Part shown: positions 1 through 64,000 of the stretch, one piece after another
How the letters are laid out: every line of letters begins with the position of its first letter
How positions within the stretch are numbered: the first letter of the stretch is position 1
Assembly (NCBI RefSeq): GCF_001644605.1
Contig: NZ_CP011388.1
Span: forward strand, 390,440 to 454,439
Source: Paenibacillus swuensis
Lineage (GTDB): Bacteria; Bacillota; Bacilli; Paenibacillales; DY6
Length of the DNA: 64,000 nucleotides
Reading direction: 5' to 3'
Notes under the pieces: generated by a model
Seen by the model: only the letters and a program-made list of their open reading frames with translations
Database searches by the model: none
What the model was told of the DNA's origin: nothing
Translations under genes and position numbers: made by a program

Positions 1-67
1 TGTTACCATAGGAGGTATTCTGTGGAAGCAGGCCGATTCCTTCTTTCTCACTGCATTAAAGTATGGC

Positions 68-274
68 TTAGGATGGTTTAAAAGTAATATATAATACATA
101 GGCAATCTCATACGCTATTCCAACGAATAGGGTGGGTAAGCCGAAGGCAAGAACACCTTTTATGATTTCGCTAATTTGCCTATATTTAAACCCCTTGTAG
201 AGCCGGTTCATCACCTTCCACATTGCGTGTACCATTACAGAGGATATTAAAATTCCTCCTGTTATTAATTCCAT
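68..274 (-). CDS. small two-helix membrane protein, unknown function
   Basis: A 68-residue protein of unknown function. Two hydrophobic stretches (about residues 3-19 and 43-63) flank a short basic loop containing KGFKYRQ, so a small integral membrane protein is likely. An in-frame ATG lies five codons upstream, but the GGAGG Shine-Dalgarno sequence lies inside those codons, 8 nt before the ATG at 274. I therefore take 274 as the start. The gene stands alone and I recognise no family. Confidence 0.55.
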   Translation of the reverse strand: MELITGGILISSVMVHAMWKVMNRLYKGFKYRQISEIIKGVLAFGLPTLFVGIAYEIAYVLYITFKPS

Positions 275-457
275 TCCGTGTACCTCCATATCATCTGTCT
301 GTTATATTTGACGCAATCTGGACTATAAGGTTACAACTTTATAATCAAAAATTCAGCCCCCCATCTTCCTTCCTGTTCCAAAACATTCTATGATAAATAT
401 CTTCGTTGAGCTAAACTATTCCTATCAACTACATATAATCAGGAAGCGAGGGAACCA

Positions 458-1336
458 ATGATTGAAATAACTGTCGAATTAGTACGCCGATTAATGGATA
501 GTCAATTCCCACAGTGGAGTCATTTATCTATAAGGCCCGTAGAAAGAAGCGGACATGATAACCGCACCTTTCGTCTCGGTGATGAATTGTCCATTCGTCT
601 GCCCAGTCATGAAAGCTACGCTTCGGCTGTTGAGAAAGAGTCGCTGTGGCTTCCTGTATTCCAGCCTCTTCTTTCCTTGCCCGTTCCTGCTCCCGTTGCC
701 AAAGGCGAGCCGACGGACGAATATCCCCTCCCATGGTCGGTCAACCGATGGATCGAAGGCGATACCGTCTCGCGCTCTAATATACGCGATCTTAACGAAT
801 TTTCCGAAGACCTCGCGGAATTTCTGAAAGAGCTGGAAGCGATCGATCCGAGCCGTGGTATACCTGCAGGCATCCAAAACTTCCATCGAGGAGGAAACCT
901 TGCCGTTTACGACCATGATACAAGGTCCGTCATCGAGACTCTTTCCGGTGAATATGATCCAATGCTTCTTACAGAAATATGGGAACTATCACTTAAAACA
1001 AGATATCAATCAGTTCCGCTCTGGGTGCACGGCGATATCGCAGTAGGCAATCTGCTTGTGAAGGACGGACGACTGTGTGGCGTTATTGATTTCGGAACCA
1101 TGGGTGTTGGAGATCCTTCATGCGATCTTGTAATGGCATGGAACTTCTTTGACGACGTCAGCCGCGAGAGATTCATTAGTCGCATGAACATAGATGAAGA
1201 CACCGTCCATCGCGCTCGCGGCTGGGCCTTGTGGAAAGCACTCATAACCTACGCTTGGAATGACAAAGGCTCAGAACTTTCAGATTGGGGTAAGCATGTG
1301 ATTCATGTGATTATCCGAGACTACAAACGACTTTAA
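458..1336 (+). CDS. aminoglycoside phosphotransferase (APH) family kinase
   Basis: A 292-residue cytoplasmic protein with the APH/choline-kinase fold. The catalytic-loop motif HGD is at 191-193, followed by GNLLV, and the metal-binding VIDFG is near 209-213 (D211), then GDPSCDL. These are the catalytic Asp and the DFG-like Asp of the family. The length is typical of small-molecule APH-like kinases. The substrate cannot be read from sequence. Such genes are often annotated as aminoglycoside resistance, but many act on sugars, amino acids or macrolides, so no resistance is claimed. The GAGGGAACC ribosome-binding site supports the start. A Dabb gene follows 37 bp downstream and may be co-transcribed. 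Confidence 0.88.
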   Translation: MIEITVELVRRLMDSQFPQWSHLSIRPVERSGHDNRTFRLGDELSIRLPSHESYASAVEKESLWLPVFQPLLSLPVPAPVAKGEPTDEYPLPWSVNRWIEGDTVSRSNIRDLNEFSEDLAEFLKELEAIDPSRGIPAGIQNFHRGGNLAVYDHDTRSVIETLSGEYDPMLLTEIWELSLKTRYQSVPLWVHGDIAVGNLLVKDGRLCGVIDFGTMGVGDPSCDLVMAWNFFDDVSRERFISRMNIDEDTVHRARGWALWKALITYAWNDKGSELSDWGKHVIHVIIRDYKRL

Positions 1337-1373
1337 ATTCTCTTATATCATAAAACAGGAGGTTCTAAATCCC

Positions 1374-1676
1374 ATGATTGAACATATTGTTATATTTAAG
1401 TTTAACGAAAAGGTAACGTCGGAGCAGGAACAAGCCTTACTGGATCAATTGCTGGCTTTCAAAGGTCAGATTCCGGGCATCGCCGAGCTGTCCGCGGGCA
1501 TCAATGTGACGGAAGAAACCGAAGTTGCCCATGGCTTCTCCCTAGGCTTGCGGGTAACCTTCGAGACGCAGGAAGACTTACGCAATTATGGTCCGCATCC
1601 GTTGCATCAAGCTTTTGTCGCTTCGCTCAGCGGGTTGCTCGAGCAAGTGATTGTGGTGGATTACCCGATTCTATAG
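1374..1676 (+). CDS. Dabb family (stress-responsive alpha/beta barrel) protein
   Basis: A 100-residue dimeric alpha/beta-barrel domain protein. It shows the typical N-terminal EHIVIFKF strand, the PGI turn near residue 35, and the region FSLGLRVTFETQEDLRNYGPHPLHQAF with the conserved Y-HP-H pattern. Family members form dimeric ferredoxin-like barrels. Some are stress induced and some are small-molecule enzymes; the role here is unknown. An AGGAGG ribosome-binding site precedes the ATG. It is separated from the kinase gene by 37 bp. Confidence 0.85.
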   Translation: MIEHIVIFKFNEKVTSEQEQALLDQLLAFKGQIPGIAELSAGINVTEETEVAHGFSLGLRVTFETQEDLRNYGPHPLHQAFVASLSGLLEQVIVVDYPIL

Positions 1677-1695
1677 GTTGGTGAGGGGGCATGTG

Positions 1696-3003
1696 ATGGT
1701 TATCTTCATTCTGGATTTATTCAATCTTGGGGAAGCAGCCGTCCGTGGCACCTCGCACCATGTGAAAGCATGCATACCGGATGCGGTGGTCATCGTTGCC
1801 GAGTCCGGCCAAGCTTCCCTTGTCCTGAATGAAACTTTGCGAAGCCCTGAGTCGATGGGAGAGGCCGGCATCGGTGAATATTTCATAACTGTTGTGGCCG
1901 GAGAGTTATTTTCTCCGGCCCTTCTTTCGTTGGCGGAGGGCCGATTGGAATCCGGTTGCGCAGGGGTGGCAGCCCCGGAACAGGCACCCGGTGCAGGGAA
2001 CAGCAAACCCGTCCCCCGCGGTCCCTTCCTCTGGCGCAGGGAAGCTTGCTTTACGGGGGAGGGGGAGCGGCTTTATTTTGCAAGTAGGGAGAAGCTGCCG
2101 TTCGAATGTTATGTCTTGCTTGAGATGCAGCTCCGGCTGGGCAAGGAATGGACCTGGACGGAGTGCGCCCTCGACATGTGGACCCGTCACCCCGTTCCCC
2201 CGAAATGGCATAAATCCATGGCTCAATGGACGTATATGGAACCGCTGTTATCCGCACGTTCAACATATGGCATTACTCCTGTTGGTGCTCTGCCCTATTT
2301 CAGCATTGTTCTGTGCTTTCATAATGACATCTCGTACTTGTCTTGGAGCATCCAAAGTGTGATGAGGCAATCCTTCCCGAACTGGGAATTGATTCTGATG
2401 GATGACGGTTCCACGGAATCGAGCGACGGTATGATGAGAGACTACGGTAGGGATGTCAGGGTTCGGATGCTGCGCAGTGATCGTAATGAAGGGAAAGCCG
2501 CAAGTCTCAACAAGGCCTTGATCCAAGCTCAAGGAAGCTATCTTCTCGAGTTGGATGCGGATGACTGGCTTGATCCTGCTTGTTTGTCTGTGCTGCACCG
2601 GACTATAACCTCTCAGCCGGACTTAGGTATGGTGTACGCGGACCATATCCTCTGGAAAGAACGTCCGGACGGGCAACCTGTATTTCATCAATATGTACCC
2701 GCCATGGCAAGTTTCTCCGCGCTTAAGCTGCTTCGCGATGCTATTCCTCTGGCTCCGCGTTGCTATCGCATCGAAGCCTTACGCTCGCTTGGCGGTTGGT
2801 GGGAGCACGGTCCCGGAGGAGGACGGTTGTATGAAGACTTTCAAATGATGGCCAGACTGGCCGGTCACTACACGGTCGAGCGCATCCCGGAGCCGTTGTA
2901 CCATAGGCGCTTGCGGGAAGACAGTGTCAGCGCCAGCCATACCAGCCACTATGCGGAGTGGAGAGATTGGTTCAGCCTGTTTGTGAAACCGTTAGAAGTC
3001 TAG
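1696..3003 (+). CDS. family 2 glycosyltransferase with extra N-terminal domain
   Basis: A 435-residue protein. Residues ~200-310 form a GT-A (GT2) domain with SIVLCFHND, LILMDDGST and the metal/nucleotide-binding LDADDW (D287, D289, D290). The C-terminal part carries GGWWEHGPGGGRLYEDF, an acceptor-side GT2 pattern. The first ~195 residues are not recognised and would be an additional N-terminal domain. The reading frame is open from 1651, but the GTGAGGGGG ribosome-binding site and the need to clear the upstream gene favour the ATG at 1696. It converges with the small coat-like gene (4-bp overlap at the stops). Neighbours suggest it glycosylates a spore-surface component; this is inference from context. 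Confidence 0.85.
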   Translation: MVIFILDLFNLGEAAVRGTSHHVKACIPDAVVIVAESGQASLVLNETLRSPESMGEAGIGEYFITVVAGELFSPALLSLAEGRLESGCAGVAAPEQAPGAGNSKPVPRGPFLWRREACFTGEGERLYFASREKLPFECYVLLEMQLRLGKEWTWTECALDMWTRHPVPPKWHKSMAQWTYMEPLLSARSTYGITPVGALPYFSIVLCFHNDISYLSWSIQSVMRQSFPNWELILMDDGSTESSDGMMRDYGRDVRVRMLRSDRNEGKAASLNKALIQAQGSYLLELDADDWLDPACLSVLHRTITSQPDLGMVYADHILWKERPDGQPVFHQYVPAMASFSALKLLRDAIPLAPRCYRIEALRSLGGWWEHGPGGGRLYEDFQMMARLAGHYTVERIPEPLYHRRLREDSVSASHTSHYAEWRDWFSLFVKPLEV

Positions 3004-3203
3004 ATCGGCGGAAGGCGCACAAATTCAACCCGGCTGACCGATACAGACACAGGCGTCACTTGTTCATACGCGGTTGGTGTTTGTTGTACGGTAATGATGG
3101 CCGGTTCTACCTGCAGGATAACGCCTCTGGTCAGTTGGGAAGCTTGATAAATCTCAGCTCTCCGTCCTGTAAAGGCGCGCAAAGCTTCTGTGAATGATGG
3201 CAT
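3000..3203 (-). CDS. small spore-coat-like protein (Hfq/LSm-like strand pattern)
   Basis: A 67-residue protein that is almost entirely beta-strand-like and Val/Ile rich: TRGVILQVEPAIITVQQ, then a Thr/Pro loop, then VTPVSVSVSRVEFVRLPP. This resembles the short SH3/LSm-like (DUF2642-type) domains of Bacillus coat proteins, and the C-terminal half of the next gene looks alike. An in-frame upstream ATG is rejected because the AGGAGG sequence lies just before the ATG at 3203. The stop overlaps the convergent glycosyltransferase gene by 4 bp. The coat role is inferred from resemblance and neighbours. Confidence 0.6.
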   Translation of the reverse strand: MPSFTEALRAFTGRRAEIYQASQLTRGVILQVEPAIITVQQTPTAYEQVTPVSVSVSRVEFVRLPPI

Positions 3204-3241
3204 GAGGAACCTCCTTTCTTCTGGGAACATATCGTCTGTCG

Positions 3242-3733
3242 CTATTCAATCGTGTTGATCTGACCAAATGGGATGAATACAATCGCTCCCGTCGGTTCAT
3301 TCATGCGCGCATAGTCGCTTCCTACTTCAGCCAGGGTCCCGACAATCGGACCGGCATCGGTCTCCAGAGCAACGGTTGTACCGAGCCGCGGTGTCAAGAT
3401 CGAGATGATGCCTTGGAACGGAATGGGACTCACGATGCCGCCGCCCCGGGCTAAATCTGTAAGCCGCGATTGCTGCAAAATCGTGATTTCCCGAGCCAAA
3501 TTCTGCGATACCGTTGTAAGGTTGGCTATAGCGGCCGCTGTCTCCAGTCTGCGTTGATTGTAATCTGTCATGAAATAGGCCAGCTGTCTGGAAACCCTGC
3601 GAATTCTGTTCAACAGTTGAATCGGCGTGATGCGAAACCTGGACAGCTTCCGTTTCTTTTTGGGTTTTCTTTGGCAACCGTGAATGACGACCTGTTTACC
3701 GCGTGTGCCCTTCTTTAACTTCAACGTTCTCAT
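3242..3733 (-). CDS. spore-coat-like protein with basic N-terminus and C-terminal LSm-like domain
   Basis: A 163-residue protein. Residues 1-50 are very basic (KKGTRGKQ, RKPKKKRK), residues ~55-95 are helical, and the C-terminal ~65 residues form short strands (TVALETDAGPIVGTLAEV, AIVFIPFGQINTIE) like the LSm/DUF2642 fold found in CotB-type coat proteins. The GTG four codons upstream is too close to the AGGGTGG ribosome-binding site; the ATG at 3733 has correct spacing. Its 5' end overlaps the end of the upstream minus-strand glycosyltransferase gene by 38 bp, so the two are probably co-transcribed. I infer a spore-coat role, possibly as a glycosylated or anchoring partner of the adjacent transferases. 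Confidence 0.65.
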   Translation of the reverse strand: MRTLKLKKGTRGKQVVIHGCQRKPKKKRKLSRFRITPIQLLNRIRRVSRQLAYFMTDYNQRRLETAAAIANLTTVSQNLAREITILQQSRLTDLARGGGIVSPIPFQGIISILTPRLGTTVALETDAGPIVGTLAEVGSDYARMNEPTGAIVFIPFGQINTIE

Positions 3734-4778
3734 TTCGCACCCCACCCTTTCTTGCTAGTTGGTTTACTGATAGTTGGTTAATCATGACGAACAATGCGTA
3801 TCGGGCCCGGTTAATCCAAGAATTTCGGAACGCCATCCTTTGCCTTTGACGCACCTTAACTTCATGATTATCCGCTAATGCTCTGGCCACCGTGTCCGGC
3901 GCGTTGGTTACATTCGTAATATAGGCTAAATTTCCAAACTTCCGCAGCTCCGGCATATCCGAGGCGATCACGGGCTTTCCAGCGGAACTATACTCATAAA
4001 ACTTCACCGGATCACAGCCTTCGATCATCGGAGTCAAACGAAAAGGAATCAAGGCGGCATCGAACCAGCTTAAGTAGCCGGGTAACTCCTCGTATGATTT
4101 CATCTCCAGTTTGGTCACCCGAGGGTGCTTCACTTCCAGGTCATAGAGCCGGTTCGCTCCGATTAACACAACAGGATAACGTTCCGCTACGGCGTAAACC
4201 ATCTCCAGATCCATCCAGCTGGTCACCGCTCCGTAATATCCGATTAAAGGCTCATCCTTGGTTTGAGGTAAGTCAGAAGGTCGTGACAGTCGCTGGGCCG
4301 CGCTTTTGAAATGCTCATAATCAGCCGCATTCGGTAACAACACCGTTCGAATTCCGCGGGAAGCATGCTCGTTATAGATTGCCTGCGCCGAGGCAAAGGT
4401 AATCGCCGTTTTCCGTTCCATAACGGGTACGAGTTGATGCCAAGCCGAAAATTCATCCGCCGCCAGATCACAAGAATCAAACACCGCCAGATCATGATCA
4501 TTGGAGTCGATAAACCACCCTTGATTTACCGCGCACCAGAACACCACCTTACCTCGAATGTAAGGTTTATAGTCTACACTGCGATGAATGACCCTGAAGT
4601 CAGGAAGCTCCGGATAAGGCTGGATGACCGGTTCATGCTGGGGAAACAGATCCGCCGGATTAATGAACACGACGTTGGCACCGGCTTGGGCAAAAGCTTT
4701 CATCATCTGATGCGGCCTTTGATGCATAAACTGATAGTCAATGGCTGGCGGGTAGATGATGGTGATCTCCGTCTTCAT
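3696..4778 (-). CDS. GT4-like glycosyltransferase (TuaH-like)
   Basis: A 360-residue GT-B fold protein. The N-terminal HQRPHQMMKAFAQAGANVVF motif is typical of TuaH-like transferases. A second Rossmann half has PLIGYYGAV and a nucleotide-sugar-binding region around EGCDPVKFYEYSSAGKPVIAS, the E(x7)E-like block. It probably transfers a sugar from a nucleotide donor onto a surface polymer or protein. The gene diverges from the CgeB-like gene across a 148-bp intergenic region and overlaps the coat-like gene downstream by 38 bp. A GGTGAGAAG ribosome-binding site precedes the ATG. B. subtilis TuaH belongs to teichuronic acid synthesis, but no other tua genes are here, so a spore-surface role is more likely. 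Confidence 0.82.
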   Translation of the reverse strand: MKTEITIIYPPAIDYQFMHQRPHQMMKAFAQAGANVVFINPADLFPQHEPVIQPYPELPDFRVIHRSVDYKPYIRGKVVFWCAVNQGWFIDSNDHDLAVFDSCDLAADEFSAWHQLVPVMERKTAITFASAQAIYNEHASRGIRTVLLPNAADYEHFKSAAQRLSRPSDLPQTKDEPLIGYYGAVTSWMDLEMVYAVAERYPVVLIGANRLYDLEVKHPRVTKLEMKSYEELPGYLSWFDAALIPFRLTPMIEGCDPVKFYEYSSAGKPVIASDMPELRKFGNLAYITNVTNAPDTVARALADNHEVKVRQRQRMAFRNSWINRARYALFVMINQLSVNQLARKGGVRNENVEVKEGHTR

Positions 4779-4926
4779 GGCTTCTCACCTATCCGTATAT
4801 TTTTCTGTAACCGAGACTTTATCACAGTATGTATAGGCCTTAGCGGTTGATTGTGTATCTACCTAGTTTGTCATCCGATTTCCTGTACCGACATAAGCTG
4901 ATAACGGATGAAAGGAGGGATGAAAG

Positions 4927-5883
4927 TTGAGGATTCTCTTTCTGAATTGGGCTCCCATCATCACATTCGGGCTTGCTGCAGGGTTTCAACAACTCGGACA
5001 CGAGGTTGAGATTCTACGCCCGGAAGAAGATTCCACGGAAGGTATGCTGCATCGTATTGCGGCGTGCAAGCCTGATGTGCTCCTGACTGAAGGCGGCGTG
5101 GGCCGGGAAGATGTCATCTTTCCCGTTCTGGAACAGAGCGGCATTTCCCACGTGTACTGGGGCATCGAAGACCCTGTCGCCTATAATCTGTCATTGGCGT
5201 ACGGGAAGCGGTCTGTGTTAACCTTGACGACCCATCGCGAGTGGCTGCAGGAGATTTATGAGCCTGCCGGTGTGGAGGCGATTTGTATCCCTTTTGCCTG
5301 TAATCCGGCGTTTCATAGAAAGGGTTTGTTGCGCCCTGAATTTCACCATGAGCTTGTGTTCGTAGGCAATAATTACGAGAATCATCCCCATCGGATTGAA
5401 GGTCATCGAATCTTGTTTGATGCTTGTCTACAGGCTGATTTACCGCTCGTGTTCTACGGCGATGACAACTGGGTGAACGGAAAACTGGGGTACCAGGTGC
5501 CGCCGAACGCTTACAAAGGATATTTCGGTTATCTGGATTGGCCCGATTTATGCGCTTCATCCGCTTTCATTCTGGGCGTGCACAGCATTGGCAACTCGTC
5601 TACGATGCAGTCGATGCGTACGTTCGAAGTGTTGGGCTGCGGCGGATTTTTCCTTACACAACATACCCCTGCTATTGAGCACATGTTCGAGAATCATAAA
5701 CATCTGGTGTGGACTCAGAGTCCCGAGGAAACGGTCGAGTTGGTTCGCTATTACCAGGCCAGACCAGACGCCATGAAACGGATTCGTACGGAGGGGCAAA
5801 ATCACGCTTATGCCAACCATACGTACAGGCATCGGGCGGAGGATATTGTGGCGCGGTTGGGAGCATTAACGGGGTTGAGGTAA
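4927..5883 (+). CDS. CgeB-family spore maturation / glycosyltransferase-like protein
   Basis: A 318-residue protein of the CgeB family, which resembles GT-B glycosyltransferases and includes the B. subtilis spore-crust protein CgeB. Visible features are the N-terminal RILFLNWAP strand, DVLLTEGG, the central FVGNNYENH and YGDDNW, and the C-terminal block SSTMQSMRTFEVLGCGGF, which corresponds to the sugar-nucleotide site. The start is a TTG preceded by AAGGAGGG with 8-nt spacing. The nearby ATG at 4920 is in another frame. Together with the neighbouring glycosyltransferases, methyltransferase and coat-like proteins it suggests modification of the spore outer layer. I do not see a clear sigma-K promoter in the upstream 148 bp. 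Confidence 0.82.
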   Translation: MRILFLNWAPIITFGLAAGFQQLGHEVEILRPEEDSTEGMLHRIAACKPDVLLTEGGVGREDVIFPVLEQSGISHVYWGIEDPVAYNLSLAYGKRSVLTLTTHREWLQEIYEPAGVEAICIPFACNPAFHRKGLLRPEFHHELVFVGNNYENHPHRIEGHRILFDACLQADLPLVFYGDDNWVNGKLGYQVPPNAYKGYFGYLDWPDLCASSAFILGVHSIGNSSTMQSMRTFEVLGCGGFFLTQHTPAIEHMFENHKHLVWTQSPEETVELVRYYQARPDAMKRIRTEGQNHAYANHTYRHRAEDIVARLGALTGLR

Positions 5884-6015
5884 TGTAAGGCGTGGCGGGG
5901 CAATAGCATGGTTAACGCAGCTTTGCGACGTTGAATGCTTGGAGGGCGGCAGGTGAAAGTGGCTTAGATTTGTGGAAGCGGAGGTATAAAGCACGGGAAG
6001 GTGGGAGTGTAGCGC

Positions 6016-6666
6016 ATGGGAACTGAGGATAGCCGATTTTTTAAGGTTTCGGATCCGCATTCGGATGAAGTGCTGTTTCGGATTCCCCACTATTGGTGGA
6101 GCCGACTCTATGAATATGAATGGGCCAAAAACTTTGTCAGGCCTGGGGATGTCGTGCTGGATGCCGCTTGCGGGATCGATCATCCGTTTAAGTTTTACCT
6201 TACCACGGTCACGGATCAGGTGTATGCCTGTGATATCGATCCTCGGATTGTGATGCCGGAACAGGTTATTGAGAGCATGAGGGGGAGCTTCTTCGGGGCT
6301 GAAGCGGCGGAGGTTGTTCGGAATCAGTATGTGGATCGGGTACAATTCGCCCATGCGGATTTGACGCGGCTGCCGTATGCGGATGCTTCCTTTGACCGGG
6401 TTTTCTGTATCTCGGTGCTGGAAGAAATGCCTGCTCAAGCCTGCCTTTCCGCGCTTAAGGAATTTCGGAGAGTGCTGCGGCCGGACGGACTTGTCGTGCT
6501 GACATTCGATTACCCCAATATCGACCTGGCCTTGTTGCGCGAGCAGTTGGAGGAAGCCGATCTGGCTGTCGCCGGCCCGGTTGACTGGGAGCTGCCGGAG
6601 GATGCGCTGTACACCGAGATGTGGGGCGGGTTGTATTGCTTCCGTGCTTTGTTGAAACGAAAATAG
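6016..6666 (+). CDS. class I SAM-dependent methyltransferase
   Basis: A 216-residue cytoplasmic methyltransferase of the Methyltransf_11 type. Motif I is VVLDAACG (about residues 46-53), motif II ends YACDIDP, motif III/IV is PYADASFDRVFCISVLEEMP, and the post-motif is EFRRVLRPDGLVVLTFDYPN. The first glycine of the usual GxGxG is replaced by alanine (DAACGID), which the family tolerates. The start has a GGTGGGAG ribosome-binding site. It lies 132 bp after the CgeB-like gene on the same strand, and I see no feature in that gap. The likely substrate is a glycan or lipid precursor of the same surface pathway; this is inferred from position only. Confidence 0.85.
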   Translation: MGTEDSRFFKVSDPHSDEVLFRIPHYWWSRLYEYEWAKNFVRPGDVVLDAACGIDHPFKFYLTTVTDQVYACDIDPRIVMPEQVIESMRGSFFGAEAAEVVRNQYVDRVQFAHADLTRLPYADASFDRVFCISVLEEMPAQACLSALKEFRRVLRPDGLVVLTFDYPNIDLALLREQLEEADLAVAGPVDWELPEDALYTEMWGGLYCFRALLKRK

Positions 6667-6687
6667 CTTAAATCGCTGTGCTAATAT

Positions 6688-6843
6688 TTAATTCTTCGCA
6701 AGTCTTTCAAGCACTTCACGGTGACGTTTCATAACCTCCATTGCCGCTTGGCTTACGGCTTCCTTGGAAGGGATAATACTCCCTGTTTGTTGTGACTCTT
6801 CTAGTTCTTCACGTTTGATGACCCTGTTTTTATCATCCTTCAT
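6688..6843 (-). CDS. small acidic/basic helical protein, unknown
   Basis: A 51-residue soluble protein, strongly helical, rich in Glu, Lys and Arg (for example REELEESQ and EVMKRHREVLERLAKN). No family is recognised. The frame is open 18 codons further upstream, but an AGGAGGTGG sequence 8 nt before the ATG at 6843 fixes the start. Its size and composition would fit a small regulatory or spore-associated protein, but nothing in the sequence proves this. Confidence 0.55.
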   Translation of the reverse strand: MKDDKNRVIKREELEESQQTGSIIPSKEAVSQAAMEVMKRHREVLERLAKN

Positions 6844-6928
6844 ACAGTCCACCTCCTCTATTAGTAATTTACCATATTTTATAGTATTATTGTTCAATAA
6901 TTTCTAGCAGCATAGCTTTCCGCTCAGC

Positions 6929-6961
6929 AAAAAAACTCTGTGGTAATTCTCCACAGAGTTT
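6929..6961 (-). terminator. intrinsic terminator after ykfC
   Basis: An 11-bp perfect stem (AAACTCTGTGG paired with its complement) with a 7-nt loop, followed on the minus strand by a run of Ts. It lies 20 bp past the ykfC stop and ends the dpp-ykf operon. Confidence 0.85.
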
Positions 6962-6980
6962 GCTTATTTTGAAAAGTCGC

Positions 6981-8030
6981 CTAAGACCAATACCGCCGCG
7001 AGATGCAATGCTCCTTTTCCAGCCTGAAGCCCTTCAGGTCCACCAGCTCGATACTGGAAGTGGATTCCGGCGCATGAATCATCCGCCCGTCACCTGCATA
7101 AATGCCTACGTGATGCACCCTGCCCTTCCCCTCTTCATGAGCAAAAAAGAGCAAATCCCCCGCTTCCAAATCCGCCTTCTCCACCAGTAAACCATGTCTG
7201 GCTTGATCGGATGCGTCCCGCGGGATGTTAATGCCGAAAGAATGATGCATGTTATACGCAAATCCGGAGCAGTCGTACCCGAACGCGGACATGCCGCCCC
7301 AGAGGTAATGGAGCCCGAGAAAGCGGCGGGCTTGCTCAACAATGGTCTGACCGGCAGTGGCGTTCGGCTTGGAATTACCCGACATGTCCTCCATTGAAAA
7401 TGGAGATGTTCTGCCAGTGTGGAAATTCGGTGATGACCCAGGCACCGGCTCCGCCGAACCCGTAAGGATCCGAACATCGTCCGCCTTAAAGAAGCCGGTT
7501 CCTTCCGTTGTCTGCACCTTCACCCAGTCGCCTGCGGCTTCAAGCACCGGGAGCTTCGTCAGGTAGCTCAGCTCCAGCCGCGGCTGCGGCTGCGCCTCCG
7601 CGGGCAAACCCCCGCCACCGACCGCCTCCGCGGCACCGTAAAGCCACGCCGTGCCGGCGACCACCTCCGCCCAGGCTGCGCCCGGCGGAGCAACCATCGC
7701 CGCAGCCAGCTGCGCGCGCGGCACCCAGCCGGGGTACCCGGCTTCGTGCTGTCGCGTGCTTTGCTGCGGCAAGAGCACCTTAACCCATTGCTCGCGTTCC
7801 TCCGCAATGCGTACGGTCACCCCATAAAGCGCCTGCGTCTGCACCCGGTTCGACGCGCACAGATCCAGTCTGTCCGCTATCGTCATCGCGGACAGCCACT
7901 CCCGGATGCCGGCCGGCCGCGCCAGGGCCGGAGCATCCAGCGCCCGCGGGGACTCCGGTGTCGTCCACACCGTGGCTACGGACACCGCTACCGTCATTTG
8001 CCGCATTTCATGTTCGTCAGCGTTCATCAT
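6981..8030 (-). CDS. ykfC: NlpC/P60 gamma-D-glutamyl-L-diamino acid endopeptidase
   Basis: A ~349-residue cytoplasmic peptidase that cuts the gamma-D-Glu-(meso-A2pm) bond of murein peptides. The N-terminal ~200 residues are SH3b-like modules. The C-terminal NlpC/P60 domain carries the triad Cys255 (YDCSGF), His308 (HHVGIY) and His320 (MIHAPE), numbered from a GTG at 8033. No signal peptide is visible, as in B. subtilis YkfC. AGGAGG lies just upstream of GTG-ATG-ATG; the ATGs at 8030 or 8027 have the better spacing. It is the last gene of the dpp-ykf operon, separated from ykfB by 183 bp. The stretch encoding the SH3 modules (7560-7960) is much more GC-rich than its surroundings. Confidence 0.9.
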   Translation of the reverse strand: MMNADEHEMRQMTVAVSVATVWTTPESPRALDAPALARPAGIREWLSAMTIADRLDLCASNRVQTQALYGVTVRIAEEREQWVKVLLPQQSTRQHEAGYPGWVPRAQLAAAMVAPPGAAWAEVVAGTAWLYGAAEAVGGGGLPAEAQPQPRLELSYLTKLPVLEAAGDWVKVQTTEGTGFFKADDVRILTGSAEPVPGSSPNFHTGRTSPFSMEDMSGNSKPNATAGQTIVEQARRFLGLHYLWGGMSAFGYDCSGFAYNMHHSFGINIPRDASDQARHGLLVEKADLEAGDLLFFAHEEGKGRVHHVGIYAGDGRMIHAPESTSSIELVDLKGFRLEKEHCISRRYWS

Positions 8031-8163
8031 CACGCCCTCCTCGCCTAGAGGCTATATCTTTCATCTCCTGCTGTTCTGCGCTCACCCTCTACGCCTGGCT
8101 TTAACCTTAATCCTCGCCTTCCACTTTCCTGCGCCATTTCCCTCTTCTTTACGTTTCGACAAA

Positions 8164-8181
8164 ATATTGCCCGGGCAATAT
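8164..8181. other. 18-bp perfect palindrome between ykfB and ykfC
   Basis: ATATTGCCCGGGCAATAT is a perfect dyad in the 183-bp ykfB-ykfC gap. On the minus strand it is followed by TTTTG, so it could be a weak terminator or processing hairpin, or a protein-binding dyad. The rest of this gap is pyrimidine-rich on the plus strand and shows no ORF. Confidence 0.45.
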
Positions 8182-8216
8182 CTCGCTCATTCCTCGCTTC
8201 ACTCAACCTTTACGAG

Positions 8217-9320
8217 CTACATCCCCGCCCCGACCGAAGAATGCCGGAGCACATCCCGAATGCCCAGCCCCGCTTCCTGCGGAAACGTCATCCGCCGGCC
8301 GTCATACTGCACGCCGCCGACCACAATGTCGTTCATCAACATCAGCGGCGCGTCGAAGTCGAAACGGGTGATGTTTTTTTTGCTTGCCGCCAAGTGGGCT
8401 GCCGCCGTGACCGCCACCCTTGACTCAATCATGCTCCCCACCATACATTCCACGCCGCATTCCTCCGCGAGATGGTTAATCATCTGCGCCTTATAGATCC
8501 CGCCCGACTTCATCAGCTTAATGTTGATCAGATCCGCGGCCCGACGCTTCAGCACTTCAAACGCCTGCCCCGGCGAAAACACGCTCTCATCCGCCATAAT
8601 CGGCGTTTCCACCGCATCCGTGACCGCCTTCAAACCCTCGATATCATGCGCCTTTACCGGTTGCTCCACCAGCTCAATGTCCAGACCCAGATCCTCCATC
8701 CGGCGTATGGCGCGCACCGCGTCCTTCACCTGCCAGCCTTGATTCGCATCCACGCGGATCTTCACAGCGGGCCCTACGCACCGGCGAATTTCCTCCATCC
8801 GAGCAATGTCCTCGGCCATACTGTCCTTGCCCACCTTGATCTTCAACACATTAAAGCCGTCCTGCACATACCTGACCGCATCCTCACCCATTTCCTTCGG
8901 CGAGTTCACGCTGACCGTGAAATTTGTTTCAAGCTCATCCTTGTATCCGCCCAAAAACTGATAGAGCGGCAATCCGCAGCACTGCGCAATCAGATCGTAC
9001 ACCGCCATGTCCACGGCGGCTTTGGCGCTTGAACTGCCGATCATGGATTGGTGTACCGCTTGCAGAATCCGCTCATAGCCGCGTACATCCTGCCCGATCA
9101 ATAGCGGTTTGAACGTATTCTCAATTGCCGCATGGATCCCTTCCAGACTATCGCCCGTAATCACAATCGTGGAAGGAGCCTCGCCCCATCCCGCGCGTCC
9201 ATCCTCGGTTGCCAGCCTGACGATGATCGATTCGGCATGATATACCGTGCGAAGCGCGGTTTTGAACGGCTTGATTAGCGGCGTGGATTGCCTCATGATT
9301 TCTATATTTTCAATAATCAT
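8217..9320 (-). CDS. ykfB: L-Ala-D/L-Glu epimerase
   Basis: A 367-residue enolase-superfamily enzyme that interconverts L-Ala-D-Glu and L-Ala-L-Glu so that murein dipeptides can be hydrolysed. The KxK acid/base pair is in LKIKVGK. The three Mg ligands are in RVDANQGW, ELVEQP and MADESVF, and the opposite catalytic Lys is in INIKLMKSGG. Length and motif spacing match the family. The AAGGAGGA ribosome-binding site places the ATG correctly. It follows ykfA by 15 bp, so the two are translated from one message. Confidence 0.93.
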   Translation of the reverse strand: MIIENIEIMRQSTPLIKPFKTALRTVYHAESIIVRLATEDGRAGWGEAPSTIVITGDSLEGIHAAIENTFKPLLIGQDVRGYERILQAVHQSMIGSSSAKAAVDMAVYDLIAQCCGLPLYQFLGGYKDELETNFTVSVNSPKEMGEDAVRYVQDGFNVLKIKVGKDSMAEDIARMEEIRRCVGPAVKIRVDANQGWQVKDAVRAIRRMEDLGLDIELVEQPVKAHDIEGLKAVTDAVETPIMADESVFSPGQAFEVLKRRAADLINIKLMKSGGIYKAQMINHLAEECGVECMVGSMIESRVAVTAAAHLAASKKNITRFDFDAPLMLMNDIVVGGVQYDGRRMTFPQEAGLGIRDVLRHSSVGAGM

Positions 9321-9335
9321 CGTATGTAGTCCTCC

Positions 9336-10271
9336 TTAGGCGTAAGTCCCGGGCTCATGACATTCCAGCCGCTTCTCGTACGTGTTCATGGTTGCTTCGA
9401 TGCCGAGCGGTAACGCGATATTCGGTGAACAGTGTCCGATGCGGAATCCCGCCATGACCGGCTTGCCTGCAGCAACGATGTGATCCTGTATGACCTCATC
9501 CAGTGATAATGACACTTTCCGCTTCCTCGGCGCACAGTTGTTGAAATCGCCGATCACCATCCCGGCCGCGTCCGCAAACTTCCCGGCTAACCGCAATTGG
9601 TTCAGCATCCGGTCGATCCGATACGGTTCCTCATCAATATCTTCTATGAACAGCAACGCTCCGGTGGTGTCGATTTCATATGGCGTGCCCAGCGTGCTCA
9701 CGATTAACGATAAATTCCCGCCAATCAACGGGCCCGAAGCGACACCTTCCACCAGTACATCCAAAGGCGCGATTTCTTCCGTATAACACAATACCCCCGG
9801 CTGAACCAGGAGTTGCAAATTCTGAACGGTGAGTGGATTCACATCCATTTTGCACAAATCAATCATCATCGGTCCATGAAACGTCACTAAACCCGACAAT
9901 TTGCCAATCGCCGCATGCAGGAACGTAATATCGCTATATCCCCAGAACACTTTCGGATTCGCCCGTATCATCTCATAATCGAGTCGATCGGCGATTCGGG
10001 GCGTACCATACCCGCCCCGCGCGCACAAGATCGCATGAATCCCCGGATCAGCGAACATCGCGTTCAACTCCTCCGCCCGCTCCGCGTCCGTTCCCGACAA
10101 GTACCCGTGCTGCTTCAACACCGTATTTCCTACTTGCACCCGTAATCCCAGCTGTTCCAAATAAGCCGCAGCCGACTTCATCTGCTCCCAGTCCCCGGGA
10201 CTTGCAGGCGCTGTGATTCCCACGGTATTTCCCGGGACTAATGCCCGCGGTTTGATCCGATGTACGCTCAT
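9336..10271 (-). CDS. ykfA: LD-carboxypeptidase, peptidase family S66
   Basis: A 311-residue serine peptidase of family S66 that removes the terminal D-residue from L,D linkages in murein tetrapeptides. The nucleophile Ser is in WGYSDITF, the Glu of the Ser-Glu-His triad is in LLFIEDIDEEPYRID, and the His is in RIGHCSPNIALP. The frame is open 21 codons further upstream. However, ATGAGGAC precedes the ATG at 10271 with correct spacing, while the two earlier candidates lack a ribosome-binding site. It follows dppE after an 80-bp gap with a hairpin that could reduce ykf expression relative to dpp. Confidence 0.9.
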   Translation of the reverse strand: MSVHRIKPRALVPGNTVGITAPASPGDWEQMKSAAAYLEQLGLRVQVGNTVLKQHGYLSGTDAERAEELNAMFADPGIHAILCARGGYGTPRIADRLDYEMIRANPKVFWGYSDITFLHAAIGKLSGLVTFHGPMMIDLCKMDVNPLTVQNLQLLVQPGVLCYTEEIAPLDVLVEGVASGPLIGGNLSLIVSTLGTPYEIDTTGALLFIEDIDEEPYRIDRMLNQLRLAGKFADAAGMVIGDFNNCAPRKRKVSLSLDEVIQDHIVAAGKPVMAGFRIGHCSPNIALPLGIEATMNTYEKRLECHEPGTYA

Positions 10272-10301
10272 AGATGTCCTCATTTCTGCCCAATTCTCTA
10301 G

Positions 10302-10339
10302 AAAAAAAGGGGAAGCCACCCTAAAGGCGCACACCCCTT
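10302..10339 (-). terminator. weak terminator-like hairpin between dppE and ykfA
   Basis: On the minus strand AAGGGG pairs with CCCCTT across a 20-nt internal segment and is followed by a run of Ts. The stem is imperfect. Its position after the binding-protein gene suggests partial attenuation rather than full termination. Confidence 0.5.
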
Positions 10340-10352
10340 ATTTCCTAATTGA

Positions 10353-12020
10353 TTATGATTTCAAATCGGTCCACTTAAAGTCGATAAATCCGAACGGATG
10401 ACGGACCACACCTTCAAGTTTCTCCGTTTGCATGTACACGGTGTTGTAGAAATATAACGGGAGCACAGGGGCCTCATCCATCAAAATCTTCTCCGCATCA
10501 TGCAGCATCTGGAACCGTTTCGGTTCATCTGGTTCATTATATGCGTCTTTAATCAATTTATCATACGCCGCGTTGACCCAGCCTGTCCGGCTGAACGGGT
10601 TGGTGGACTGGAAACCGTCCAGGAAGTTGATCGGATCGGCAAAGTCCGGCAGGAACGAAGAGCGGGAGAGTTGCAGCTGCAGTTTCTTTTGCTCATCGGA
10701 TAATACCTTGCTTTCCTTGTTCGCCAGCTTCACATCGACGCCCAGATTGTCTTTGAACATCGCTTGCAGCGCCTGAGCCACCCGTTGGGAAACGTCGTTC
10801 GTGTTGTAAGTCAGGGTCACTTCCGGCAGTGTCGTGTAACCCGCTTCTTTCATACCTTTGTCCAAAAGAGTCTTCGCTTCCGCCGCGTCAAACTTGATCA
10901 AATCCCCGCCGACTTCGCGGAAATCCTTGCCGGACGGCTCGATCAGCCCCGGGGAAACGAAGGCCACCGCTGGCTTCTGCTTCTGCTTCAGTACCAGATC
11001 CACCAGCTGCTGCCTGTCCACCGCGGCCACAAACGCTTTACGGATGTTCGCATTTTTGAACGGCTCTTTCGTTACGTTGAAACGGTAGAAGGCGACGCCC
11101 GCGCTTTCTTCCACGGTCACCTTCTTCTCTGCGAACAATTGGTCGCTGAGGTCGGCCGGAATGGAGCCTGTCGTATGCAGCTCGCCCGTTGAGTACAGTT
11201 GGTAGGCAGTGTTGGCGTCATTGACCATTTTGAACGTAAGTCCGTCCAGCTTCACATTCGCTGCATCCCAGTATTGGTCGTTCTTTACCATCTTCAGTTC
11301 GCTGTCGTGGGCCCATTCCTTGATGGTGAACGGTCCGTTGCTCACGATCGTTGCGGCTTCACCGGCCCAAGCGGCATTGCCTTCCACTGTTGCTTTGTGC
11401 ACCGGGAAGAACGCCGGGCTGGCTACCATGTTAATCAACCAGGAAGCAGGCTGAGCCAGGGTAACTTCAAGGGTTTTCTCGTTGACCGCTTTAATCATGA
11501 CGCCGTCCGCTGCGCCCTTACCGGAATTGAACGCTTCAGCGCCTTGAATCGGATATGCCAGGAAAGCCGCATCCGAAGCCGTTGCCGGATCCAACAGCCG
11601 CTTCCATGCGAATTCGAAATCCGCCGCGGTCACAGGGTCGCCGTTGCTCCATTTGATACCGTCGCGCAGGTTAAATGTGTATTTCAGGCCATCCGCCGCA
11701 ATCGTCCAGTCCTTCGCCATCGCGGCTTCCGGCTTCTGGTCTTTGCCCAGGCGGGTCAGGCCTTCAAAGGCATTGTTCACGACGTCGTAGGATACTTGAT
11801 CGAAACCGATCGGAGGATCCAGGGAAGTCGGTTCGCGCGTGTTGTTATACATGACAATTTTGGCTTCCGCCTCCGCTGTTTTCTCTTCTTTCGCCTGCTC
11901 TTTGTTATTTCCCGCCGGCGTGTTGCCGTTGTCGGTTGTGTTGTTATTGCTGTTGCAGCCTGCCAACACAGCTCCGAGTACGAACGTTAAGACGATCACC
12001 CATACCGATAGTTTTTTCAT
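10353..12020 (-). CDS. dppE: dipeptide ABC transporter substrate-binding lipoprotein
   Basis: A 555-residue family 5 peptide-binding protein. A signal peptide with lipobox VLAGC (acylated Cys near residue 22) is followed by an Asn/Thr-rich linker. The SBP_bac_5 body includes EPTSLDPPIGFDQVSY and WSNGDPVTAADFEFAWKRLLDP. It is anchored to the outer face of the membrane and delivers di- or murein tripeptides to DppBC. It follows dppD by 38 bp with a GAGGAGAG ribosome-binding site. Paralogues bind diverse oligopeptides, so the specificity is taken from the operon. Confidence 0.93.
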   Translation of the reverse strand: MKKLSVWVIVLTFVLGAVLAGCNSNNNTTDNGNTPAGNNKEQAKEEKTAEAEAKIVMYNNTREPTSLDPPIGFDQVSYDVVNNAFEGLTRLGKDQKPEAAMAKDWTIAADGLKYTFNLRDGIKWSNGDPVTAADFEFAWKRLLDPATASDAAFLAYPIQGAEAFNSGKGAADGVMIKAVNEKTLEVTLAQPASWLINMVASPAFFPVHKATVEGNAAWAGEAATIVSNGPFTIKEWAHDSELKMVKNDQYWDAANVKLDGLTFKMVNDANTAYQLYSTGELHTTGSIPADLSDQLFAEKKVTVEESAGVAFYRFNVTKEPFKNANIRKAFVAAVDRQQLVDLVLKQKQKPAVAFVSPGLIEPSGKDFREVGGDLIKFDAAEAKTLLDKGMKEAGYTTLPEVTLTYNTNDVSQRVAQALQAMFKDNLGVDVKLANKESKVLSDEQKKLQLQLSRSSFLPDFADPINFLDGFQSTNPFSRTGWVNAAYDKLIKDAYNEPDEPKRFQMLHDAEKILMDEAPVLPLYFYNTVYMQTEKLEGVVRHPFGFIDFKWTDLKS

Positions 12021-12058
12021 TCGTTTTGTTCTCTCCTCTTAATGATTTATTTGTATTT

Positions 12059-13204
12059 CTATCGCACAGCCGCAACATAAGCCTTCTTCGCGGGTGGCTG
12101 GGATATTCGCTTGGCTCTCGGATCTTGCAACCAACAGGCAACCGTGTGATGCCCGCTCAATCCGGTGTTATCGGGTTGGTATACGCCGCAAACTTCCATG
12201 GCATGACTGCATCGCGCGGCGAAAGCGCAGCCTTGCGGCGGAGCGAACAAGTCCGGCGGGGTGCCGCCGATCGGCTTGAGCGGTTGGGACCGATCCATAT
12301 CCAGCCGCGGAATGGAATCCAGCAGGCCTTGGGTGTACGGATGCTGCGGGTTGTAGAACAGCTCGTGCACCGTGCCGCTCTCGACAACTTTGCCGGCGTA
12401 CATCACATTCACGCGATCCGCGATGTTGGCTACAACGCCGAGGTCATGCGTGATAATGAGGATGGCTACGCCTGTTTTCTTCTGCAGGAACTTGAACAAA
12501 TCAATAATCTGCGCCTGAATCGTTACATCCAGCGCCGTAGTCGGCTCATCGGCGATGAGAATGGACGGGTTGCATACCGAGGCGATCGCGATCATCATGC
12601 GTTGCCTCATCCCGCCGCTGAACTCGTGCAGGTATTGCTTGAGGCGCATCTCCGGGTTGGAGATGCCCACAAGACCCAACATCTCGATCGCCTGTTTGCG
12701 CGCGGCCGAACGGGAAAGCTTCTGATGGCGGATGATGCCTTCCATTATCTGTTCCCCGATGGATAGGGTGGGGTTGAGCGCCGTCATCGCGTCTTGAAAG
12801 ATCATGGAGATTTCGGAGCCGCGAAGCTCCCTCATCTGCTTCTCGCTCAGCTGGGTCAGCTCCCGGCCTTTGTAGCGAATGCTGCCCTGGTCGATGCTGG
12901 AGCTGTGCGGCGGCAGAAGGCGCATCACGCTGCGCGCGGTGACGCTCTTGCCGCAGCCGGATTCGCCTACGATGGCGAAGGTTTCGCCCTTGCGCAAAGT
13001 GAAGCTGACACCGCGAACCGCTTGCACGCGGCCGCCGTGCGTGGTGAAGGAGACGTGCAGGTTCTCGACTTCAAGCAGCAGGTCGGATGCTGTTGTTCCC
13101 TTGATGTCGTTCAAGTTTTCCAAACCCCTCGATTTCTTCGGGTCCTTCAGGTCCTTCAGGTCCTTCAGGTCCTTCGGATTCGTTATGTCGTTCAAGTTTT
13201 CCAT
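12059..13204 (-). CDS. dppD: dipeptide ABC transporter ATP-binding protein with expanded N-terminus
   Basis: A 381-residue ATPase that powers peptide import. Walker A is GESGCGKS, the signature is EFSGGMRQR, Walker B is ILIADEPTTALD, and the switch His is in ITHDLG. The C-terminal oligopeptide-transporter extension has CAFAARCSHAMEVC, a cysteine pattern typical of the family. The conserved core starts only at about residue 45 (LLLEVENLHVSF). Before it lies an extension with LKD repeats and a duplicated ENLNDI, encoded by tandem 9-bp repeats between two copies of a 19-bp sequence. The ribosome-binding site AGGAGG lies before the first ATG, so the extension is translated. There is no second ATPase gene (no ykfD or dppF) in the operon. 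Confidence 0.92.
   Translation of the reverse strand: MENLNDITNPKDLKDLKDLKDPKKSRGLENLNDIKGTTASDLLLEVENLHVSFTTHGGRVQAVRGVSFTLRKGETFAIVGESGCGKSVTARSVMRLLPPHSSSIDQGSIRYKGRELTQLSEKQMRELRGSEISMIFQDAMTALNPTLSIGEQIMEGIIRHQKLSRSAARKQAIEMLGLVGISNPEMRLKQYLHEFSGGMRQRMMIAIASVCNPSILIADEPTTALDVTIQAQIIDLFKFLQKKTGVAILIITHDLGVVANIADRVNVMYAGKVVESGTVHELFYNPQHPYTQGLLDSIPRLDMDRSQPLKPIGGTPPDLFAPPQGCAFAARCSHAMEVCGVYQPDNTGLSGHHTVACWLQDPRAKRISQPPAKKAYVAAVR
13104..13203 (-). repeat. duplicated 19-bp block flanking a 4x 9-bp tandem repeat in dppD
   Basis: A 19-bp sequence occurs at 13104-13122 and again at 13185-13203, 81 bp apart. Between them four copies of the 9-mer GTCCTTCAG (the last has one change) run from 13142 to 13177. 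All units keep the reading frame. They encode the LKD-rich N-terminal extension of DppD. Confidence 0.9.
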
Positions 13205-13208
13205 GCGC

Positions 13209-14126
13209 TTACCTCCTCAGCTTCGGATTGAAGGCGTCTTGCAAGCCGTCACCCAGCAGATTGAACGCCAGCATCGTGATGGAGATGAAGAACGCCGGGA
13301 AGAACAGCCGCCACCATTGTCCGGACAGGATCGTTGTCAACCCGTCGTTCGCCATCACGCCCCAGCTCGCCATCGGCGGTTGGATGCCGAGACCGAGGAA
13401 GCTCAGGAACGCTTCCGCGAAGATCGCCGACGGCACGGAGAACGTGACCTGGACGATGATGACGCCCATGGCGTTAGGCAGCAGATGCTTGCGGATAATC
13501 TGGCTCGGGGAAGATCCGAGCGCTCTGGCCGCGAGCACGTATTCCGAGCTCTTCAGGCTTAGCACCTGGCCCCGCACGATCCGGGCCATTCCAATCCAGC
13601 CCGTAGCGCTTAGCGCGATAATAATGGTGAGCAGCCCCGGGCCCATAATGACCATCAGCAGAATAACAATCAGCAGGTAGGGAATGCCGTACAGCAGATC
13701 CACGAACCGCATCATGATGTTATCAATACGACCTCCGGCATAACCGGAAATGCCTCCGTACACAATGCCGATCAGGAAGTCGATCAGCGCCGCCATCAAG
13801 CCGATGAACAGCGAAATTCGCGCGCCGTAGAGAATCCGGGCATACACATCGCGCCCTAACTCATCCGTGCCGAACCAATGCGCGGCGGATGGCTTCTGAT
13901 TTCCTTCCAGCAGCACCTGTTTGGAATAGCTTTGGTCCGTCAGATACGGTCCCGCCACAGCAAGCACCGCAATCAGCACAATCAAAATCAATCCGAGCAT
14001 CGCCAGCTTGTTCTTGAGCAGCCGTGTCCAGGCTTCCTGCCAGAAGGTCATTCGCGGACGAACGATGGCTTCCCCCATCCCGGCTCGCGGTTGCATCGGT
14101 ACGAATAATGAATCCGGAACGTTCAT
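13209..14126 (-). CDS. dppC: dipeptide ABC transporter permease
   Basis: A 305-residue integral membrane permease of the OppC type. It has an N-terminal cytoplasmic stretch, a first transmembrane helix (LGLILIVLIAVLAVAGPYL) and four to five more. The ATPase-coupling EAA loop is SSEYVLAARALGSSPSQIIRKHLLPN. It pairs with DppB. The GGAGG ribosome-binding site lies in the end of dppB (the stop and the start overlap closely), which indicates translational coupling. The dppD ribosome-binding site in turn lies in the end of this gene. Confidence 0.93.
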   Translation of the reverse strand: MNVPDSLFVPMQPRAGMGEAIVRPRMTFWQEAWTRLLKNKLAMLGLILIVLIAVLAVAGPYLTDQSYSKQVLLEGNQKPSAAHWFGTDELGRDVYARILYGARISLFIGLMAALIDFLIGIVYGGISGYAGGRIDNIMMRFVDLLYGIPYLLIVILLMVIMGPGLLTIIIALSATGWIGMARIVRGQVLSLKSSEYVLAARALGSSPSQIIRKHLLPNAMGVIIVQVTFSVPSAIFAEAFLSFLGLGIQPPMASWGVMANDGLTTILSGQWWRLFFPAFFISITMLAFNLLGDGLQDAFNPKLRR

Positions 14127-14128
14127 GG

Positions 14129-15061
14129 TCAGGCCTCCCTTCGGTGAAGCTTAATGCGGGGATCAATGAATCCGTAGGCGACATCCACCAGAAACATCAT
14201 GAACACCAACAGCGCGCTATAGAACACCGTTGTGCCCATAATTAATGAATAATCACGGTTGTTGATACCGTCCACGAAATACTTGCCCATCCCCGGAATC
14301 GCAAAAATCTTCTCAATCACGAAACTCCCGGTCAACACGTTAGCCACCAAAGCCCCAAGCAATGTGACCACGGGCAAAATCGCGTTACGCAACGCATGCT
14401 TGACGATAATGCTGAACGGCGACAGCCCTTTGGCCCGCGCCGTTTCAATGTAATCTTCCGTCAGCACTTCCAGCATGTTCGCGCGGGTCAAGCGCGCGAT
14501 GATGGCAAGCGGACCGGTCGAGAGCGCTAAGGCCGGAAGAATGACATGCTTCCAGCTCCCCCACATCGCGACCGGCAACAGCTTCCATTCCACCGCGACG
14601 TACTTGATGAGGAGCGTCGCTACAACAAAGTTAGGCACCGTGATGCCGATCACGGCAAAGATCATCGCCATGTAATCGATGATGCCGTTGCGGCGTAACG
14701 CCGCCAGGGTTCCCAGCAGCACGCCGGAAACGACGGCGAATCCGATGGACACCATCCCCAGCTTGAACGATACCGGAAAACCCCGTTCAATCATGGAATT
14801 CACCGTATTGGGGAAATGGCCGATGGACGGACCCAAATCCAACTGCAGCAAGGACTTCAGATATAACACATATTGTACCGAAACCGGTTTGTCCAAATTG
14901 TAAAATTCCATCATGTTCTGCACCGCGGTCGGATTCGAATTCCGCCCGTCTTTCTCAAACGGAGACCCGGGTACCGTATGCATCAGAAAGAACGTTACGG
15001 TAATGATCAGCCATAAGGTGACAATCATGGAGATAAATCTGCGAAGTATGTATTGTGCCAT
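14129..15061 (-). CDS. dppB: dipeptide ABC transporter permease
   Basis: A 310-residue OppB-type permease. The opening AQYILRRFISMIVTLWLIITVTFFLM helix, the periplasmic-side domain with VQNMMEFYNLDKPVSVQYV and the EAA loop VLTEDYIETARAKGLSPFSIIVKHALRNA are all present. It forms the membrane channel with DppC. It follows dppA by 26 bp and is preceded by GGTGAGGG. Confidence 0.93.
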   Translation of the reverse strand: MAQYILRRFISMIVTLWLIITVTFFLMHTVPGSPFEKDGRNSNPTAVQNMMEFYNLDKPVSVQYVLYLKSLLQLDLGPSIGHFPNTVNSMIERGFPVSFKLGMVSIGFAVVSGVLLGTLAALRRNGIIDYMAMIFAVIGITVPNFVVATLLIKYVAVEWKLLPVAMWGSWKHVILPALALSTGPLAIIARLTRANMLEVLTEDYIETARAKGLSPFSIIVKHALRNAILPVVTLLGALVANVLTGSFVIEKIFAIPGMGKYFVDGINNRDYSLIMGTTVFYSALLVFMMFLVDVAYGFIDPRIKLHRREA

Positions 15062-15087
15062 GCTATGCCCTCACCTCACCCGTTTAG

Positions 15088-15912
15088 TTAACAGAAATTC
15101 GTACGCATCGCCAGCTCCGTCATGACCAGCATCGCTTGGTAAGCCTCAAGGATATCCTTGGCCTGAAAAGAGACGACGGGACGGTTCCCCTCCAGGGTGG
15201 TGCCCGGCATCAGATGAGCCCATTCGGCCTGGCCGTAGTTGGCGAATTCGATTGTCAGCAGCGGACGGTCCGGCGGTACGAGCGGCTTTACGCGTTCGCG
15301 GCTCGCCAGCGCTTCCTTCGTCTTCGCCTGCAGGAGTTCGCCGCTCTTGGCCGGTGTCAGACTCAGCGCCGAGGTGCGGGAGATGCGCTTCTTGACCACA
15401 GCCGTCGTGACGCCGGGGATCAGCGCTTCCGCTTCCAAGGCGGTTTCGTCATCGCCCGCCACCAGCAGCACCGGTACGCCGTAATGTCCTGCCACGTAAG
15501 CGTTAAAGCCCAGCTCGCCCACGGCGACATCGTTGATGTACATGTTCCGGACGCCGAAAATCATGGTGTGGCTCAGCACGCCCTTCGTGGCCGCCATCGT
15601 GTGGTAACCGAGGAAAGCCGCTCCCCCAAAGGAGGCGTCCAACCCCTGTACCATCGAATACGGCTTCACATCCCCGGTAATCAATTGTGTCTCCGGATGA
15701 AGTTTTTCAATAATCAGATTATTCATTTTGGAATGACTGTCATTCACGATGACTTCCGAGCATCCCTCCTGAAAAGCGCTGCCGATCACGTGGTTCGCTT
15801 CATCGGTCATGATGTGCCGGCCGCGTTCATAATTATGCTGCCTGGAATCTACAAAAGTGGAATCTACTAAACCGGTTACCCCTTCCATATCAATCGAGAT
15901 ATAGAGTTTCAA
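15088..15912 (-). CDS. dppA: D-aminopeptidase DppA, TTG start
   Basis: A 274-residue zinc-dependent D-aminopeptidase (family M55), which forms a decameric ring and cuts D-Ala-containing peptides. Counting from a TTG at 15912, the metal and active-site residues fall at D8, E10, H60, H104 and E133, with H115, exactly the positions known for the B. subtilis enzyme. The upstream in-frame ATG at 15927 is itself part of the ribosome-binding site (ATGGAGG), so TTG with its 8-9 nt spacing is the real start. It is the first gene of the dpp-ykf operon, in the same order as in B. subtilis. Confidence 0.95.
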   Translation of the reverse strand: MKLYISIDMEGVTGLVDSTFVDSRQHNYERGRHIMTDEANHVIGSAFQEGCSEVIVNDSHSKMNNLIIEKLHPETQLITGDVKPYSMVQGLDASFGGAAFLGYHTMAATKGVLSHTMIFGVRNMYINDVAVGELGFNAYVAGHYGVPVLLVAGDDETALEAEALIPGVTTAVVKKRISRTSALSLTPAKSGELLQAKTKEALASRERVKPLVPPDRPLLTIEFANYGQAEWAHLMPGTTLEGNRPVVSFQAKDILEAYQAMLVMTELAMRTNFC

Positions 15913-15942
15913 TGTGTTGGCCTCCATTCAAATCCAAATATG

Positions 15943-16000
15943 AAAAAAACCCAGCAAACAGCATCAGGAAGACTCTTCCTGCATGTCCGTTTGCTGGGTT
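15943..16000 (-). terminator. strong terminator/attenuator hairpin just before dppA
   Basis: A 12-bp perfect stem (AACCCAGCAAAC with its complement) encloses a smaller GGAAGA/TCTTCC hairpin and is followed on the minus strand by seven Ts. It ends 31 bp before the dppA start codon and begins 42 bp after the end of the upstream DUF3870 gene. Either it separates the two genes, which leaves almost no room for a dpp promoter downstream, or it acts as an attenuator in the dpp leader. Confidence 0.8.
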
Positions 16001-16041
16001 TTATTTACGGGTATGTAGTCCATACGTATAAATAAAGCAGC

Positions 16042-16398
16042 TTACACTGTACCGGAAGAGGGGAGTACCTGTTCTTTCCGACCGTTAAGTGTGTGGTTAT
16101 ACTTCTTCTGAGCATCCTTATACGCCACAATCAAAGCCTTCTGTGAAGAACCGTGATACCGTCTGCGTATTTCTTCCGCTATGGGTTCGTAATGGAGTAT
16201 ATTGTGTCCGATAAAGATGGAGCGCACGAACTCGGATGTCAAAGGAATGGTCGATGAACATCCCGCGTCAACTATCTTATGACTTGCCGTGTCAACAACG
16301 AGCCCGATGAAGAACGCGCTGTACCTCTGTGTAATCGGATTGTTCACGGATGCCTGGGCATCCCCGATGACATAAACCGTATCCTTGTCGTATAGCAT
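16042..16398 (-). CDS. DUF3870 family protein
   Basis: A 118-residue soluble protein. It matches the DUF3870 pattern as I remember it: TVYVIGDAQASVNNPIT, FFIGLVVDTASHKIVDAGCSSTIPLTSEFVRSIFIG and RRRYHGSSQKALIVAYKDAQKKYN. The function of the family is unknown; relatives sit beside amino-acid or peptide metabolism genes in other Firmicutes. I choose the ATG at 16398 (AAGGAG ten nt upstream) over a TTG three codons earlier. It lies upstream of dppA on the same strand, with a strong hairpin between. Confidence 0.8.
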   Translation of the reverse strand: MLYDKDTVYVIGDAQASVNNPITQRYSAFFIGLVVDTASHKIVDAGCSSTIPLTSEFVRSIFIGHNILHYEPIAEEIRRRYHGSSQKALIVAYKDAQKKYNHTLNGRKEQVLPSSGTV

Positions 16399-16532
16399 TC
16401 CTACCAAACTCCTTATTCAGCATTCAGACACGATTCCGAACGGGATATATGAAGGATGTGCTTCCTACGACCGTCGGACGCCAGAACACTCTATGTGTAA
16501 CATAGTCTAACATAGCATTAACATGTTGTAAA

Positions 16533-17687
16533 TCATTTTAAGAACGTATTGTAAAGCAACCCCGCAAGCTCCGATTCCGCCTTGAAAAATACGGATGCAT
16601 CCTTCTTCTGATGAAGACCGTTCATAATAAGAAGAATGCCCCATTGCTCTTCCGGGTGGAAATACATATTGCTTAAGAGACCATAGGCGTCGCCGGAATG
16701 TCCGATGAGCCGCTTGCCGGGAATCAGATCTTCTGTGATCATAAACTGAAGACCAATAGTACGAAAGAACCCTTCATGCCGGTTACCTGACCAATGAGTG
16801 TTATGCATAAGCTTGGCTGTCTCCTGTTGGAGAATACGCGTCCCCTCTAAGGCTCCCCCCTCGGCGTGCGTGCGCATGAAACGGCTTAAGTCCTTTACCG
16901 TGGTGCGCAGCCCGCCTTGCGGACTGAAAATCGCGCCGTTCGTTCCCGGTACGTAATCGCTGAAATCCGTCGCATTCGGTTTGTGTCCGCCGAAATCATC
17001 GGTTCCAACCGTAAAACGGCGCTCATCCTCGACATATTCGTAGAGCACCGCGACAGCGTCCATATCAGGGATATCCTGAATGTTAAAGCTGGAATCTGCC
17101 ATGCCTAGCGGGTCAAAAATATGATTGCGGCAATAGAGATCAAATCTCTCATTCGACAGTTTCTCTATGATGGTAGCGAGCAGAATAGCGCCTGTGTTGG
17201 AGTACTCAAAGAAATGAGGGTCCCCGGGTTCTCCGTCCCCCCACAACCCCTCGGAATAATAAGCTCCCTCCGGTTCAATCAACTCTCTCAAGTGTAGCTT
17301 AGGCGGATTTTCGGTCCGTGAGTCAATAACAAAGCGAACATATTCATCTTGCAATCCCGATGTGTGGGTCAGCAGATGCTTCAGTGTCACCGGCTTGTCC
17401 GGGTGTTTGGGATTGCGAACCGTGAAGCCCAGAAGCTCTCCCGCTTCCTGATCCAGCGCGGCCCGACCTTGCTCGACCTGTTGCATTAGGGCCGTCGCAA
17501 CAACGGTTTTCGAGATGGAGGCAACACGGAAAACGGTCTTCTCCGTAACCGGTATACGGTTCGCCAGGTTCGCCCAGCCGTACCCGCCGGTCCACACGTC
17601 TCCCCCGGGCTTCAGCACCGCCGCGGCCAGCCCCACGACATGATGCTCCTCCATGATGCGTTTAATTTCCTCGCTCGGTGCGCTCAT
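16533..17687 (-). CDS. serine hydrolase, beta-lactamase / penicillin-binding-protein-like fold
   Basis: A 384-residue family S12/class C fold enzyme. The nucleophile motif SxxK is SISK in FRVASISKTVVATALM, the YxN motif is in FEYSNTGAIL, and the third motif is HSG in LIGHSGDAYG. There is no signal peptide or transmembrane segment, so it is probably cytoplasmic. The family includes esterases, D-amino-acid peptidases and related enzymes. Resistance to beta-lactams cannot be concluded. The start has a GGGGGAAG ribosome-binding site. It lies 40 bp after the phospholipase D-like gene on the same strand and the two may be co-transcribed. Confidence 0.88.
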   Translation of the reverse strand: MSAPSEEIKRIMEEHHVVGLAAAVLKPGGDVWTGGYGWANLANRIPVTEKTVFRVASISKTVVATALMQQVEQGRAALDQEAGELLGFTVRNPKHPDKPVTLKHLLTHTSGLQDEYVRFVIDSRTENPPKLHLRELIEPEGAYYSEGLWGDGEPGDPHFFEYSNTGAILLATIIEKLSNERFDLYCRNHIFDPLGMADSSFNIQDIPDMDAVAVLYEYVEDERRFTVGTDDFGGHKPNATDFSDYVPGTNGAIFSPQGGLRTTVKDLSRFMRTHAEGGALEGTRILQQETAKLMHNTHWSGNRHEGFFRTIGLQFMITEDLIPGKRLIGHSGDAYGLLSNMYFHPEEQWGILLIMNGLHQKKDASVFFKAESELAGLLYNTFLK

Positions 17688-17727
17688 TTCGCTTCCCCCA
17701 ATTCAGTAAGTTTCTACTATTATACAC

Positions 17728-19356
17728 TTACATAAAGTTCTTGGTCAGCTTGTGAATATATGTACTGGGATGCAGGTTGGGATGCCGGAAGAAGGTGTTT
17801 GGATCCGTTATTTTGCTGGAAACGTTCAGGTCGTATTCAATCATGGTCTTCACCTTATCCGCCGTTTCCTTGTTTTTCACCAATACCCCCAGCTCAAAAT
17901 CATGACAAGCACTGCGTTCATTAATGTTGTACGAGCCGTGGAAGAAGCAATCCGCGCGTTTATCGTAAGTGATTTTCCAGTGGGAGAAGCGCTCCGTATG
18001 GCTATAGTCGTAGAAAGTCACACCTTTCATGAAAGGCCCGTACATATTGCTGCGGACTGCGGATTTGTTCGTCGGATGGTCATTGACCTCGAGCGGGTTA
18101 CAGATGGTGATCCACTTGGCTTGCTCCTCATCCAACGCCTGCAGACATTCCCAGAAAGCCTGATCAATCAGATAGGGATTGACGATGATCGTTTCATCGG
18201 ACACATTCTGGATCAAAGAAAGATAGTATTGTTGAATCAAATTGACGGGATTTCCAGGAAAACTGGACAGCAGCGTACACTCATCTTCCCCGTACCGTCT
18301 GTCCGTCTCGGGCGCATAGAACGAATCCTTAGGATCGAACACATCCCCGCCTAACACCGTCCACTGGAGTGCAAAAATTTCATTCAACGGCAACGCCAAC
18401 GCTCCCTGAATGCGTACACAACCGTCATGCCATTGCTCTGTTTCACTGGGCACGCCTAATGGGTGATGGTCCACTTCTGCTGTAATCGGCGTATGAAGCG
18501 GCGTTTCGTACAGATACTGATCCCCGATATTGATGCTGCCGAGAATCGATGTTACACCGTCAATTACAAGAAATTTTCTGTGGTTCACCACGTTAAGACC
18601 GGTGACGATCGCCGCTTGCACTTGGTCCTCCAGAAACAGATGGCTTTCGGGCACACCGGCGGCTGCAAGCTCTTTTCGCTTGGCGGTCCAATCCCGGTCG
18701 GTGTAGTGTTCATCGAACGTATTGATTAATTTTGCGCCCGCGGCAATTAATTGTTCGGACAAACTGTGAAAGTCGCCAAAGCTTAGATTCTTCGCATAGC
18801 CGAGCGCCGTGATTCCGTAATCGGCCATAATACGAACCTGAACGCCGCGCTGTAACGCTTGAAGCAGAGCCTGAACAACTTGATTTCCGGCTCGGTCGTT
18901 AAAGAACAGCATGACCGACAGATGGATGTAACGCTCAGCTTTGTTGATTTCACTCAGCAGCACCTTCAGGCAGTCCACACCGTTCACGTAAGCATCCACC
19001 CGGTTATGCGTTGTCGTTTTGGGGGCCAGTGCATTTAGTTTTGCTAGATCGATTTGGTTCACAAGGTATGCTAGTTGGTGGAGGAATTCGGTAGGTTGTT
19101 GCGGCATATCCGCCAACTGCTTGACCGATGTAAACACACCCCCGATATGCTGTCTGTATTGGGCTGCTCCGGACTTGTCCATGTTAGCGTCCGCATAGGC
19201 TACGGCAGGTTGCGCCTCCTCCAGCACGTTCTCCAAGGCGCCGTTGGATACATAGTAGTTCATAAAATCGAGCATCCCTTGTTGCAACTCTTCGCTCCAG
19301 TCAGATACTGCGATCGCGCCGTTCTCTGTACTCGTTCCTGATCGATTCGTCTCCAT
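17728..19356 (-). CDS. phospholipase D-like protein with two HKD motifs
   Basis: A 542-residue PLD-superfamily protein. The first HKD motif is NHRKFLVIDG (near residue 260), followed by GSINIGDQ; the second is SHWKITYDKR (near residue 485), followed by GSYNINERS. Paired motifs are typical of cardiolipin synthases and phosphodiesterases. No signal peptide or membrane helices are visible, unlike usual cardiolipin synthases, so this is a soluble paralogue whose substrate is open. The GGAGATGG ribosome-binding site supports the start. Confidence 0.85.
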   Translation of the reverse strand: METNRSGTSTENGAIAVSDWSEELQQGMLDFMNYYVSNGALENVLEEAQPAVAYADANMDKSGAAQYRQHIGGVFTSVKQLADMPQQPTEFLHQLAYLVNQIDLAKLNALAPKTTTHNRVDAYVNGVDCLKVLLSEINKAERYIHLSVMLFFNDRAGNQVVQALLQALQRGVQVRIMADYGITALGYAKNLSFGDFHSLSEQLIAAGAKLINTFDEHYTDRDWTAKRKELAAAGVPESHLFLEDQVQAAIVTGLNVVNHRKFLVIDGVTSILGSINIGDQYLYETPLHTPITAEVDHHPLGVPSETEQWHDGCVRIQGALALPLNEIFALQWTVLGGDVFDPKDSFYAPETDRRYGEDECTLLSSFPGNPVNLIQQYYLSLIQNVSDETIIVNPYLIDQAFWECLQALDEEQAKWITICNPLEVNDHPTNKSAVRSNMYGPFMKGVTFYDYSHTERFSHWKITYDKRADCFFHGSYNINERSACHDFELGVLVKNKETADKVKTMIEYDLNVSSKITDPNTFFRHPNLHPSTYIHKLTKNFM

Positions 19357-19572
19357 CTCGTGCCATCTCCTTATCCGTACTTGTCGCTATACTTATATAA
19401 ACCAATTAGGCTGTTCTTATCTAAAGATTTAATGTTTCCATTTGATCCGTGTTTTTCCAGTCTGGGTTAGTATGCTCTTTATGCTGGAGTATTAGGAATA
19501 TTCAACGCATTAATAATTTAATATGTAGGTATTAAGGTACGCTCATTGTATCTGTCGGCACGCGAACATTTA

Positions 19573-19601
19573 TTGCTAAAGAGCACGGGTCGAGCTATAC
19601 T
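19573..19601 (+). promoter_or_regulatory. sigma-A type promoter (TTGCTA-17-TATACT)
   Basis: TTGCTA and TATACT are 17 bp apart. Transcription would begin near 19608, giving a leader of about 115 nt that passes through the hairpin at 19626-19692 before the gene at 19724. The remaining part of the 367-bp gap (19357-19572) shows no feature I can name. Confidence 0.6.
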
Positions 19602-19625
19602 ATGGAACATTAGGTCGTGAAGCAC

Positions 19626-19692
19626 ACGCCACATCATAGACAGATCTGGGAGTATTCATCCGGATCGGTCTGCGGTGTGGCGTTTGTTTTTT
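19626..19692 (+). terminator. leader hairpin with T-run upstream of nuclease-like gene
   Basis: A long imperfect stem pairs ACGCCACATC...CAGATC with GGATCGGTCTG...GTGTGGCGT, followed by TTGTTTTTTC. It has the form of an intrinsic terminator placed between a promoter and the coding start, 32 bp before the ATG. A small RNA or a regulated leader would both fit. Confidence 0.65.
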
Positions 19693-19723
19693 CTGGAAAT
19701 TACGCTAAAGGGTGTGTTTATAA

Positions 19724-20374
19724 ATGCGATTTGATTTTGAACAACAATTTACTTTGTGGATGGAGGCATTGGTTTCCGCAGAAGTGAATCCCAGAAGGCG
19801 AGAATTATTGTTGAAAGGTTTAGGTCATGGAAGTGTAGAGTTTTTAAGACAAATTTGGTTTCCGATTGTTGGTCATTTTGATCATTTGCAGCCGGAATGG
19901 GAGGTGCGTGACTTTGGAAACGGGTATCGTTATATTGACTTTGCCTACCTTCCCGGGGGCCGTAAAGGGGCCATTGAAGTTCATGGGTTTGCCTCGCACG
20001 CCAGGGATTTGGATGTTCGCAGATTTAAAGATCTGTGCTACCGCCAAGGATATTTGGGTTTGGATGATTGGACTTTCTTGCCTGTTGCTTACCCTGCCAT
20101 CATGGACGAACCTAAACATTGTCAGCAAATCGTTTTGTCGTTTATAGGCAAATTTCTGGCTGTGGACGTCCATGCTTCATTAGATTGGCTGGAAGCCGAA
20201 ACGGTTCGGTTGGCCCGCCGTCTCCTGCGCCCTTTCACTCCGGATGAACTATGTGCACATTTGCGTATTACCAAGCAGCACAGCCGACGTTTATTATCCA
20301 AGCTTGTGGAATTAAAAATTCTTAAAGTAGCAAGCGGAACGGTTCGGTATCGTACATATCAACTGATTTATTGA
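19724..20374 (+). CDS. DUF559/Vsr-like nuclease-fold protein with C-terminal winged helix
   Basis: A 216-residue protein that I do not recognise as a named family. The middle part has the order YIDFAYL (D72), then KGAIEVHGF (E85, H87), then a His (H92) and a RRFKDLCYRQGYLGLDDWTFLPV segment. This resembles DUF559/Vsr-type PD-(D/E)xK nucleases, with His in place of the usual second acidic residue or Lys. Residues ~165-216 (PFTPDELCAHLRITKQHSRRLLSKLVELKIL) look like a winged helix-turn-helix. The ribosome-binding site is AAAGGGTG. A promoter and a terminator-like leader precede it, and the 1.2-kb repeat array follows directly. Nuclease activity is inference. Confidence 0.6.
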   Translation: MRFDFEQQFTLWMEALVSAEVNPRRRELLLKGLGHGSVEFLRQIWFPIVGHFDHLQPEWEVRDFGNGYRYIDFAYLPGGRKGAIEVHGFASHARDLDVRRFKDLCYRQGYLGLDDWTFLPVAYPAIMDEPKHCQQIVLSFIGKFLAVDVHASLDWLEAETVRLARRLLRPFTPDELCAHLRITKQHSRRLLSKLVELKILKVASGTVRYRTYQLIY

Positions 20375-20415
20375 TTTTACAACAAAATAGGCTCTTTGTG
20401 CTTATGCTGTGGTGC

Positions 20416-20531
20416 TGGGGGCTGAGGGCTGGGGTGCTGGGTTGGTGTGCTGGGGCTGGGTGTCGGGGCTGGGGTGCTGGGTGTTGGGTGCTGGGTGCTG
20501 GGTGTTGGGTGCTGGGTGCTGGGTGCTGGGG
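20416..20531 (+). repeat. G-run tract, 7-bp TGCTGGG-type tandem repeat
   Basis: About 116 bp made mostly of TGCTGGG/TGTTGGG units, with 16 runs of three or more Gs separated mostly by 2-4 nt on the plus strand. The spacing satisfies the usual G-quadruplex pattern many times over. The complementary strand gives a spurious Pro/Gln/His-rich ORF. Each unit of the array that follows contains a single-copy form of this motif (GTGCTTGGGTGCTGGG). Confidence 0.85.
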
Positions 20532-20593
20532 CAATTGATACTTTGTGCAAAAAGCTTAGGTGCTTGGTACTAAATTAATGTACTCTCCATTCT

Positions 20594-21553
20594 CTAACGA
20601 ACTCCAGTGACCTTATTGAGCCAATTTTGGCCACTTTCCCACGCTAACGAACTCCAGACACGCTATTTCATCAAATGCACCCTCGGAATCATCTCTTTTG
20701 ACACTTTAGCGTCACTGGAGTTCCTTAGAATCTAGAATGTGTTCATTTTCATCCATTAGCGTCACTGGGGTTCCTTAGAGATTCAAGAGTTAGAACATTT
20801 CTACTAGTGTGCCATCATTCGGACTCGATTGCTTATGCGCTCGCATGTTTATGTTGTTTAGGTGCTTGGGTGTTATGTGCTATGCACCTTCGTGCTTGGG
20901 TGCTGGGATGCTAATTTGCTGAGTACAGTTACTCTCATTTTCTAACGAACTCCAGTAACCTTATTAAGCCGATTCTGGCCACTTTTCCACGCTAACGAAC
21001 TCCAGACACGCTATTTCATCAAATGCATCCCCGTAATCATCTCTTTAAACACTTTAGCGTCACTGGAGTTCCTTAGAATCTAGAATGTGTTCATTTTCAT
21101 CTATTAGCGTTGCTGGAGTTCCTTAGAGAATCAAGAGCCATCATTCGGACTCGGTTGCTTATGCGCTTGCATGTTTATGTTGTTTAGGTGCTTGGGTGAT
21201 ATGTGCTATGTACCTTCGTGCTTGGGTGCTGGGATGCTAATTTGCTGAGTACAGTTACTCTTATTTTTCTAACGAACTCCAGTGACCTTATTAAGCCGAT
21301 TTTGGCCACTTTCCTACGCTAACGAACCTCAGACACGCTATTTCTCCAAATGTCACCCAGTAATCATCTCTTTAGACACTTTAGCGTTACTGGAGTTCCT
21401 TAGATTCTGGAATGTGTTCATTTTCAGCAAATAGCGTTACTGGAGTTCCTTAGATTCTGGAATGTGTTCATTTTCATCCATTAGCATCACTGAGGTTCCT
21501 TAGAATCCAGCAAGTGTTCATTACAAGCCAATAGCGTTACTGTTGCAGCTTCA
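20594..21553. repeat. inverting array of 22-bp boxes with 28-bp spacers, three ~330-350 bp units
   Basis: Fourteen 22-bp boxes with core CACTGGAGTTCCTTAG or its complement. Complementary-strand boxes start at 20594, 20644, 20942, 20992, 21269 and 21319. Direct-strand boxes start at 20707, 20757, 21055, 21105, 21382, 21432, 21482 and 21532 (the last is degenerate). Neighbouring boxes of one orientation are exactly 50 bp apart, and the first inverted-to-direct distance is 113 bp in all three units. Larger units begin at 20594, 20942 and 21269 (348 and 327 bp). The tails of units 1 and 2 share a ~150-bp sequence ending GAGTACAGTTACTCT. The spacers are related to each other, unlike CRISPR spacers. 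There is no ORF of note in the array. Confidence 0.9.
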
Positions 21554-21560
21554 GTGGACG

Positions 21561-21589
21561 CAAGAAAACCGCCCATCCGAGATGAGCGG
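21561..21589 (-). terminator. terminator of des-desK-desR operon
   Basis: On the minus strand CCGCTCATC pairs with GATGGGCGG across a 3-nt loop and is followed by TTTTCTT. It starts at the desR stop codon. Confidence 0.8.
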
Positions 21590-22189
21590 CTATTTAAACC
21601 AGCCTTTTTCCTTAAACTGCATGATGGCTTCGATTCGGTTACTTACCCCAAGCTTATCCAGAATGACGGATATGTAATTACGCACCGTGCCTGTGGTAAG
21701 AAACAACTCATTCGCGATTTCTTTGGTGTTCTTGCCGTCGGCGATGAGGGTCAGCACTTCTTTCTCCCGCTCGGTTAGCGGATTCTCCTGTCCATACGCG
21801 CTGTCCACAAGCTCGGATGCGTATATGCGGCGTCCGGCCATGATGCTGCGTATGGATTCGGCCAGCTCTTCACTCGGGCTGTCTTTCAGCAGGTATCCGT
21901 TCGCTCCCGCCTTCATGGCCCGCTCAAAGTATCCCGATCGGGCGAAAGTCGTCAGGATCATCACCTTCACACCGGTGCCTTTCAACTCTTCAGCCGCATC
22001 CAGACCGCTCTTGACGGGCATCTCGATATCCATAATTACAACATCCGGCTGAAGTTGGCGTACCAGTTGTATGGCTTCCTCACCGTTACTTGCACGGCCG
22101 ATCACGGTCATATCTTCCTCCAAATCCAGCAAAGAAGACAAGGCGCCAAGCAACATTCGCTGATCTTCCGCTAAGACGATTCGAATCAT
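21590..22189 (-). CDS. desR: cold-shock response regulator DesR
   Basis: A 199-residue NarL/LuxR-type response regulator. The receiver domain has the acidic pair E8-D9, the phosphoacceptor D54 in VVIMDIEMP (same position as in B. subtilis DesR), the Thr of LTTFAR and the Lys of LLKD. The C-terminal LuxR helix-turn-helix spans NPLTEREKEVLTLIADG to NYISVILDKLG. Phosphorylated DesR activates the desaturase gene when membranes stiffen. The ATG overlaps the desK stop by 4 bp, indicating translational coupling. Confidence 0.93.
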   Translation of the reverse strand: MIRIVLAEDQRMLLGALSSLLDLEEDMTVIGRASNGEEAIQLVRQLQPDVVIMDIEMPVKSGLDAAEELKGTGVKVMILTTFARSGYFERAMKAGANGYLLKDSPSEELAESIRSIMAGRRIYASELVDSAYGQENPLTEREKEVLTLIADGKNTKEIANELFLTTGTVRNYISVILDKLGVSNRIEAIMQFKEKGWFK

Positions 22190-23322
22190 ACTTCCGCCTC
22201 CGTTTCCGGTTGTTTGAAGACGTTGGGCACTTTAATCACCACCGATGTTCCTTCATCAGAGTTCAGTTCGAGCGTGCCGTTTACGAACTCCAGCCGTTCC
22301 TTCATGCCTCGCAGCCCGTTGCCGCGAACATAGACCGAAGCTCCTGCCAGCCCTACGCCGTTATCCGAAACCGTCAGGACTAAATCCGTCCGCGTCGGTT
22401 CAATGGTAATCTCGCATACCGTTGCGGAGCTGTGTTTCACGATGTTGGTAATCGCTTCTTTCAGGCACATACTAAGCACATTCTCAGAAATTAAGGACGT
22501 GTTATTCAACTTAGGATCCCCTTCAACACGCAACTCGATATCCGCCGCCTTCAACATTTGTTGAATCCGGAAGATTTCATCCTCTAGCCGTGTTCCCCGC
22601 ATCTGGGTAACTAATTCCCGAACTTCCTTCAATGCGGTTCTGGCCGTTTGGCGCACATCACGAATTTCAGCTTGGGCTTGTTCAGGATTAATGGTGATCA
22701 GTTTACCGGCGAGATCGCTCTTGAGCCCGATTAATGAAAGCTTTTGGCCCAGTGTATCATGTAAATCCCGCGCAATCCGCTGACGCTCCTCCATCTTGAC
22801 CAGATCCGAAATCCGCTTATTCGCATCCTCGAGCTGCCCTTGAAGCTTGTCGCGCTTATTCTTGTTATAGGTGCTCACCGGCATCAGAATGACGGCAATG
22901 AGGCTGACCAGAACGAACGGAAGCTGGGTAATAAACACCGGATTCAGTGAAACAAAACCATAGTTGATGGTGACGACAGTAGAAATCAGATGGATGGTGT
23001 ACAGAATAAGAAATCCGACCCGGTGCTGTAAATTCCCGATGAAGAATGCCAAGAACAACGAGAAATACACATAGCCGAACAGCAGGGTCATCGCGATGGA
23101 AATCATAATCTGTAAACTCGTCCAGAAATAGACCAGCCAGCCCCGGGAAACAAAGGACAGCACATAACAGATAAAGAATGCGATGATCATGGCAATGCCG
23201 ATCCCGACCTGATACATGGAAGAAGAGCGGAAGATAAAGTAGAAGGGAAGAATATAGAAGACGACCCAAACATATGGGCTAAGACCTGTATTTCTGTGAA
23301 AAATCTGGTACCACTTCTGCAT
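22186..23322 (-). CDS. desK: membrane-fluidity sensor histidine kinase DesK
   Basis: A 378-residue HisKA_3 kinase. Five hydrophobic segments cover residues ~15-150, followed by a linker coiled coil and the DHp domain with RIARDLHDTLGQKL. The phosphorylated His falls at residue 188, exactly as in B. subtilis DesK. The ATP-binding domain has the N box LKEAITNIVKHS, the G1 box VSDNGVG and GNGLRGMKERL. It senses bilayer thickness and order on cooling, and transfers phosphate to DesR. The ribosome-binding site is AAGGAGA. It lies 42 bp after the des stop. Confidence 0.93.
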   Translation of the reverse strand: MQKWYQIFHRNTGLSPYVWVVFYILPFYFIFRSSSMYQVGIGIAMIIAFFICYVLSFVSRGWLVYFWTSLQIMISIAMTLLFGYVYFSLFLAFFIGNLQHRVGFLILYTIHLISTVVTINYGFVSLNPVFITQLPFVLVSLIAVILMPVSTYNKNKRDKLQGQLEDANKRISDLVKMEERQRIARDLHDTLGQKLSLIGLKSDLAGKLITINPEQAQAEIRDVRQTARTALKEVRELVTQMRGTRLEDEIFRIQQMLKAADIELRVEGDPKLNNTSLISENVLSMCLKEAITNIVKHSSATVCEITIEPTRTDLVLTVSDNGVGLAGASVYVRGNGLRGMKERLEFVNGTLELNSDEGTSVVIKVPNVFKQPETEAEV

Positions 23323-23364
23323 GGTCGTCTCCTTCTTGCACCTTGCGTCTCAGCAGCTTTAAGG

Positions 23365-24426
23365 CTATTCTCCCTGCAGACCTGGTTTTTTGGGTTTCAT
23401 GGCGGACATGAGGCCTTGTTGCTGGGTTGCCCCGCGTTTCAATTCCCTGTAGCCGATAAATGTCTTGTTCTCTTCATCCCAAAGGCGGAAACGAAGCGAC
23501 TTCAAGCTCGTCGACAATGTAATAGTTGTTGCTTTATGAAGCGGAGGTACAGCGTTATGCGCCTTCTCCAGGTTATAGTTAGGTACTTTAGGGCTTAAAT
23601 GGTGAACGTGGTGGAAACCGATATTACCTGTAATCCACTGCAACACCTTAGGCAATTTATAATAAGAGCTTCCGTCTACAGCCGCTTTCACATAGCTCCA
23701 TTCTTCTTCATTCTCGAAGTAGGAATCCTCAAACTGATGCTGCACATAGAATAGCCAAATGCCCAGCATGCCGGAGAAGAAGAAGATCGGACCCTGAATC
23801 AGCAGGAAAGACTGCCAGCCAATCGCCCAGATCAACAGAGAATACAACGCGACCAACGATACATTCGTAACGTAGGTGTTAATTATTTCCTTGCGGCGGG
23901 CCCCTTTACGGTTGAAACGATATTGGAACAGAAACACAAAGATCGGTCCGATGCCGAACATGACGGCCGGATTACGATAGATACGGTAAGCCAACCGTCT
24001 TGTGAACGAAGAGGACTTGTATTCATCAACGGTTAGAACCCACATGTCGCCTACACCGCGCTTATCCAAGTTGCTGCTCGTTGCGTGATGCACAGAGTGT
24101 GTATGTTTCCATTGTTGATAAGGCACAAGTGTCAGCACACCCATGATGGTTCCAAGTATATCATTCGCCAAACGGCTTTTAAAGAACGATTGGTGACAGC
24201 AGTCATGAAACAGAATAAACGTGCGAACGACAAAGCCCGAAGCAACCAAGGCGATCGGCAGCGTAATCCAGTAGGATACGGATAGTGTCAGGTAAGCCGT
24301 GTACCATAACAGCACCAAAGGCACCAAGGTATTCACAAGCTGACGGATGCTGGATTTCATATCGGTTTTTTCAAAAGGCGCTACATTCTTCTTTAGGTGA
24401 GATATACTTTCCTGTTGTTGATTCAT
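23365..24426 (-). CDS. des: membrane acyl-lipid desaturase
   Basis: A 353-residue integral membrane fatty-acid desaturase. It carries the three His boxes: HDCCHQ, HTHSVHH and HHVHH. Hydrophobic segments between them form four transmembrane helices. The B. subtilis homologue introduces a delta-5 double bond into phospholipid acyl chains at low temperature. The frame is open 21 codons upstream, but AAGGAGGAAA before the ATG at 24426 fixes the start and gives the family's normal length. It is the first gene of the des-desK-desR operon. Confidence 0.94.
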   Translation of the reverse strand: MNQQQESISHLKKNVAPFEKTDMKSSIRQLVNTLVPLVLLWYTAYLTLSVSYWITLPIALVASGFVVRTFILFHDCCHQSFFKSRLANDILGTIMGVLTLVPYQQWKHTHSVHHATSSNLDKRGVGDMWVLTVDEYKSSSFTRRLAYRIYRNPAVMFGIGPIFVFLFQYRFNRKGARRKEIINTYVTNVSLVALYSLLIWAIGWQSFLLIQGPIFFFSGMLGIWLFYVQHQFEDSYFENEEEWSYVKAAVDGSSYYKLPKVLQWITGNIGFHHVHHLSPKVPNYNLEKAHNAVPPLHKATTITLSTSLKSLRFRLWDEENKTFIGYRELKRGATQQQGLMSAMKPKKPGLQGE

Positions 24427-24497
24427 CGGATGTTTCCTCCTTGATCTGACGCGTGCAAGTGCAGGCTTAGCAACAATACGCGTTATCATATACTTCC

Positions 24498-24563
24498 ATT
24501 ATATAAAATACCCCGATTATCCGGCAGTCATAAACGTCAGTACAAAGAGATGACAAATGTCAT
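24498..24563 (-). promoter_or_regulatory. des promoter: TATAAT, weak -35 and DesR-type dyad
   Basis: On the minus strand a perfect TATAAT (24498-24503) lacks a good -35 at 17 bp (TGCCGG), as expected of an activator-dependent promoter. Upstream lies the dyad ATGACAAATGTCAT (24550-24563), with a further GTCA-rich stretch between. DesR binding is inferred from position; the exact B. subtilis sites were not compared. Confidence 0.55.
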
Positions 24564-24596
24564 ATAGACAATCATCCCGATATGATAGATTAATTC

Positions 24597-24625
24597 TTGA
24601 CTTCCCCTTGATTCTGCATTATATT
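24597..24625 (+). promoter_or_regulatory. sigma-A promoter (TTGACT-17-TATATT)
   Basis: A near-consensus promoter with a 17-bp spacer facing the secreted coiled-coil gene. The start of transcription would be near 24632, followed by the hairpin at 24653-24702. Confidence 0.7.
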
Positions 24626-24652
24626 GGTAAAAAGTTGAACGACTTACGACGG

Positions 24653-24702
24653 AAGCACCCGTAAGACGAGGCGGTCTATGCCTTGTTTACGGGTGCTTTT
24701 TC
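24653..24702 (+). terminator. leader hairpin with T-run
   Basis: AAGCACCCGTAA pairs perfectly with TTACGGGTGCTT around an inner GGC/GCC hairpin and is followed by TTTCT. It is a convincing intrinsic terminator about 20 nt after the predicted start of transcription and 38 bp before the next ATG. It makes either a ~70-nt RNA or an attenuated leader. Confidence 0.75.
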
Positions 24703-24740
24703 TGTTGGAGTCTTATATCACGAATGGAGGTTGATGTTTC

Positions 24741-25574
24741 ATGTCCATGTTCCACAAAACCATCGGGTTGACGCTGTTGATCCTTGCCCTGCTTGGGAAT
24801 CCGCTTTATAGCTCCGTGGCCAACGCCGCGGCAATGGATCTTCCGGAGAGTACAGCCGCAAATCTAAACAAATTAATGAATGCGGGCGAGGCAGTCAACG
24901 CAGAGAAGTTAAAGTCGGCGCATGCCGAGTACAGCATGTTCAGGCAACAGGAAATCGAGCTGGGCCGTCTGATTGCTCATCACCATAAGACGAACGAAGA
25001 AGCTTTAATCCTTCTCCGCAAACAAATACGTCAGATTGACGCCATGAAGCTGGCCGCCATGCAAGCCGAATTAACCGATACGAAGGAGCGAAGCAAGCCC
25101 TTATACGCTTTGTCGGAATCACTCTATAAGCAGCTGAAGCAGGCTAAATTAACGAAGAATAAAGCGCTGGTCTCGCAGCTGGAAGACAATATTCTTCGAA
25201 TTAAGCCCGCCATTCTGCTGACCCGGCAAGATGTGAAGAATAAGGAAACGTTCCTTAAAGAAGCCAAAGCTTCCGCCTACAAGAAGATTAAAGACCTTCG
25301 CGCGATGGCAGACGAAACAACTGTCACATATGCACAACTGAAGATGGATAAGAGTGTGGTCAGCAGCACACTGAAGCTTTTTTCACCGCAGATGAAATAT
25401 TTGGGGAAAACCGCGAAGGCCGGAGACTCCGCGGCTGCGCTGCACGCCCTCCGAACGCTAACCGACTATGTTCGGATCGTCGTAGAGAAGCAACAAAGAA
25501 TGTATACGCTTGAGCAGAAGATCGGCACCATCATTAGCAATGCTCAAGTCCAACTATCCCGACACAGCCAATAG
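24741..25574 (+). CDS. secreted coiled-coil protein, unknown function
   Basis: A 277-residue protein. Residues 1-30 form a signal peptide (TIGLTLLILALLGNPLY, likely cut after SVANA). The rest is almost all alpha-helix rich in Lys, Glu, Ala and Gln with heptad-like spacing, so an exported coiled coil is likely. No catalytic motif is seen. The GGAGG ribosome-binding site lies about 11 nt before the ATG. It has its own near-consensus promoter and a leader hairpin. A role in the cell envelope is plausible but unproven. Confidence 0.7.
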   Translation: MSMFHKTIGLTLLILALLGNPLYSSVANAAAMDLPESTAANLNKLMNAGEAVNAEKLKSAHAEYSMFRQQEIELGRLIAHHHKTNEEALILLRKQIRQIDAMKLAAMQAELTDTKERSKPLYALSESLYKQLKQAKLTKNKALVSQLEDNILRIKPAILLTRQDVKNKETFLKEAKASAYKKIKDLRAMADETTVTYAQLKMDKSVVSSTLKLFSPQMKYLGKTAKAGDSAAALHALRTLTDYVRIVVEKQQRMYTLEQKIGTIISNAQVQLSRHSQ

Positions 25575-25655
25575 GTCGGACAGGGCGCACAGGAACAATA
25601 GAGTACGACACAAAGAAGAACCTCCGGATGAGGTTCTCCCAGGGTACTTATTTGT

Positions 25656-26477
25656 TTATTCGATGGAGCCGGGATAGATGTTTTTGCCATAGAAAATTTC
25701 GTCCATCTCCCATTGCACGCTCTCCGTAATATCCTTCTGCTCCTCAGGTGACAGCTGATCCTTCGTATAGCCAAACAGGTAATTGTTCAGATCGAAGTCG
25801 CGCAGCTTACACTTGGTGTGGAATATATTTTCTTGGTACACGTTAACATCAATCATATGGAACAGATCTTTCACATCGTCCGGTATATAGTTCTGAATCG
25901 AACTGATCTCATGATCAATGAACAGTTTATGACCGCTCGTATCCCGGGTAAAGCCCCGCACTCTGTAATCAATCGTCATAATATCCGTATCGAAGGAATG
26001 AATGAGATAATTCAACGCCTTCAGCGGTGAAATTTCGCCGCATGTGGAAACGTCGATATCCGCCCGGAATGTGGAAATCCCTTCATCGGGATGGTACTCG
26101 GGGTAGGTGTGTACGGTGATGTGACTTTTGTCCAGATGCATGAGCACATGGTCCGGATAAGGTCCCGGCGATTCCTCGAAGGAAGCATCCGGCGCCTCTT
26201 CCAACGGCCCCTCGGATACAAGCATCGTTACGCTCGCTCCCTGCGGCTCGTAATCCTGCTTGGCCACATTAAGCACATGCGCGCCTATAATATCCGCCAC
26301 CGCTTTAAGAATCTTGGTTAAACGATCGGCATTATACTGTTCATCGATGTACGCCAGATAGGTTTCGCGCTCTTCTTTGGTTCGGGTATAACAGATGTCA
26401 TACATATTAAAGGATAACGATTTGGTTAAATTATTAAAGCCGTGCAATGTAATCCGTTGCTCTTGTGTAAGACTCAT
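25656..26477 (-). CDS. speD: S-adenosylmethionine decarboxylase, E. coli-type proenzyme
   Basis: A 273-residue proenzyme that makes decarboxylated SAM, the aminopropyl donor for spermidine. It has the length of the class 1A (E. coli-like) enzyme rather than the ~125-residue short form. The self-cleavage site is [13 protein letters not shown]: Ser118 becomes the pyruvoyl group. The frame is open eight codons upstream, but AAAGGAGAAC before the ATG at 26477 sets the start. No spermidine synthase gene is adjacent. It is a single-gene unit here. Confidence 0.93.
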
Positions 26478-26589
26478 AATGTTCTCCTTTGCGATAACCA
26501 AGTATAATAAATCTCTTTATTTATTACCCCGCTATTCGATAACATACCACTTTGCATTCGAGAAACTGATATTCGCTCCCCTATAATGA

Positions 26590-26632
26590 CAAAAAAAAGG
26601 CTATACTCGGTCCTGATGACCTTAGTATAACC
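26590..26632 (-). terminator. terminator after MerR/TipAS gene
   Basis: GGTTATACTAAGGTC pairs with GACCGAGTATAGCC (small mismatches) around a 4-nt loop and is followed on the minus strand by eight Ts. Confidence 0.85.
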
Positions 26633-26644
26633 CTTCTTCAGCAA

Positions 26645-27409
26645 TTATGAATTTATGTTTGTGTAAATGTGAACGGCGTCCCGGAGAAACACCGCTGTGC
26701 CTGGTTGTTCCTTGTCATAATAGGCTGTGAACCTCTCATCCTCGACGTACATCTGCGCTAAACCGGCATGCGCTTCAGCGCTGTACTCGGGCCAGTAGAA
26801 CATCAGCCATTTCCGATGAAGCTTGGCGACTTCCTGCGCGAGTTCGCCGGACGGGTCACCCGACCTATAGGCTTCGGCCAGCTTCGTGTGAATTTCTTCC
26901 CCAAGGGCAGTCACGGCGTCATGATCTTCCTGTGACATGTTCTTTACTTTATGATTGGATTTATTCACGATGTCGTCCCCGTACTTCTCGCGAACTTCTT
27001 TACCGTATTTACGTTCATTGTCATCAATAAGATTCTGCTTGAAGCCTTCAAACTTTTCTTTATCCGTCATCGTTATTCTCCCTTCCGTGGATGCAATGGT
27101 TTTCTCAACGTTAGCGATCAGTTGATCCAACTGCATGCGTTTCTCAAGAAGCTTCTCACGGTGTTCGACCAGTGCCTGGGCTCCGTTATACATGGGGGCC
27201 GAAACGATCTCATGGATCTGGTCAAGGCTGATCCCCAGTTCGCGATAGAACAGAATCTGCTGCAGCCGGTCGACTTCGGCCGCACCGTAGATTCGGTACC
27301 CGGATGAGTTGATCCGCGCCGGCTTCAGAATGCCGACTTCATCATAATACCTGAGGGTTCGGGTGCTGATTCCAGCTAACAAGCCCAGCTTTTGCACGGT
27401 GTATTCCAT
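26645..27409 (-). CDS. MerR family activator with TipAS antibiotic-recognition domain
   Basis: A 254-residue regulator. The N-terminal MerR helix-turn-helix has TVQKLGLLAGISTRTLRYYDEVGIL, followed by a dimerisation helix to about residue 105. The C-terminal TipAS domain spans ~145-250 (YGDDIVNKSNHKV, LHRKWLMFYWPEYSAEAHAGLAQMYV, FTAYYD). TipAS domains bind thiopeptide-like or other bulky ligands and activate multidrug or self genes. The ATG at 27409 is preceded by AGGAGGCG. A 19-bp dyad lies 30 bp upstream. The target gene beyond itself is unknown. Confidence 0.9.
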   Translation of the reverse strand: MEYTVQKLGLLAGISTRTLRYYDEVGILKPARINSSGYRIYGAAEVDRLQQILFYRELGISLDQIHEIVSAPMYNGAQALVEHREKLLEKRMQLDQLIANVEKTIASTEGRITMTDKEKFEGFKQNLIDDNERKYGKEVREKYGDDIVNKSNHKVKNMSQEDHDAVTALGEEIHTKLAEAYRSGDPSGELAQEVAKLHRKWLMFYWPEYSAEAHAGLAQMYVEDERFTAYYDKEQPGTAVFLRDAVHIYTNINS

Positions 27410-27439
27410 GGTCTCGCCTCCTGATAAATCCACTTTACA

Positions 27440-27458
27440 CCTTGACGTAGCGTCAAGG
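27440..27458 (-). promoter_or_regulatory. MerR operator dyad
   Basis: CCTTGACG-TAG-CGTCAAGG is a perfect 8+3+8 inverted repeat 30 bp upstream of the MerR/TipAS start. This is the usual shape of MerR autoregulatory operators. I could not pair it with a convincing -10 at 19-bp spacing. Confidence 0.65.
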
Positions 27459-27471
27459 TCAACAGGAAACT

Positions 27472-28188
27472 TTATATAATTGTATGTTCAATCATATCGC
27501 GTACCCGCTCCGGCAAAGCATTGGCCTCTTCCTTCGTAAGCGTGGAAGTTTCAACCGGCGGCAGAATCGTGACCTCCACTTCTGCCGGACGAATGAGGAA
27601 TCCGAAAGTGTTAGCTTCCATCACCTTGTAAGAACCGTTGATCCGGATTGGTACGATGGGCGCGCCGGCTTTCGTGGCGATCTTGAAGCCGCCCCCCTTA
27701 AATTCTCCGATTGCATCGCCTTTACTGCGGGTCCCTTCGGGAAATATAATGATGGAATGCCCTCCGGACACCAATTCCGCGGCTTGCTGCAAGCTCTTCA
27801 TGGCTTGTCGCACATTCTCCCGGTCCACAAAGATACAACGCAAATGATGCATCCATGTGCTGATGATGGGCATTCGCAATAATTCCTTCTTGGCCATCAA
27901 GGCGCCGGGGGTGCCGACATATCCGAGCAAGATGGGAACATCGAAGTTCCCCTGATGATTGGACACCAGCACAGCGGCTTCCTTCGGCAGATGTTCGGCG
28001 CCTTTCAGCGTGACCTTCACACTGGCCACACGCAACAAGGATCGCGCCCAGCGGCGCACAACCGCGGCTGTTAACGCATCTCGTTCTTCCAACTTCCCTT
28101 CACGCTCCAGCCGATTCGCCTTCCAAAGCGACGGCATTAATGCAATTAAATATATCCAGAAATAAATAAACCACACGATCGTTCTCAT
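27472..28188 (-). CDS. 1-acyl-sn-glycerol-3-phosphate acyltransferase (PlsC-like)
   Basis: A 238-residue membrane-associated acyltransferase of phosphatidic acid synthesis. The catalytic motif is NHQGNFD (the NHx4D block, HX4D), the phosphate-binding motif is FPEGTRSKG, and block IV-like PIVPIRINGS follows. One N-terminal transmembrane helix (TIVWFIYFWIYLIALMPSL) anchors it. The family uses acyl-ACP or acyl-CoA to acylate lysophosphatidate. The ribosome-binding site GAGAGGGG lies just before the ATG. It diverges from the DUF1989 gene. Confidence 0.9.
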   Translation of the reverse strand: MRTIVWFIYFWIYLIALMPSLWKANRLEREGKLEERDALTAAVVRRWARSLLRVASVKVTLKGAEHLPKEAAVLVSNHQGNFDVPILLGYVGTPGALMAKKELLRMPIISTWMHHLRCIFVDRENVRQAMKSLQQAAELVSGGHSIIIFPEGTRSKGDAIGEFKGGGFKIATKAGAPIVPIRINGSYKVMEANTFGFLIRPAEVEVTILPPVETSTLTKEEANALPERVRDMIEHTII

Positions 28189-28321
28189 GCTGTATCCCCT
28201 CTCAAAAACCTATACCATTATACCTAGTCTCCTCCCAAAATACGAATCATTTCTAAGAATGCCAACCTTCCCGGCAAGCCATACTAGAAAGATCTTAAAC
28301 TACTGGAGGTCACATCCATTC

Positions 28322-28912
28322 ATGAACCCACCATGGATTATTCCCGCAACGGAAGGGCTCGGTTTCCGCATGAAGCAAGGTCAGATTGTGCGTGTAACCG
28401 ACATCGAAGGGGAACAGGTTGCCGATTTCGTGGCCTATCGCGCAGATGATTTCTCCGAACGTCTGGACCCCGGAGTGACGATGGACGCACTGCACGCCAT
28501 GAAAGTAAATGCGGGAGACATCCTGTACTCGAACAAATACAAGCCTTTGCTGACGGTCATCGCGGATACCGTCGGCAGACATGACTTTATCAATCCGGCC
28601 TGCCGCCAGGAAATGTATGTACTTCTGTATGACAAACCCAATCACAGGAGCTGCTATCAGAATTTGAAGGACGCGCTTGCGCCCTATCAGACTCCTGTTC
28701 CCGACCAACACTACCCTTTTAATCTGTTTATGAATACGACCATCGACGCCGACGGACAAATCAAGATCGAAAGACCCTTATCCAAACCAGGCGACTATAT
28801 CGAACTTCGCGCCGAAGCCGATTTAATTGTGGCAATTTCGGCTTGTCCCACATCGGAAAGTGCCTGCAACGGCTACAAATGTACGCCTATTGGCGTTGAA
28901 CTGGTACACTAA
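28322..28912 (+). CDS. DUF1989 / urea carboxylase-associated family protein
   Basis: A 196-residue cytoplasmic protein. The pattern GQIVRVTDIEGEQVADFVAYRADD, a central NPACRQEMY, and the C-terminal ISACPTSESACNGYKCTPI match the DUF1989 family. Its members occur next to urea carboxylase and appear to bind a metal through conserved Cys/His residues; here two Cys-containing motifs are visible. No urea carboxylase gene is nearby. The frame is open 45 codons upstream, but the GGAGGT ribosome-binding site and the start of homology point to the ATG at 28322. Confidence 0.8.
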   Translation: MNPPWIIPATEGLGFRMKQGQIVRVTDIEGEQVADFVAYRADDFSERLDPGVTMDALHAMKVNAGDILYSNKYKPLLTVIADTVGRHDFINPACRQEMYVLLYDKPNHRSCYQNLKDALAPYQTPVPDQHYPFNLFMNTTIDADGQIKIERPLSKPGDYIELRAEADLIVAISACPTSESACNGYKCTPIGVELVH

Positions 28913-28987
28913 GCCCTTCTAAGCCGGACATCCCTTGAATACAATGTCTATGACTTGTACAGCGACTCAATTCAAGGAGTGATGTCA

Positions 28988-29614
28988 TTGAACGCGTTCT
29001 TTACTTATATGTTCCTAGGTTTATCCCTGTCGGCTCCCATTGGTCCGATTAACGCCGCTCAATTGGATAAAGGAGCCCGATACGGCTTCACCCATGCCTG
29101 GTTAATCGGACTCGGGGCCATGTTCGCCGATGTCTTGTACATGCTGTTAATTTACTTCGGTGTGGCTCATTTCCTAAGTACCCCTTTTATGAAAACCTTT
29201 CTTTGGATGTTCGGTTGTTTTATTCTCATTTATACAGGCATTGAAACGTTAAAAAATATGAAGAACACCCCGGAAGCCGACTCCCGTGAAACCCAGACCG
29301 GTATAAGCTCGTTCCGTACCGGTTTCGTGATGGCTATGCTGAATCCACTGAACATTCTGTTCTGGCTGGGGATTTACGGCTCCATCCTGGCGGACAGCAT
29401 CAAGAACCATTCCTCGGAACAAATGCTTTGGAACAGCTTGGGGATCTTCGCCGGAATTCTGCTCTGGGATTTCATCATGGCCTCTCTCGCTTCCACCTTT
29501 CACCGTATGGGAAACCGCAAAGTGCTGCAAATCATTTCCGGGCTGGCCGGATTATCTTTAATCGGTTTTGGTTTCTATTTCGGTTATCAGGCGGTACTGC
29601 AGCTCCTGTCCTAA
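28988..29614 (+). CDS. LysE/RhtB family amino-acid exporter
   Basis: A ~209-residue protein with six hydrophobic segments. The opening GLSLSAPIGPINAAQLDKGARYG carries the family's PGP-like PIGPIN signature. It would export an amino acid or a related small molecule. The start is uncertain: AAGGAGTG is only 2 nt from the ATG at 28982, so the TTG at 28988 fits better. It follows the DUF1989 gene on the same strand by ~75 bp. Confidence 0.85.
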   Translation: MNAFFTYMFLGLSLSAPIGPINAAQLDKGARYGFTHAWLIGLGAMFADVLYMLLIYFGVAHFLSTPFMKTFLWMFGCFILIYTGIETLKNMKNTPEADSRETQTGISSFRTGFVMAMLNPLNILFWLGIYGSILADSIKNHSSEQMLWNSLGIFAGILLWDFIMASLASTFHRMGNRKVLQIISGLAGLSLIGFGFYFGYQAVLQLLS

Positions 29615-29686
29615 ACGCATAGACATTCACCTACACCCCCTTCTCATCATAGTATGCTTTCGTACAGATGAGGAGGATTTCAGCAT

Positions 29687-30460
29687 ATGAGTAATCTTTA
29701 CACCAAGAGCTGGCTCGACGCCAACCTTACCGAAAGACCCCTATGGCAACAAGACGCCTTTACTCAATTTGGCGCGATGATTGCAGATCCTGATCAGAGC
29801 TATCCGTGTGTGCCGGGCCGGCAGGGATTTCTGACAGATCAATTGCGTTTCGGCTTTGCCGGCGATCCCCGTAGCGAGTCCAGTACGGAGGAAGTTGCCG
29901 AGCTGCTGGTTCAGTACGGTGAATGTTCCCGTGAAACCGGCAAGTACGCTTCCCTAGTCATTTTCTTCGACACCCCTTACGAGTTGCGCGCTGACTCCAC
30001 GGTTGAACAATATGAAGAGTTATTCTGGTCGTTCCTGAATCGCTTGACCCAGCTGGATACCAAGCCTTGGCCTGAGCATATCTCTAAAGATCCGTCCGAC
30101 CCGACTTGGGAGTTCTGTTATGACGGTCATCCCTATTTCAGTTTCTGCGCCACGCCCGCCCACATCATTCGCAAGAGCCGCAGTTTCTCCTACTTCATGA
30201 TGGCGTTCCAACCCCGGTGGGTTTTTGAACATATTAACGACTCCACCCCTTTTGGCCGCAATATGAAAAAAGTGATCCGCAGCAAGCTCCAAGCCTACGA
30301 CGGCATACCTGTTCATCCCGCGCTCAAGTGGTATGGCCAGGAGGATAATCAGGAATGGAAGCAATATTTCCTGCGGGACGACGAAACTTCACCTTCCAAA
30401 TGCCCTTACACGGCGATGAAAAATAAACTAAAATCGCTAGGCTTGTCCTTCCACAAGTGA
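29687..30460 (+). CDS. YqcI/YcgG family protein
   Basis: A 257-residue cytoplasmic protein of the YqcI/YcgG family. Visible conserved segments are PCVPGRQGF near the N-terminus, EQYEELFWSFLNRL, WEFCYDGHPYFSFCATPAH and SFSYFMMAFQPRWVFE. The function of the family is unknown. Some members occur near stress or secondary-metabolism genes. The AGGAGGAT ribosome-binding site supports the ATG. It converges with the amino-acid permease gene (6 bp between stops). Confidence 0.82.
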   Translation: MSNLYTKSWLDANLTERPLWQQDAFTQFGAMIADPDQSYPCVPGRQGFLTDQLRFGFAGDPRSESSTEEVAELLVQYGECSRETGKYASLVIFFDTPYELRADSTVEQYEELFWSFLNRLTQLDTKPWPEHISKDPSDPTWEFCYDGHPYFSFCATPAHIIRKSRSFSYFMMAFQPRWVFEHINDSTPFGRNMKKVIRSKLQAYDGIPVHPALKWYGQEDNQEWKQYFLRDDETSPSKCPYTAMKNKLKSLGLSFHK

Positions 30461-30466
30461 ATAGAA

Positions 30467-31804
30467 TCAGCTTGATTCCTTTGCAGCCCAATGATGCTTC
30501 ATCCCTAAAGTGATGACCGCAACGATGAGCAGGATGCCTAGACTTGCCCAAAATCCGGGACGGCTGCTTGGCTCCATCAAGGTCCCGGACACCGCGAAGA
30601 GGATGAACCCTATAGCGATCCAAGTGCGAAGTCGCCCCCAGACGGACGGTTTGCCCAACTTCAGATACGACGCCGCAATGATGAGCCAATTGTACAGGAG
30701 TACCAGCCCTCCCGCGGTTACAATGTGCTCGAATATGCTCTTAGGCATCCATAAAGCCATAGCAATCGAAACGAGTAAACCTAGCGTATTTACACCCAAT
30801 GCATATAAAGGCAGCTTTCGTTTACCCACGGTGTCAGCTAGTTTAGCCGGCGCGTCCCCGTCCTGGGAAAGCGTGACCAGCATCGTTGACACCGCATAAA
30901 GGGAAGCTACAAGGATTGAAAAGCCGGCAATAATGAATACCCCGTTTAGCAAATGTACGAAAAAGGGAGTTCCCGTGACCTCCAAAGCTAAAGTCAGGGG
31001 ACTCTTGTCCGGGGTTACGTCCTTAGGCGAGATGTACACTAAAGCCAAACCGATCGACACGATGTATAGCAAGCCCACAGCCAACAGCATGACTCTGCCC
31101 GCTTTCAGCGCTTCCTTCGGATGTCGCAGGTTCATCGCCATAAAGCCCATGACTTCAATGCCGCTAAACGCATAAAAAGCGTACAGAAGTCCCTTCCACG
31201 CTCCCTTCCAGCCAGGGCTGAGCCATTCGTCCATCCGTTGCCCGGAGAGATCCATTTGTTTCGGGTTTCTGAACAGAGCAATGACGACGATGGTGATGAA
31301 CATGAGTACAGCGGCTATTTTGATAATCGCAAAAAAATCTTCCGCTTTATTAATCCCTCTGGATCCTATAATGACAACGATTAGGGCGAGCAACGCGTAA
31401 AATCCTGCGTAAACCCACAGCGGAACGGAAGGAAACCAGAATTGGGAGAAGAGACCCAAAGCCGTCAGCGACGCTCCTAAGATCAACATCTCGGAAGCCC
31501 AGTACAACCAGCCGGTACTGAAGCCCGCCCAACGCCCGAAGGCTTTTTTGGCATAGGTACGAAACGAGCCTTTCTCGGGATGTTCTGCCGTTAATTCCGC
31601 CAGCGCGGCATAAATGAAATAGGTGATGATTACAACGAGCAGAAAGGTCAATAGAACGTAGATACCGCTTTTCTCAATGGCAATACTGGACCCAAGAAAA
31701 AAAGCCGTCCCCATCGTGCAGCCCACGCCAAAGAGCGTAAACTGCAGCCAGCTTAACTTCCCTTGCTTCGGTTCATGCTTATGCTCATCTGCTGATGGAC
31801 TCAC
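30467..31804 (-). CDS. APC-superfamily amino-acid permease
   Basis: A 445-residue membrane transporter with about 12 hydrophobic segments. The first helix contains GVGCTMGTAFFLGSS, equivalent to the substrate-binding G-S-G kink of APC transporters. Helices 2-3 include YAALAELTAEHPEKGSFRTYAKKAFG, another family hallmark. The substrate is an amino acid; which one cannot be read. The start is a GTG with AGAAAGAAGG upstream. The gene is alone on its strand between the YqcI and CotF genes. Confidence 0.88.
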   Translation of the reverse strand: MSPSADEHKHEPKQGKLSWLQFTLFGVGCTMGTAFFLGSSIAIEKSGIYVLLTFLLVVIITYFIYAALAELTAEHPEKGSFRTYAKKAFGRWAGFSTGWLYWASEMLILGASLTALGLFSQFWFPSVPLWVYAGFYALLALIVVIIGSRGINKAEDFFAIIKIAAVLMFITIVVIALFRNPKQMDLSGQRMDEWLSPGWKGAWKGLLYAFYAFSGIEVMGFMAMNLRHPKEALKAGRVMLLAVGLLYIVSIGLALVYISPKDVTPDKSPLTLALEVTGTPFFVHLLNGVFIIAGFSILVASLYAVSTMLVTLSQDGDAPAKLADTVGKRKLPLYALGVNTLGLLVSIAMALWMPKSIFEHIVTAGGLVLLYNWLIIAASYLKLGKPSVWGRLRTWIAIGFILFAVSGTLMEPSSRPGFWASLGILLIVAVITLGMKHHWAAKESS

Positions 31805-31871
31805 CGGAACGCCTTCTTTCTAAATGAAAAACCGGATCCGGCACTTGGCCAAACCCGGGATTTCTGATGGT

Positions 31872-32621
31872 TTAGTTCATGTAGTTCGGTCTTTGGTTCG
31901 GGTTCTGATAAGAAGGCATGCTTGGTTCGCCTTGATGCTCCGCATAGCCTTTCACCATCTGCTGCATATCCGACTGCTGTAGCTGCGGGACTTGGTAGTA
32001 TGCATTTTTGTTTTGGTACAAAAAGATTTCGTAAGCCATCTCAATGTAGTTCTGGACCTGCGAAGCCAATACTCGTCTGACCACCGGATTTGTAGCTTCC
32101 ACCGCGGTCATCGTAAGCAGGGATGCGCTGGACTTGATCAAGCCCAACATATGTCCGCTGATTCCGGCATCCTTCACATCCGCCAAGGATTGATTCGGTT
32201 TCTTCGGCTGGCTCGGCTTTAAACCGTACGTAACTTGCGTGGATCCCTTCATCATATACGTTGACGTTTCGCGGCTTGGCTTCCGGCCAGTAGAGAAGCT
32301 TTCAACCGTTGTGTCGTATTCGGACAGGATGAAGTGATATTGGCGATCCAGAATGTCCAGAAGTTCCTGATCCTTCACGAACGTGCGGAAAATCATATAT
32401 TGATCCAGAACGTTGATCATGCCCGCCAACACCTCATGAAGGTCAAACATTTCGTGACCGCCATGATTCAGTTGAGGCTGTATATTTTGGGATGAGTAAG
32501 TCTGACCTTGTTGTTGCATTCCTTGTTGCATAGCCTGGTGCTGTTGATGTTGCTGCATGCCTTGCGGCACATGTTGCTGCTGTATGCCTTGCGGTTGATT
32601 TCCGTAGCGTTGCTGATGCAC
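31872..32621 (-). CDS. CotF-family spore coat protein
   Basis: A 249-residue protein. The first ~65 residues are very Gln/His rich (QQHVPQGMQQHQQHQ). The remainder is a helical CotF domain: DLHEVLAGMINVLDQYMIFRTFVKDQELLDILDRQ, then MLGLIKSSASLLTM and QVQNYIEMAYEIFLYQN. It ends in a Pro/Asn/Gln tail. CotF proteins belong to the spore coat. The AGGAGG sequence lies inside the longest possible frame, so the GTG at 32621 is the start. It diverges from the dehydrogenase gene. Confidence 0.85.
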   Translation of the reverse strand: MHQQRYGNQPQGIQQQHVPQGMQQHQQHQAMQQGMQQQGQTYSSQNIQPQLNHGGHEMFDLHEVLAGMINVLDQYMIFRTFVKDQELLDILDRQYHFILSEYDTTVESFSTGRKPSRETSTYMMKGSTQVTYGLKPSQPKKPNQSLADVKDAGISGHMLGLIKSSASLLTMTAVEATNPVVRRVLASQVQNYIEMAYEIFLYQNKNAYYQVPQLQQSDMQQMVKGYAEHQGEPSMPSYQNPNQRPNYMN

Positions 32622-32794
32622 TGTAATGCCTCCTGTCAAATATTTGAACTTTGTCGCATAGGACTATGATATTATGCTTGATTTGCTTTTGGATCATTCA
32701 CAAACTTTGGACAGCGATCGTTCGTGTATAATTCTTCAGTTCATGTCTGAACCTAAGGGGTATGTATGTATATCCCACGTATGGAGGTTATTAC

Positions 32795-33937
32795 ATGAAA
32801 GCTGTAACTTATCAAGGCGCTAAGGATATCCAGGTGAAAGAGGTGGAAGATCCAAAGCTTCAGAAGAAAGACGACATTATCGTTCGTATTACTTCTACGG
32901 CCATATGCGGCTCTGATCTTCATATCTATCAGGGCGCGCTTCCTACAACGTTAAAGGATTATGTTATCGGACATGAGCCCATGGGGATTGTGGAAGAGGT
33001 CGGACCTGAGGTTACGAAGGTGAAAAAAGGGGATCGCGTCGTTCTTCCGTTTAACATCGCCTGCGGACACTGCTTCTACTGTAATCATGAGATGGAGAGT
33101 CAGTGTGACAATTCCAACCGCAATGAAGCCATAGATACAGGCGGTTACTTCGGGTTTACCGAGCGTTACGGCGGTTATCCGGGCGGGCAAGCCGAGTACT
33201 TGCACGTACCCTACGGCAACTTTGTGCCGTTCGTGATTCCGGAGTCCTGCGAACTGGAAGACGAGGCGCTGCTGTTCCTCTCCGACGTGCTGCCGACTGC
33301 TTATTGGAGCGTGGAAAATTCCGGCATGAAGCCCGGAGATACGGTGACTGTACTGGGTTGCGGGCCGGTTGGTCTGATGGCGCAAAAATTCGCGTGGATG
33401 AAAGGCGCGAAGCGGGTTATTGCGATCGATAACTTGCCGTATCGGTTGAATAAGGCAAAGACGATGAATGACTCGGAGATTTTCAACTTTGACGAGTACG
33501 ATAATATGGGCGGACACATTAAGGAGATTACACAAGGCGGAACCGATGTGGTCATTGACTGCGTCGGCATGGACGGCAAGAAGACCGTCGTGGAGAAGAT
33601 TGAGCAGAAGCTGAAGCTGCAAGGCGGGACGTTGAGCGCCTTCGAAATCGGCATCAATGCGGTGAAGAAGTTCGGAACGATTCAACTGACCGGCGTGTAC
33701 GGTGCCAACTACAATATGTTCCCGCTGGGTACTATCTTTGAACGAAATATCACGCTCAAGATGGGACAAGCCCCCGTCATTCACTACATGCCCGAGCTGT
33801 TCCGGAAAATCACGGCAGGCGAATTCGACCCGCGGGAAATCATTACGCACAAAGTGCCGCTGGAACGGGCTAGTGATGCTTACAAGATGTTCTATGAACA
33901 CGAGGATGAGTCGATTAAAGTAGTATTGAAGCCTTAG
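32795..33937 (+). CDS. zinc-dependent alcohol/formaldehyde dehydrogenase, MDR superfamily
   Basis: A 380-residue medium-chain dehydrogenase. Catalytic zinc ligands are in ICGSDLH (Cys) and GHEPMGIVEEVG (His-Glu). The structural-zinc region is CGHCFYCNHEMESQC. The Rossmann motif is GCGPVGLMAQ. It has the extended form seen in glutathione-independent formaldehyde dehydrogenase and related enzymes. The substrate is not fixed by sequence. The frame is open 11 codons upstream; GGAGG before the ATG at 32795 sets the start. A TATAAT at 32726-32731 is a likely -10. Confidence 0.9.
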   Translation: MKAVTYQGAKDIQVKEVEDPKLQKKDDIIVRITSTAICGSDLHIYQGALPTTLKDYVIGHEPMGIVEEVGPEVTKVKKGDRVVLPFNIACGHCFYCNHEMESQCDNSNRNEAIDTGGYFGFTERYGGYPGGQAEYLHVPYGNFVPFVIPESCELEDEALLFLSDVLPTAYWSVENSGMKPGDTVTVLGCGPVGLMAQKFAWMKGAKRVIAIDNLPYRLNKAKTMNDSEIFNFDEYDNMGGHIKEITQGGTDVVIDCVGMDGKKTVVEKIEQKLKLQGGTLSAFEIGINAVKKFGTIQLTGVYGANYNMFPLGTIFERNITLKMGQAPVIHYMPELFRKITAGEFDPREIITHKVPLERASDAYKMFYEHEDESIKVVLKP

Positions 33938-33984
33938 GGATGGACACATCTGGTGCGGACGCCATGCAATTTCTAGGTAATACG

Positions 33985-34130
33985 GACACCAGCCAGGTCG
34001 TTCCCATGCCATGCGAATGTAATATGTAGTGAAATAGTATCTATTTGCGGGTTTCGGATACATTTCTGGATTTTAAGTAGTATGTCACTACTTACATATT
34101 CCGGAAATGACGGGAATGGCGCGTAACTGG
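33985..34130. repeat. imperfect inverted repeat, non-coding
   Basis: The arms share AATATGTA-(AA)GTAGTGA-type sequence and CCAT/ATGG ends around a ~40-nt centre, with several mismatches. It lies in the 313-bp gap between the dehydrogenase and ypsA. It may be a decayed mobile repeat or a structured 3' region. The gap holds no ORF. Confidence 0.35.
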
Positions 34131-34170
34131 AAAAAGAAGATGTGTTTTGCTACCTCATCTGACGTCAAAA

Positions 34171-34234
34171 ACACCATGGGGCGAAACAAGTAGCGATACG
34201 CTACTTATTTCGTCTGCATGGTGTGTGTTTTTTT
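34171..34234. terminator. bidirectional terminator between convergent genes
   Basis: ACACCATG...CGAAA and the complementary TTTCG...CATGGTGT form a long imperfect stem with an inner AGTAGCG/CGCTACT hairpin. It has T-runs on both sides. It serves the dehydrogenase gene (+) and the ypsA gene (-). Confidence 0.8.
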
Positions 34235-34250
34235 GGCGTGAGTAACTGTG

Positions 34251-34808
34251 CTATTCAAATCCTTCGTAACTCTCTTCATCCGCCATCGCCTGAATTTCGT
34301 CCGAAGTGATTGAGATATAGCGGTAGCCTTCTTCAGCGTGTTTCTGAAGCGCCTTTTGCTTGAAGTATCGCGGACTGGCTTCTCCTGCCTCTTCATCATA
34401 GACCAGAATGATGCCGTCCGACTTGCGGAACAGGAGCTCATCCCTCGCTGTAAATTGCCAAACCCCGCTGTATCCTTGCTTGCTCACCGAACCGTAATAG
34501 TCCACGCCCTTCAGAATGTTATGATAATATTCCTTCTTGGGGTCCTTCCACTTCTCCTCCGGATTCATGAACGCGGTCAGGATGGACAGCTTCAGGTCGG
34601 GATAGTCCTTCTTGAGCGCAATGACCGCTTCGCACGCCCATAAGTCCACACCGTACTGTCCCGGGGTTATCACCCACTCCAGCCCTTCCTCCACGAGGGG
34701 AAGAAGTTTCGCGGTTATGGCTTTTTGGATATAAGGAATGCCCGGATGCTTCTGATCGTAAATACTCAGTTCCTGCGCACGATAGCCGGTAATCAACAGA
34801 TTCTTCAT
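34251..34808 (-). CDS. ypsA: YpsA/DUF1273 SLOG-domain protein
   Basis: A 185-residue SLOG-superfamily (Rossmann-like) protein. It has the opening LLITGYRAQELSIYDQKHPG, WVITPGQYGVDLWACE and the C-terminal FRKSDGIILVYDEEAGEASPRYF, which all match YpsA. The family is predicted to bind nucleotide-like ligands. In B. subtilis and S. aureus YpsA has been linked to cell-division control. It starts 2 bp after the DUF3934 stop, without a clear ribosome-binding site, so it is probably translationally coupled to that gene. Confidence 0.9.
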   Translation of the reverse strand: MKNLLITGYRAQELSIYDQKHPGIPYIQKAITAKLLPLVEEGLEWVITPGQYGVDLWACEAVIALKKDYPDLKLSILTAFMNPEEKWKDPKKEYYHNILKGVDYYGSVSKQGYSGVWQFTARDELLFRKSDGIILVYDEEAGEASPRYFKQKALQKHAEEGYRYISITSDEIQAMADEESYEGFE

Positions 34809-34810
34809 TG

Positions 34811-35029
34811 TTATTTATGCGTGCCGAAATCGACCATAGTTTCTTTCTTGTTCTGAGGGGATTGCGAACGGTCCCGGGACCCTTTGTTGACCTCCGCCTT
34901 CTTCTTGTTGGAGATCGCTTTCGGCGCGCCCGGCACCGGTTTCTCAACGCGCTTCTTCGGCTTTTCTTTCCACCGGGTCCAGCCCTTCTTGTCGGTTCCC
35001 CGACCTGTGCCGCCTTTGGCTTTAGCCAT
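34811..35029 (-). CDS. small basic protein, DUF3934-like
   Basis: A 72-residue Lys/Gly/Arg-rich protein opening AKAKGGTGRGTDKKGWTRW, the pattern of the DUF3934 family of short Firmicute proteins. It is predicted to be disordered and positively charged, and could bind nucleic acid, though the family's role is unknown. It is longer than the ~40-residue Bacillus members, with an extra Lys/Ser/Asn tail. It is directly upstream of ypsA and probably in the same operon. Confidence 0.7.
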   Translation of the reverse strand: MAKAKGGTGRGTDKKGWTRWKEKPKKRVEKPVPGAPKAISNKKKAEVNKGSRDRSQSPQNKKETMVDFGTHK

Positions 35030-35141
35030 CTATGTTCACTCCGTTCCGTCATGGACCTGTATCTCTTGATTATTTAACCAAGTCTGATGAAATATACACT
35101 ATATTGTCCAATCTGTATAGACGGAGCCTGCGGCTGGCCGG

Positions 35142-38100
35142 TTACTGAAGCAGCTGTTGAAGTACTACTGCGGCTTGCGCCCGCGTTACAGGAGCCTTCG
35201 GCGAGAATTGCGCCGCAGCCGTTCCGCGCATCAAGCCGGCGCTTACCGATTTCTTAACGGCATCCGACGCCCAAGCGGAAATGCGTTGTTGATCTTTGTA
35301 CGAAACGGCCTCAGCGGTAAGCTGTATCCCGTGGTAAAGTTCATAGGCCTTGACCATCAGCACCGCCAACTCTTCACGGGTAACCATTCGATCCGGCTCA
35401 AAGGCAGCGCCATTGCTTGTTCCTGTTGCCAGCTTGGCGCGAACCAGCGATTTTACCGCTTCGGCATACGAAGCCTTCGGGTCTACATCCGCGAATACAG
35501 CTCCCGATGAATCCGATTTCAATTGAAGCGCGCGGGTAAGCCATACCGCAAGTTCCCCTCTCGTCATGTTTGAATGTGGAAGAACGGTTGCCTCGTTACG
35601 GTCAGCCCCTTGTTCGCCTCGGAAAACATGCTTAGCGAACAAGGTTCTGAAAGCTTCAAACGCCCAATGCTTCGGCGCCACATCTGCAGGTTTAACATCA
35701 TAGCTCATCAACGCATACTTGCTGAAGTGAGACAATTCGGTTGTGATTTCTTTCTTGGCAGCATTCCATTTACCGCCGACATATTCCCATAGGCTGGCAG
35801 CTTCGTTCCAGCGATAGATGCCTAACAGTTTCGCATGTCCGGAGCCTGCGTATGCGAAACGGACTTCAACCGGTGTGTTGAACGAGTCTAGCTTGTGCTG
35901 CTTGCCGTCTTTCGTGACAGCAAATAGTTCAAGATTGAACACAGATCCGGCTAAGGATAATCCCTTATCCTGCTGAGCTTTCGCAATTACCGTAGCTTGA
36001 TCTGATGTGATTTCCTCCAGCTTCATATGGACGGTCGCCGTCTCCAGCTGCGACGATGCGAGCAACTGTGTCAGTTGCTTCAATGTGCCGCCCGGGATAC
36101 TGACGGAGACCGAACCCTTCGAGATCTGCAGGCTTTTCTCCGCATGACGGATGACATCGCTTGCGGACAATACCGCTTCATTCTTACCCTCCGACAGCGC
36201 GACATTTATGACTCCAGCTTGCGCAGCCTCCACTGTAATCTGTTGCTGCTTGGATGCAGGCTGCGTCTTTACCTCCGGCCCGTTCGTTCCCGATTGCCCG
36301 CCTGTTCCAGGTTGCTCCGGTTGCGGTTGCGGCTGCGGTTGCGGTTGCGGTTGCGGTTGCGGTTGCGGTTCTGGTTGAGGTGTCGCAATCTTATCAGTAG
36401 TTACCTTAACCGTATTGCTATCTTCCGACCATAACCCTGCCGGAGATTGGGTTCTTAGCATAAAGTTATACTCTGTTCCAGGCTCCAAGCCCGTAACTGT
36501 TGTTTCGGAACTCGTCCCCGGAGCGGCCTGAACCATGTTCCCGTTCATGTACAACTGAACTTGTTTCACATTGCCTGAAGGCTTCGTCCAAGCGAGCTTC
36601 ACCTCATGCTCCGAATGTTCCACGGCGCTGAGCACCGATGCCTCGGGCTTCATCTTCGACGCGGCGATGGTCTGCGACGTTACGTAGACGAGCGAAGCGT
36701 TCCAGTATATAGCCTGTTCGTTCACGGTCCAATCGCCGTAGCTGTCCGCGAATGCTTTAGCCTTAAAACGGGAATAATTCTTACCCTCATTGCCGTTCGG
36801 CCCACCCGACAGGTATCCAGCAGGCGCGGTTGCCAGTCCATCCATCTTGTAGATGTTACTGAAAGGCTTAAGCAATGAATGTTCCCCGTATCCCGACACG
36901 AAAGAGAAGCTCAACGGATTCGTACCCAGCGCAAAATTCAAATTGTTCCGAAGCACTTCATAAATCTCGGAATCATCCGTCCCCAGCGCTTTGGAGAAGG
37001 AGTGCAGCACTTGCGAAGTGTTCAGCATGCCGAAGCCTACACTGCCCCAGAAGTACGTTTCACCGGCATTATTCTTCCAGGCGCCTGAAAGACTTCTGGA
37101 CTTCAGCATGGCTACAAAGTGATTGAAGTTGGACTTCACATAATCGATAACACGTTGATCCGCTCCGGGCGTAAGAATGTAATCCAGGTAACCCATTCCA
37201 TGATCAATGCCTAGATTCAGGTTGCCGAATATACGATTCTCCACATCCACATCGCTCGGTTGGCCTGAAGAGGAAGGCGCAGGGTCTGCTTCATAAGTCA
37301 GATAATGCTCCAGCATATAGTCGCTGTACGCTTGCTCCCCGGTCGCCCTGTACATAGCACCTGCAGCCTGCAAACGGAAGAAGCGGTCGTCTTCGAAGTA
37401 GTCGGCTGTGCCTTTTTTGCCTTGAATCATAACGGGATGGTCTACCAGGTACTTGAATCCTTTACGAGCCGCGCTCAGCAACTGATTCGCATAATCCGCG
37501 GTTTGCGGGTTCTCCCTGTAAATCACGGCAGCATGTGCCAGTGCGGATACCGCGGCTCCTGTGCTGTATGTCGGCTTCACGTTAGTATTGCCCGCATCAT
37601 CTGTGTCCGTGACGTACCTTTTGAAATCATTACGCAACCGCGCTTGCTCCGGATCGCTCAAATCGGTCGCGAACGGATTCGTGTTCATATCCATGACAGC
37701 CGAATAGAAGCCGCCGCTAGCCTCGTCTTGCATGCTCAGAATCCAGTCCAGTTCCCACTTTGCTTCGTCCAAAATATCGGGAAGTCCGTTGCCCGACTCC
37801 GGAATCCGGTTCTGACCGTCTGTGAACATCTGAGGCGCTTCTTCGTAAGCGTACAGAAGCTGTTTCACGGACCAGCCTGCAGAGCGCATGTATTTCCCGA
37901 AGTCACCGGCGTCATACCAGCCTTTACTTACATCCCGCTTGGGCCCGTCAACGTTCCCCGCGCGCATATCGGATTCGAACGGAGCGCTGAAGTCGTTCTC
38001 ATCCGGGAATTGCTCGGCGTAGCTTCCGCCGAAGAACATCGGGCGGGCATAGATTCCTGCATAAGCGGGATCCAGATCTATCCCTCCGCGTTGGTAATAG

Positions 38101-39155
38101 TAATATTTCATGCTGTCCGCCAGCAGGTTATCAAAGACGTTTTCCCCGATCTCGAAAGGATGCGAAGCTTCCGAATAACCTTCCACCTTCAGCACATATT
38201 CGCCGGGAGTTTGCAGATCATCAAAGCGCGCAATAAGCACTTTCTCGCCGCTGGCAACAGGATCCCAAGCTGTCACCAGCTCTAGCGATCCTTCATAAAC
38301 GGTTTCACCGTTGGTTGTGTTCTCGATCGTGAACGCAGTGCCCTCATCCGCGAGCAGATTTTCCGCGAAACCCGATACATTCGCGTACTTAGGCATCGTT
38401 GTCAGATAGCCGACTTGATTCACCTTCAGCGGATCATAGCTTCGCTCCTTATCGGGTGAGGTGATGCGAATATTGGCAATCCAGAACGATTGGGCTGCGG
38501 CATTGTTCGACCAATCCGGTCCAAATCCCAACGTCCATAGATGGTCCAATTGGAAGGCCGGTTTCTGGTCCGCCAGCGCTTTCAACGGGATGGAAACGTG
38601 TTGCCAGTTCCTGTTACTTTTGGTAGCGTTATCATCAATCTGTATCGTTTGGCCCACCTTGATCATCAAGCCTGCGGCCCGCTCATCGACACGATCTCCC
38701 AGTTCCACCATAAACGATTCCAAGCCTGTTTCTCCCAACACTTCGAATTCCAGCGTTCCATTCTCATAATAGGCGGACAGATCGTTCGTCGCCCATCCTG
38801 AGATGGCAAGTTCGCCGCCCCACCAGCCTGAATTTCCACCGGCTTTGTCGAAGGCTACGGAAGGCAGGTACACCGTGTCGTTAACACTGCTGCCGTACGT
38901 CGCGAAAGTAACCCCTTCATCCATCGGGAACGTCGCCGCGCCGCGCTTATTAATTTGACCGTCCGCCCAACCCATCAACGGGGTTGTCCGATCCTTGAAT
39001 ATGCGAATCTCTTGCAGGCGATTGTAGCCTTCCGGCGGTACGGCTCCCCCGGCTTGTCCTTCAACAACGGGATCGTTCGCATACGCTGTCAACACAGAGG
39101 AACACACCGACCACAACATGATCAAGACTAGAAAACCCATCTGTTTCTTCTTCAC
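35142..39155 (-). CDS. SLH-anchored glycoside hydrolase family 9 (endoglucanase-like)
   Basis: A 1337-residue surface enzyme. A signal peptide (to ~26) is followed by a beta-sandwich carbohydrate-binding-like domain (~45-225) and a CelD_N immunoglobulin-like domain (~235-330, DPLKVNQVGY). The GH9 catalytic domain spans ~335-835. The nucleophile/base Asps are in DAGDFG (D415, D418) and the acid Glu is in VNEQAIYW (E813). Then come a fibronectin III domain, a (Pro-Gln)n linker (~926-948), a beta domain, and three SLH repeats (~1160-1337) that bind secondary cell-wall polymers. The usual GH9 HPHHR motif is not visible where expected (GEHSLLKPFSN instead). The start is GTG after GGAGTG. Substrate: beta-glucan by family; a non-cellulose target is possible. 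Confidence 0.88.
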   Translation of the reverse strand: MKKKQMGFLVLIMLWSVCSSVLTAYANDPVVEGQAGGAVPPEGYNRLQEIRIFKDRTTPLMGWADGQINKRGAATFPMDEGVTFATYGSSVNDTVYLPSVAFDKAGGNSGWWGGELAISGWATNDLSAYYENGTLEFEVLGETGLESFMVELGDRVDERAAGLMIKVGQTIQIDDNATKSNRNWQHVSIPLKALADQKPAFQLDHLWTLGFGPDWSNNAAAQSFWIANIRITSPDKERSYDPLKVNQVGYLTTMPKYANVSGFAENLLADEGTAFTIENTTNGETVYEGSLELVTAWDPVASGEKVLIARFDDLQTPGEYVLKVEGYSEASHPFEIGENVFDNLLADSMKYYYYQRGGIDLDPAYAGIYARPMFFGGSYAEQFPDENDFSAPFESDMRAGNVDGPKRDVSKGWYDAGDFGKYMRSAGWSVKQLLYAYEEAPQMFTDGQNRIPESGNGLPDILDEAKWELDWILSMQDEASGGFYSAVMDMNTNPFATDLSDPEQARLRNDFKRYVTDTDDAGNTNVKPTYSTGAAVSALAHAAVIYRENPQTADYANQLLSAARKGFKYLVDHPVMIQGKKGTADYFEDDRFFRLQAAGAMYRATGEQAYSDYMLEHYLTYEADPAPSSSGQPSDVDVENRIFGNLNLGIDHGMGYLDYILTPGADQRVIDYVKSNFNHFVAMLKSRSLSGAWKNNAGETYFWGSVGFGMLNTSQVLHSFSKALGTDDSEIYEVLRNNLNFALGTNPLSFSFVSGYGEHSLLKPFSNIYKMDGLATAPAGYLSGGPNGNEGKNYSRFKAKAFADSYGDWTVNEQAIYWNASLVYVTSQTIAASKMKPEASVLSAVEHSEHEVKLAWTKPSGNVKQVQLYMNGNMVQAAPGTSSETTVTGLEPGTEYNFMLRTQSPAGLWSEDSNTVKVTTDKIATPQPEPQPQPQPQPQPQPQPQPEQPGTGGQSGTNGPEVKTQPASKQQQITVEAAQAGVINVALSEGKNEAVLSASDVIRHAEKSLQISKGSVSVSIPGGTLKQLTQLLASSQLETATVHMKLEEITSDQATVIAKAQQDKGLSLAGSVFNLELFAVTKDGKQHKLDSFNTPVEVRFAYAGSGHAKLLGIYRWNEAASLWEYVGGKWNAAKKEITTELSHFSKYALMSYDVKPADVAPKHWAFEAFRTLFAKHVFRGEQGADRNEATVLPHSNMTRGELAVWLTRALQLKSDSSGAVFADVDPKASYAEAVKSLVRAKLATGTSNGAAFEPDRMVTREELAVLMVKAYELYHGIQLTAEAVSYKDQQRISAWASDAVKKSVSAGLMRGTAAAQFSPKAPVTRAQAAVVLQQLLQ

Positions 39156-39280
39156 GCTTTCACACTCCTATTAGGATAAAGTTTAGTCCGACTGTCATGT
39201 ATCCGCTTTCTTTTTGATTATAGAAGTGTGAGAGTTGGGCGTATATGGTAATTTATTATGTTTATGGCACTCTGTTACGC

Positions 39281-39315
39281 AAAAAAAAGAACACCTGTCC
39301 AACGACAAGTGTTCT
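39281..39315 (-). terminator. terminator after thioesterase gene
   Basis: AGAACACTTGTC pairs with GACAGGTGTTCT (one mismatch) around a short loop, with eight Ts following on the minus strand. Confidence 0.85.
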
Positions 39316-39320
39316 CTTGA

Positions 39321-39779
39321 TTAAATTTCAATGCCTTCAAAAGCCGCAATCCTCTCGCGGACTTCCTCCGGAATTCTCGTGCTCTTGCCGCTCTTCGTGT
39401 CGATCAGAACAATGGCCCCGCGCCCCGCCGCTTTCAACTGATTATCTACGACGACGGCGTATTCAACATCCAGCGAAGACCTGCCGATTGACGCCACTCT
39501 GACATGGAGCTTCAGCGCATCCCGCAGATAGAGTTGAGCCAGGTACTGGCATTCCAGGTCCGCGACCACCGAAACTTGATCATCCCCGAACAAGTCCGTG
39601 GTCAACCCAATATGCTCGAAATACTCAATCCGTCCCTGTTCAAAATACATAAAGTAACTCACATTATTCACATGCCCCAGCATGTCGGTCTCACAGTAGC
39701 GAATTCGGATCGGAATGGAGAAATGGAATTGCTCTAGCCAGCTTTGCTTATCCGGCTGAATGAAAGTGGGTTTTCTCAT
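39321..39779 (-). CDS. hotdog-fold acyl-CoA thioesterase (4HBT family)
   Basis: A 152-residue cytoplasmic protein. The hallmark RYCETDMLGHVNNVSYFMYFEQGRIEYFE contains the catalytic Asp and the HVNN motif of YbgC/FadM-like thioesterases. The length and single hotdog domain fit a tetramer-forming enzyme that hydrolyses acyl-CoA. The specific acyl chain is unknown. AAAGGAAC precedes the ATG. It stands alone between the GH9 gene and the divergent sigma factor. Confidence 0.88.
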   Translation of the reverse strand: MRKPTFIQPDKQSWLEQFHFSIPIRIRYCETDMLGHVNNVSYFMYFEQGRIEYFEHIGLTTDLFGDDQVSVVADLECQYLAQLYLRDALKLHVRVASIGRSSLDVEYAVVVDNQLKAAGRGAIVLIDTKSGKSTRIPEEVRERIAAFEGIEI

Positions 39780-39904
39780 GTTGGTGTTCCTTTCGGGTGT
39801 TTTTTCTAGTATCGTACCATTTCAGTTGAGCAAAAGGTAGCTTGATTTTTCATACAATATCATGCTAAATTTGGGAGGAAATCCAAGGGATAGGAAAACA
39901 AAAT

Positions 39905-40807
39905 ATGTCTGATTACCATACTCTTTATGACGAATATCGCCCGTTGTTATTCCATATCGCATACAGGATGCTGGGATTGTCTCAGGACGCCGAAGATATC
40001 GTTCAGGATGTGTTCGTCTCCTTACAGCAACAGAATACCGTTGAAATTACCAATATGAAAGCATATCTTTGTAAACTTGTCTCCAATCGCTGTTTAAATG
40101 AGCTCAAATCATCGCGCAAAGCAAAGACGACTTACATCGGCCCTTGGCTGCCAGAACCGATCGTAACGGCGGCGGAAGGCAATCCCGAAAAGTCTCTGGA
40201 GCTCCAGGACGACATCGCCTACGCTTATCTAGTCGTGATGGAACGGCTGACACCGATGGAAAGGACCGTATTCGTGCTGCGGGAAACCCTCGGCTTCGCT
40301 TTCAAGGAAATCGGCGAATGGATCGGCACCTCTGAAGTGAATTGCAGGCAGCTGTTCAGTCGCGGGAAACGAAAGCTGGACGCTAAGGTAAACGACCCCG
40401 GTGTACCCATTTCTCGGATAAAACCTGAATCCCGGGCACTTAGTGTTTCGTTCAGCACCGCTTTTCGCGCCGGAGATATCCCTGCCATCGTTGAACTGCT
40501 GAGTGAAGATGCCATCATGCATACAGACGGCGGAGGTATCGTAAAAGCTGCAATCAACCCGATTATCGGCCGGAGTCGTGTCAAGGATCTGCTGGCCTTT
40601 TCCATTTCCAACTATCTTCGAACTGGGACTTTCAAGAAGGTACTTGTTAACGGCCAGGAAAGTTTTATGGTCCTGTATGACGGTAAACCGCACGCCGTGT
40701 ACACTCTGGTTGTAACTCCTGACGGAACGGCCGTTTCACGTGTATATGTCATGATGAATCCGCACAAACTTCTGGGTGTTGCCCGTTTGCTCGAGAGGCA
40801 GTCCTAA
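39905..40807 (+). CDS. ECF41 sigma factor with SnoaL-like C-terminal domain
   Basis: A 300-residue extracytoplasmic-function sigma factor. Sigma region 2 includes YRPLLFHIAYRMLGLSQDAEDIVQDVF, the linker carries the group signature GPWLPEP, and region 4 has LTPMERTVFVLRETLGFAFKEIGEWIG. The C-terminal ~110 residues are a SnoaL/NTF2-like domain with the DGGG motif (HTDGGGIV). In the ECF41 group this domain replaces an anti-sigma factor and modulates activity in cis. The usual partner is an adjacent oxidoreductase; here an azoreductase follows, with a matching promoter in front. Confidence 0.92.
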   Translation: MSDYHTLYDEYRPLLFHIAYRMLGLSQDAEDIVQDVFVSLQQQNTVEITNMKAYLCKLVSNRCLNELKSSRKAKTTYIGPWLPEPIVTAAEGNPEKSLELQDDIAYAYLVVMERLTPMERTVFVLRETLGFAFKEIGEWIGTSEVNCRQLFSRGKRKLDAKVNDPGVPISRIKPESRALSVSFSTAFRAGDIPAIVELLSEDAIMHTDGGGIVKAAINPIIGRSRVKDLLAFSISNYLRTGTFKKVLVNGQESFMVLYDGKPHAVYTLVVTPDGTAVSRVYVMMNPHKLLGVARLLERQS

Positions 40808-40830
40808 CGGGTTTATTTTTTTACGAACAT

Positions 40831-40857
40831 TGTCACAAATCAGTTCCTTCAGTTGTC
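40831..40857 (+). promoter_or_regulatory. ECF41-type promoter (TGTCACA-16-TGTC)
   Basis: TGTCACA, a 16-bp spacer and TGTC match the consensus I remember for ECF41 sigma factors (TGTCACA, 16 bp, CGTC) except at one base. It lies 44 bp upstream of the azoreductase ATG. Confidence 0.6.
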
Positions 40858-40900
40858 TTCTTTTAAGTACTGACTAAAAACAAAGTGGAGGAACCATCCA

Positions 40901-41542
40901 ATGAACAAACTGCTTGTCATCAATGCGCACCCTGAAGTGAATTCTGCTTCTTCCTACAGTTTAAATGTCCTAAATCATTTTATGAAAATCTATAAAGAGC
41001 GTCATGCCAATGACGAGGCTATCGAACAAATTAACCTTTACAATGATGTTATCCCCATGGTAGACCAAACGGTTTTAAGCGCATGGGGAAAACAAAACAA
41101 CGGCGAGGAATTAACAAGCGAAGAGCAAGAAGTAACCGGACGGATGAGCAATATTTTGCAGCAATTCAAGAGTGCCGATAAATATGTAATCGCCTATCCA
41201 TTGCATAACTTTAATATCCCGTCCAAACTGAAAGATTATATGGATAATATTCTGATCGCAAGAGAGACGTTCAAGTACACCGAAGACGGGTCCGTTGGTC
41301 TTCTCAAGGACGGACGCAGTATGCTCGTTATCCAAGGCAGCGGCGGCATTTATACTAACAATGACTGGTATACGGAAGTGGAGTACTCCCATAAGTACTT
41401 GAAGTCGATGTTTAACTTTCTTGGCATTGAAGATTACAATATACTGCGGGTTCAGGGAACGTCCATCTTGCCCCAAGATGAAATCTTGCAAAAAGCATAT
41501 CAAGAGGCGGAAGAAGCCGCTTCCATCCTTGCGGTAAAATGA
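40901..41542 (+). CDS. FMN-dependent NADH-azoreductase (AzoR family)
   Basis: A 213-residue flavodoxin-fold enzyme. The N-terminal LLVINAHPEVNSASSYS is the FMN phosphate loop. Central YPLHNFNIPSKLKDYMDNILIARETFKY and QGSGGIYTN are hallmarks of AzoR. It reduces quinones and azo compounds with NADH, usually as a dimer, and protects against thiol-reactive electrophiles. GGAGGAAC precedes the ATG. The ECF41-like promoter in the 93-bp gap suggests control by the upstream sigma factor. Confidence 0.9.
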   Translation: MNKLLVINAHPEVNSASSYSLNVLNHFMKIYKERHANDEAIEQINLYNDVIPMVDQTVLSAWGKQNNGEELTSEEQEVTGRMSNILQQFKSADKYVIAYPLHNFNIPSKLKDYMDNILIARETFKYTEDGSVGLLKDGRSMLVIQGSGGIYTNNDWYTEVEYSHKYLKSMFNFLGIEDYNILRVQGTSILPQDEILQKAYQEAEEAASILAVK

Positions 41543-41562
41543 GTGAGAACCGGACTCACAGA

Positions 41563-41609
41563 GCACACAAAAAGAACTCAAACTTAAAGTTTGAGTTCTT
41601 TTTGTGTGC
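41563..41609. terminator. bidirectional terminator, 47-bp perfect palindrome
   Basis: Two 23-bp perfectly complementary arms meet at a single central base. The arms carry A- and T-runs so that either strand ends in TTCTTTTTGTG. It separates the convergent azoreductase and HEAT-repeat genes. Confidence 0.9.
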
Positions 41610-41611
41610 TA

Positions 41612-42061
41612 TTACCCGCGCTTGCTATACAGATCGGACCACTGCTCCTCCAGCCAGGTGTCGAACTCCGCGCCCTTCTCGCCTTCATACGCGTCGTAGA
41701 TGTCGATTCGCATCTTCTTCAGCTTCTCCTTGAACTCTTCGAAGGTGTGACCCGCCGGCAAGCTCTTCTTGATTCTCAGCAGAATTTTCGGCAAACCCTT
41801 GAACAGCTCCGGCTTGTTCTTCGAAGGCAGCTTTGCGTCCTGGCCCAGCTTCTTCAGACTGTGGAATGCGGCTTCTTGCACTTTATACACGAGATCATTG
41901 TTCATGATCTTAGTCAGCATCGTAATGGTTTGGGACGCGTGAATGTTGCCCAGCGCTTCCACCGCATCCAGACGCTCGCGCCAATTGGACGCGCGGTGGG
42001 CGGATTTCTTCAGTTCCTCAAAGTTCTCAGGCAATTCGGTTGTTGTCTCTCTGTTATTCAA
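41612..42061 (-). CDS. HEAT-repeat protein, unknown partner
   Basis: A ~149-residue soluble helical protein. Two HEAT-like repeats are visible: SNWRERLDAVEALGNIHASQTITMLTKIM and LVYKVQEAAFHSLKKLGQDA. The C-terminal half (FEEFKEKLKKMRIDIYDAYEGEKGAEFDTWLEEQW) is also helical. Such proteins act in protein-protein contacts. AAGGAG is too near the ATG at 42070 but 10 nt from a TTG at 42061, which I therefore prefer. The upstream frame is open to 42115. Confidence 0.75.
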   Translation of the reverse strand: MNNRETTTELPENFEELKKSAHRASNWRERLDAVEALGNIHASQTITMLTKIMNNDLVYKVQEAAFHSLKKLGQDAKLPSKNKPELFKGLPKILLRIKKSLPAGHTFEEFKEKLKKMRIDIYDAYEGEKGAEFDTWLEEQWSDLYSKRG

Positions 42062-42145
42062 AAGATTCATGCTCCTTCGCGGTATGTTCATAGTCACATA
42101 CTTTATTAGAAACATTGTACCATAACCTGTTCCAATTTCGTAAAG

Positions 42146-43771
42146 TTACTGCAACCCCCGCTTCCGCCGGGCTTTGCGGTAATCATGAGGGTTGTGGCCG
42201 TACACTTTGCGGAACAGCCGCGCGAAGTAGGAGAAGTTACCATAACCCAAGGCCGCAGCGACCTCAGAAATGGATTGATCTGTCTCGGTGAGAAGGCTTG
42301 CGGCGCGGTGCATTTTCTGCTGCAGGATGTAGTCCGTCAACACCTCTCCCGTCTCCTTTCGGAACAATCGCGACAGATAGGCGGGATTAAGGTACACGTG
42401 TGCGGCCAATTCCTCTCTGGAAAGCTCTTCACTCAGGTGCGCGGCGATATAAGCTTTAAGCTTTAGCACCACGGGGCTCTCGGCCGGAACGGGCGCACTC
42501 CACAGCGAAGAGGCGGCTTGAATGAATTCCTCTGCCCAGCGCTTGAATTGCGGCACAGACCGGGTGACGGCATGCGGGTCTGAAGACATCCCTTTCTCAT
42601 AAAGGAGCTGTGCGGAAAATCCCTTGCGCTGCAGCACATAGTAAACGGCTTGCAGCAACGCGTGATAGAGCATCGTCAGCGTTTCCACGGTCATTCTCTG
42701 GCCATCGCCTTCACTAAGCTTTACATCCAATTGATGCATGATCGCATGGACGTCCCCCTCTTCCACAAGGTCGGCCCATTCTAACTGTTTATGATGACCT
42801 CCGGACTCGACTTCTTCGGAAGTAACCGGGGCACCGGTTTCATAGAAGATGACCTCATTCGTGCGGGTCACATTGCGATATTCCATATCCCGAAGACCAA
42901 GGTAAGAGGTCAGTATTTCCGCCAAAGGAACCGTATTCCCCACATAACAAGACACCTTGCAGTAGAAGTAAGCTTTACAAGCCGCGATCCATTCACTGCA
43001 GAGCTGCTCCGTCAACACCGATTCCGGTTCGCATTCGCCCGCATACAGGATCAGCATCACATTCCCTCGCGGATCCTTCACCGCATGGCCCGGCATTTGC
43101 TCCAGAATCATTTCCTCCGCGGCTTTCAGAACAGCGAATTCCAGAATGTCCTCATCCCAATCGTTAAGCGGTTTCTCCCAGCCTTCCACGCTGATGAAGA
43201 CCAGACGAACCTTGCTAATGAGGTTCACATCCAGCGTAATTCCGTAACGCAGCAAGGAATCCTTCATAGCTTCCATGTTTCGGGCCGTGCGCCGCTCCAA
43301 TACATCCTGCCAGAACCGCTCGATCAACAACGGTTTGTGGCTGTTCCATCGCTCGGCGATCTCACGGTACTCCTCGTCGGATTGCGACATTCGCTTGCGT
43401 TCCTCCGCTTTCTCCATGGCTTTCATCAGCGCCATCTCCAGCTCGGTGTAGACGACCGGCTTGAGCATATAGTCGCAGCCGCCCAGTTGGAGCGCCTTCT
43501 GCGCATAGGAGAATTCCGAATGACACGTAAGCACAATCGTCTCCAGTGCCAACCCCTGAGCGTCTACCCATGCCATCAGATCCAATCCGCTGCCTCCCGG
43601 CATTTCGATATCGCAGATCATAATATCCACCGGATCTTGGGTCAGCACATCTTGAGCCATCGCGGTATGGTAGGCTTCAAACACCTGATTCACACCGATT
43701 ACATCCCATCGCACACCGGAACGAAGTCCTTTCACCGCGTATATTTCGTCATCCACTATGAGTACATTCAT
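42146..43771 (-). CDS. YesN-like AraC-family response regulator
   Basis: A 541-residue response regulator. The receiver domain has DDE at 7-9 and the phosphoacceptor D54 in MICDIEMPGGSG. A ~300-residue middle part typical of the YesN type follows. The C-terminal AraC domain has two helix-turn-helix units (LSREELAAHVYLNPAYLSRLFRKETG and SISEVAAALGYGNFSYFARLFRKVYGHNPHDYR). It is phosphorylated by the upstream kinase. The ATG overlaps the kinase stop by 4 bp. It probably acts on two promoters in this window that share a 21-bp-spaced direct-repeat element. Confidence 0.93.
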   Translation of the reverse strand: MNVLIVDDEIYAVKGLRSGVRWDVIGVNQVFEAYHTAMAQDVLTQDPVDIMICDIEMPGGSGLDLMAWVDAQGLALETIVLTCHSEFSYAQKALQLGGCDYMLKPVVYTELEMALMKAMEKAEERKRMSQSDEEYREIAERWNSHKPLLIERFWQDVLERRTARNMEAMKDSLLRYGITLDVNLISKVRLVFISVEGWEKPLNDWDEDILEFAVLKAAEEMILEQMPGHAVKDPRGNVMLILYAGECEPESVLTEQLCSEWIAACKAYFYCKVSCYVGNTVPLAEILTSYLGLRDMEYRNVTRTNEVIFYETGAPVTSEEVESGGHHKQLEWADLVEEGDVHAIMHQLDVKLSEGDGQRMTVETLTMLYHALLQAVYYVLQRKGFSAQLLYEKGMSSDPHAVTRSVPQFKRWAEEFIQAASSLWSAPVPAESPVVLKLKAYIAAHLSEELSREELAAHVYLNPAYLSRLFRKETGEVLTDYILQQKMHRAASLLTETDQSISEVAAALGYGNFSYFARLFRKVYGHNPHDYRKARRKRGLQ

Positions 43772-45543
43772 GTGATGCTCCCCGCCTTCTCCAAATCTGA
43801 TCTTGTGCTGATGCCGACATCGGGCAGACAAAGCGTAATTACAGCCCCTCGCGGACTTGCGGTGCTAAACCTCATAAACACAGCGGTTTTGTAATACAAG
43901 CGGCACCGGCGCACCACATTCCACAACCCGACATGACTGCCCTGAGGCTCCACCCCGTGCACGCTGTCCTCGAGAAAAGCCACCCGTTCCGGCGTGATGC
44001 CCTTGCCGTTGTCCTGCACCTCGATGCACACGGCTCCAACTTCCAAATCCCTGTAAACACGCAGCTTAATTTCAAAAGGTCCCCCTTGTTCCACCGAAAA
44101 CCCGTGAACCATAGCGTTTTCTACTAACGGTTGCACAATGAGCGGAGGAATTTCAACCCCTTCCAGCTCAGGATCGATATCGAACGTAAAGTTCATCATC
44201 ATCGGGAACCGGTAACGCTGGATCGTTAAATAGCTGTTGATATGATCCATCTCTTCCCGGATCGTAATCGTAGTGACTTGGGTGCGTGTCGTGTAGCGAA
44301 AATAACGGACCAGGTGCAGGGCCATATTTTGAATAATGTCATAGTCGCGGGTTTGAGCCAGGTTGTACACGATATTCAGCGAATTCATGAAAAAATGCGG
44401 GTGAATCTGCGCCTGCAAGTGCTTCAATTCGGCTTTCTGGGTCCGGATCTGCTCCTCATAGATATCGATTTTCAGATGCTCAATCTGGTCGACCATCCCG
44501 TTGAACGTTTCCTTGATGGTCATAAACTCCGGCAAATGATGCGCCTCCAGACGGGCGGTCAGATCACCGGAGCGGATTTTGCGCATGCCGCGGATGAGAC
44601 TGTGCATCGGATTGACTATGGATCGCTGCAGATAGATCAGGTAAAGCACGAGCATGATGCTTGCGGCCAACGGTACCATATACGTCAAGTTACGGAAGAA
44701 CGGGAGCCCTTCCAGTAACGTTCTCTCAGGCAGCATGAGCAGCAAATTCATATTCACCATCGCTGACGTCCGGTTGACCAAGAGGTAAGACTGGGGCAAG
44801 TTCACGATATTGTAAGCGGACGCCTCCTGATTCAGGTGCGGCTGAAGACGGTTATGCTCCAGCGCCTCCGTCACGACGGGACCGGCTTTGGACATCAAGC
44901 GCCCCTCACGGCTAAGCAATAAAGCCTCGCCTTTGCCTTCTTTACTAAGAGCATGCAGCGGCTGCATGAGTCGGTCCAGATTCACCCAAGTGCCGATATA
45001 GGATTGGTAATTGGTGCTCACAATCCGCACCAGAGCCGTCCCGTCTTCCGATTCAACGATATTCCACTCGCTAAGGAAGGCGGGGTCCTCTTGCTGCAGG
45101 CGAAGAAGGTTATGAAGCTTTACTTCGATCGCCTTCTTTTGGATAAAGGATACGGATTCTTGCTGGGCAACGAACAATTCATCATAACGGGAGCTATAGG
45201 CAAACAGCGCATCCGCCGCCTGATAGTAATTGGTATTGAGGTAGAGATCGTTCACCGTTTGGGTTTTCGCCAGATAATAACCCCAGCTGTCCTTCTCGTT
45301 CTGGCTTAAGGAGATGAGGCTCTGATCCTGCTCCGCGGTTTTGTACAGATAGTTCTGGATTTCCTCCAGCACTTTGTCCATATCGTTCATGTACATTTTG
45401 AGTAAATTCTGGTTGGATTGGGCCACTTGGGAATGCACGACCTTCGTCGCGTACAAATTGTTGAGCAGCAGTAAGATCAGCAGGGGCAGAATCACCATCC
45501 CGAATCCGATAATCAATCTGACGCGTAATGTGGCTTGCTTCAT
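43768..45543 (-). CDS. YesM-like sensor histidine kinase
   Basis: A 591-residue membrane kinase. Transmembrane helix 1 (IIGFGMVILPLLILLLLNN) is followed by an extracellular sensor of ~260 residues, helix 2 (MVPLAASIMLVLYLIYL), a HAMP domain, and the His_kinase block QIHPHFFMNSLN with phosphorylated H381. The ATP domain has the N box PLVENAMVHGF and G box VQDNGKG. The family senses carbohydrates, often through a neighbouring binding protein. AAGGAAGG precedes the ATG at 45543. Its start overlaps the binding-protein stop and its end overlaps the regulator start, 4 bp each. Confidence 0.93.
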   Translation of the reverse strand: MKQATLRVRLIIGFGMVILPLLILLLLNNLYATKVVHSQVAQSNQNLLKMYMNDMDKVLEEIQNYLYKTAEQDQSLISLSQNEKDSWGYYLAKTQTVNDLYLNTNYYQAADALFAYSSRYDELFVAQQESVSFIQKKAIEVKLHNLLRLQQEDPAFLSEWNIVESEDGTALVRIVSTNYQSYIGTWVNLDRLMQPLHALSKEGKGEALLLSREGRLMSKAGPVVTEALEHNRLQPHLNQEASAYNIVNLPQSYLLVNRTSAMVNMNLLLMLPERTLLEGLPFFRNLTYMVPLAASIMLVLYLIYLQRSIVNPMHSLIRGMRKIRSGDLTARLEAHHLPEFMTIKETFNGMVDQIEHLKIDIYEEQIRTQKAELKHLQAQIHPHFFMNSLNIVYNLAQTRDYDIIQNMALHLVRYFRYTTRTQVTTITIREEMDHINSYLTIQRYRFPMMMNFTFDIDPELEGVEIPPLIVQPLVENAMVHGFSVEQGGPFEIKLRVYRDLEVGAVCIEVQDNGKGITPERVAFLEDSVHGVEPQGSHVGLWNVVRRCRLYYKTAVFMRFSTASPRGAVITLCLPDVGISTRSDLEKAGSIT

Positions 45544-47141
45544 AGAGCTTCCTTCCTTTGGACAATCCATTCATCAAGCTGGCGCTGCTTCTCCGCAATG
45601 ACTTTGTCGGCACCTGCCGCTTTCAACTTCTCCATGTACATGGGCAAAATAATGCTCGGATCCTGCGCACCCGTATACACCGCCGGCGTAAACTCTTTGT
45701 CGACGAGGTTGCAGGTGGCAATTTCCGTCTTCACTTTGTCCGGATTGAACACGAAGCCCAGCGCTTTGGACCGTTCCGCTTCATCGTTGAACCGTCTGTA
45801 TTCGGTCCATAAATTCGGGTCCTCGTTATCCCACAGGTACGAATTCAGCTGGTTGCCGAACATCCACGACTGGTTCAGGTTATAGCCTACAGTTCGGGAA
45901 TCAACGCCCTCAGGGTAGCTAATCATATTGCCGTTCTTCTTCACATAATGCTGGCCCTCAATGCCCCAGTTCAACAGGTTCAAAATATATTTATCGCTAT
46001 AAAGTAAGTTGAGAAACTGCATCGCTTTCTCGGGGTGCTCCGACTTCTTGGCGATAGCGAACATGGCGCTGGTCGTGTCCGCCGTGGTGGTGTAGGGCTT
46101 GGTGAGCGGGATCGTGACCATCGGCATGCCTGTATCCCGGGAAGCCTGAAATTCGAAGCCCGGCTTCAGGGATTCCGCGTAGGCGAACGCTTGGCCGGCT
46201 TTCACCGCTTCGAACTCATTGTCCTTGGTCGTCGCGGCGTCTTCGTTGAAGTAACCGGCCCGTTTCCACGCGTACATTAACTCGGCGTACTTGCGGTACT
46301 CGGCTGTCTCGACCATGTTCACGACCCGCATGGAGGACTCCGAACGTTGCAGAACACCGGGGCCTTCGCCCAGCATGTCGAAGGTGCCGTACTGCATCAT
46401 GTAGGTGAACGGACTGCGGTCGGCTTTGGCTTGGAGCGGGACGATGCCCGGCTCATGCTGGCTGATCTCATGAAAGACGGGCCCGAGGTGCTCGAGCTTT
46501 GTGATCTTGGTTATATCGACGTTGTACTTGTCGACTAGATCTTTGCGCAGCACCATGCCTTTGGAGGAAGCGAACTCTTTGTTCGTTACGATGCCATAGA
46601 TGCGTCCGTCCACTTTGCCGGCTTCGACGATGGATGGATCCAGGACTTGGCGGATGCCCTGTCCGTATTGTTGCAGGAGCTCTTCCAGGGGCAAGTAACG
46701 ACCCTTGGAAACTTCATCGCCGAACCGCATCCAGCCGGCTGTGAACACAAGGTCGAGCTGCTCGCCTGAGGCGTACATCAGACCGGTTCGGTCCCACCAG
46801 ATGCCGAGATCGATGGGCTTGATGTCAAGCACGGCACCGATCTTCGGCTCGAGGTATCGGTTAATCTGCTCTTCGACTTCCTCCAGATCGGGCGGCACCA
46901 CGGCTGCGGGAAACACCATGACCAAGCGGTCGGCGTTAGTTGGGGAAGCCGATTCCGGCGCCGGCTTAACGGTGTCCTTTGCCGCGTTGGATGCCGGAGT
47001 GGATGTGCCGTATGCGGATTTAGTCTCGGATTCGGTCGTGTTGTTGAAGAGTCGCATGGATTGCACAACAAAGAAACCGACCAATAGAAGAGCGGATATA
47101 ATCGCAAGCGTTTTCAATTTAGGTTGTTTCAGGCGTTTCAT
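45540..47141 (-). CDS. membrane-anchored family 1 extracellular solute-binding protein
   Basis: A 533-residue sugar-binding-type protein. Residues 10-28 (TLAIISALLLVGFFVVQSM) form a transmembrane or uncleaved signal anchor. No lipobox cysteine is present, unusual for a Gram-positive binding protein. After a Ser/Thr/Pro linker the SBP fold begins (DRLVMVFPAAVVPPDLEEVEEQINRYL) and ends in a C-terminal DUF3502-like region. No permease genes adjoin it. It is the first gene of an operon with the kinase and regulator (4-bp overlaps), so I infer that it is a ligand co-sensor for the kinase rather than a transport component. Confidence 0.85.
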   Translation of the reverse strand: MKRLKQPKLKTLAIISALLLVGFFVVQSMRLFNNTTESETKSAYGTSTPASNAAKDTVKPAPESASPTNADRLVMVFPAAVVPPDLEEVEEQINRYLEPKIGAVLDIKPIDLGIWWDRTGLMYASGEQLDLVFTAGWMRFGDEVSKGRYLPLEELLQQYGQGIRQVLDPSIVEAGKVDGRIYGIVTNKEFASSKGMVLRKDLVDKYNVDITKITKLEHLGPVFHEISQHEPGIVPLQAKADRSPFTYMMQYGTFDMLGEGPGVLQRSESSMRVVNMVETAEYRKYAELMYAWKRAGYFNEDAATTKDNEFEAVKAGQAFAYAESLKPGFEFQASRDTGMPMVTIPLTKPYTTTADTTSAMFAIAKKSEHPEKAMQFLNLLYSDKYILNLLNWGIEGQHYVKKNGNMISYPEGVDSRTVGYNLNQSWMFGNQLNSYLWDNEDPNLWTEYRRFNDEAERSKALGFVFNPDKVKTEIATCNLVDKEFTPAVYTGAQDPSIILPMYMEKLKAAGADKVIAEKQRQLDEWIVQRKEAL

Positions 47142-47179
47142 CTTTCATCCCCCACCGTTGCAGCGCTGATGTGTCAACT

Positions 47180-47242
47180 ATTGTAGTCTATTGTATCGCA
47201 TTTCACTGCCAATTTGGTGACCTAAAAGCGTAATATTGTGAC
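47180..47242 (-). promoter_or_regulatory. activator-dependent promoter of the binding protein/kinase/regulator operon
   Basis: On the minus strand the -10 is TACAAT (47180-47185). Seventeen bp upstream begins a 40-bp element (47203-47242) whose last six bases, CAGTGA, occupy the -35. The element holds two direct half-sites, GTCACAATATTA and GTCACCAAATTG, that start 21 bp apart. The same arrangement occurs at 59748-59810. Confidence 0.7.
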
Positions 47243-47249
47243 TTAGCTA

Positions 47250-47278
47250 TTGACGCGCCAGCTACTACGTGTTACATT
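47250..47278 (+). promoter_or_regulatory. padR promoter (TTGACG-17-TACATT) with dyad
   Basis: TTGACG and TACATT are 17 bp apart. An inverted repeat, CTACTAC...GTAGTGGTAG, overlaps the -10 and is the likely PadR operator. Confidence 0.6.
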
Positions 47279-47336
47279 GTAGTGGTAGTAAGTAATACAT
47301 GTTAGCAGTGATACAGAATAGCAAAGGGTGTTTGTA

Positions 47337-47663
47337 TTGGAAAACCTAACGGAAATGCTTAAAGGAGTGCTTGAGGGCTGCGTCCTTGAAATTATAAGCC
47401 GCAAAGAAACCTACGGCTACGATATCACGCGGCAGCTTAACGCCCTCGGCTTCACAGATGTTGTGGAGGGAACGGTGTACACCATCCTGATTCGGCTTGA
47501 AAAGAACAAGTTGGTGGAGATCACCAAGAAACCCTCCGATATGGGACCGCCGCGAAAGTTTTTCGCGATCAACGACGCAGGGCGGCAGGAGTTGCTGAGG
47601 TTCTGGGAGAAATGGAAGTTCGTATCATCAAAAATGAATGAGTTAAAGGAGAAAAAAGGATGA
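47337..47663 (+). CDS. PadR family transcriptional regulator
   Basis: A ~108-residue winged-helix repressor: MLKGVLEGCVLEIISRKETYGYDITRQL, then VVEGTVYTILIRLEKNKLVE and PPRKFFAINDAGRQELL. This is the PadR short form (class 2). A TTG at 47337 has AAAGG 9 nt upstream and is preferred over the GTG at 47328. It overlaps the first DUF1048 gene by 4 bp. PadR proteins usually repress their own operon and respond to small molecules. Confidence 0.9.
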   Translation: MENLTEMLKGVLEGCVLEIISRKETYGYDITRQLNALGFTDVVEGTVYTILIRLEKNKLVEITKKPSDMGPPRKFFAINDAGRQELLRFWEKWKFVSSKMNELKEKKG

Positions 47664-48007
47664 ACTTTTGGGAAAAAATTACCGGCAGCGACCTGACTAA
47701 AGAATTTAAAAGCTATGAATCGCGAGTGGCAAAGCTGCCGGCTGATTATCAAGCGGCATGGAAAATAATGAATGCCAATCTGTGGTCTCAGTCCGATTTC
47801 ACGGGCCGCAGCCTGATGCCGATTCTTGACGGTGTGCTTGGATTGTTCGAAGAAACGGCGGCGGACGGTCAGAGTGTCCAAGAGGTTCTGGGTGACGATA
47901 TTAAAGGTTTCTGTTCAGCGCTGGCCGGTGAAGCTGGTGCCAAGACATTTCGTGACAAGTGGCGCGAGCAGCTCAACAGCAATATCGCTAAAAAATTAGG
48001 TAATTAG
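47660..48007 (+). CDS. DUF1048 family protein (first copy)
   Basis: A 115-residue soluble, mainly helical protein of the DUF1048 family, annotated in some databases as DNA-binding ferritin-like. Conserved features are FKSYESRVAKLPADYQAAWKIM, then FEETAADGQSVQEVLGDDIKGFCSALAGEA. It lacks an obvious signal or membrane segment. Its start overlaps the padR stop (ATGA), showing coupled translation. A paralogue follows 13 bp downstream. Confidence 0.85.
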   Translation: MNFWEKITGSDLTKEFKSYESRVAKLPADYQAAWKIMNANLWSQSDFTGRSLMPILDGVLGLFEETAADGQSVQEVLGDDIKGFCSALAGEAGAKTFRDKWREQLNSNIAKKLGN

Positions 48008-48020
48008 GAGGCGGGATACA

Positions 48021-48353
48021 ATGAGCATACGAGATATTATCGAAGGCAAAAAAGAGTGGAGAGCGCACGTCGCGCGTGTCAAAGCGATTCCGCAAGATTA
48101 TCAGATTGTTTATAAGGAGATTCAGAAATATCTCTTTAAGGTCGGCCCTGTGGAGTTAACCAACGGGACGGGTTTGCTCTCAGGGATTATTGATCTGTTT
48201 GAAGAGGGCGCAGCCTCGGGAAAAGGCGTGCTTGAAGTGACGGGCAGGGACGTAGCCGCTTTCTGCGACGATTTAATTAAAGATTCAAAAACATACTCTG
48301 ACATCTATCAAGAAGCTATTGCCCAAGAAGTGAACAAGAATATGAAGAAGTAG
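48021..48353 (+). CDS. DUF1048 family protein (second copy)
   Basis: A 110-residue paralogue of the preceding protein, with the same layout: RVKAIPQDYQIVYKEIQKYLF, then IDLFEEGAASGKGVLEVTGRDVAAFCDDLI. The two copies differ widely in sequence, so the duplication is old. An AGGAGGCGG ribosome-binding site precedes the ATG. The trio padR-DUF1048-DUF1048 forms a tight operon, and PadR probably regulates the pair. Confidence 0.85.
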   Translation: MSIRDIIEGKKEWRAHVARVKAIPQDYQIVYKEIQKYLFKVGPVELTNGTGLLSGIIDLFEEGAASGKGVLEVTGRDVAAFCDDLIKDSKTYSDIYQEAIAQEVNKNMKK

Positions 48354-48370
48354 AAGAGATCCTGTTGTTA

Positions 48371-48410
48371 GCAATAACAAACGGGCACCTCAATGGAATT
48401 GAGATGCCCG
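48371..48410 (-). terminator. terminator after first beta-helix enzyme gene
   Basis: CGGGCATCTCAA pairs with TTGAGGTGCCCG (one mismatch) around a short loop, followed on the minus strand by TTTGTTATT. Confidence 0.8.
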
Positions 48411-48426
48411 ACCACCATACATTAAT

Positions 48427-51378
48427 CTACCAGCCTGAATTGCCCGCGCCGCGGTTCACAGTGAAGTTGGTGATGTTGTTCAGTCCGCCGGAAGCCGCTC
48501 CGCTGACTTTCACATTGCTGAACGCAGCGGATCCGTTGGCATTAAGCTCGATGCCATAGCTCCCCGCTCCGGTAATATTGATGTTGTTAAACGTTACGTT
48601 GTTGATCGTCCGATTATAGGACATCAAGATGCCTTGATGCGTACTGTCCAGAATGTCCATGTCGCGCACCACTATCGGCGCGGTGATGTCGGACGAATCC
48701 GCATAAATCCACAATGCCCCCAGCTGTGAGCCCCAGTTCGGCTCATAGCCGCCTGTACGCAACAACGTGTTGCGTTGTATCGTCGTGGTCCCGCTGAAAG
48801 GCGCCGGGTTAAACCGGGAACTTACCGCAATACCGGATGAGCCCGTTACAGTATCGCTGATCAGGTTATCTTCCGCCCGGTTGGAAGTGCCTCCATAAAT
48901 GCCGATTCCGTTGGCCAACAATGGCAATTGAATCGTATTAAATTTGAAATTGTTGAACTGATCCGCCTGACCCTCGGAGAACATAGCCGCGCCGTCGTCC
49001 CCCGTATTACGAATATGACTTTGCTCCAGACGAACATTAATCGCTCCCGCATGCAGGTTCAATCCGTCCGCGAAGGTGTCGCGAATACGTACGCCGCTAA
49101 TCAGCAACCCGTTCGTCGGGCCTTTCACCCAAAAACCTACTTTGGTGTGCTCGATCCAGATATTTTGAATCAACGAACCGGTACCGAAATTCCCTTCAAT
49201 GGCGGTATGGAAGTTGGCGTCATCCCGGTATGAAACATCTCCGATGATGGCAAAGTCATGCATCTGCACATTGCTGCCCGTCCCCATGAAACCGCCGAAA
49301 CCGTTGGAGCCTGTAATGGCGGAGTACCAAGGACCCGCTCCGCGAATGGTTACATTGTCCACGTTAATGTAGCTGCTGATTTTGAACTTCCCTTGGGGAA
49401 TCCAAACGCCTTTGCCTTGAGATTTGGCAGTGTTGATCGCATTCTGGATCGCCGAGGTATTGTCTGTAGTTCCGTTGCCAGACGCGTTATACGGCGCCGC
49501 ACTGATGTCGATGAAATTCGCAGGCATCGCGTAAGCCGCATCCGCTTTCTCCAGTTCGACCAAATCAATCGTATAAGAAGCAGCCGTATTGCCGGCATCC
49601 TTCTGAAGCTTAATGATGTCACCCGAATTTACATTGGCAATGAGAAACCTTCCGTCATCAAAAAACCGATGCGGCGAGCCGTTGGAAGGGTTGTTGTTAT
49701 AAGGGTAGCCGCCGTAAACCCAAGCGTATTTCGAAGACAATTGCAGATCCTGTGATTTCGTTCCGTTAATGTACAGGGAAAGGGTAGCATTGGTCCCGTT
49801 ACCCGCCGCGTCATCCGGAATGGAGTAGCGCACTACCAAGGCGTTCGCTGCTTTTTGCGCGGTAAATTGAACATAGTGGCCGTTGGCTGTCAGTTGCACC
49901 GCTTTACGACCCGAAGCTTCGGATGGTAGCTGCAAATACGTGCGGCTCGGCCCCAACACAGTACCGTTCGTCGTTCCGTTCTCCGCTTCATAAGTGGTGT
50001 ACGGCATCGTTGCTCCGCGTGTGTTCAGCGCGGCTCCGGTGTTCCCCGATAAGGAATCAATCTGAACATTCCCTGTATCGCCTGCCGCATATTGATAAGC
50101 AATCGTGTTCAGTCCGTTACGCAAAGCCAGCGTCTCATTCTTCACAGCCCATGTGGTCCAATTCGCTGTGGCCGGCAACGATGTTGTCACCTGTTTAACT
50201 CCGTTTACCAGGACACTCAGCGTTTTCGCTGAACCGGAGCCGTTCGCGTAGCGTAAGCCCACGCTTGCGTTACCTGCAACCGCGTTAACTGTAAATACGG
50301 TACGTGCCCCGTTAACAGTTAGACCACTGACATAGCCTGTTCCGGTATAGCCGGCATTCGCTGTGTTTATCGCTGTCCCCCCGGACAAGAACGCTTCTTC
50401 CGCTTCAATCGCACCGGCAGGTGTCGGGTCTGGCGGCGTCACAACGGTGCCCGCAGTAAGCTTGATATTGTCCACGTTCACGTTGCCGCTGTCTGTGGTA
50501 TCGAATTTCAACGCAATCGTGTTATTTCCGGCGTTCAATGTAACACCCTCAACCTGCGTGCCCCAAGTATCCCAATTAGCCGTATTCGTTAAGGAAATCT
50601 GTCTTAGTTTAACACCGTTCACGTATAGGCTCAGGGTCTTCGCGCTTCCCGTGCCGTTCGCGTAACGAACCGTCACATCATAAGCGCCTGCAGCGGTCAC
50701 ATTCACGTTAAAAAGCGCAGATGCGTTTCCTTTGTTACTGTCCGTGTAACCTCCTACGAATCCCGTACCCGTATAACCCGGATGGTCACTTGCAACTTGA
50801 GTCCCGCCCGTTAATGAAGCGCCCTCAGCCTCATAAGTGCCGGCCGGCGGCTGCGTATTGGTCACCGCTTCCATGGAAAGCTGATCCACATTCACGTTAC
50901 CGCTGTCTGTTGAATCAAATTTATAGGAGATCGTGTTGGTACCCGAACCAAGCGCCACTGTTTCCGCCATGGTTACCCAAGTGTCCCAATTCGCCCCATG
51001 GGGCAAGGTGGTTTGCTTCACCTTTGTGTTGTTCACATAGATGCTTAGCGTCTTCGAACTTCCCGTACCATTCGCGTAACGAAGTATAGCGGTGTGGTTC
51101 CCGGCCGCAGCCCCGTTTACCGTGAATTGCACTCTGGCGTTTCCTTTATTCGCATCTGTAAATCCACCTACAAAGCCCGTACCGTTATATCCCGGGTGAT
51201 TCGTTGCCGTTACGGCACCTCCCGATAATGCCGCGTTTTCTGCTTGATAAACCGTCGGTGCGGCTTGGGCAAGCTGCGGAATGAAGCCCATCACGATCAG
51301 TTGTGCCAGCATGATACACCCTACCAGCCCGCTTCCGAGCTTCCGCATTCTTGTTGCTTTGTTGATTCTGTTCTTCAC
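48427..51378 (-). CDS. secreted GH87-like alpha-1,3-glucanase with three CBM35/6 domains
   Basis: A 983-residue exported enzyme. The signal peptide ends after AQA (39). Three carbohydrate-binding modules of the CBM35/CBM6 type follow (~40-170, 178-300, 316-440), each opening with a YQAENA-like Glu and ending near DSGNVNVD. A beta-sandwich (~445-610) leads into a right-handed beta-helix (~615-983). The helix has the acidic cluster DGLN and RNTGDDGAA, where GH87 catalytic Asps lie. I infer mycodextranase or alpha-1,3-glucanase; a pectate-lyase-like assignment is the alternative. The start is a GTG at 51378 after AAAGGAGGA; the upstream open frame lacks a signal peptide. Confidence 0.8.
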   Translation of the reverse strand: MKNRINKATRMRKLGSGLVGCIMLAQLIVMGFIPQLAQAAPTVYQAENAALSGGAVTATNHPGYNGTGFVGGFTDANKGNARVQFTVNGAAAGNHTAILRYANGTGSSKTLSIYVNNTKVKQTTLPHGANWDTWVTMAETVALGSGTNTISYKFDSTDSGNVNVDQLSMEAVTNTQPPAGTYEAEGASLTGGTQVASDHPGYTGTGFVGGYTDSNKGNASALFNVNVTAAGAYDVTVRYANGTGSAKTLSLYVNGVKLRQISLTNTANWDTWGTQVEGVTLNAGNNTIALKFDTTDSGNVNVDNIKLTAGTVVTPPDPTPAGAIEAEEAFLSGGTAINTANAGYTGTGYVSGLTVNGARTVFTVNAVAGNASVGLRYANGSGSAKTLSVLVNGVKQVTTSLPATANWTTWAVKNETLALRNGLNTIAYQYAAGDTGNVQIDSLSGNTGAALNTRGATMPYTTYEAENGTTNGTVLGPSRTYLQLPSEASGRKAVQLTANGHYVQFTAQKAANALVVRYSIPDDAAGNGTNATLSLYINGTKSQDLQLSSKYAWVYGGYPYNNNPSNGSPHRFFDDGRFLIANVNSGDIIKLQKDAGNTAASYTIDLVELEKADAAYAMPANFIDISAAPYNASGNGTTDNTSAIQNAINTAKSQGKGVWIPQGKFKISSYINVDNVTIRGAGPWYSAITGSNGFGGFMGTGSNVQMHDFAIIGDVSYRDDANFHTAIEGNFGTGSLIQNIWIEHTKVGFWVKGPTNGLLISGVRIRDTFADGLNLHAGAINVRLEQSHIRNTGDDGAAMFSEGQADQFNNFKFNTIQLPLLANGIGIYGGTSNRAEDNLISDTVTGSSGIAVSSRFNPAPFSGTTTIQRNTLLRTGGYEPNWGSQLGALWIYADSSDITAPIVVRDMDILDSTHQGILMSYNRTINNVTFNNINITGAGSYGIELNANGSAAFSNVKVSGAASGGLNNITNFTVNRGAGNSGW

Positions 51379-51445
51379 AATATTCCTCCTTTGCAAAATG
51401 AAAACTGGATTGAAGGCTTCATTAGTTATGTAAAATATCATGATG

Positions 51446-51459
51446 TGTAAGCGCTTCAT
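51446..51459. promoter_or_regulatory. catabolite-responsive (cre)-like site
   Basis: TGTAAGCGCTTCAT matches the CcpA cre consensus at 11 of 14 positions, with a perfect AAGCGCTT core. On the minus strand it overlaps a possible -35 (TTACAC) 16-17 bp from TAACTA, upstream of the 983-residue enzyme gene. Confidence 0.5.
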
Positions 51460-51535
51460 ATGGTAATTATGATCATTTTCACACCTCGCTTCTGCCACGA
51501 TTGATACCTGAAAGGGAAAGATAATGACTTCGCGT

Positions 51536-51601
51536 GCAAAAAAAGAAAAAACCACAGTCAATGATGATAACGACTCAAGTAGATCAAGCCGTTATCATCA
51601 T
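51536..51601 (-). terminator. terminator between the two beta-helix enzyme genes
   Basis: ATGATGATAACG pairs with CGTTATCATCAT around a 17-nt loop and is followed on the minus strand by a T-rich tract. It begins 20 bp after the stop of the larger enzyme, so the smaller one may need its own promoter. Confidence 0.75.
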
Positions 51602-51620
51602 CGAAGTGGTCTTCAACTTA

Positions 51621-54600
51621 CTAAGGTTTATGTCCCTGGTGTTTCCTGTGTACTTGGCTATCCGGTACCGCAGGCGCCTCATAGTAAACGCCAACATCAG
51701 GCTCATCAGCGGTTCGGAACGTAAAGTTATTACCCATCGTGCTGAAATGCTTCCCTACCTTGGTGTTCCGCACAATCAAGTTGTCCACGGTAACGCTGCC
51801 CGTCACACTGTTGCTCACATGTGTGCCCCAAGTGCCGGTTCCGTCAATGACCAGATTCTGAATGAGCACCCGGTGCTCGCCGGATTTATTGATAGGATGC
51901 GGACCGTTGATGTAGAGACCCTGATACGTACTGTCGGTCACTTGATTGTTCCTAACGATGATGTCCGAATCAATCGGCTTATCTCCCGTGAAGATCCAGA
52001 TGGCGCCGAAATCCTGACTCCAGTTGTGTTCACGACCTCCTGTGCGAATCAGCGTATTACGTTCAACCACGGTCGTTCCGCTGAAAGGTACCGGATTAAA
52101 CCGCGTAGAGATGGCAATGCCCGCGCCGAAGCCGACCGTGTCGGACAAGATATTGTCCTGTATCGTGTTATCCTTCCCTCCGAAGATGGCGATATTATCC
52201 GCCAGCCAAGGCAGCTGTACGGTGTTAAACCGCACCGTGTTCCCGTCTGTGGTGGCATCCTGATCGGATACGCCCTCCGGTTGAGAGGACCATACCGCAA
52301 TGCTGTCGTCTCCCGAGTTGCGGATATGGGATTGCTCCACCACCGAGTGCTTCGTACCGGTGGAGAAGTTCACGCCGTCCGCATACGTGTTGCGGATGCG
52401 CAAGCCTCCCGCGTACAGACCGTCCGTGCTGACGCCTTCGTCGCTGCGAACCGACCAGACCCCCGCTTTGGCATGCTCGATCCAGATATTCTGGAACACC
52501 GAACCGGTACCGAACGTACCGTCAAATGCCGCTTCGCGCAGTTCATCGCGCCGCGCCGTCACGTCTACATCAATGGCCAAATCATACACCCTAATATTAC
52601 TGCCTACGCCCATGAATCCTGCACCTAACAGCTGTGTATACCACATACCGGCTCCGCGTAACGTTACATTCTGAACGCTTATCGGCCCTTGACGAAGCTC
52701 GAAGGTTCCCGATGGAATCCATACACCGGCATATTTCTTACCTGCATGGGATTGAACTTCAGCTATAGCAGCTTTCACCGCATCGCTATCGTCCTTGCCG
52801 TCATCTCCCACAGCACCGAATTCCGTAACGGATACATAATCCTTTGGCTTACTGTAAACCCCTTCAACCTGCTCCAGTTCGGCCAAATCCAGAACATAGT
52901 ACTCTGCGGCATCATCCGCGTTCTTCTGGAAGCGAATCGTTGCTCCCGCCGCGACATCCCCGATAAATTTGTGGGACTCATCATAGAAACGATGAGCGTC
53001 TCCGTCCGCCGGATAGTTGCTCCAAGGGTATTTCCCGTATACCCAGCTGTACTTGGAGGATAGCTGAAGCTTTCCGTGCTCCTTGCCGTCTACATACATC
53101 GTTAGGGAAGCATCCTGGCCTTGACCGTCCTCACTGTCAGGCAGAATATACCGGAGTGTCAGGAAATTGGCCGACTTCGCCAGCTTCATCTCCACATAGT
53201 CGCCGGTCTGATTCAGCTGCACCGCCTGACGTCCTGATGCTTCAGAGGCGAAGGTTTTGAACGTCCGGTTCGGCTTCAGCACTTCACCGTTCGTCGCGCC
53301 ATGCTCCGCTTCATAGGCGGTGAAAGGCAAGGTCGCGCCGCGATAATCCCGATTCACCGCATGATGTACGGTCAAGGCATCAACCGCGAGGGCTCCTTTG
53401 TTGTCCGCTTCATTTTGCAGAAAAATCGTATTCATTCCCGCTCGCAAAGTCAGACGGACATCCATCGTATCCCAAGCGTCCTTCGTACCTTTAAAATGCA
53501 GCTCATCCACCCGAAGTCCGTTCACATATAGCGCCAGCTTCTGCGGCTTATCGTTGCTGTAACGAAGGGTAGCCGCGTATTCATCGGTCTTCTGCGCATT
53601 CACCGAAAAGATTAGATTCGCACCCACGCTGCTAAACCCGTCCGCATACCCTTGACCGGTAAATCCGCTTCTCTCCTTTCTGACCCGCACACCACCTGTG
53701 GCAAAAGCTTTCTCCGCCTCCACCCTCACAGAGCCCGCCAAAGGCTCCAGCGTCCACAGGGTGGATTCACGGATCGCGGCTCCCTCGGCACTCAACTTTC
53801 CGGAAGCGTTCAGTGCGCCTGGTTTCCCTCCCAGGTTGCTGATAAACCGCTGACGGCCCGCATAGTCCGCAAACGACCATCTTGCGCCGGCACCCACACC
53901 ATCTGCAACAGCAGAAATGATTCCGTTGGCATCAACCGACACATAATGGCCGCTCAGCCTGTTTTTCAACCGACGCAGGCCGTTCTGATCCTCAAGCAGC
54001 CAATGAGAAGCTCCGTCATATACCGTAGCCCGACGGGTAATAAGCCTTCCGTCTTGTTCCGCCAAATATAATCCGTTCTCGCTGCTCCGAATCTGCACAT
54101 AATTCGTATGCGCGATGACCGGGGTAAGCGCGGAAGCATCTTCCGCTTCTTCCTCCGGTACATTCGCCTCGGCCGGCGCCGCTTCGAATGTCCATTGAAC
54201 GGAAGCATTCTCTACGGAACGGAGTTCCAGCTGCGGGAAGCCCAAGCCGTCCTGAACATGGATATAGGCATCCGTGTAGCCGTCCGCCTGACCGCGAACC
54301 ACATAAGTGCTTTGGGTCACGGTCCGTTCCACGACCCACTGCGCCTTCGTGCCCGCCGCCTGCAAGTCCTTCGACGTTTCCAGATAACTCATCCCGTTCT
54401 CGGTGGACATGTAGTTGCCTGTAGCGCGATTCTTCAATAAGTGAACGCCGTCTACCGTCTCCCATTGCCAATGTCCTGTAGCATTATCCGCAGCAATGTT
54501 GCCATAAAGGATGACGTTATTCTGATTCTCGTACAGGTATTGACCGTTACCCTTGCTCTTCACGCGAATAAAGCCTTCAGGCAACTCGATTGGCTGCTCC

Positions 54601-56036
54601 GGCGCAGGCTCTATGGCCGTTACAGGCACAAACTCCCACTTCGGGCTTCCCCATTCCCGGGGAATCACGCCGTATTGAGCATGCTTTAATTTGTTCTCCA
54701 CATGAATATATTGTCCGTCAGCACTTGAACCCGCACTGCTTCGAATCAGCTTGAAGCCTTGAAAATCCTCAACAATCCAATCTCCGTTTACGGAACCTTC
54801 CGAAATCTCCGAAGCCTTCAAAGGATCTCTGGCGCCTGTCACGCCTTCCAGATTCATGTAATGGCCTGTTGCTTTGTTTTTGAATCGTTTTTTGCCGTCC
54901 GTATCTTCAACTAACCATTGTGCTTTCTCATCTGTCATCCCTGCATTCCCGTACTTCACAATACCGTTCTCTTCATATAAGTACAGCTGCAGGTAATCGT
55001 TCTTGATTCGAATATATGGGGAAGCCGGAGGTTCTTCCGTTCCGCCGCCGCCCGGGAGAGGGGGCTCATCCGAAGCGGGCTCCAGCTTCCACAGCGCGCT
55101 GCCCCAGCCTGGTTGTGCCCAGTTATTGCTTGTGGCGAACCCGCTCTGCGTCTGCACATTGATCAGGCGGTCCGGATGATCCTTACTGAAGAAATTCATC
55201 CAGCCCGGTTGCCCGGCCGCCTCCACCAGAGTCCACACTTGTGAAGAAGCCCCTGATTCGACCCCCAACACATCCAGAGGCGCCGTGATGTTCTCAGGCG
55301 CAATCACATTCCGCATATCCATTACATGTCCCGTAGCGCGGTTCGTTACCTTCGTTGCATCACCTGTGGTTTCCACAATCCAATGGGATGAGGTGTCATT
55401 GGAAGCAGGCGCCCCATACTTCACTTTCCCGGCATCTTCATACAAATACGTGCCCTTCCACTGGTTTACGATTCGGACAGGCGCTTGATCGTAAGCGGTT
55501 TCAAGTTGCCATACGGCGCTGCCCCATGCGGGTTGGGCCCAGTTGTTGGCTTGCGCAAAGCCGTCTTGCGTCTGCACATTAACCAATGGGTCCGCATAGT
55601 CCGTGCTGATGATATTCACATAACCGGATTGACCTGCGACTTCCGTTACGTTCCATTCATCGCTGGTCCAGCTCTCTTCCACCTCGGTAACTTCAAGCGG
55701 CTTCGTTATATCCGCCGGCGCGGTCTCATTCTGCATGTGAAGCAAGTGACCTGTGGCACGGTTGCGGATGCGCTTCGCTCCGTTGTGTTCCTCCAACGTC
55801 CATTGAGACGCAGGATCGTTTATCGCTGTGTATCCATAACGGACCTTGCCTTCCGACTCGTATAGGTAGTTGCCTTTCCACTGGTTCTTGATTCTCACAT
55901 AAGAAGCTTCTGCTGAAAGCGAAGTTGGCTCCAGAGCGGGACTGCCCCCCGTCCCCGGGTCCGCAAACGCGGACAGCGGAGACAGAGACAGAACTGCGGT
56001 TAAAGTCAGAGCCCAAAATTTCTTGAGGGATTTCAT
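51621..56036 (-). CDS. secreted GH87-like enzyme with five tandem beta-trefoil-like modules
   Basis: A 1471-residue exported protein. The signal peptide ends after AFA (25). About 750 residues follow made of five diverged modules of ~120-145 residues, each beginning with (Y/F)(V/I)RIKN..G.YLYE and containing RNRATGH and a Trp near its end. They resemble ricin- or fascin-type beta-trefoils. Then come one CBM35/6 domain (VRVEAEKAFATGG), the same beta-sandwich as in the neighbour, and the beta-helix with DGVN and RNSGDDSIA. I infer an alpha-1,3-glucanase/mycodextranase. AAGGAGGA precedes the ATG. It follows the ABC permease by 55 bp and is probably in that operon. Confidence 0.8.
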   Translation of the reverse strand: MKSLKKFWALTLTAVLSLSPLSAFADPGTGGSPALEPTSLSAEASYVRIKNQWKGNYLYESEGKVRYGYTAINDPASQWTLEEHNGAKRIRNRATGHLLHMQNETAPADITKPLEVTEVEESWTSDEWNVTEVAGQSGYVNIISTDYADPLVNVQTQDGFAQANNWAQPAWGSAVWQLETAYDQAPVRIVNQWKGTYLYEDAGKVKYGAPASNDTSSHWIVETTGDATKVTNRATGHVMDMRNVIAPENITAPLDVLGVESGASSQVWTLVEAAGQPGWMNFFSKDHPDRLINVQTQSGFATSNNWAQPGWGSALWKLEPASDEPPLPGGGGTEEPPASPYIRIKNDYLQLYLYEENGIVKYGNAGMTDEKAQWLVEDTDGKKRFKNKATGHYMNLEGVTGARDPLKASEISEGSVNGDWIVEDFQGFKLIRSSAGSSADGQYIHVENKLKHAQYGVIPREWGSPKWEFVPVTAIEPAPEQPIELPEGFIRVKSKGNGQYLYENQNNVILYGNIAADNATGHWQWETVDGVHLLKNRATGNYMSTENGMSYLETSKDLQAAGTKAQWVVERTVTQSTYVVRGQADGYTDAYIHVQDGLGFPQLELRSVENASVQWTFEAAPAEANVPEEEAEDASALTPVIAHTNYVQIRSSENGLYLAEQDGRLITRRATVYDGASHWLLEDQNGLRRLKNRLSGHYVSVDANGIISAVADGVGAGARWSFADYAGRQRFISNLGGKPGALNASGKLSAEGAAIRESTLWTLEPLAGSVRVEAEKAFATGGVRVRKERSGFTGQGYADGFSSVGANLIFSVNAQKTDEYAATLRYSNDKPQKLALYVNGLRVDELHFKGTKDAWDTMDVRLTLRAGMNTIFLQNEADNKGALAVDALTVHHAVNRDYRGATLPFTAYEAEHGATNGEVLKPNRTFKTFASEASGRQAVQLNQTGDYVEMKLAKSANFLTLRYILPDSEDGQGQDASLTMYVDGKEHGKLQLSSKYSWVYGKYPWSNYPADGDAHRFYDESHKFIGDVAAGATIRFQKNADDAAEYYVLDLAELEQVEGVYSKPKDYVSVTEFGAVGDDGKDDSDAVKAAIAEVQSHAGKKYAGVWIPSGTFELRQGPISVQNVTLRGAGMWYTQLLGAGFMGVGSNIRVYDLAIDVDVTARRDELREAAFDGTFGTGSVFQNIWIEHAKAGVWSVRSDEGVSTDGLYAGGLRIRNTYADGVNFSTGTKHSVVEQSHIRNSGDDSIAVWSSQPEGVSDQDATTDGNTVRFNTVQLPWLADNIAIFGGKDNTIQDNILSDTVGFGAGIAISTRFNPVPFSGTTVVERNTLIRTGGREHNWSQDFGAIWIFTGDKPIDSDIIVRNNQVTDSTYQGLYINGPHPINKSGEHRVLIQNLVIDGTGTWGTHVSNSVTGSVTVDNLIVRNTKVGKHFSTMGNNFTFRTADEPDVGVYYEAPAVPDSQVHRKHQGHKP

Positions 56037-56091
56037 CCGATAAAGTCCTCCTTAGAATGGGTTCGATACCATCACACAGATTTCAAACAAC

Positions 56092-56940
56092 TTAACCTTT
56101 CGTCGCCCCGTCCGCCAAGCCGGAAATCAGGTAACGCTGCAGGATCAGGAACACGGTCGCAATTGGAATCGCGATCAGAATCGTGCCCGCCGCGAAGATC
56201 GTAAAGTTGTTCGCAAACTTATCATTAATAAAGCTGAACAAACCGAGCGCCAGCGTGAACTTCTCGGGCGACCGCAAAATAATGCGCGGCGTCAGGAAGT
56301 CCATGAACGGCGCCATGAACGTGAACAGACCCACAACAGCGAGAATCGGACGCGTTAACGGCAGCAGAATGCGGAAGAAGATCGTCAGATGCCCGGCACC
56401 GTCCATCTTGGCCGATTCGTCCAGGTCCCGCGGCAGGGTGTCCAGGTAGCCCTTGACCAGAAACACATTCATAGGCAATCCCCCGATCAAGTAAATCAGG
56501 ATCAGCCCCGTGAACGTATCCAGCAGGTTGGCCAGATTCAGCAGCAAATAAATCGCCACCATGCCCATCAGCACGGGGAACATTTGCAGAAGCAAGAAGG
56601 TGTAAATCCCGTATTTGCGCCCTATAAATTTGAATCGGGAGAATACATAAGCCACAAGCGATACCATCGCAACGGATGCCGCCGCATTGGCGAAGGCAAT
56701 GATCAGTGTGTTTTTGTACCACAGCACATAATCGCTTCGGGGGTCCGTAAATAACCATTTATAATGCTCGAGCGACCAGTTATCGGGAATCATTTTGGCG
56801 CTGAACAGGGAGGTTCCGGGGTTTAGAGAGATGCTGAGCGCCCAGAGCAACGGATACATAATCAGCGTAAACATAAACAGGACAATCGCATAAATGCCCG
56901 TGAGTTCAAGTTTGGATTTCAAGGATGATTTCATGTTCAT
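56092..56940 (-). CDS. MalG-type sugar ABC transporter permease
   Basis: A 282-residue permease with six transmembrane segments. The EAA loop is DLDESAKMDGAGHLTIFFRILLPLTRP, which contacts the ATPase. MalG-type C-terminus GLADGATKG is seen, as in maltodextrin transporters. It pairs with the upstream permease and starts next to that gene's stop. No ATPase gene is nearby; a shared MsmX/MsmK-type ATPase encoded elsewhere is the usual solution in Firmicutes. Confidence 0.92.
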   Translation of the reverse strand: MNMKSSLKSKLELTGIYAIVLFMFTLIMYPLLWALSISLNPGTSLFSAKMIPDNWSLEHYKWLFTDPRSDYVLWYKNTLIIAFANAAASVAMVSLVAYVFSRFKFIGRKYGIYTFLLLQMFPVLMGMVAIYLLLNLANLLDTFTGLILIYLIGGLPMNVFLVKGYLDTLPRDLDESAKMDGAGHLTIFFRILLPLTRPILAVVGLFTFMAPFMDFLTPRIILRSPEKFTLALGLFSFINDKFANNFTIFAAGTILIAIPIATVFLILQRYLISGLADGATKG

Positions 56941-56941
56941 C

Positions 56942-58246
56942 TTAATACATGCCCTCCTCTTTGAAAGACCGGGTTCTGCGGAATTGATAGAAAGCGAAAA
57001 TCGCTACAAGCAGCCCCATAATAATGGAAATGACCGCGGCCATCTTGTAATTGTTCTCGTTGAACGTCAGGCTGTACACCCATGAAATGAGAATATCCGT
57101 CGCCCCGGAATTCTGACCCGGCACCGGAGGACCGCCCTTGTTAAACAGGTAAATAATATTGAAGTTATTGAAGTTATACGAGTACTGCATGATCAGCAGC
57201 GGCGCCGTGGCATACATCAGGTGCGGGAACGTAATACTGCGGAACTTGTCCCAGCGCGAACCCCCGTCCACATCGGCCGCTTCGTACCAGTCTTTGGAGA
57301 TACTCTGGAGCACACCCGTAAACAAAGTAAATACATAAGGAAAGCCCAGCCACACCTGGATAAAGATAATGGCCACACGCGCCCAGAACGGATCCGTCAA
57401 CCAAGGAATGAAGCCGCCCAAATGGCTGAAAATATCGCGGTTTATCGCCCCGAACGTATCGTTGAACATAGCCGCAAACACGAGCACGGTCATAAAGGAA
57501 GGCACGGCCCATGGCAAAATAAACACCGTCCGAATCACTCGCTTAAAGCGCACGCGCCGGTCGTTCACCATGACGGCCAAGAACAAGGCAAGCGCAATCT
57601 GCAACGTAGTCGCCACAAGCGTCCAGATTACCGTCCAGGACAGCACGGAGAATAAACTCTTCGTCCATACCGCTTCGGTGAACAGCGCTTTGAAATTCAG
57701 CAAGCCTACCCAATCCAGCAGGTGCGCCGGCGGGGAGTTATACAGATTGTAATTCGTGAAAGCCAGGCAAATCATAAAGACTAACGGAAATATAACGATC
57801 ATCGTCAGCATGACAAAAGTCGGGACCACGACAAAATACGGAAAGCCCCGGTCATAGCTGTTGTGGAACGATTCCCGGATCGAAGGGATGCGGAAGCCGT
57901 CCTGATGCAATTGCGCATCCTTGCGGGCATCCGCAATATTCACCGCATAGAACAGGGCAGCAATGGCGGTCACAAGAACGGACAGAATGCCTTCCACCAG
58001 GAGCGCTTGCGAATCATCCACGTCCGGCGTGTCGCCTAAGGTAATGAGACCGATGAAGCCGTTGATGAGCGGAACCAACAGGGTGGCGGCGAAGACGGCC
58101 GCTACACTCAGGAAGAGAATTCCCTTTATCCACCTGCGGTTATACAGCTGACCCAAGCCGGGTATGATGGACAGCAAACCGGCTGTAAGTGCTCGATTTC
58201 CTGTACGTTGCTGTGCGGGTTTCCCTACAGAAGGGTTGATATGCAT
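56942..58246 (-). CDS. MalF-type sugar ABC transporter permease
   Basis: A 434-residue permease. It has an N-terminal extension with two or three extra hydrophobic segments (GILFLSVAAVFAATLLVPLI) as in long MalF proteins. The EAA loop is DWYEAADVDGGSRWDKFRSITFPHL. It forms the channel with the MalG-type protein. GGAAGGAGAA precedes the ATG. Between it and the binding-protein gene lies a hairpin that likely lowers its expression relative to the binding protein. Confidence 0.92.
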   Translation of the reverse strand: MHINPSVGKPAQQRTGNRALTAGLLSIIPGLGQLYNRRWIKGILFLSVAAVFAATLLVPLINGFIGLITLGDTPDVDDSQALLVEGILSVLVTAIAALFYAVNIADARKDAQLHQDGFRIPSIRESFHNSYDRGFPYFVVVPTFVMLTMIVIFPLVFMICLAFTNYNLYNSPPAHLLDWVGLLNFKALFTEAVWTKSLFSVLSWTVIWTLVATTLQIALALFLAVMVNDRRVRFKRVIRTVFILPWAVPSFMTVLVFAAMFNDTFGAINRDIFSHLGGFIPWLTDPFWARVAIIFIQVWLGFPYVFTLFTGVLQSISKDWYEAADVDGGSRWDKFRSITFPHLMYATAPLLIMQYSYNFNNFNIIYLFNKGGPPVPGQNSGATDILISWVYSLTFNENNYKMAAVISIIMGLLVAIFAFYQFRRTRSFKEEGMY

Positions 58247-58285
58247 AATAATTCTCCTTCCGGCGATGGTATCGTGATTTTAGGC

Positions 58286-58328
58286 AGAAAAGAAGAAGGG
58301 ACTTTGTACAAGCCCCTCCTGTCTTCTT
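58286..58328 (-). terminator. attenuator-like hairpin after the binding-protein gene
   Basis: On the minus strand an imperfect stem (AAGAAGACAGGAGGGGCTT with AAAGTCCCTTCTTCTT) is followed by TTCT. It lies 7 bp past the binding-protein stop and 40 bp before the permease start. Confidence 0.65.
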
Positions 58329-58335
58329 GGAGAAT

Positions 58336-59682
58336 TTACTTCGTTGCCGCACCGGCCATTTTCATTTTGTCCTGAACCAGTTTAACCGCATCATCCAGAG
58401 ATGTCTGAACGTCTTTACCCTCAGCTACGAATTTCAGCGCGTTCGCCATAGGCTCCCACACATGATCCAGCTCTGGTACTGTCGGGAACGGTTGACCGTA
58501 TTGAATCTGACCCGAGAAACCAGCCACCATCGGATCGCTTGTCAATTCGCTGTTCGACAGGACTGTCTTTACCGGAGGCACTTCGCCGGTTTTCTGGAAC
58601 CATTCGAGCGAGCTCTCTTCGTTCGTAATGAAAGCCGCAAGGTCAGCCGCCCATTCCGGATGCTTCGAGAACTTGGAAAGCATGTAACCTTTTACACCGA
58701 TGAAGGAAGTCGGGTGTTTGTCGCCCTCAAGCGTCGGTAGCGGAGCTACAACGAGGTCGTCGCCAAGCGCTTTTTTGTAATCCGTGATCGCCCATGGACC
58801 GTTAATCACCGCGCCTACATTGCCTTGCGTGAATAATCCGCCGACGATGTCGCCGTTTACGCCTTTAGGCAGGTAGCCCTTGGTGTACCAGCTTTGGATC
58901 AGGTTCGCGCCTTTAACTACGCCTTCTTTGTTCAATCCGATATCATTAATGTCGTAAGTTCCGTTGTTGTCTTTAAAAATGTATCCGCCGCTGCCGCCCA
59001 GCAGAGACCATGCAAAGTAGAAGTTAGCCGCTTCGAACAGGAAGCCGTACTTCTGTTTCTTCGCATCCGTTAACGTTTCGCCGAGCTTCTCCAGGTCCGC
59101 AATCGTCTTCGGCGCCTCGGGTACCAGCTTCTTGTTGTAGAACAACGCGTACGTTTCGGTAACCGCCGGCAAACCGTACAGTGTGCCCGCTTGGCTTAAC
59201 GCGGCAAGCGATTCAGGCGTGTACAAATCCAACGTCGCTTGCTCCGCTTTCAACGGCTGCACAAGTCCCTTCACAACCAAGCTTCCGATGCCCGGCTGGT
59301 AGAACAAATCCGGTCCTTTGCCCGCAGGGCCGTCGAGCGCAAGCACCTTCGGCTGTTCGTTCATTGGAACGGGTTTCACGTTCACTTTAATACCGGTTTT
59401 GTCTGTGTATTTCTCCGTGATGGCTGTGAAAAACTCCATTTTGTCCGCGTTATCATCCTGCCATACCGTTAGCTCAGCCGGTTTCTCCGGCATGCCGCTC
59501 GGGTCGGCCGCCGCGTTCTCGCCTGCCGTGTTGTTCGCTCCCGCATTGGCGTTCGCCGCCGTGTTCTCGGCTTTCGCGCCGTTATTGCCGCTTGCGTTGT
59601 TGTTTCCATTCCCGCAGCCTGCCAATCCGCTGACGGACATCATCAGGCACAGTGTAAGCAGCAGTCCTTTGCTCTTTCTCAT
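58336..59682 (-). CDS. maltose/maltodextrin-type solute-binding lipoprotein
   Basis: A 448-residue family 1 binding protein. A signal peptide with lipobox GLAGC (Cys near 23) is followed by an Asn/Ala-rich linker. The mature part contains TVWQDDNADKMEFF, KYGFLFEAANFYFAWSLLGGSGGYIF and VGAVINGPWAITDYKKALGDDLVVAPLP, all close to MalE/CycB. It probably captures oligosaccharides released by the two secreted beta-helix enzymes. GGGGAGGAAA precedes the ATG at 59682; the earlier in-frame ATG is rejected. Confidence 0.93.
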   Translation of the reverse strand: MRKSKGLLLTLCLMMSVSGLAGCGNGNNNASGNNGAKAENTAANANAGANNTAGENAAADPSGMPEKPAELTVWQDDNADKMEFFTAITEKYTDKTGIKVNVKPVPMNEQPKVLALDGPAGKGPDLFYQPGIGSLVVKGLVQPLKAEQATLDLYTPESLAALSQAGTLYGLPAVTETYALFYNKKLVPEAPKTIADLEKLGETLTDAKKQKYGFLFEAANFYFAWSLLGGSGGYIFKDNNGTYDINDIGLNKEGVVKGANLIQSWYTKGYLPKGVNGDIVGGLFTQGNVGAVINGPWAITDYKKALGDDLVVAPLPTLEGDKHPTSFIGVKGYMLSKFSKHPEWAADLAAFITNEESSLEWFQKTGEVPPVKTVLSNSELTSDPMVAGFSGQIQYGQPFPTVPELDHVWEPMANALKFVAEGKDVQTSLDDAVKLVQDKMKMAGAATK

Positions 59683-59747
59683 GTTCTTGTTTCCTCCCCT
59701 AAGTGCGTTCAACTCGCGTCCCCCTGTGGAAAGCGGTTCATGCTCTC

Positions 59748-59810
59748 ATTGTAGAATGTCGGGCAGGACGTCACTACTAACTTAGTGACCTGAAAGGTAA
59801 CGATTGTTAC
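59748..59810 (-). promoter_or_regulatory. activator-dependent promoter of the sugar ABC/enzyme operon
   Basis: On the minus strand TACAAT (59748-59753) lies 17 bp from a 40-bp element (59771-59810) ending in TAGTGA at the -35. The element has direct half-sites GTAACAATCGTT and GTCACTAAGTTA starting 21 bp apart. It also contains the dyads GTAACGATTGTTAC and TCACTA...TAGTGA. It matches 47203-47242 in sequence and spacing. Confidence 0.7.
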
Positions 59811-59870
59811 ATGACTTCATCTTCCCTTATAATGTAACCATTGGTTAATACACGGAAAGAAGGATGCCCG

Positions 59871-60773
59871 ATGTCACGAAAGCTGTACGGAACCTTGATT
59901 TTGCTCAGTCTGATTTGGGGAGGATCGTTTTATTTTATCAAAATACTGCTGGAAGACTTCGGCCCCTGGACCATTGCCTTCTTCCGCTCGGGAACAGGAC
60001 TCGTCACCATTATCGGCATCATGCTTGTGCTTCGGAAACCGTTCGGATTCAAGCGCATGGCCTGGGGTCCGATGGCGATTGTGGCGATGCTGAACACGGC
60101 CGTTCCCTGGGCTTTAATCGCTCACAGCGAGACCCTGCTCACCAGCGGGATGGCTTCTGTGCTGAACGCGACCACGCCGATGTGGACATTGTTGGTAGGG
60201 CTTCTGTTCTTCGGGGGTGTGTTCAACCGCATGCAAGGACTGGGTTTGGTGATGGCCACCTTAGGGCTTATTGTGCTCCTGGATGTGAATCCGGTGTCCA
60301 TCATTTCGGTTGACCCGATCGGATTACTGGCAATGATGGCTGCGACTTTCTGCTACGGATTATCTTCGCAACTGTCCAAGCGTTATTTAGGCGGCATGTC
60401 CATGTATCAGATCGCTTTTGGCACCTTGCTGTGCGGTATGATCGGCAGCGGGTTCGCGGCGTTTACGTTCGAGCAGGTAAATTTTGCTCCTTTGGCATCG
60501 TTGCATCATGTGGGTGTATTAGTGGGGTTGGGAGCTTTCGGCTCGGGCTTGGCCTATATTCTGTTCTATTCATTGCTCCAAAAGGGATCCCCCGAATTCG
60601 CAGCCAGCGTCACTTATCTCGTGCCTGCAACAGCCATTCTGTGGGGGGCGACATTGCTTGGCGAGGAGCTTCGTTGGAGCTTACTTGCGGGTTTGGCTTT
60701 GATTCTGGGAGGCGTGTACATGGCCAACCGGAAACCGCGAAGCGTTGCGGCGGCTGTAGGGAACGAGGCTTGA
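59871..60773 (+). CDS. EamA/DMT-family transporter
   Basis: A 300-residue membrane protein with ten hydrophobic segments in two EamA repeats. The first opens LILLSLIWGGSFYFIK and contains FFRSGTGLV. The second contains GLLAMMAATFCYGLSSQLSKRYL and ends with EELRWSLLAGLALILGGVYMAN. It probably exports a metabolite. AAGAAGGA precedes the ATG at 59871. It diverges from the sugar operon and its promoter region overlaps the shared element there (a TATAAT lies at ~59827). Confidence 0.88.
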   Translation: MSRKLYGTLILLSLIWGGSFYFIKILLEDFGPWTIAFFRSGTGLVTIIGIMLVLRKPFGFKRMAWGPMAIVAMLNTAVPWALIAHSETLLTSGMASVLNATTPMWTLLVGLLFFGGVFNRMQGLGLVMATLGLIVLLDVNPVSIISVDPIGLLAMMAATFCYGLSSQLSKRYLGGMSMYQIAFGTLLCGMIGSGFAAFTFEQVNFAPLASLHHVGVLVGLGAFGSGLAYILFYSLLQKGSPEFAASVTYLVPATAILWGATLLGEELRWSLLAGLALILGGVYMANRKPRSVAAAVGNEA

Positions 60774-60842
60774 TGGGGATTCGCTTTAAACGGGCATATA
60801 TAGTAAGATGAAGCTACATCATAAAGACGCAAGAGGTGCCCG

Positions 60843-61133
60843 ATGCCCATTAGTTTCACACAGTCCATAGTCACACGATTAAAGAAGGAAATTACCGATA
60901 TGGAGCAACAGAGCGCAAGCCAAGACATCAAGAAAACCAAAGCGCTCTCGAAGATCAAACAGTTGCAGAAAGACGCGAAGCTCTCCAAAAATCCGAACGA
61001 TCTGAGTTCCAAAATGAGCCGGATCACGAAGCTGGAAGCTGAGGTTAAAGAAATCACGATTTCGCTGAACGAGATGTCCAAGCAACTTGTCGCCAAGAAA
61101 GCCGCGTTAAAGGAGCATTTGGCTAAGGGGTAA
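60843..61133 (+). CDS. 96-residue coiled-coil protein, unknown
   Basis: A short all-helical protein rich in Lys, Leu, Ser and Glu, opening PISFTQSIVTRLKKEI and continuing with a long coiled coil to the C-terminus (KLEAEVKEITISLNEMSKQLVAKKAALKEHL). From memory the opening resembles the N-terminal coiled-coil region of some bacterial TIR-domain proteins, but no TIR domain follows. It ends in a normal stop with a terminator behind it, so there is no sign of a frameshift. The ribosome-binding site AGAGGTG is acceptable. Confidence 0.6.
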   Translation: MPISFTQSIVTRLKKEITDMEQQSASQDIKKTKALSKIKQLQKDAKLSKNPNDLSSKMSRITKLEAEVKEITISLNEMSKQLVAKKAALKEHLAKG

Positions 61134-61136
61134 GTT

Positions 61137-61170
61137 AAAAGCCGTTTCCGATTTTTGGAGACGGCTTTTC
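61137..61170 (+). terminator. terminator after coiled-coil gene
   Basis: AAAAGCCGTTTCC pairs with GGAGACGGCTTTT around a 7-nt loop, with a short T-run. Confidence 0.8.
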
Positions 61171-61270
61171 TATTGAGCTCATCTGGAAATCATTTGTTTC
61201 AGGGGCAAGTGTTGTGATAAAATAATCCAGAACTATTTTCTACCACTTTAATCATAAGGATGGGATAAGA

Positions 61271-61423
61271 ATGAGTGAAGGTACTAAGTATGGAACTTGG
61301 AAACAACTAAAAAAGCAAGCCGTTAATGCTAGATCCAGAGTAATTTACAGCGGGTTAATGATGTCATTTGCTCTTCTTCCGACCATTTACGGAAGTGATT
61401 GGCCTGAACGGTTTATGTGCTAG
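61271..61423 (+). CDS. 50-residue small protein, unknown
   Basis: A short ORF with AAGGATGGGAT just upstream. The product opens MSEGTKYGTWKQLKKQAV, continues with a basic helix and a short hydrophobic stretch (GLMMSFALLPTIYG), and ends DWPERFMC. It may be a membrane-associated peptide. I know no homologue. The isolated ribosome-binding site and the following strong terminator make it plausible but not certain. Confidence 0.4.
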   Translation: MSEGTKYGTWKQLKKQAVNARSRVIYSGLMMSFALLPTIYGSDWPERFMC

Positions 61424-61448
61424 GAACTAACGTATATTCATGAAAACT

Positions 61449-61492
61449 AACCCGAGATAAAACACTTTAATTAAAGTGTTTTATCTCGGGTT
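61449..61492. terminator. 44-bp perfect palindrome, bidirectional terminator
   Basis: Two 22-bp complementary arms without a spacer. It lies 3 bp past the stop of the threonine-synthase-like gene on the minus strand, and 25 bp past the small ORF on the plus strand. Confidence 0.85.
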
Positions 61493-61495
61493 ATC

Positions 61496-62713
61496 TTATT
61501 TCCGCCGCACCAACCGTTCCCCCGGCTCTAGCACCGGGACTTCCACTTGCACCGTCTCCGGATACTTAATCCCGCTTCCCGTGTTCAGCACCACAACCGT
61601 CTCGCCTTCGTGGATCCATCCGGCTTCACGCAGTCGCCGGGCCGCCGCGAATGCCGCCGCTCCTTCCGGACAAACGAACGCGCCCTCCAAACGGGCCACC
61701 GTTAACTGCTCCTCCAGGAGCTCTGCATCTTCGATGGCGATGGCGCAACCTTGCGTGTTGTACACGGCGTCCAACACGAGGAAATCGCCCAACGCCTTCG
61801 GCACGTTGATCCCAAAAGCCGCCGTAACCGAATCCGGCCAAAACTCAGATTCCCGCTTCCCTTCCTGCCACGCCTTCACGATCGGCGCGCAGCCTGCGGC
61901 TTGCACCGCGACCAGCCTCGGCAACGGCTCTTGCACCCAACCCAGCGTGACCAGTTCCTGCAACGCTTTATAAATCCCGATGAGACCGACGCCGCCCCCC
62001 GTTGGATAAAGAATCACGTCCGGGAGCTTCCAGTCCATCTGCTCCGCGATTTCCAGCCCCATTGTCTTCTTACCCTCGATCCGGTAAGGTTCTTTCAACG
62101 TCGATGCATCGTATAAGCCAGACTCTGCTACCGCTTGAGCCACAATCTTGCCGGCATCGCTTATTAACCCGTTGACCAGGTTCAGATTCCCTCCGGACAC
62201 GGCACATTCAGCTCTCGTAATCGCGGGCGCCGCCACCGGCATGACAATCGATGAGCGCAGCCCCGCCCTCGCGGCATACAGCGACCATGCCGCTCCCGCA
62301 TTACCGTTCGTCGGCATGGCCAGCTCGCTCACGCCGAGCTCCTTCGCCTTCGAGACGCCGACCGCCGCGCCGCGCGCCTTGAAGCTCCCGGTCGGGATGA
62401 CGCCTTCGTCCTTCATCCATAACCGGGAAAGGCCCATTTCCTTACCCAAGCGGCTCATGGGCAATAGCGGGGTCATGCCTTCACCCAGTGTCACTATGTT
62501 TTCGGGTGAAGTGACCGGCAGCAATTCTTGATAGCGCCAAAGTGTCGGTGGCCGGCGAATCAAATCCCCAGGCTTTAACTTCAACTTCAACCGCTCCAAA
62601 TCATATTCAACCAACAAAGGAGAACCACAGGTACATAATTGCTGAATTTTATTGGCGGGGTAAGAGAGGTTACATTTTGGACAGATTAAATGGGATAAAT
62701 AACTGAATGCCAC
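61496..62713 (-). CDS. threonine synthase-like PLP enzyme with N-terminal zinc ribbon
   Basis: A 405-residue fold-type II PLP enzyme. An N-terminal zinc ribbon (C11, C14, C27, C29) precedes the catalytic domain. The PLP Lys is K112 in TGSFKARG, the PLP phosphate loop is in LYPTGGGVGLIG, and PTNGNAGAA is the Asn-containing cofactor loop. It best fits threonine synthase, which converts O-phosphohomoserine to threonine. Some close relatives are dehydratases or diaminopropionate-type enzymes, and no hom/thrB genes adjoin it. The start is GTG with AAAGGAG upstream. Confidence 0.82.
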   Translation of the reverse strand: MAFSYLSHLICPKCNLSYPANKIQQLCTCGSPLLVEYDLERLKLKLKPGDLIRRPPTLWRYQELLPVTSPENIVTLGEGMTPLLPMSRLGKEMGLSRLWMKDEGVIPTGSFKARGAAVGVSKAKELGVSELAMPTNGNAGAAWSLYAARAGLRSSIVMPVAAPAITRAECAVSGGNLNLVNGLISDAGKIVAQAVAESGLYDASTLKEPYRIEGKKTMGLEIAEQMDWKLPDVILYPTGGGVGLIGIYKALQELVTLGWVQEPLPRLVAVQAAGCAPIVKAWQEGKRESEFWPDSVTAAFGINVPKALGDFLVLDAVYNTQGCAIAIEDAELLEEQLTVARLEGAFVCPEGAAAFAAARRLREAGWIHEGETVVVLNTGSGIKYPETVQVEVPVLEPGERLVRRK

Positions 62714-62729
62714 CGCGCGCTCAACTCCT

Positions 62730-63818
62730 TTATTTCTCTGCTTTAAGTTCTTTCAGCGCCTGCTCAATATAAGTATTGTCGACGACCTCGGATACATTGA
62801 GCTTCTCTTTCAGACCGCCAATGGACAACAGCAGATCCGCCGTTCCTTGCTGCGCGTCAATGATTTCCTGGGTAATGGCGACATTAGACGGTTCCGAATT
62901 CTCAAGTACGCGGCGCATCGTTTCGTTGTCTTGCTTTTTCAATTGGGCATAGAAAGTAATCGCTTCATCCTTATTCTCCAGTTGCCAGCGTGTCGCTTTC
63001 TCCGTGACCTTCAAGTACAGCACGACCAACTCCGGATGTTCCTCGGCAAATTCGGTCCGAACCAACTGGAATCCCGGCGTATACGAGCCTACCGTTTCTC
63101 CGTTTGCAAGCACACGAGCCCCGTTCTTCAACACTTGAATGGACTGGAACGGTTCCCAGATCGCCCAAGCATCCACTTTCCCCGTTTCAAAAGCGGGCTG
63201 GCCCTCATCCGGCTGCAGCTGAATAATTTTCACATCCTCGGGCTTCAGACCCGCCGCTTCCAGCACTTTGTAGAGCAACCCATATGCGCTGCTTCCTTTG
63301 GCCACGGCAATTTGCTTGCCTTTCAAGTCTTGGATTTTCTGAATAGGACTGCCCTTCGGAACGAGGATCGCATCCCCTTTTTCCCCTTGACTTGCAGTCG
63401 CAATCTCTTTGAACCCAATCTTTGCCGCCTGCCCCGCCAGCACCGGAATGTTACCCACACGGCCGAAATCCAGCCTGCCCGAAGCAAACGATTCGAAATA
63501 CGCAGGTCCGCTCTGGAACTCCACCCATTTCACCTTAGCCCCGACTTTGGAGAACTCTTCCTCAAACCAACCTTTCTCTCTTGCCGCGAGGATCGGCCAG
63601 ATACTCTGCTGAATGCCGATATTCACAACGACTTCTTCTTTGGGTTCGGCGGGTGCTGCATTCGATGGGGTTACTTCTGTATTGGTTTCTGTCTTAGCAT
63701 CTGTCTTGGCTTCTGGATTATTATTTTGTACGTTGGCGTTATCGTTTTGAGCGCACGCACTTAGAACCCCAAACACCAACAGTACTAATAACAATAGTAA
63801 CGCCTTCCCCTTAACCAT
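62730..63818 (-). CDS. NMT1/SsuA-like ABC transporter substrate-binding lipoprotein
   Basis: A 362-residue binding protein with lipobox LSACAQN (Cys near 22) and a charged Asn/Thr/Glu linker. The mature part opens VVVNIGIQQSIWPILAAREKGWFEEEF and contains FASGRLDFGRVGNIPVLAG and VDAWAIWEPF, which are typical of the nitrate/sulfonate/taurine (NMT1) group. The substrate is probably an aliphatic sulfonate or similar anion. The ATG at 63818 has better spacing from GGAGAG than the one two codons upstream. Permease and ATPase genes are not in the window. Confidence 0.88.
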   Translation of the reverse strand: MVKGKALLLLLVLLVFGVLSACAQNDNANVQNNNPEAKTDAKTETNTEVTPSNAAPAEPKEEVVVNIGIQQSIWPILAAREKGWFEEEFSKVGAKVKWVEFQSGPAYFESFASGRLDFGRVGNIPVLAGQAAKIGFKEIATASQGEKGDAILVPKGSPIQKIQDLKGKQIAVAKGSSAYGLLYKVLEAAGLKPEDVKIIQLQPDEGQPAFETGKVDAWAIWEPFQSIQVLKNGARVLANGETVGSYTPGFQLVRTEFAEEHPELVVLYLKVTEKATRWQLENKDEAITFYAQLKKQDNETMRRVLENSEPSNVAITQEIIDAQQGTADLLLSIGGLKEKLNVSEVVDNTYIEQALKELKAEK

Positions 63819-63864
63819 ACTCATCTCTCCACACCATCCCTTTATTTATATTGATTTCTCCTCC

Positions 63865-63912
63865 AAAATAAAACAGCTCCCCAACACCCTGTAAAACAGA
63901 GCGCGAGGAGCC
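63865..63912 (-). promoter_or_regulatory. terminator-like leader hairpin upstream of binding-protein gene
   Basis: On the minus strand GGCTCC pairs with GGGAGC(T) around an inner CTCTG/CAGGG hairpin and is followed by TGTTTTATTTT. It sits between a strong promoter and the start codon, so it could terminate or regulate the leader. It does not show the conserved sequences of the SAM, guanidine-I or T-box leaders that I know. Confidence 0.5.
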
Positions 63913-63949
63913 ATCAGTCATCTGGTAGGCAACGATATTGAATAAAACC

Positions 63950-63978
63950 AATATATTCCTATAATTCCGATGTGTCAA
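63950..63978 (-). promoter_or_regulatory. sigma-A promoter (TTGACA-17-TATATT)
   Basis: A consensus -35 and a near-consensus -10 with 17-bp spacing on the minus strand, giving a leader of ~120 nt before the NMT1/SsuA-like gene. Confidence 0.75.
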
Positions 63979-64000
63979 CAATGAATTAACTATGTTACGG

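What the first reader, a model, noticed from the sequence alone, without database searches (positions are those of the whole stretch)
20594..21553. Array of 22-bp boxes and 28-bp spacers that flips orientation in each unit
Fourteen copies of a 22-bp box are spaced exactly 50 bp apart within each block. Each unit has two boxes on one strand, a 63-bp gap between start-to-start positions beyond the 50-bp period, then two boxes on the other strand. The third unit has four direct-strand boxes at 50-bp steps. The 113-bp distance across the inversion is identical in all three units, so the arrangement is maintained. The spacers are homologous to one another, which excludes a CRISPR array. The transcript could fold into large cruciform-like hairpins. 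I cannot assign this to a known element class; it may be a dispersed Paenibacillaceae repeat, a non-coding RNA, or a recombination substrate.
Basis: seen in the sequence. Interest (0 to 1): 0.62.

Follow-up and report, generated by a model that had tools for sequence, protein, structure and literature searches.

The report
Origin-side four-box DNA elements, Paenibacillales
The odd repeat is three tandem copies of a ~185-bp DNA element, built from four 22-bp boxes at fixed spacing, that is scattered through many Paenibacillus-type genomes, mostly in the half of the chromosome around the replication origin, which suggests it is a docking site for an unknown chromosome-organising protein.

Summary
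The array is three tandem copies of one element: two 22-bp boxes on one strand, a 41-bp centre, and two boxes on the other strand (arrows outward, 50-63-50 bp). The box is TARSG-N7-RRTTCSTTAG.

About 35 such loci lie in this 5.0-Mb genome. The half-element occurs in 79 of 392 genomes and 17 of 49 genera of the order; the reversed control pattern occurs in none.

The 50-bp step is near-invariant (148 of 155). The central spacing is 62/63 or 72/73 bp, one helical turn apart. Spacers carry A/T peaks about 10 bp apart. Pairing potential is not conserved, so RNA hairpins and cruciforms are unlikely. At orthologous loci the boxes are conserved most.

Elements are concentrated on the origin side of the chromosome: all within 53% of the ori-ter arm here, 16/16 in another family, 37/45 and 39/49 in two Paenibacillus-like genomes. 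Copies carried by a MITE are not confined this way. Four of four copies of an IS110-family IS sit inside boxes.

Best reading (inferred): binding sites of an unidentified protein that wraps DNA and marks the origin half, working like Noc/NBS, SlmA/SBS or RacA/ram. It is not the canonical Noc site. No description was found in the open-access papers searched.

The parts
20594..20778 (.). Element 1: four boxes, 50-63-50 bp
20594..20615 (-). unit 1 box 1 (outer left), TAAGGTCACTGGAGTTCGTTAG
20644..20665 (-). unit 1 box 2 (inner left), TAGCGTGTCTGGAGTTCGTTAG
20707..20728 (+). unit 1 box 3 (inner right), TAGCGTCACTGGAGTTCCTTAG
20757..20778 (+). unit 1 box 4 (outer right), TAGCGTCACTGGGGTTCCTTAG
20942..21126 (.). 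Element 2: boxes 20942-20963(-), 20992-21013(-), 21055-21076(+), 21105-21126(+)
21269..21453 (.). Element 3: boxes 21269-21290(-), 21319-21340(-), 21382-21403(+), 21432-21453(+)
21482..21503 (+). extra box of unit 3, from tandem duplication of the 50-bp box+spacer
21532..21553 (+). second extra box of unit 3, degenerate (15/22)
20811..20941 (+). sequence between units 1 and 2, 96% identical to 21137-21267 (tandem-duplicated together with the element)
   Evidence: family D3

Best explanation
Each ~185-195-bp element is a DNA docking site for an unidentified sequence-specific protein. Shown: four 22-bp near-palindromic boxes in fixed order (<- <- -> ->), a near-invariant 50-bp step, a central spacing that changes only in about one helical turn, spacers with A/T peaks about 10 bp apart, conservation strongest on the boxes, intergenic placement away from divergent promoters, and concentration in the origin-side half of the chromosome in genomes of three families. 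Inferred: protein dimers on the four boxes wrap or bend the DNA into one compact nucleoprotein unit. Some 16 to 50 such units per chromosome mark the origin domain for the cell, for example for segregation, condensation, membrane or pole anchoring (these are spore formers), or for keeping the division septum off unsegregated origin-side DNA. It would work like NBS/Noc, SBS/SlmA or ram/RacA, but with a different site and most likely a different protein. Copies spread locally by tandem duplication, as in this window, and sometimes as cargo of MITEs.
For: Placement: all 35 merged loci in this genome lie -1.13 to +1.34 Mb from dnaA in a 5.01-Mb chromosome (31/35 within the nearer half, farthest 0.53 of the ori-ter arm). 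G035 (another family) 16/16, G067 37/45, G045 39/49; one-sided p 2e-5 to 2e-6 each. Spacing: same-strand box distances are 49 (3), 50 (148), 51 (4) and otherwise one at 100; opposite-strand distances are 62/63/72/73 with three others at 94-100. A genus search that allowed centres of 31-60 bp listed only 40/41 and 50-52. A/T peaks at spacer positions 23-26, 30, 41 and 50 with G/C troughs at 35-37 and 45-47. Three orthologous loci in 6-7 species: box identity 0.94/0.93/0.90, spacers 0.84/0.92/0.78, centre 0.84/0.81/0.81, with identity falling just outside the outer boxes on at least one side. Context: this genome 9 convergent, 8 co-directional, 0 divergent (background for gaps of 250 bp or more is 25/61/14%). 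Same architecture in families f1, f5 and f10 with unrelated spacers. Precedent for about 70 NBSs and 24-52 SBSs under-represented in Ter: PMC4726725; ram sites dense near the origin: PMC6593407.
Against: No binding protein was identified and no binding or phenotype has been measured. Many species lack the element: only 34 of 75 species of the genus g15 had an exact inner pair, so it is not essential to the order. Some subfamilies are clearly dispersed repeats. G045 and G067 keep 8-10 elements in the terminus half. Species of g15 share orthologous elements, so the G045 and G067 tests are not fully independent.
Confidence: 0.5

Rival explanations
1. A selfish or REP-like dispersed repeat moved by a protein acting in trans, with the fixed architecture reflecting what the mobilising enzyme recognises and the origin bias a by-product of dosage or gene context.
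For: Several subfamilies are multi-copy within one genome. In G038 and G045 near-identical copies sit inside MITEs with terminal inverted repeats GAGGCTGTCCGAAAAGT / GGGGCTGTCTCAAAAG. Insertion between genes, often convergent ones, is typical of REPs (typicality from own knowledge). An IS110-family IS targets the boxes, as some IS110-family elements do with REPs (PMC11208160, discusses REP targets).
Against: Where mobility is visible it belongs to the surrounding MITE. The seven MITE-borne copies in G045 (read from the positions using the sequence) fall 4 origin half, 3 terminus half. Single-copy elements stay at orthologous loci across species with boxes conserved. Single-unit elements in this genome show no obvious target duplication on inspection. 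No hits in plasmids, phages or viral contigs. A dosage gradient does not easily give an empty terminus half in G000 and G035.
Confidence: 0.25
2. Transposon ends: the four boxes are transposase-binding sites of a MITE whose terminal inverted repeats are [box-28-box].
For: Inverted symmetry with outward boxes at the very edge; multi-site ends are known in some transposons (own knowledge: Tn7, IS21).
Against: No larger element with the same paired-box ends was noticed in the loci read; the long separations examined were IS110 insertions. No target duplication seen.
Confidence: 0.08
3. A structured non-coding RNA, or a cruciform formed by the long inverted repeat.
For: The single strand folds well (z about -7).
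Against: That score follows from inverted duplicate boxes. Stem positions do not covary, variable parts of left and right halves are not complementary beyond chance within a genome, and there is no Rfam match.
Confidence: 0.04
4. A local regulatory site (operator) for the neighbouring genes.
For: Near-palindromic boxes resemble repressor operators.
Against: In this genome none of the elements assigned lies between divergent genes and about half lie between convergent ones; 16-50 loci per genome.
Confidence: 0.08

Closest known systems
Noc-binding sites (NBS) of Bacillus
   Same: Tens of dispersed sites under-represented in the terminus region; palindromic; recognised by a sequence-specific protein (PMC4726725).
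   Different: An NBS is one 14-bp palindrome (ATTTCCCGGGAAAT, own knowledge for the letters). Here there are four 22-bp boxes with another sequence. NBS-like sites occur separately in these genomes, and Noc is present in all 75 species of the genus whether or not they have elements.
SlmA-binding sites (SBS) of E. coli
   Same: 24-52 dispersed palindromic sites under-represented in Ter; dimer-of-dimers binding.
   Different: Different sequence, four-site architecture, different phylum.
RacA ram sites and RefZ RBMs of B. subtilis
   Same: Sites concentrated or placed around the origin and used in sporulation chromosome anchoring or septum placement (PMC6593407, PMC6657595).
   Different: Simple motifs, not a fixed four-box unit; RacA and RefZ orthologues were not looked for here.
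REP/BIME elements
   Same: Intergenic, dispersed, inverted modules; targets of IS110-family IS.
   Different: No conserved hairpin pairing; boxes phased by helical turns; origin-side concentration.

Membership tests
Noc/NBS | 14-bp ATTTCCCGGGAAAT palindrome | tested here: not met
   Box consensus is TARSG-N7-RRTTCSTTAG. NBS-like sites exist separately; 7 of 13 in G000 lie in the origin half.
Noc/NBS | sites depleted from the terminus region | tested here: met
Noc/NBS | bound by Noc | not testable with these tools
   Noc is universal in the genus, the element is not.
REP/BIME | imperfect palindrome able to form a stem-loop, with pairing conserved | tested here: not met
   No covariation between stem positions; no excess left-right complementarity.
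REP/BIME | dispersed intergenic repeats in many copies | tested here: met
REP/BIME | associated RAYT (Y1) transposase | not tested
   No search for RAYT was made.
CRISPR array | direct repeats with unrelated spacers | tested here: not met
   Orientation inverts within each unit and the spacers are homologous between units.
MITE | terminal inverted repeats at the element edges | tested here: inconclusive
   Inverted boxes lie at the edges, but some copies in G038 and G045 are cargo inside MITEs with quite different ends.
MITE | target-site duplication | tested here: not met
   None seen by inspection at the single-unit elements in this genome; no empty-site comparison could be made.
Rfam non-coding RNA | match to a known covariance model | tested here: not met
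   Only one sub-threshold match, E=0.71.
RacA/ram, RefZ/RBM | bound by RacA or RefZ | not testable with these tools
   Named as analogy only; orthologues were not searched for.

The most novel reading that the evidence does not exclude
A previously undescribed chromosome-domain system of Paenibacillales: a fixed four-site DNA-wrapping nucleoprotein unit, set at 16 to 50 places mostly on the origin-side half of the chromosome by an unknown protein, which lineages tune by whole helical turns at the centre of the site.
Probability: 0.4. Interest if true: 0.85.

Novelty: new variant of a known kind. Interest (0 to 1): 0.68.

Why it matters
If the reading holds, a whole order of spore-forming bacteria marks the origin half of its chromosome with a site type and protein not described in the papers searched. 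That would be a handle on how division, segregation or spore chromosome capture is organised outside Bacillus subtilis. The fixed geometry with one-turn steps makes the binding complex directly testable, and the sites are easy to find in any genome.

Tried and rejected
RNA or cruciform structure: strong fold energy but no covariation and no within-genome complementarity. An apparent excess of outer-box similarity (z 5) vanished or became weak once shuffled within each genome. CRISPR: rejected on anatomy. Canonical Noc site: rejected. Origin first guessed from GC skew at about 2.15 Mb; dnaA put it at 1.54 Mb. Element as an autonomous transposon end: long separations between boxes turned out to be IS110 insertions. 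Phages, plasmids and viral contigs: no hits. Open-access papers: no description found.

Full report
OBSERVATION. The window holds fourteen 22-bp boxes at 20594-21553 exactly as described. They form three tandem copies (starts 348 and 327 bp apart) of one unit: box(-), 28 bp, box(-), 41 bp, box(+), 28 bp, box(+). The third copy has two further boxes at 50-bp steps, the last degenerate. About 130 bp between units is duplicated with them, so the array here is a tandem duplication of a single element.

DISPERSAL. The same four-box element lies at about 35 merged places in this 5.01-Mb genome (65 half-elements with up to 3 mismatches, 0 with the reversed control; examples). A half-element search over 392 genomes of the order hit 79 genomes in 17 of 49 genera, and the reversed control hit none. 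Named carriers include Paenibacillus agri, P. montanisoli, P. tundrae, Paenibacillus sp. JJ-223 and Cohnella xylanilytica. Spacers are unrelated between genera; boxes and distances are kept.

GEOMETRY. From 168 distinct half-elements the box is TARSG-N7-RRTTCSTTAG. Among strong boxes in all held loci, same-strand distances are 49 (3), 50 (148), 51 (4) and one at 100; opposite-strand distances are 62/63 (47) or 72/73 (34) and three at 94-100. A search of 75 genomes of one genus that allowed any centre from 31 to 60 bp listed only 40/41 (two genomes, G067 and G068) or 50-52 (the others listed). The list of matches was truncated, so this covers the places shown. The 10-bp step equals one helical turn. 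Spacer composition peaks in A/T at positions 23-26, 30, 41 and 50 and in G/C at 35-37 and 45-47, as expected for DNA bent around a protein. This last point is inference.

NOT A HAIRPIN. Folding energies are low, but only because the boxes are inverted copies. Stem positions within a box do not covary (mutual information about 0.02). The variable middles and spacers of left and right halves are no more complementary within an element than between elements of the same genome. Rfam gives nothing above threshold.

SELECTION. At three orthologous loci read in 6-7 species, pairwise identity is 0.94/0.93/0.90 in the boxes, 0.84/0.92/0.78 in the spacers and 0.84/0.81/0.81 in the centre, and it falls just beyond the outer boxes on at least one side. 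At locus Z the spacers are almost as conserved as the boxes. Only three loci were examined.

PLACEMENT ON THE CHROMOSOME. In this genome dnaA is at 1.544 Mb, and every element lies between -1.13 and +1.34 Mb of it; the farthest is at 0.53 of the ori-ter distance. In G035, of another family and with dnaA at base 25, 16 of 16 lie in the origin half. G067 has 37 of 45 (length taken as 6.91 Mb) and G045 39 of 49. One-sided p-values are about 2e-5 to 2e-6 each; G045 and G067 share a genus and some elements. Two within-genome contrasts: NBS-like motifs in G000 are spread (7 of 13 in the origin half), and the seven MITE-borne copies in G045 fall 4 to 3 (my reading of positions using the sequence). 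Elements are intergenic. In this genome 9 are between convergent genes, 8 between co-directional genes and 0 between divergent genes (one overlaps a short ORF), against 25/61/14% for gaps of that size.

MOBILITY. Multi-copy subfamilies exist. In G038 and G045 the near-identical copies are cargo in MITEs with ends GAGGCTGTCCGAAAAGT and GGGGCTGTCTCAAAAG. Single elements in this genome show no obvious target duplication on inspection. Nothing was found in viral contigs, plasmids or phages. An IS110-family element (PF01548, PF02371) has four full copies here, all inside a box at CTAA^(S/A)GAAYCCC. Its longer 3' non-coding end, the side where IS1111-group elements carry their bridge RNA (PMC11208160), contains GGGATTCGTAAG, 11 of 12 identical to a box (2 of 400 shuffles did as well).

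INTERPRETATION. The combination of fixed geometry, helical-turn steps, box conservation, intergenic placement and origin-side concentration is best explained by a site for a DNA-wrapping protein that marks the origin domain. Known analogues are NBS/Noc and SBS/SlmA, both under-represented in Ter (PMC4726725), ram/RacA (PMC6593407) and RBM/RefZ (PMC6657595). It is not the canonical Noc site: Noc is in all 75 species of the genus while exact inner pairs are in 34, and canonical NBS-like motifs exist separately. The binding protein is unknown, so the function step is inference. A selfish repeat is the main rival.

Noticed in passing
L178-L181 (G000:C1 725601, 1202651, 1582758, 2231234): All four full copies of a 1.77-kb IS110-family insertion sequence sit inside boxes of these elements at the same position; its 3' non-coding end holds a 12-mer (GGGATTCGTAAG) nearly identical to the box, a possible bridge-RNA target guide.
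   Followed up: partly
L076-L095 and L109-L113: In two genera the four-box element is carried as cargo inside MITEs with similar terminal repeats (GAGGCTGTCCGAAAAGT / GGGGCTGTCTCAAAAG); the transposase family was not determined.
   Followed up: partly
G000:C1 about 1.55-2.15 Mb: GC skew and gene strand bias switch at about 2.15 Mb rather than at dnaA (1.54 Mb), suggesting a large inversion next to the origin.
   Followed up: no
window 20405-20530: G-rich minisatellite with unit TGCTGGG, about 18 copies, just upstream of the array.
   Followed up: no
window 19724-20374 (+): 216-aa protein beside the array with no Pfam or NCBIfam match; the sequence suggests a C-terminal winged helix (by eye only).
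   Followed up: partly
G000 e.g. 897682, 1194955, 1243523, 2107700: A second box subtype begins AAGCG (preceded by CT: CTAAGCG) instead of TAGCG, within the same four-box layout.
   Followed up: no
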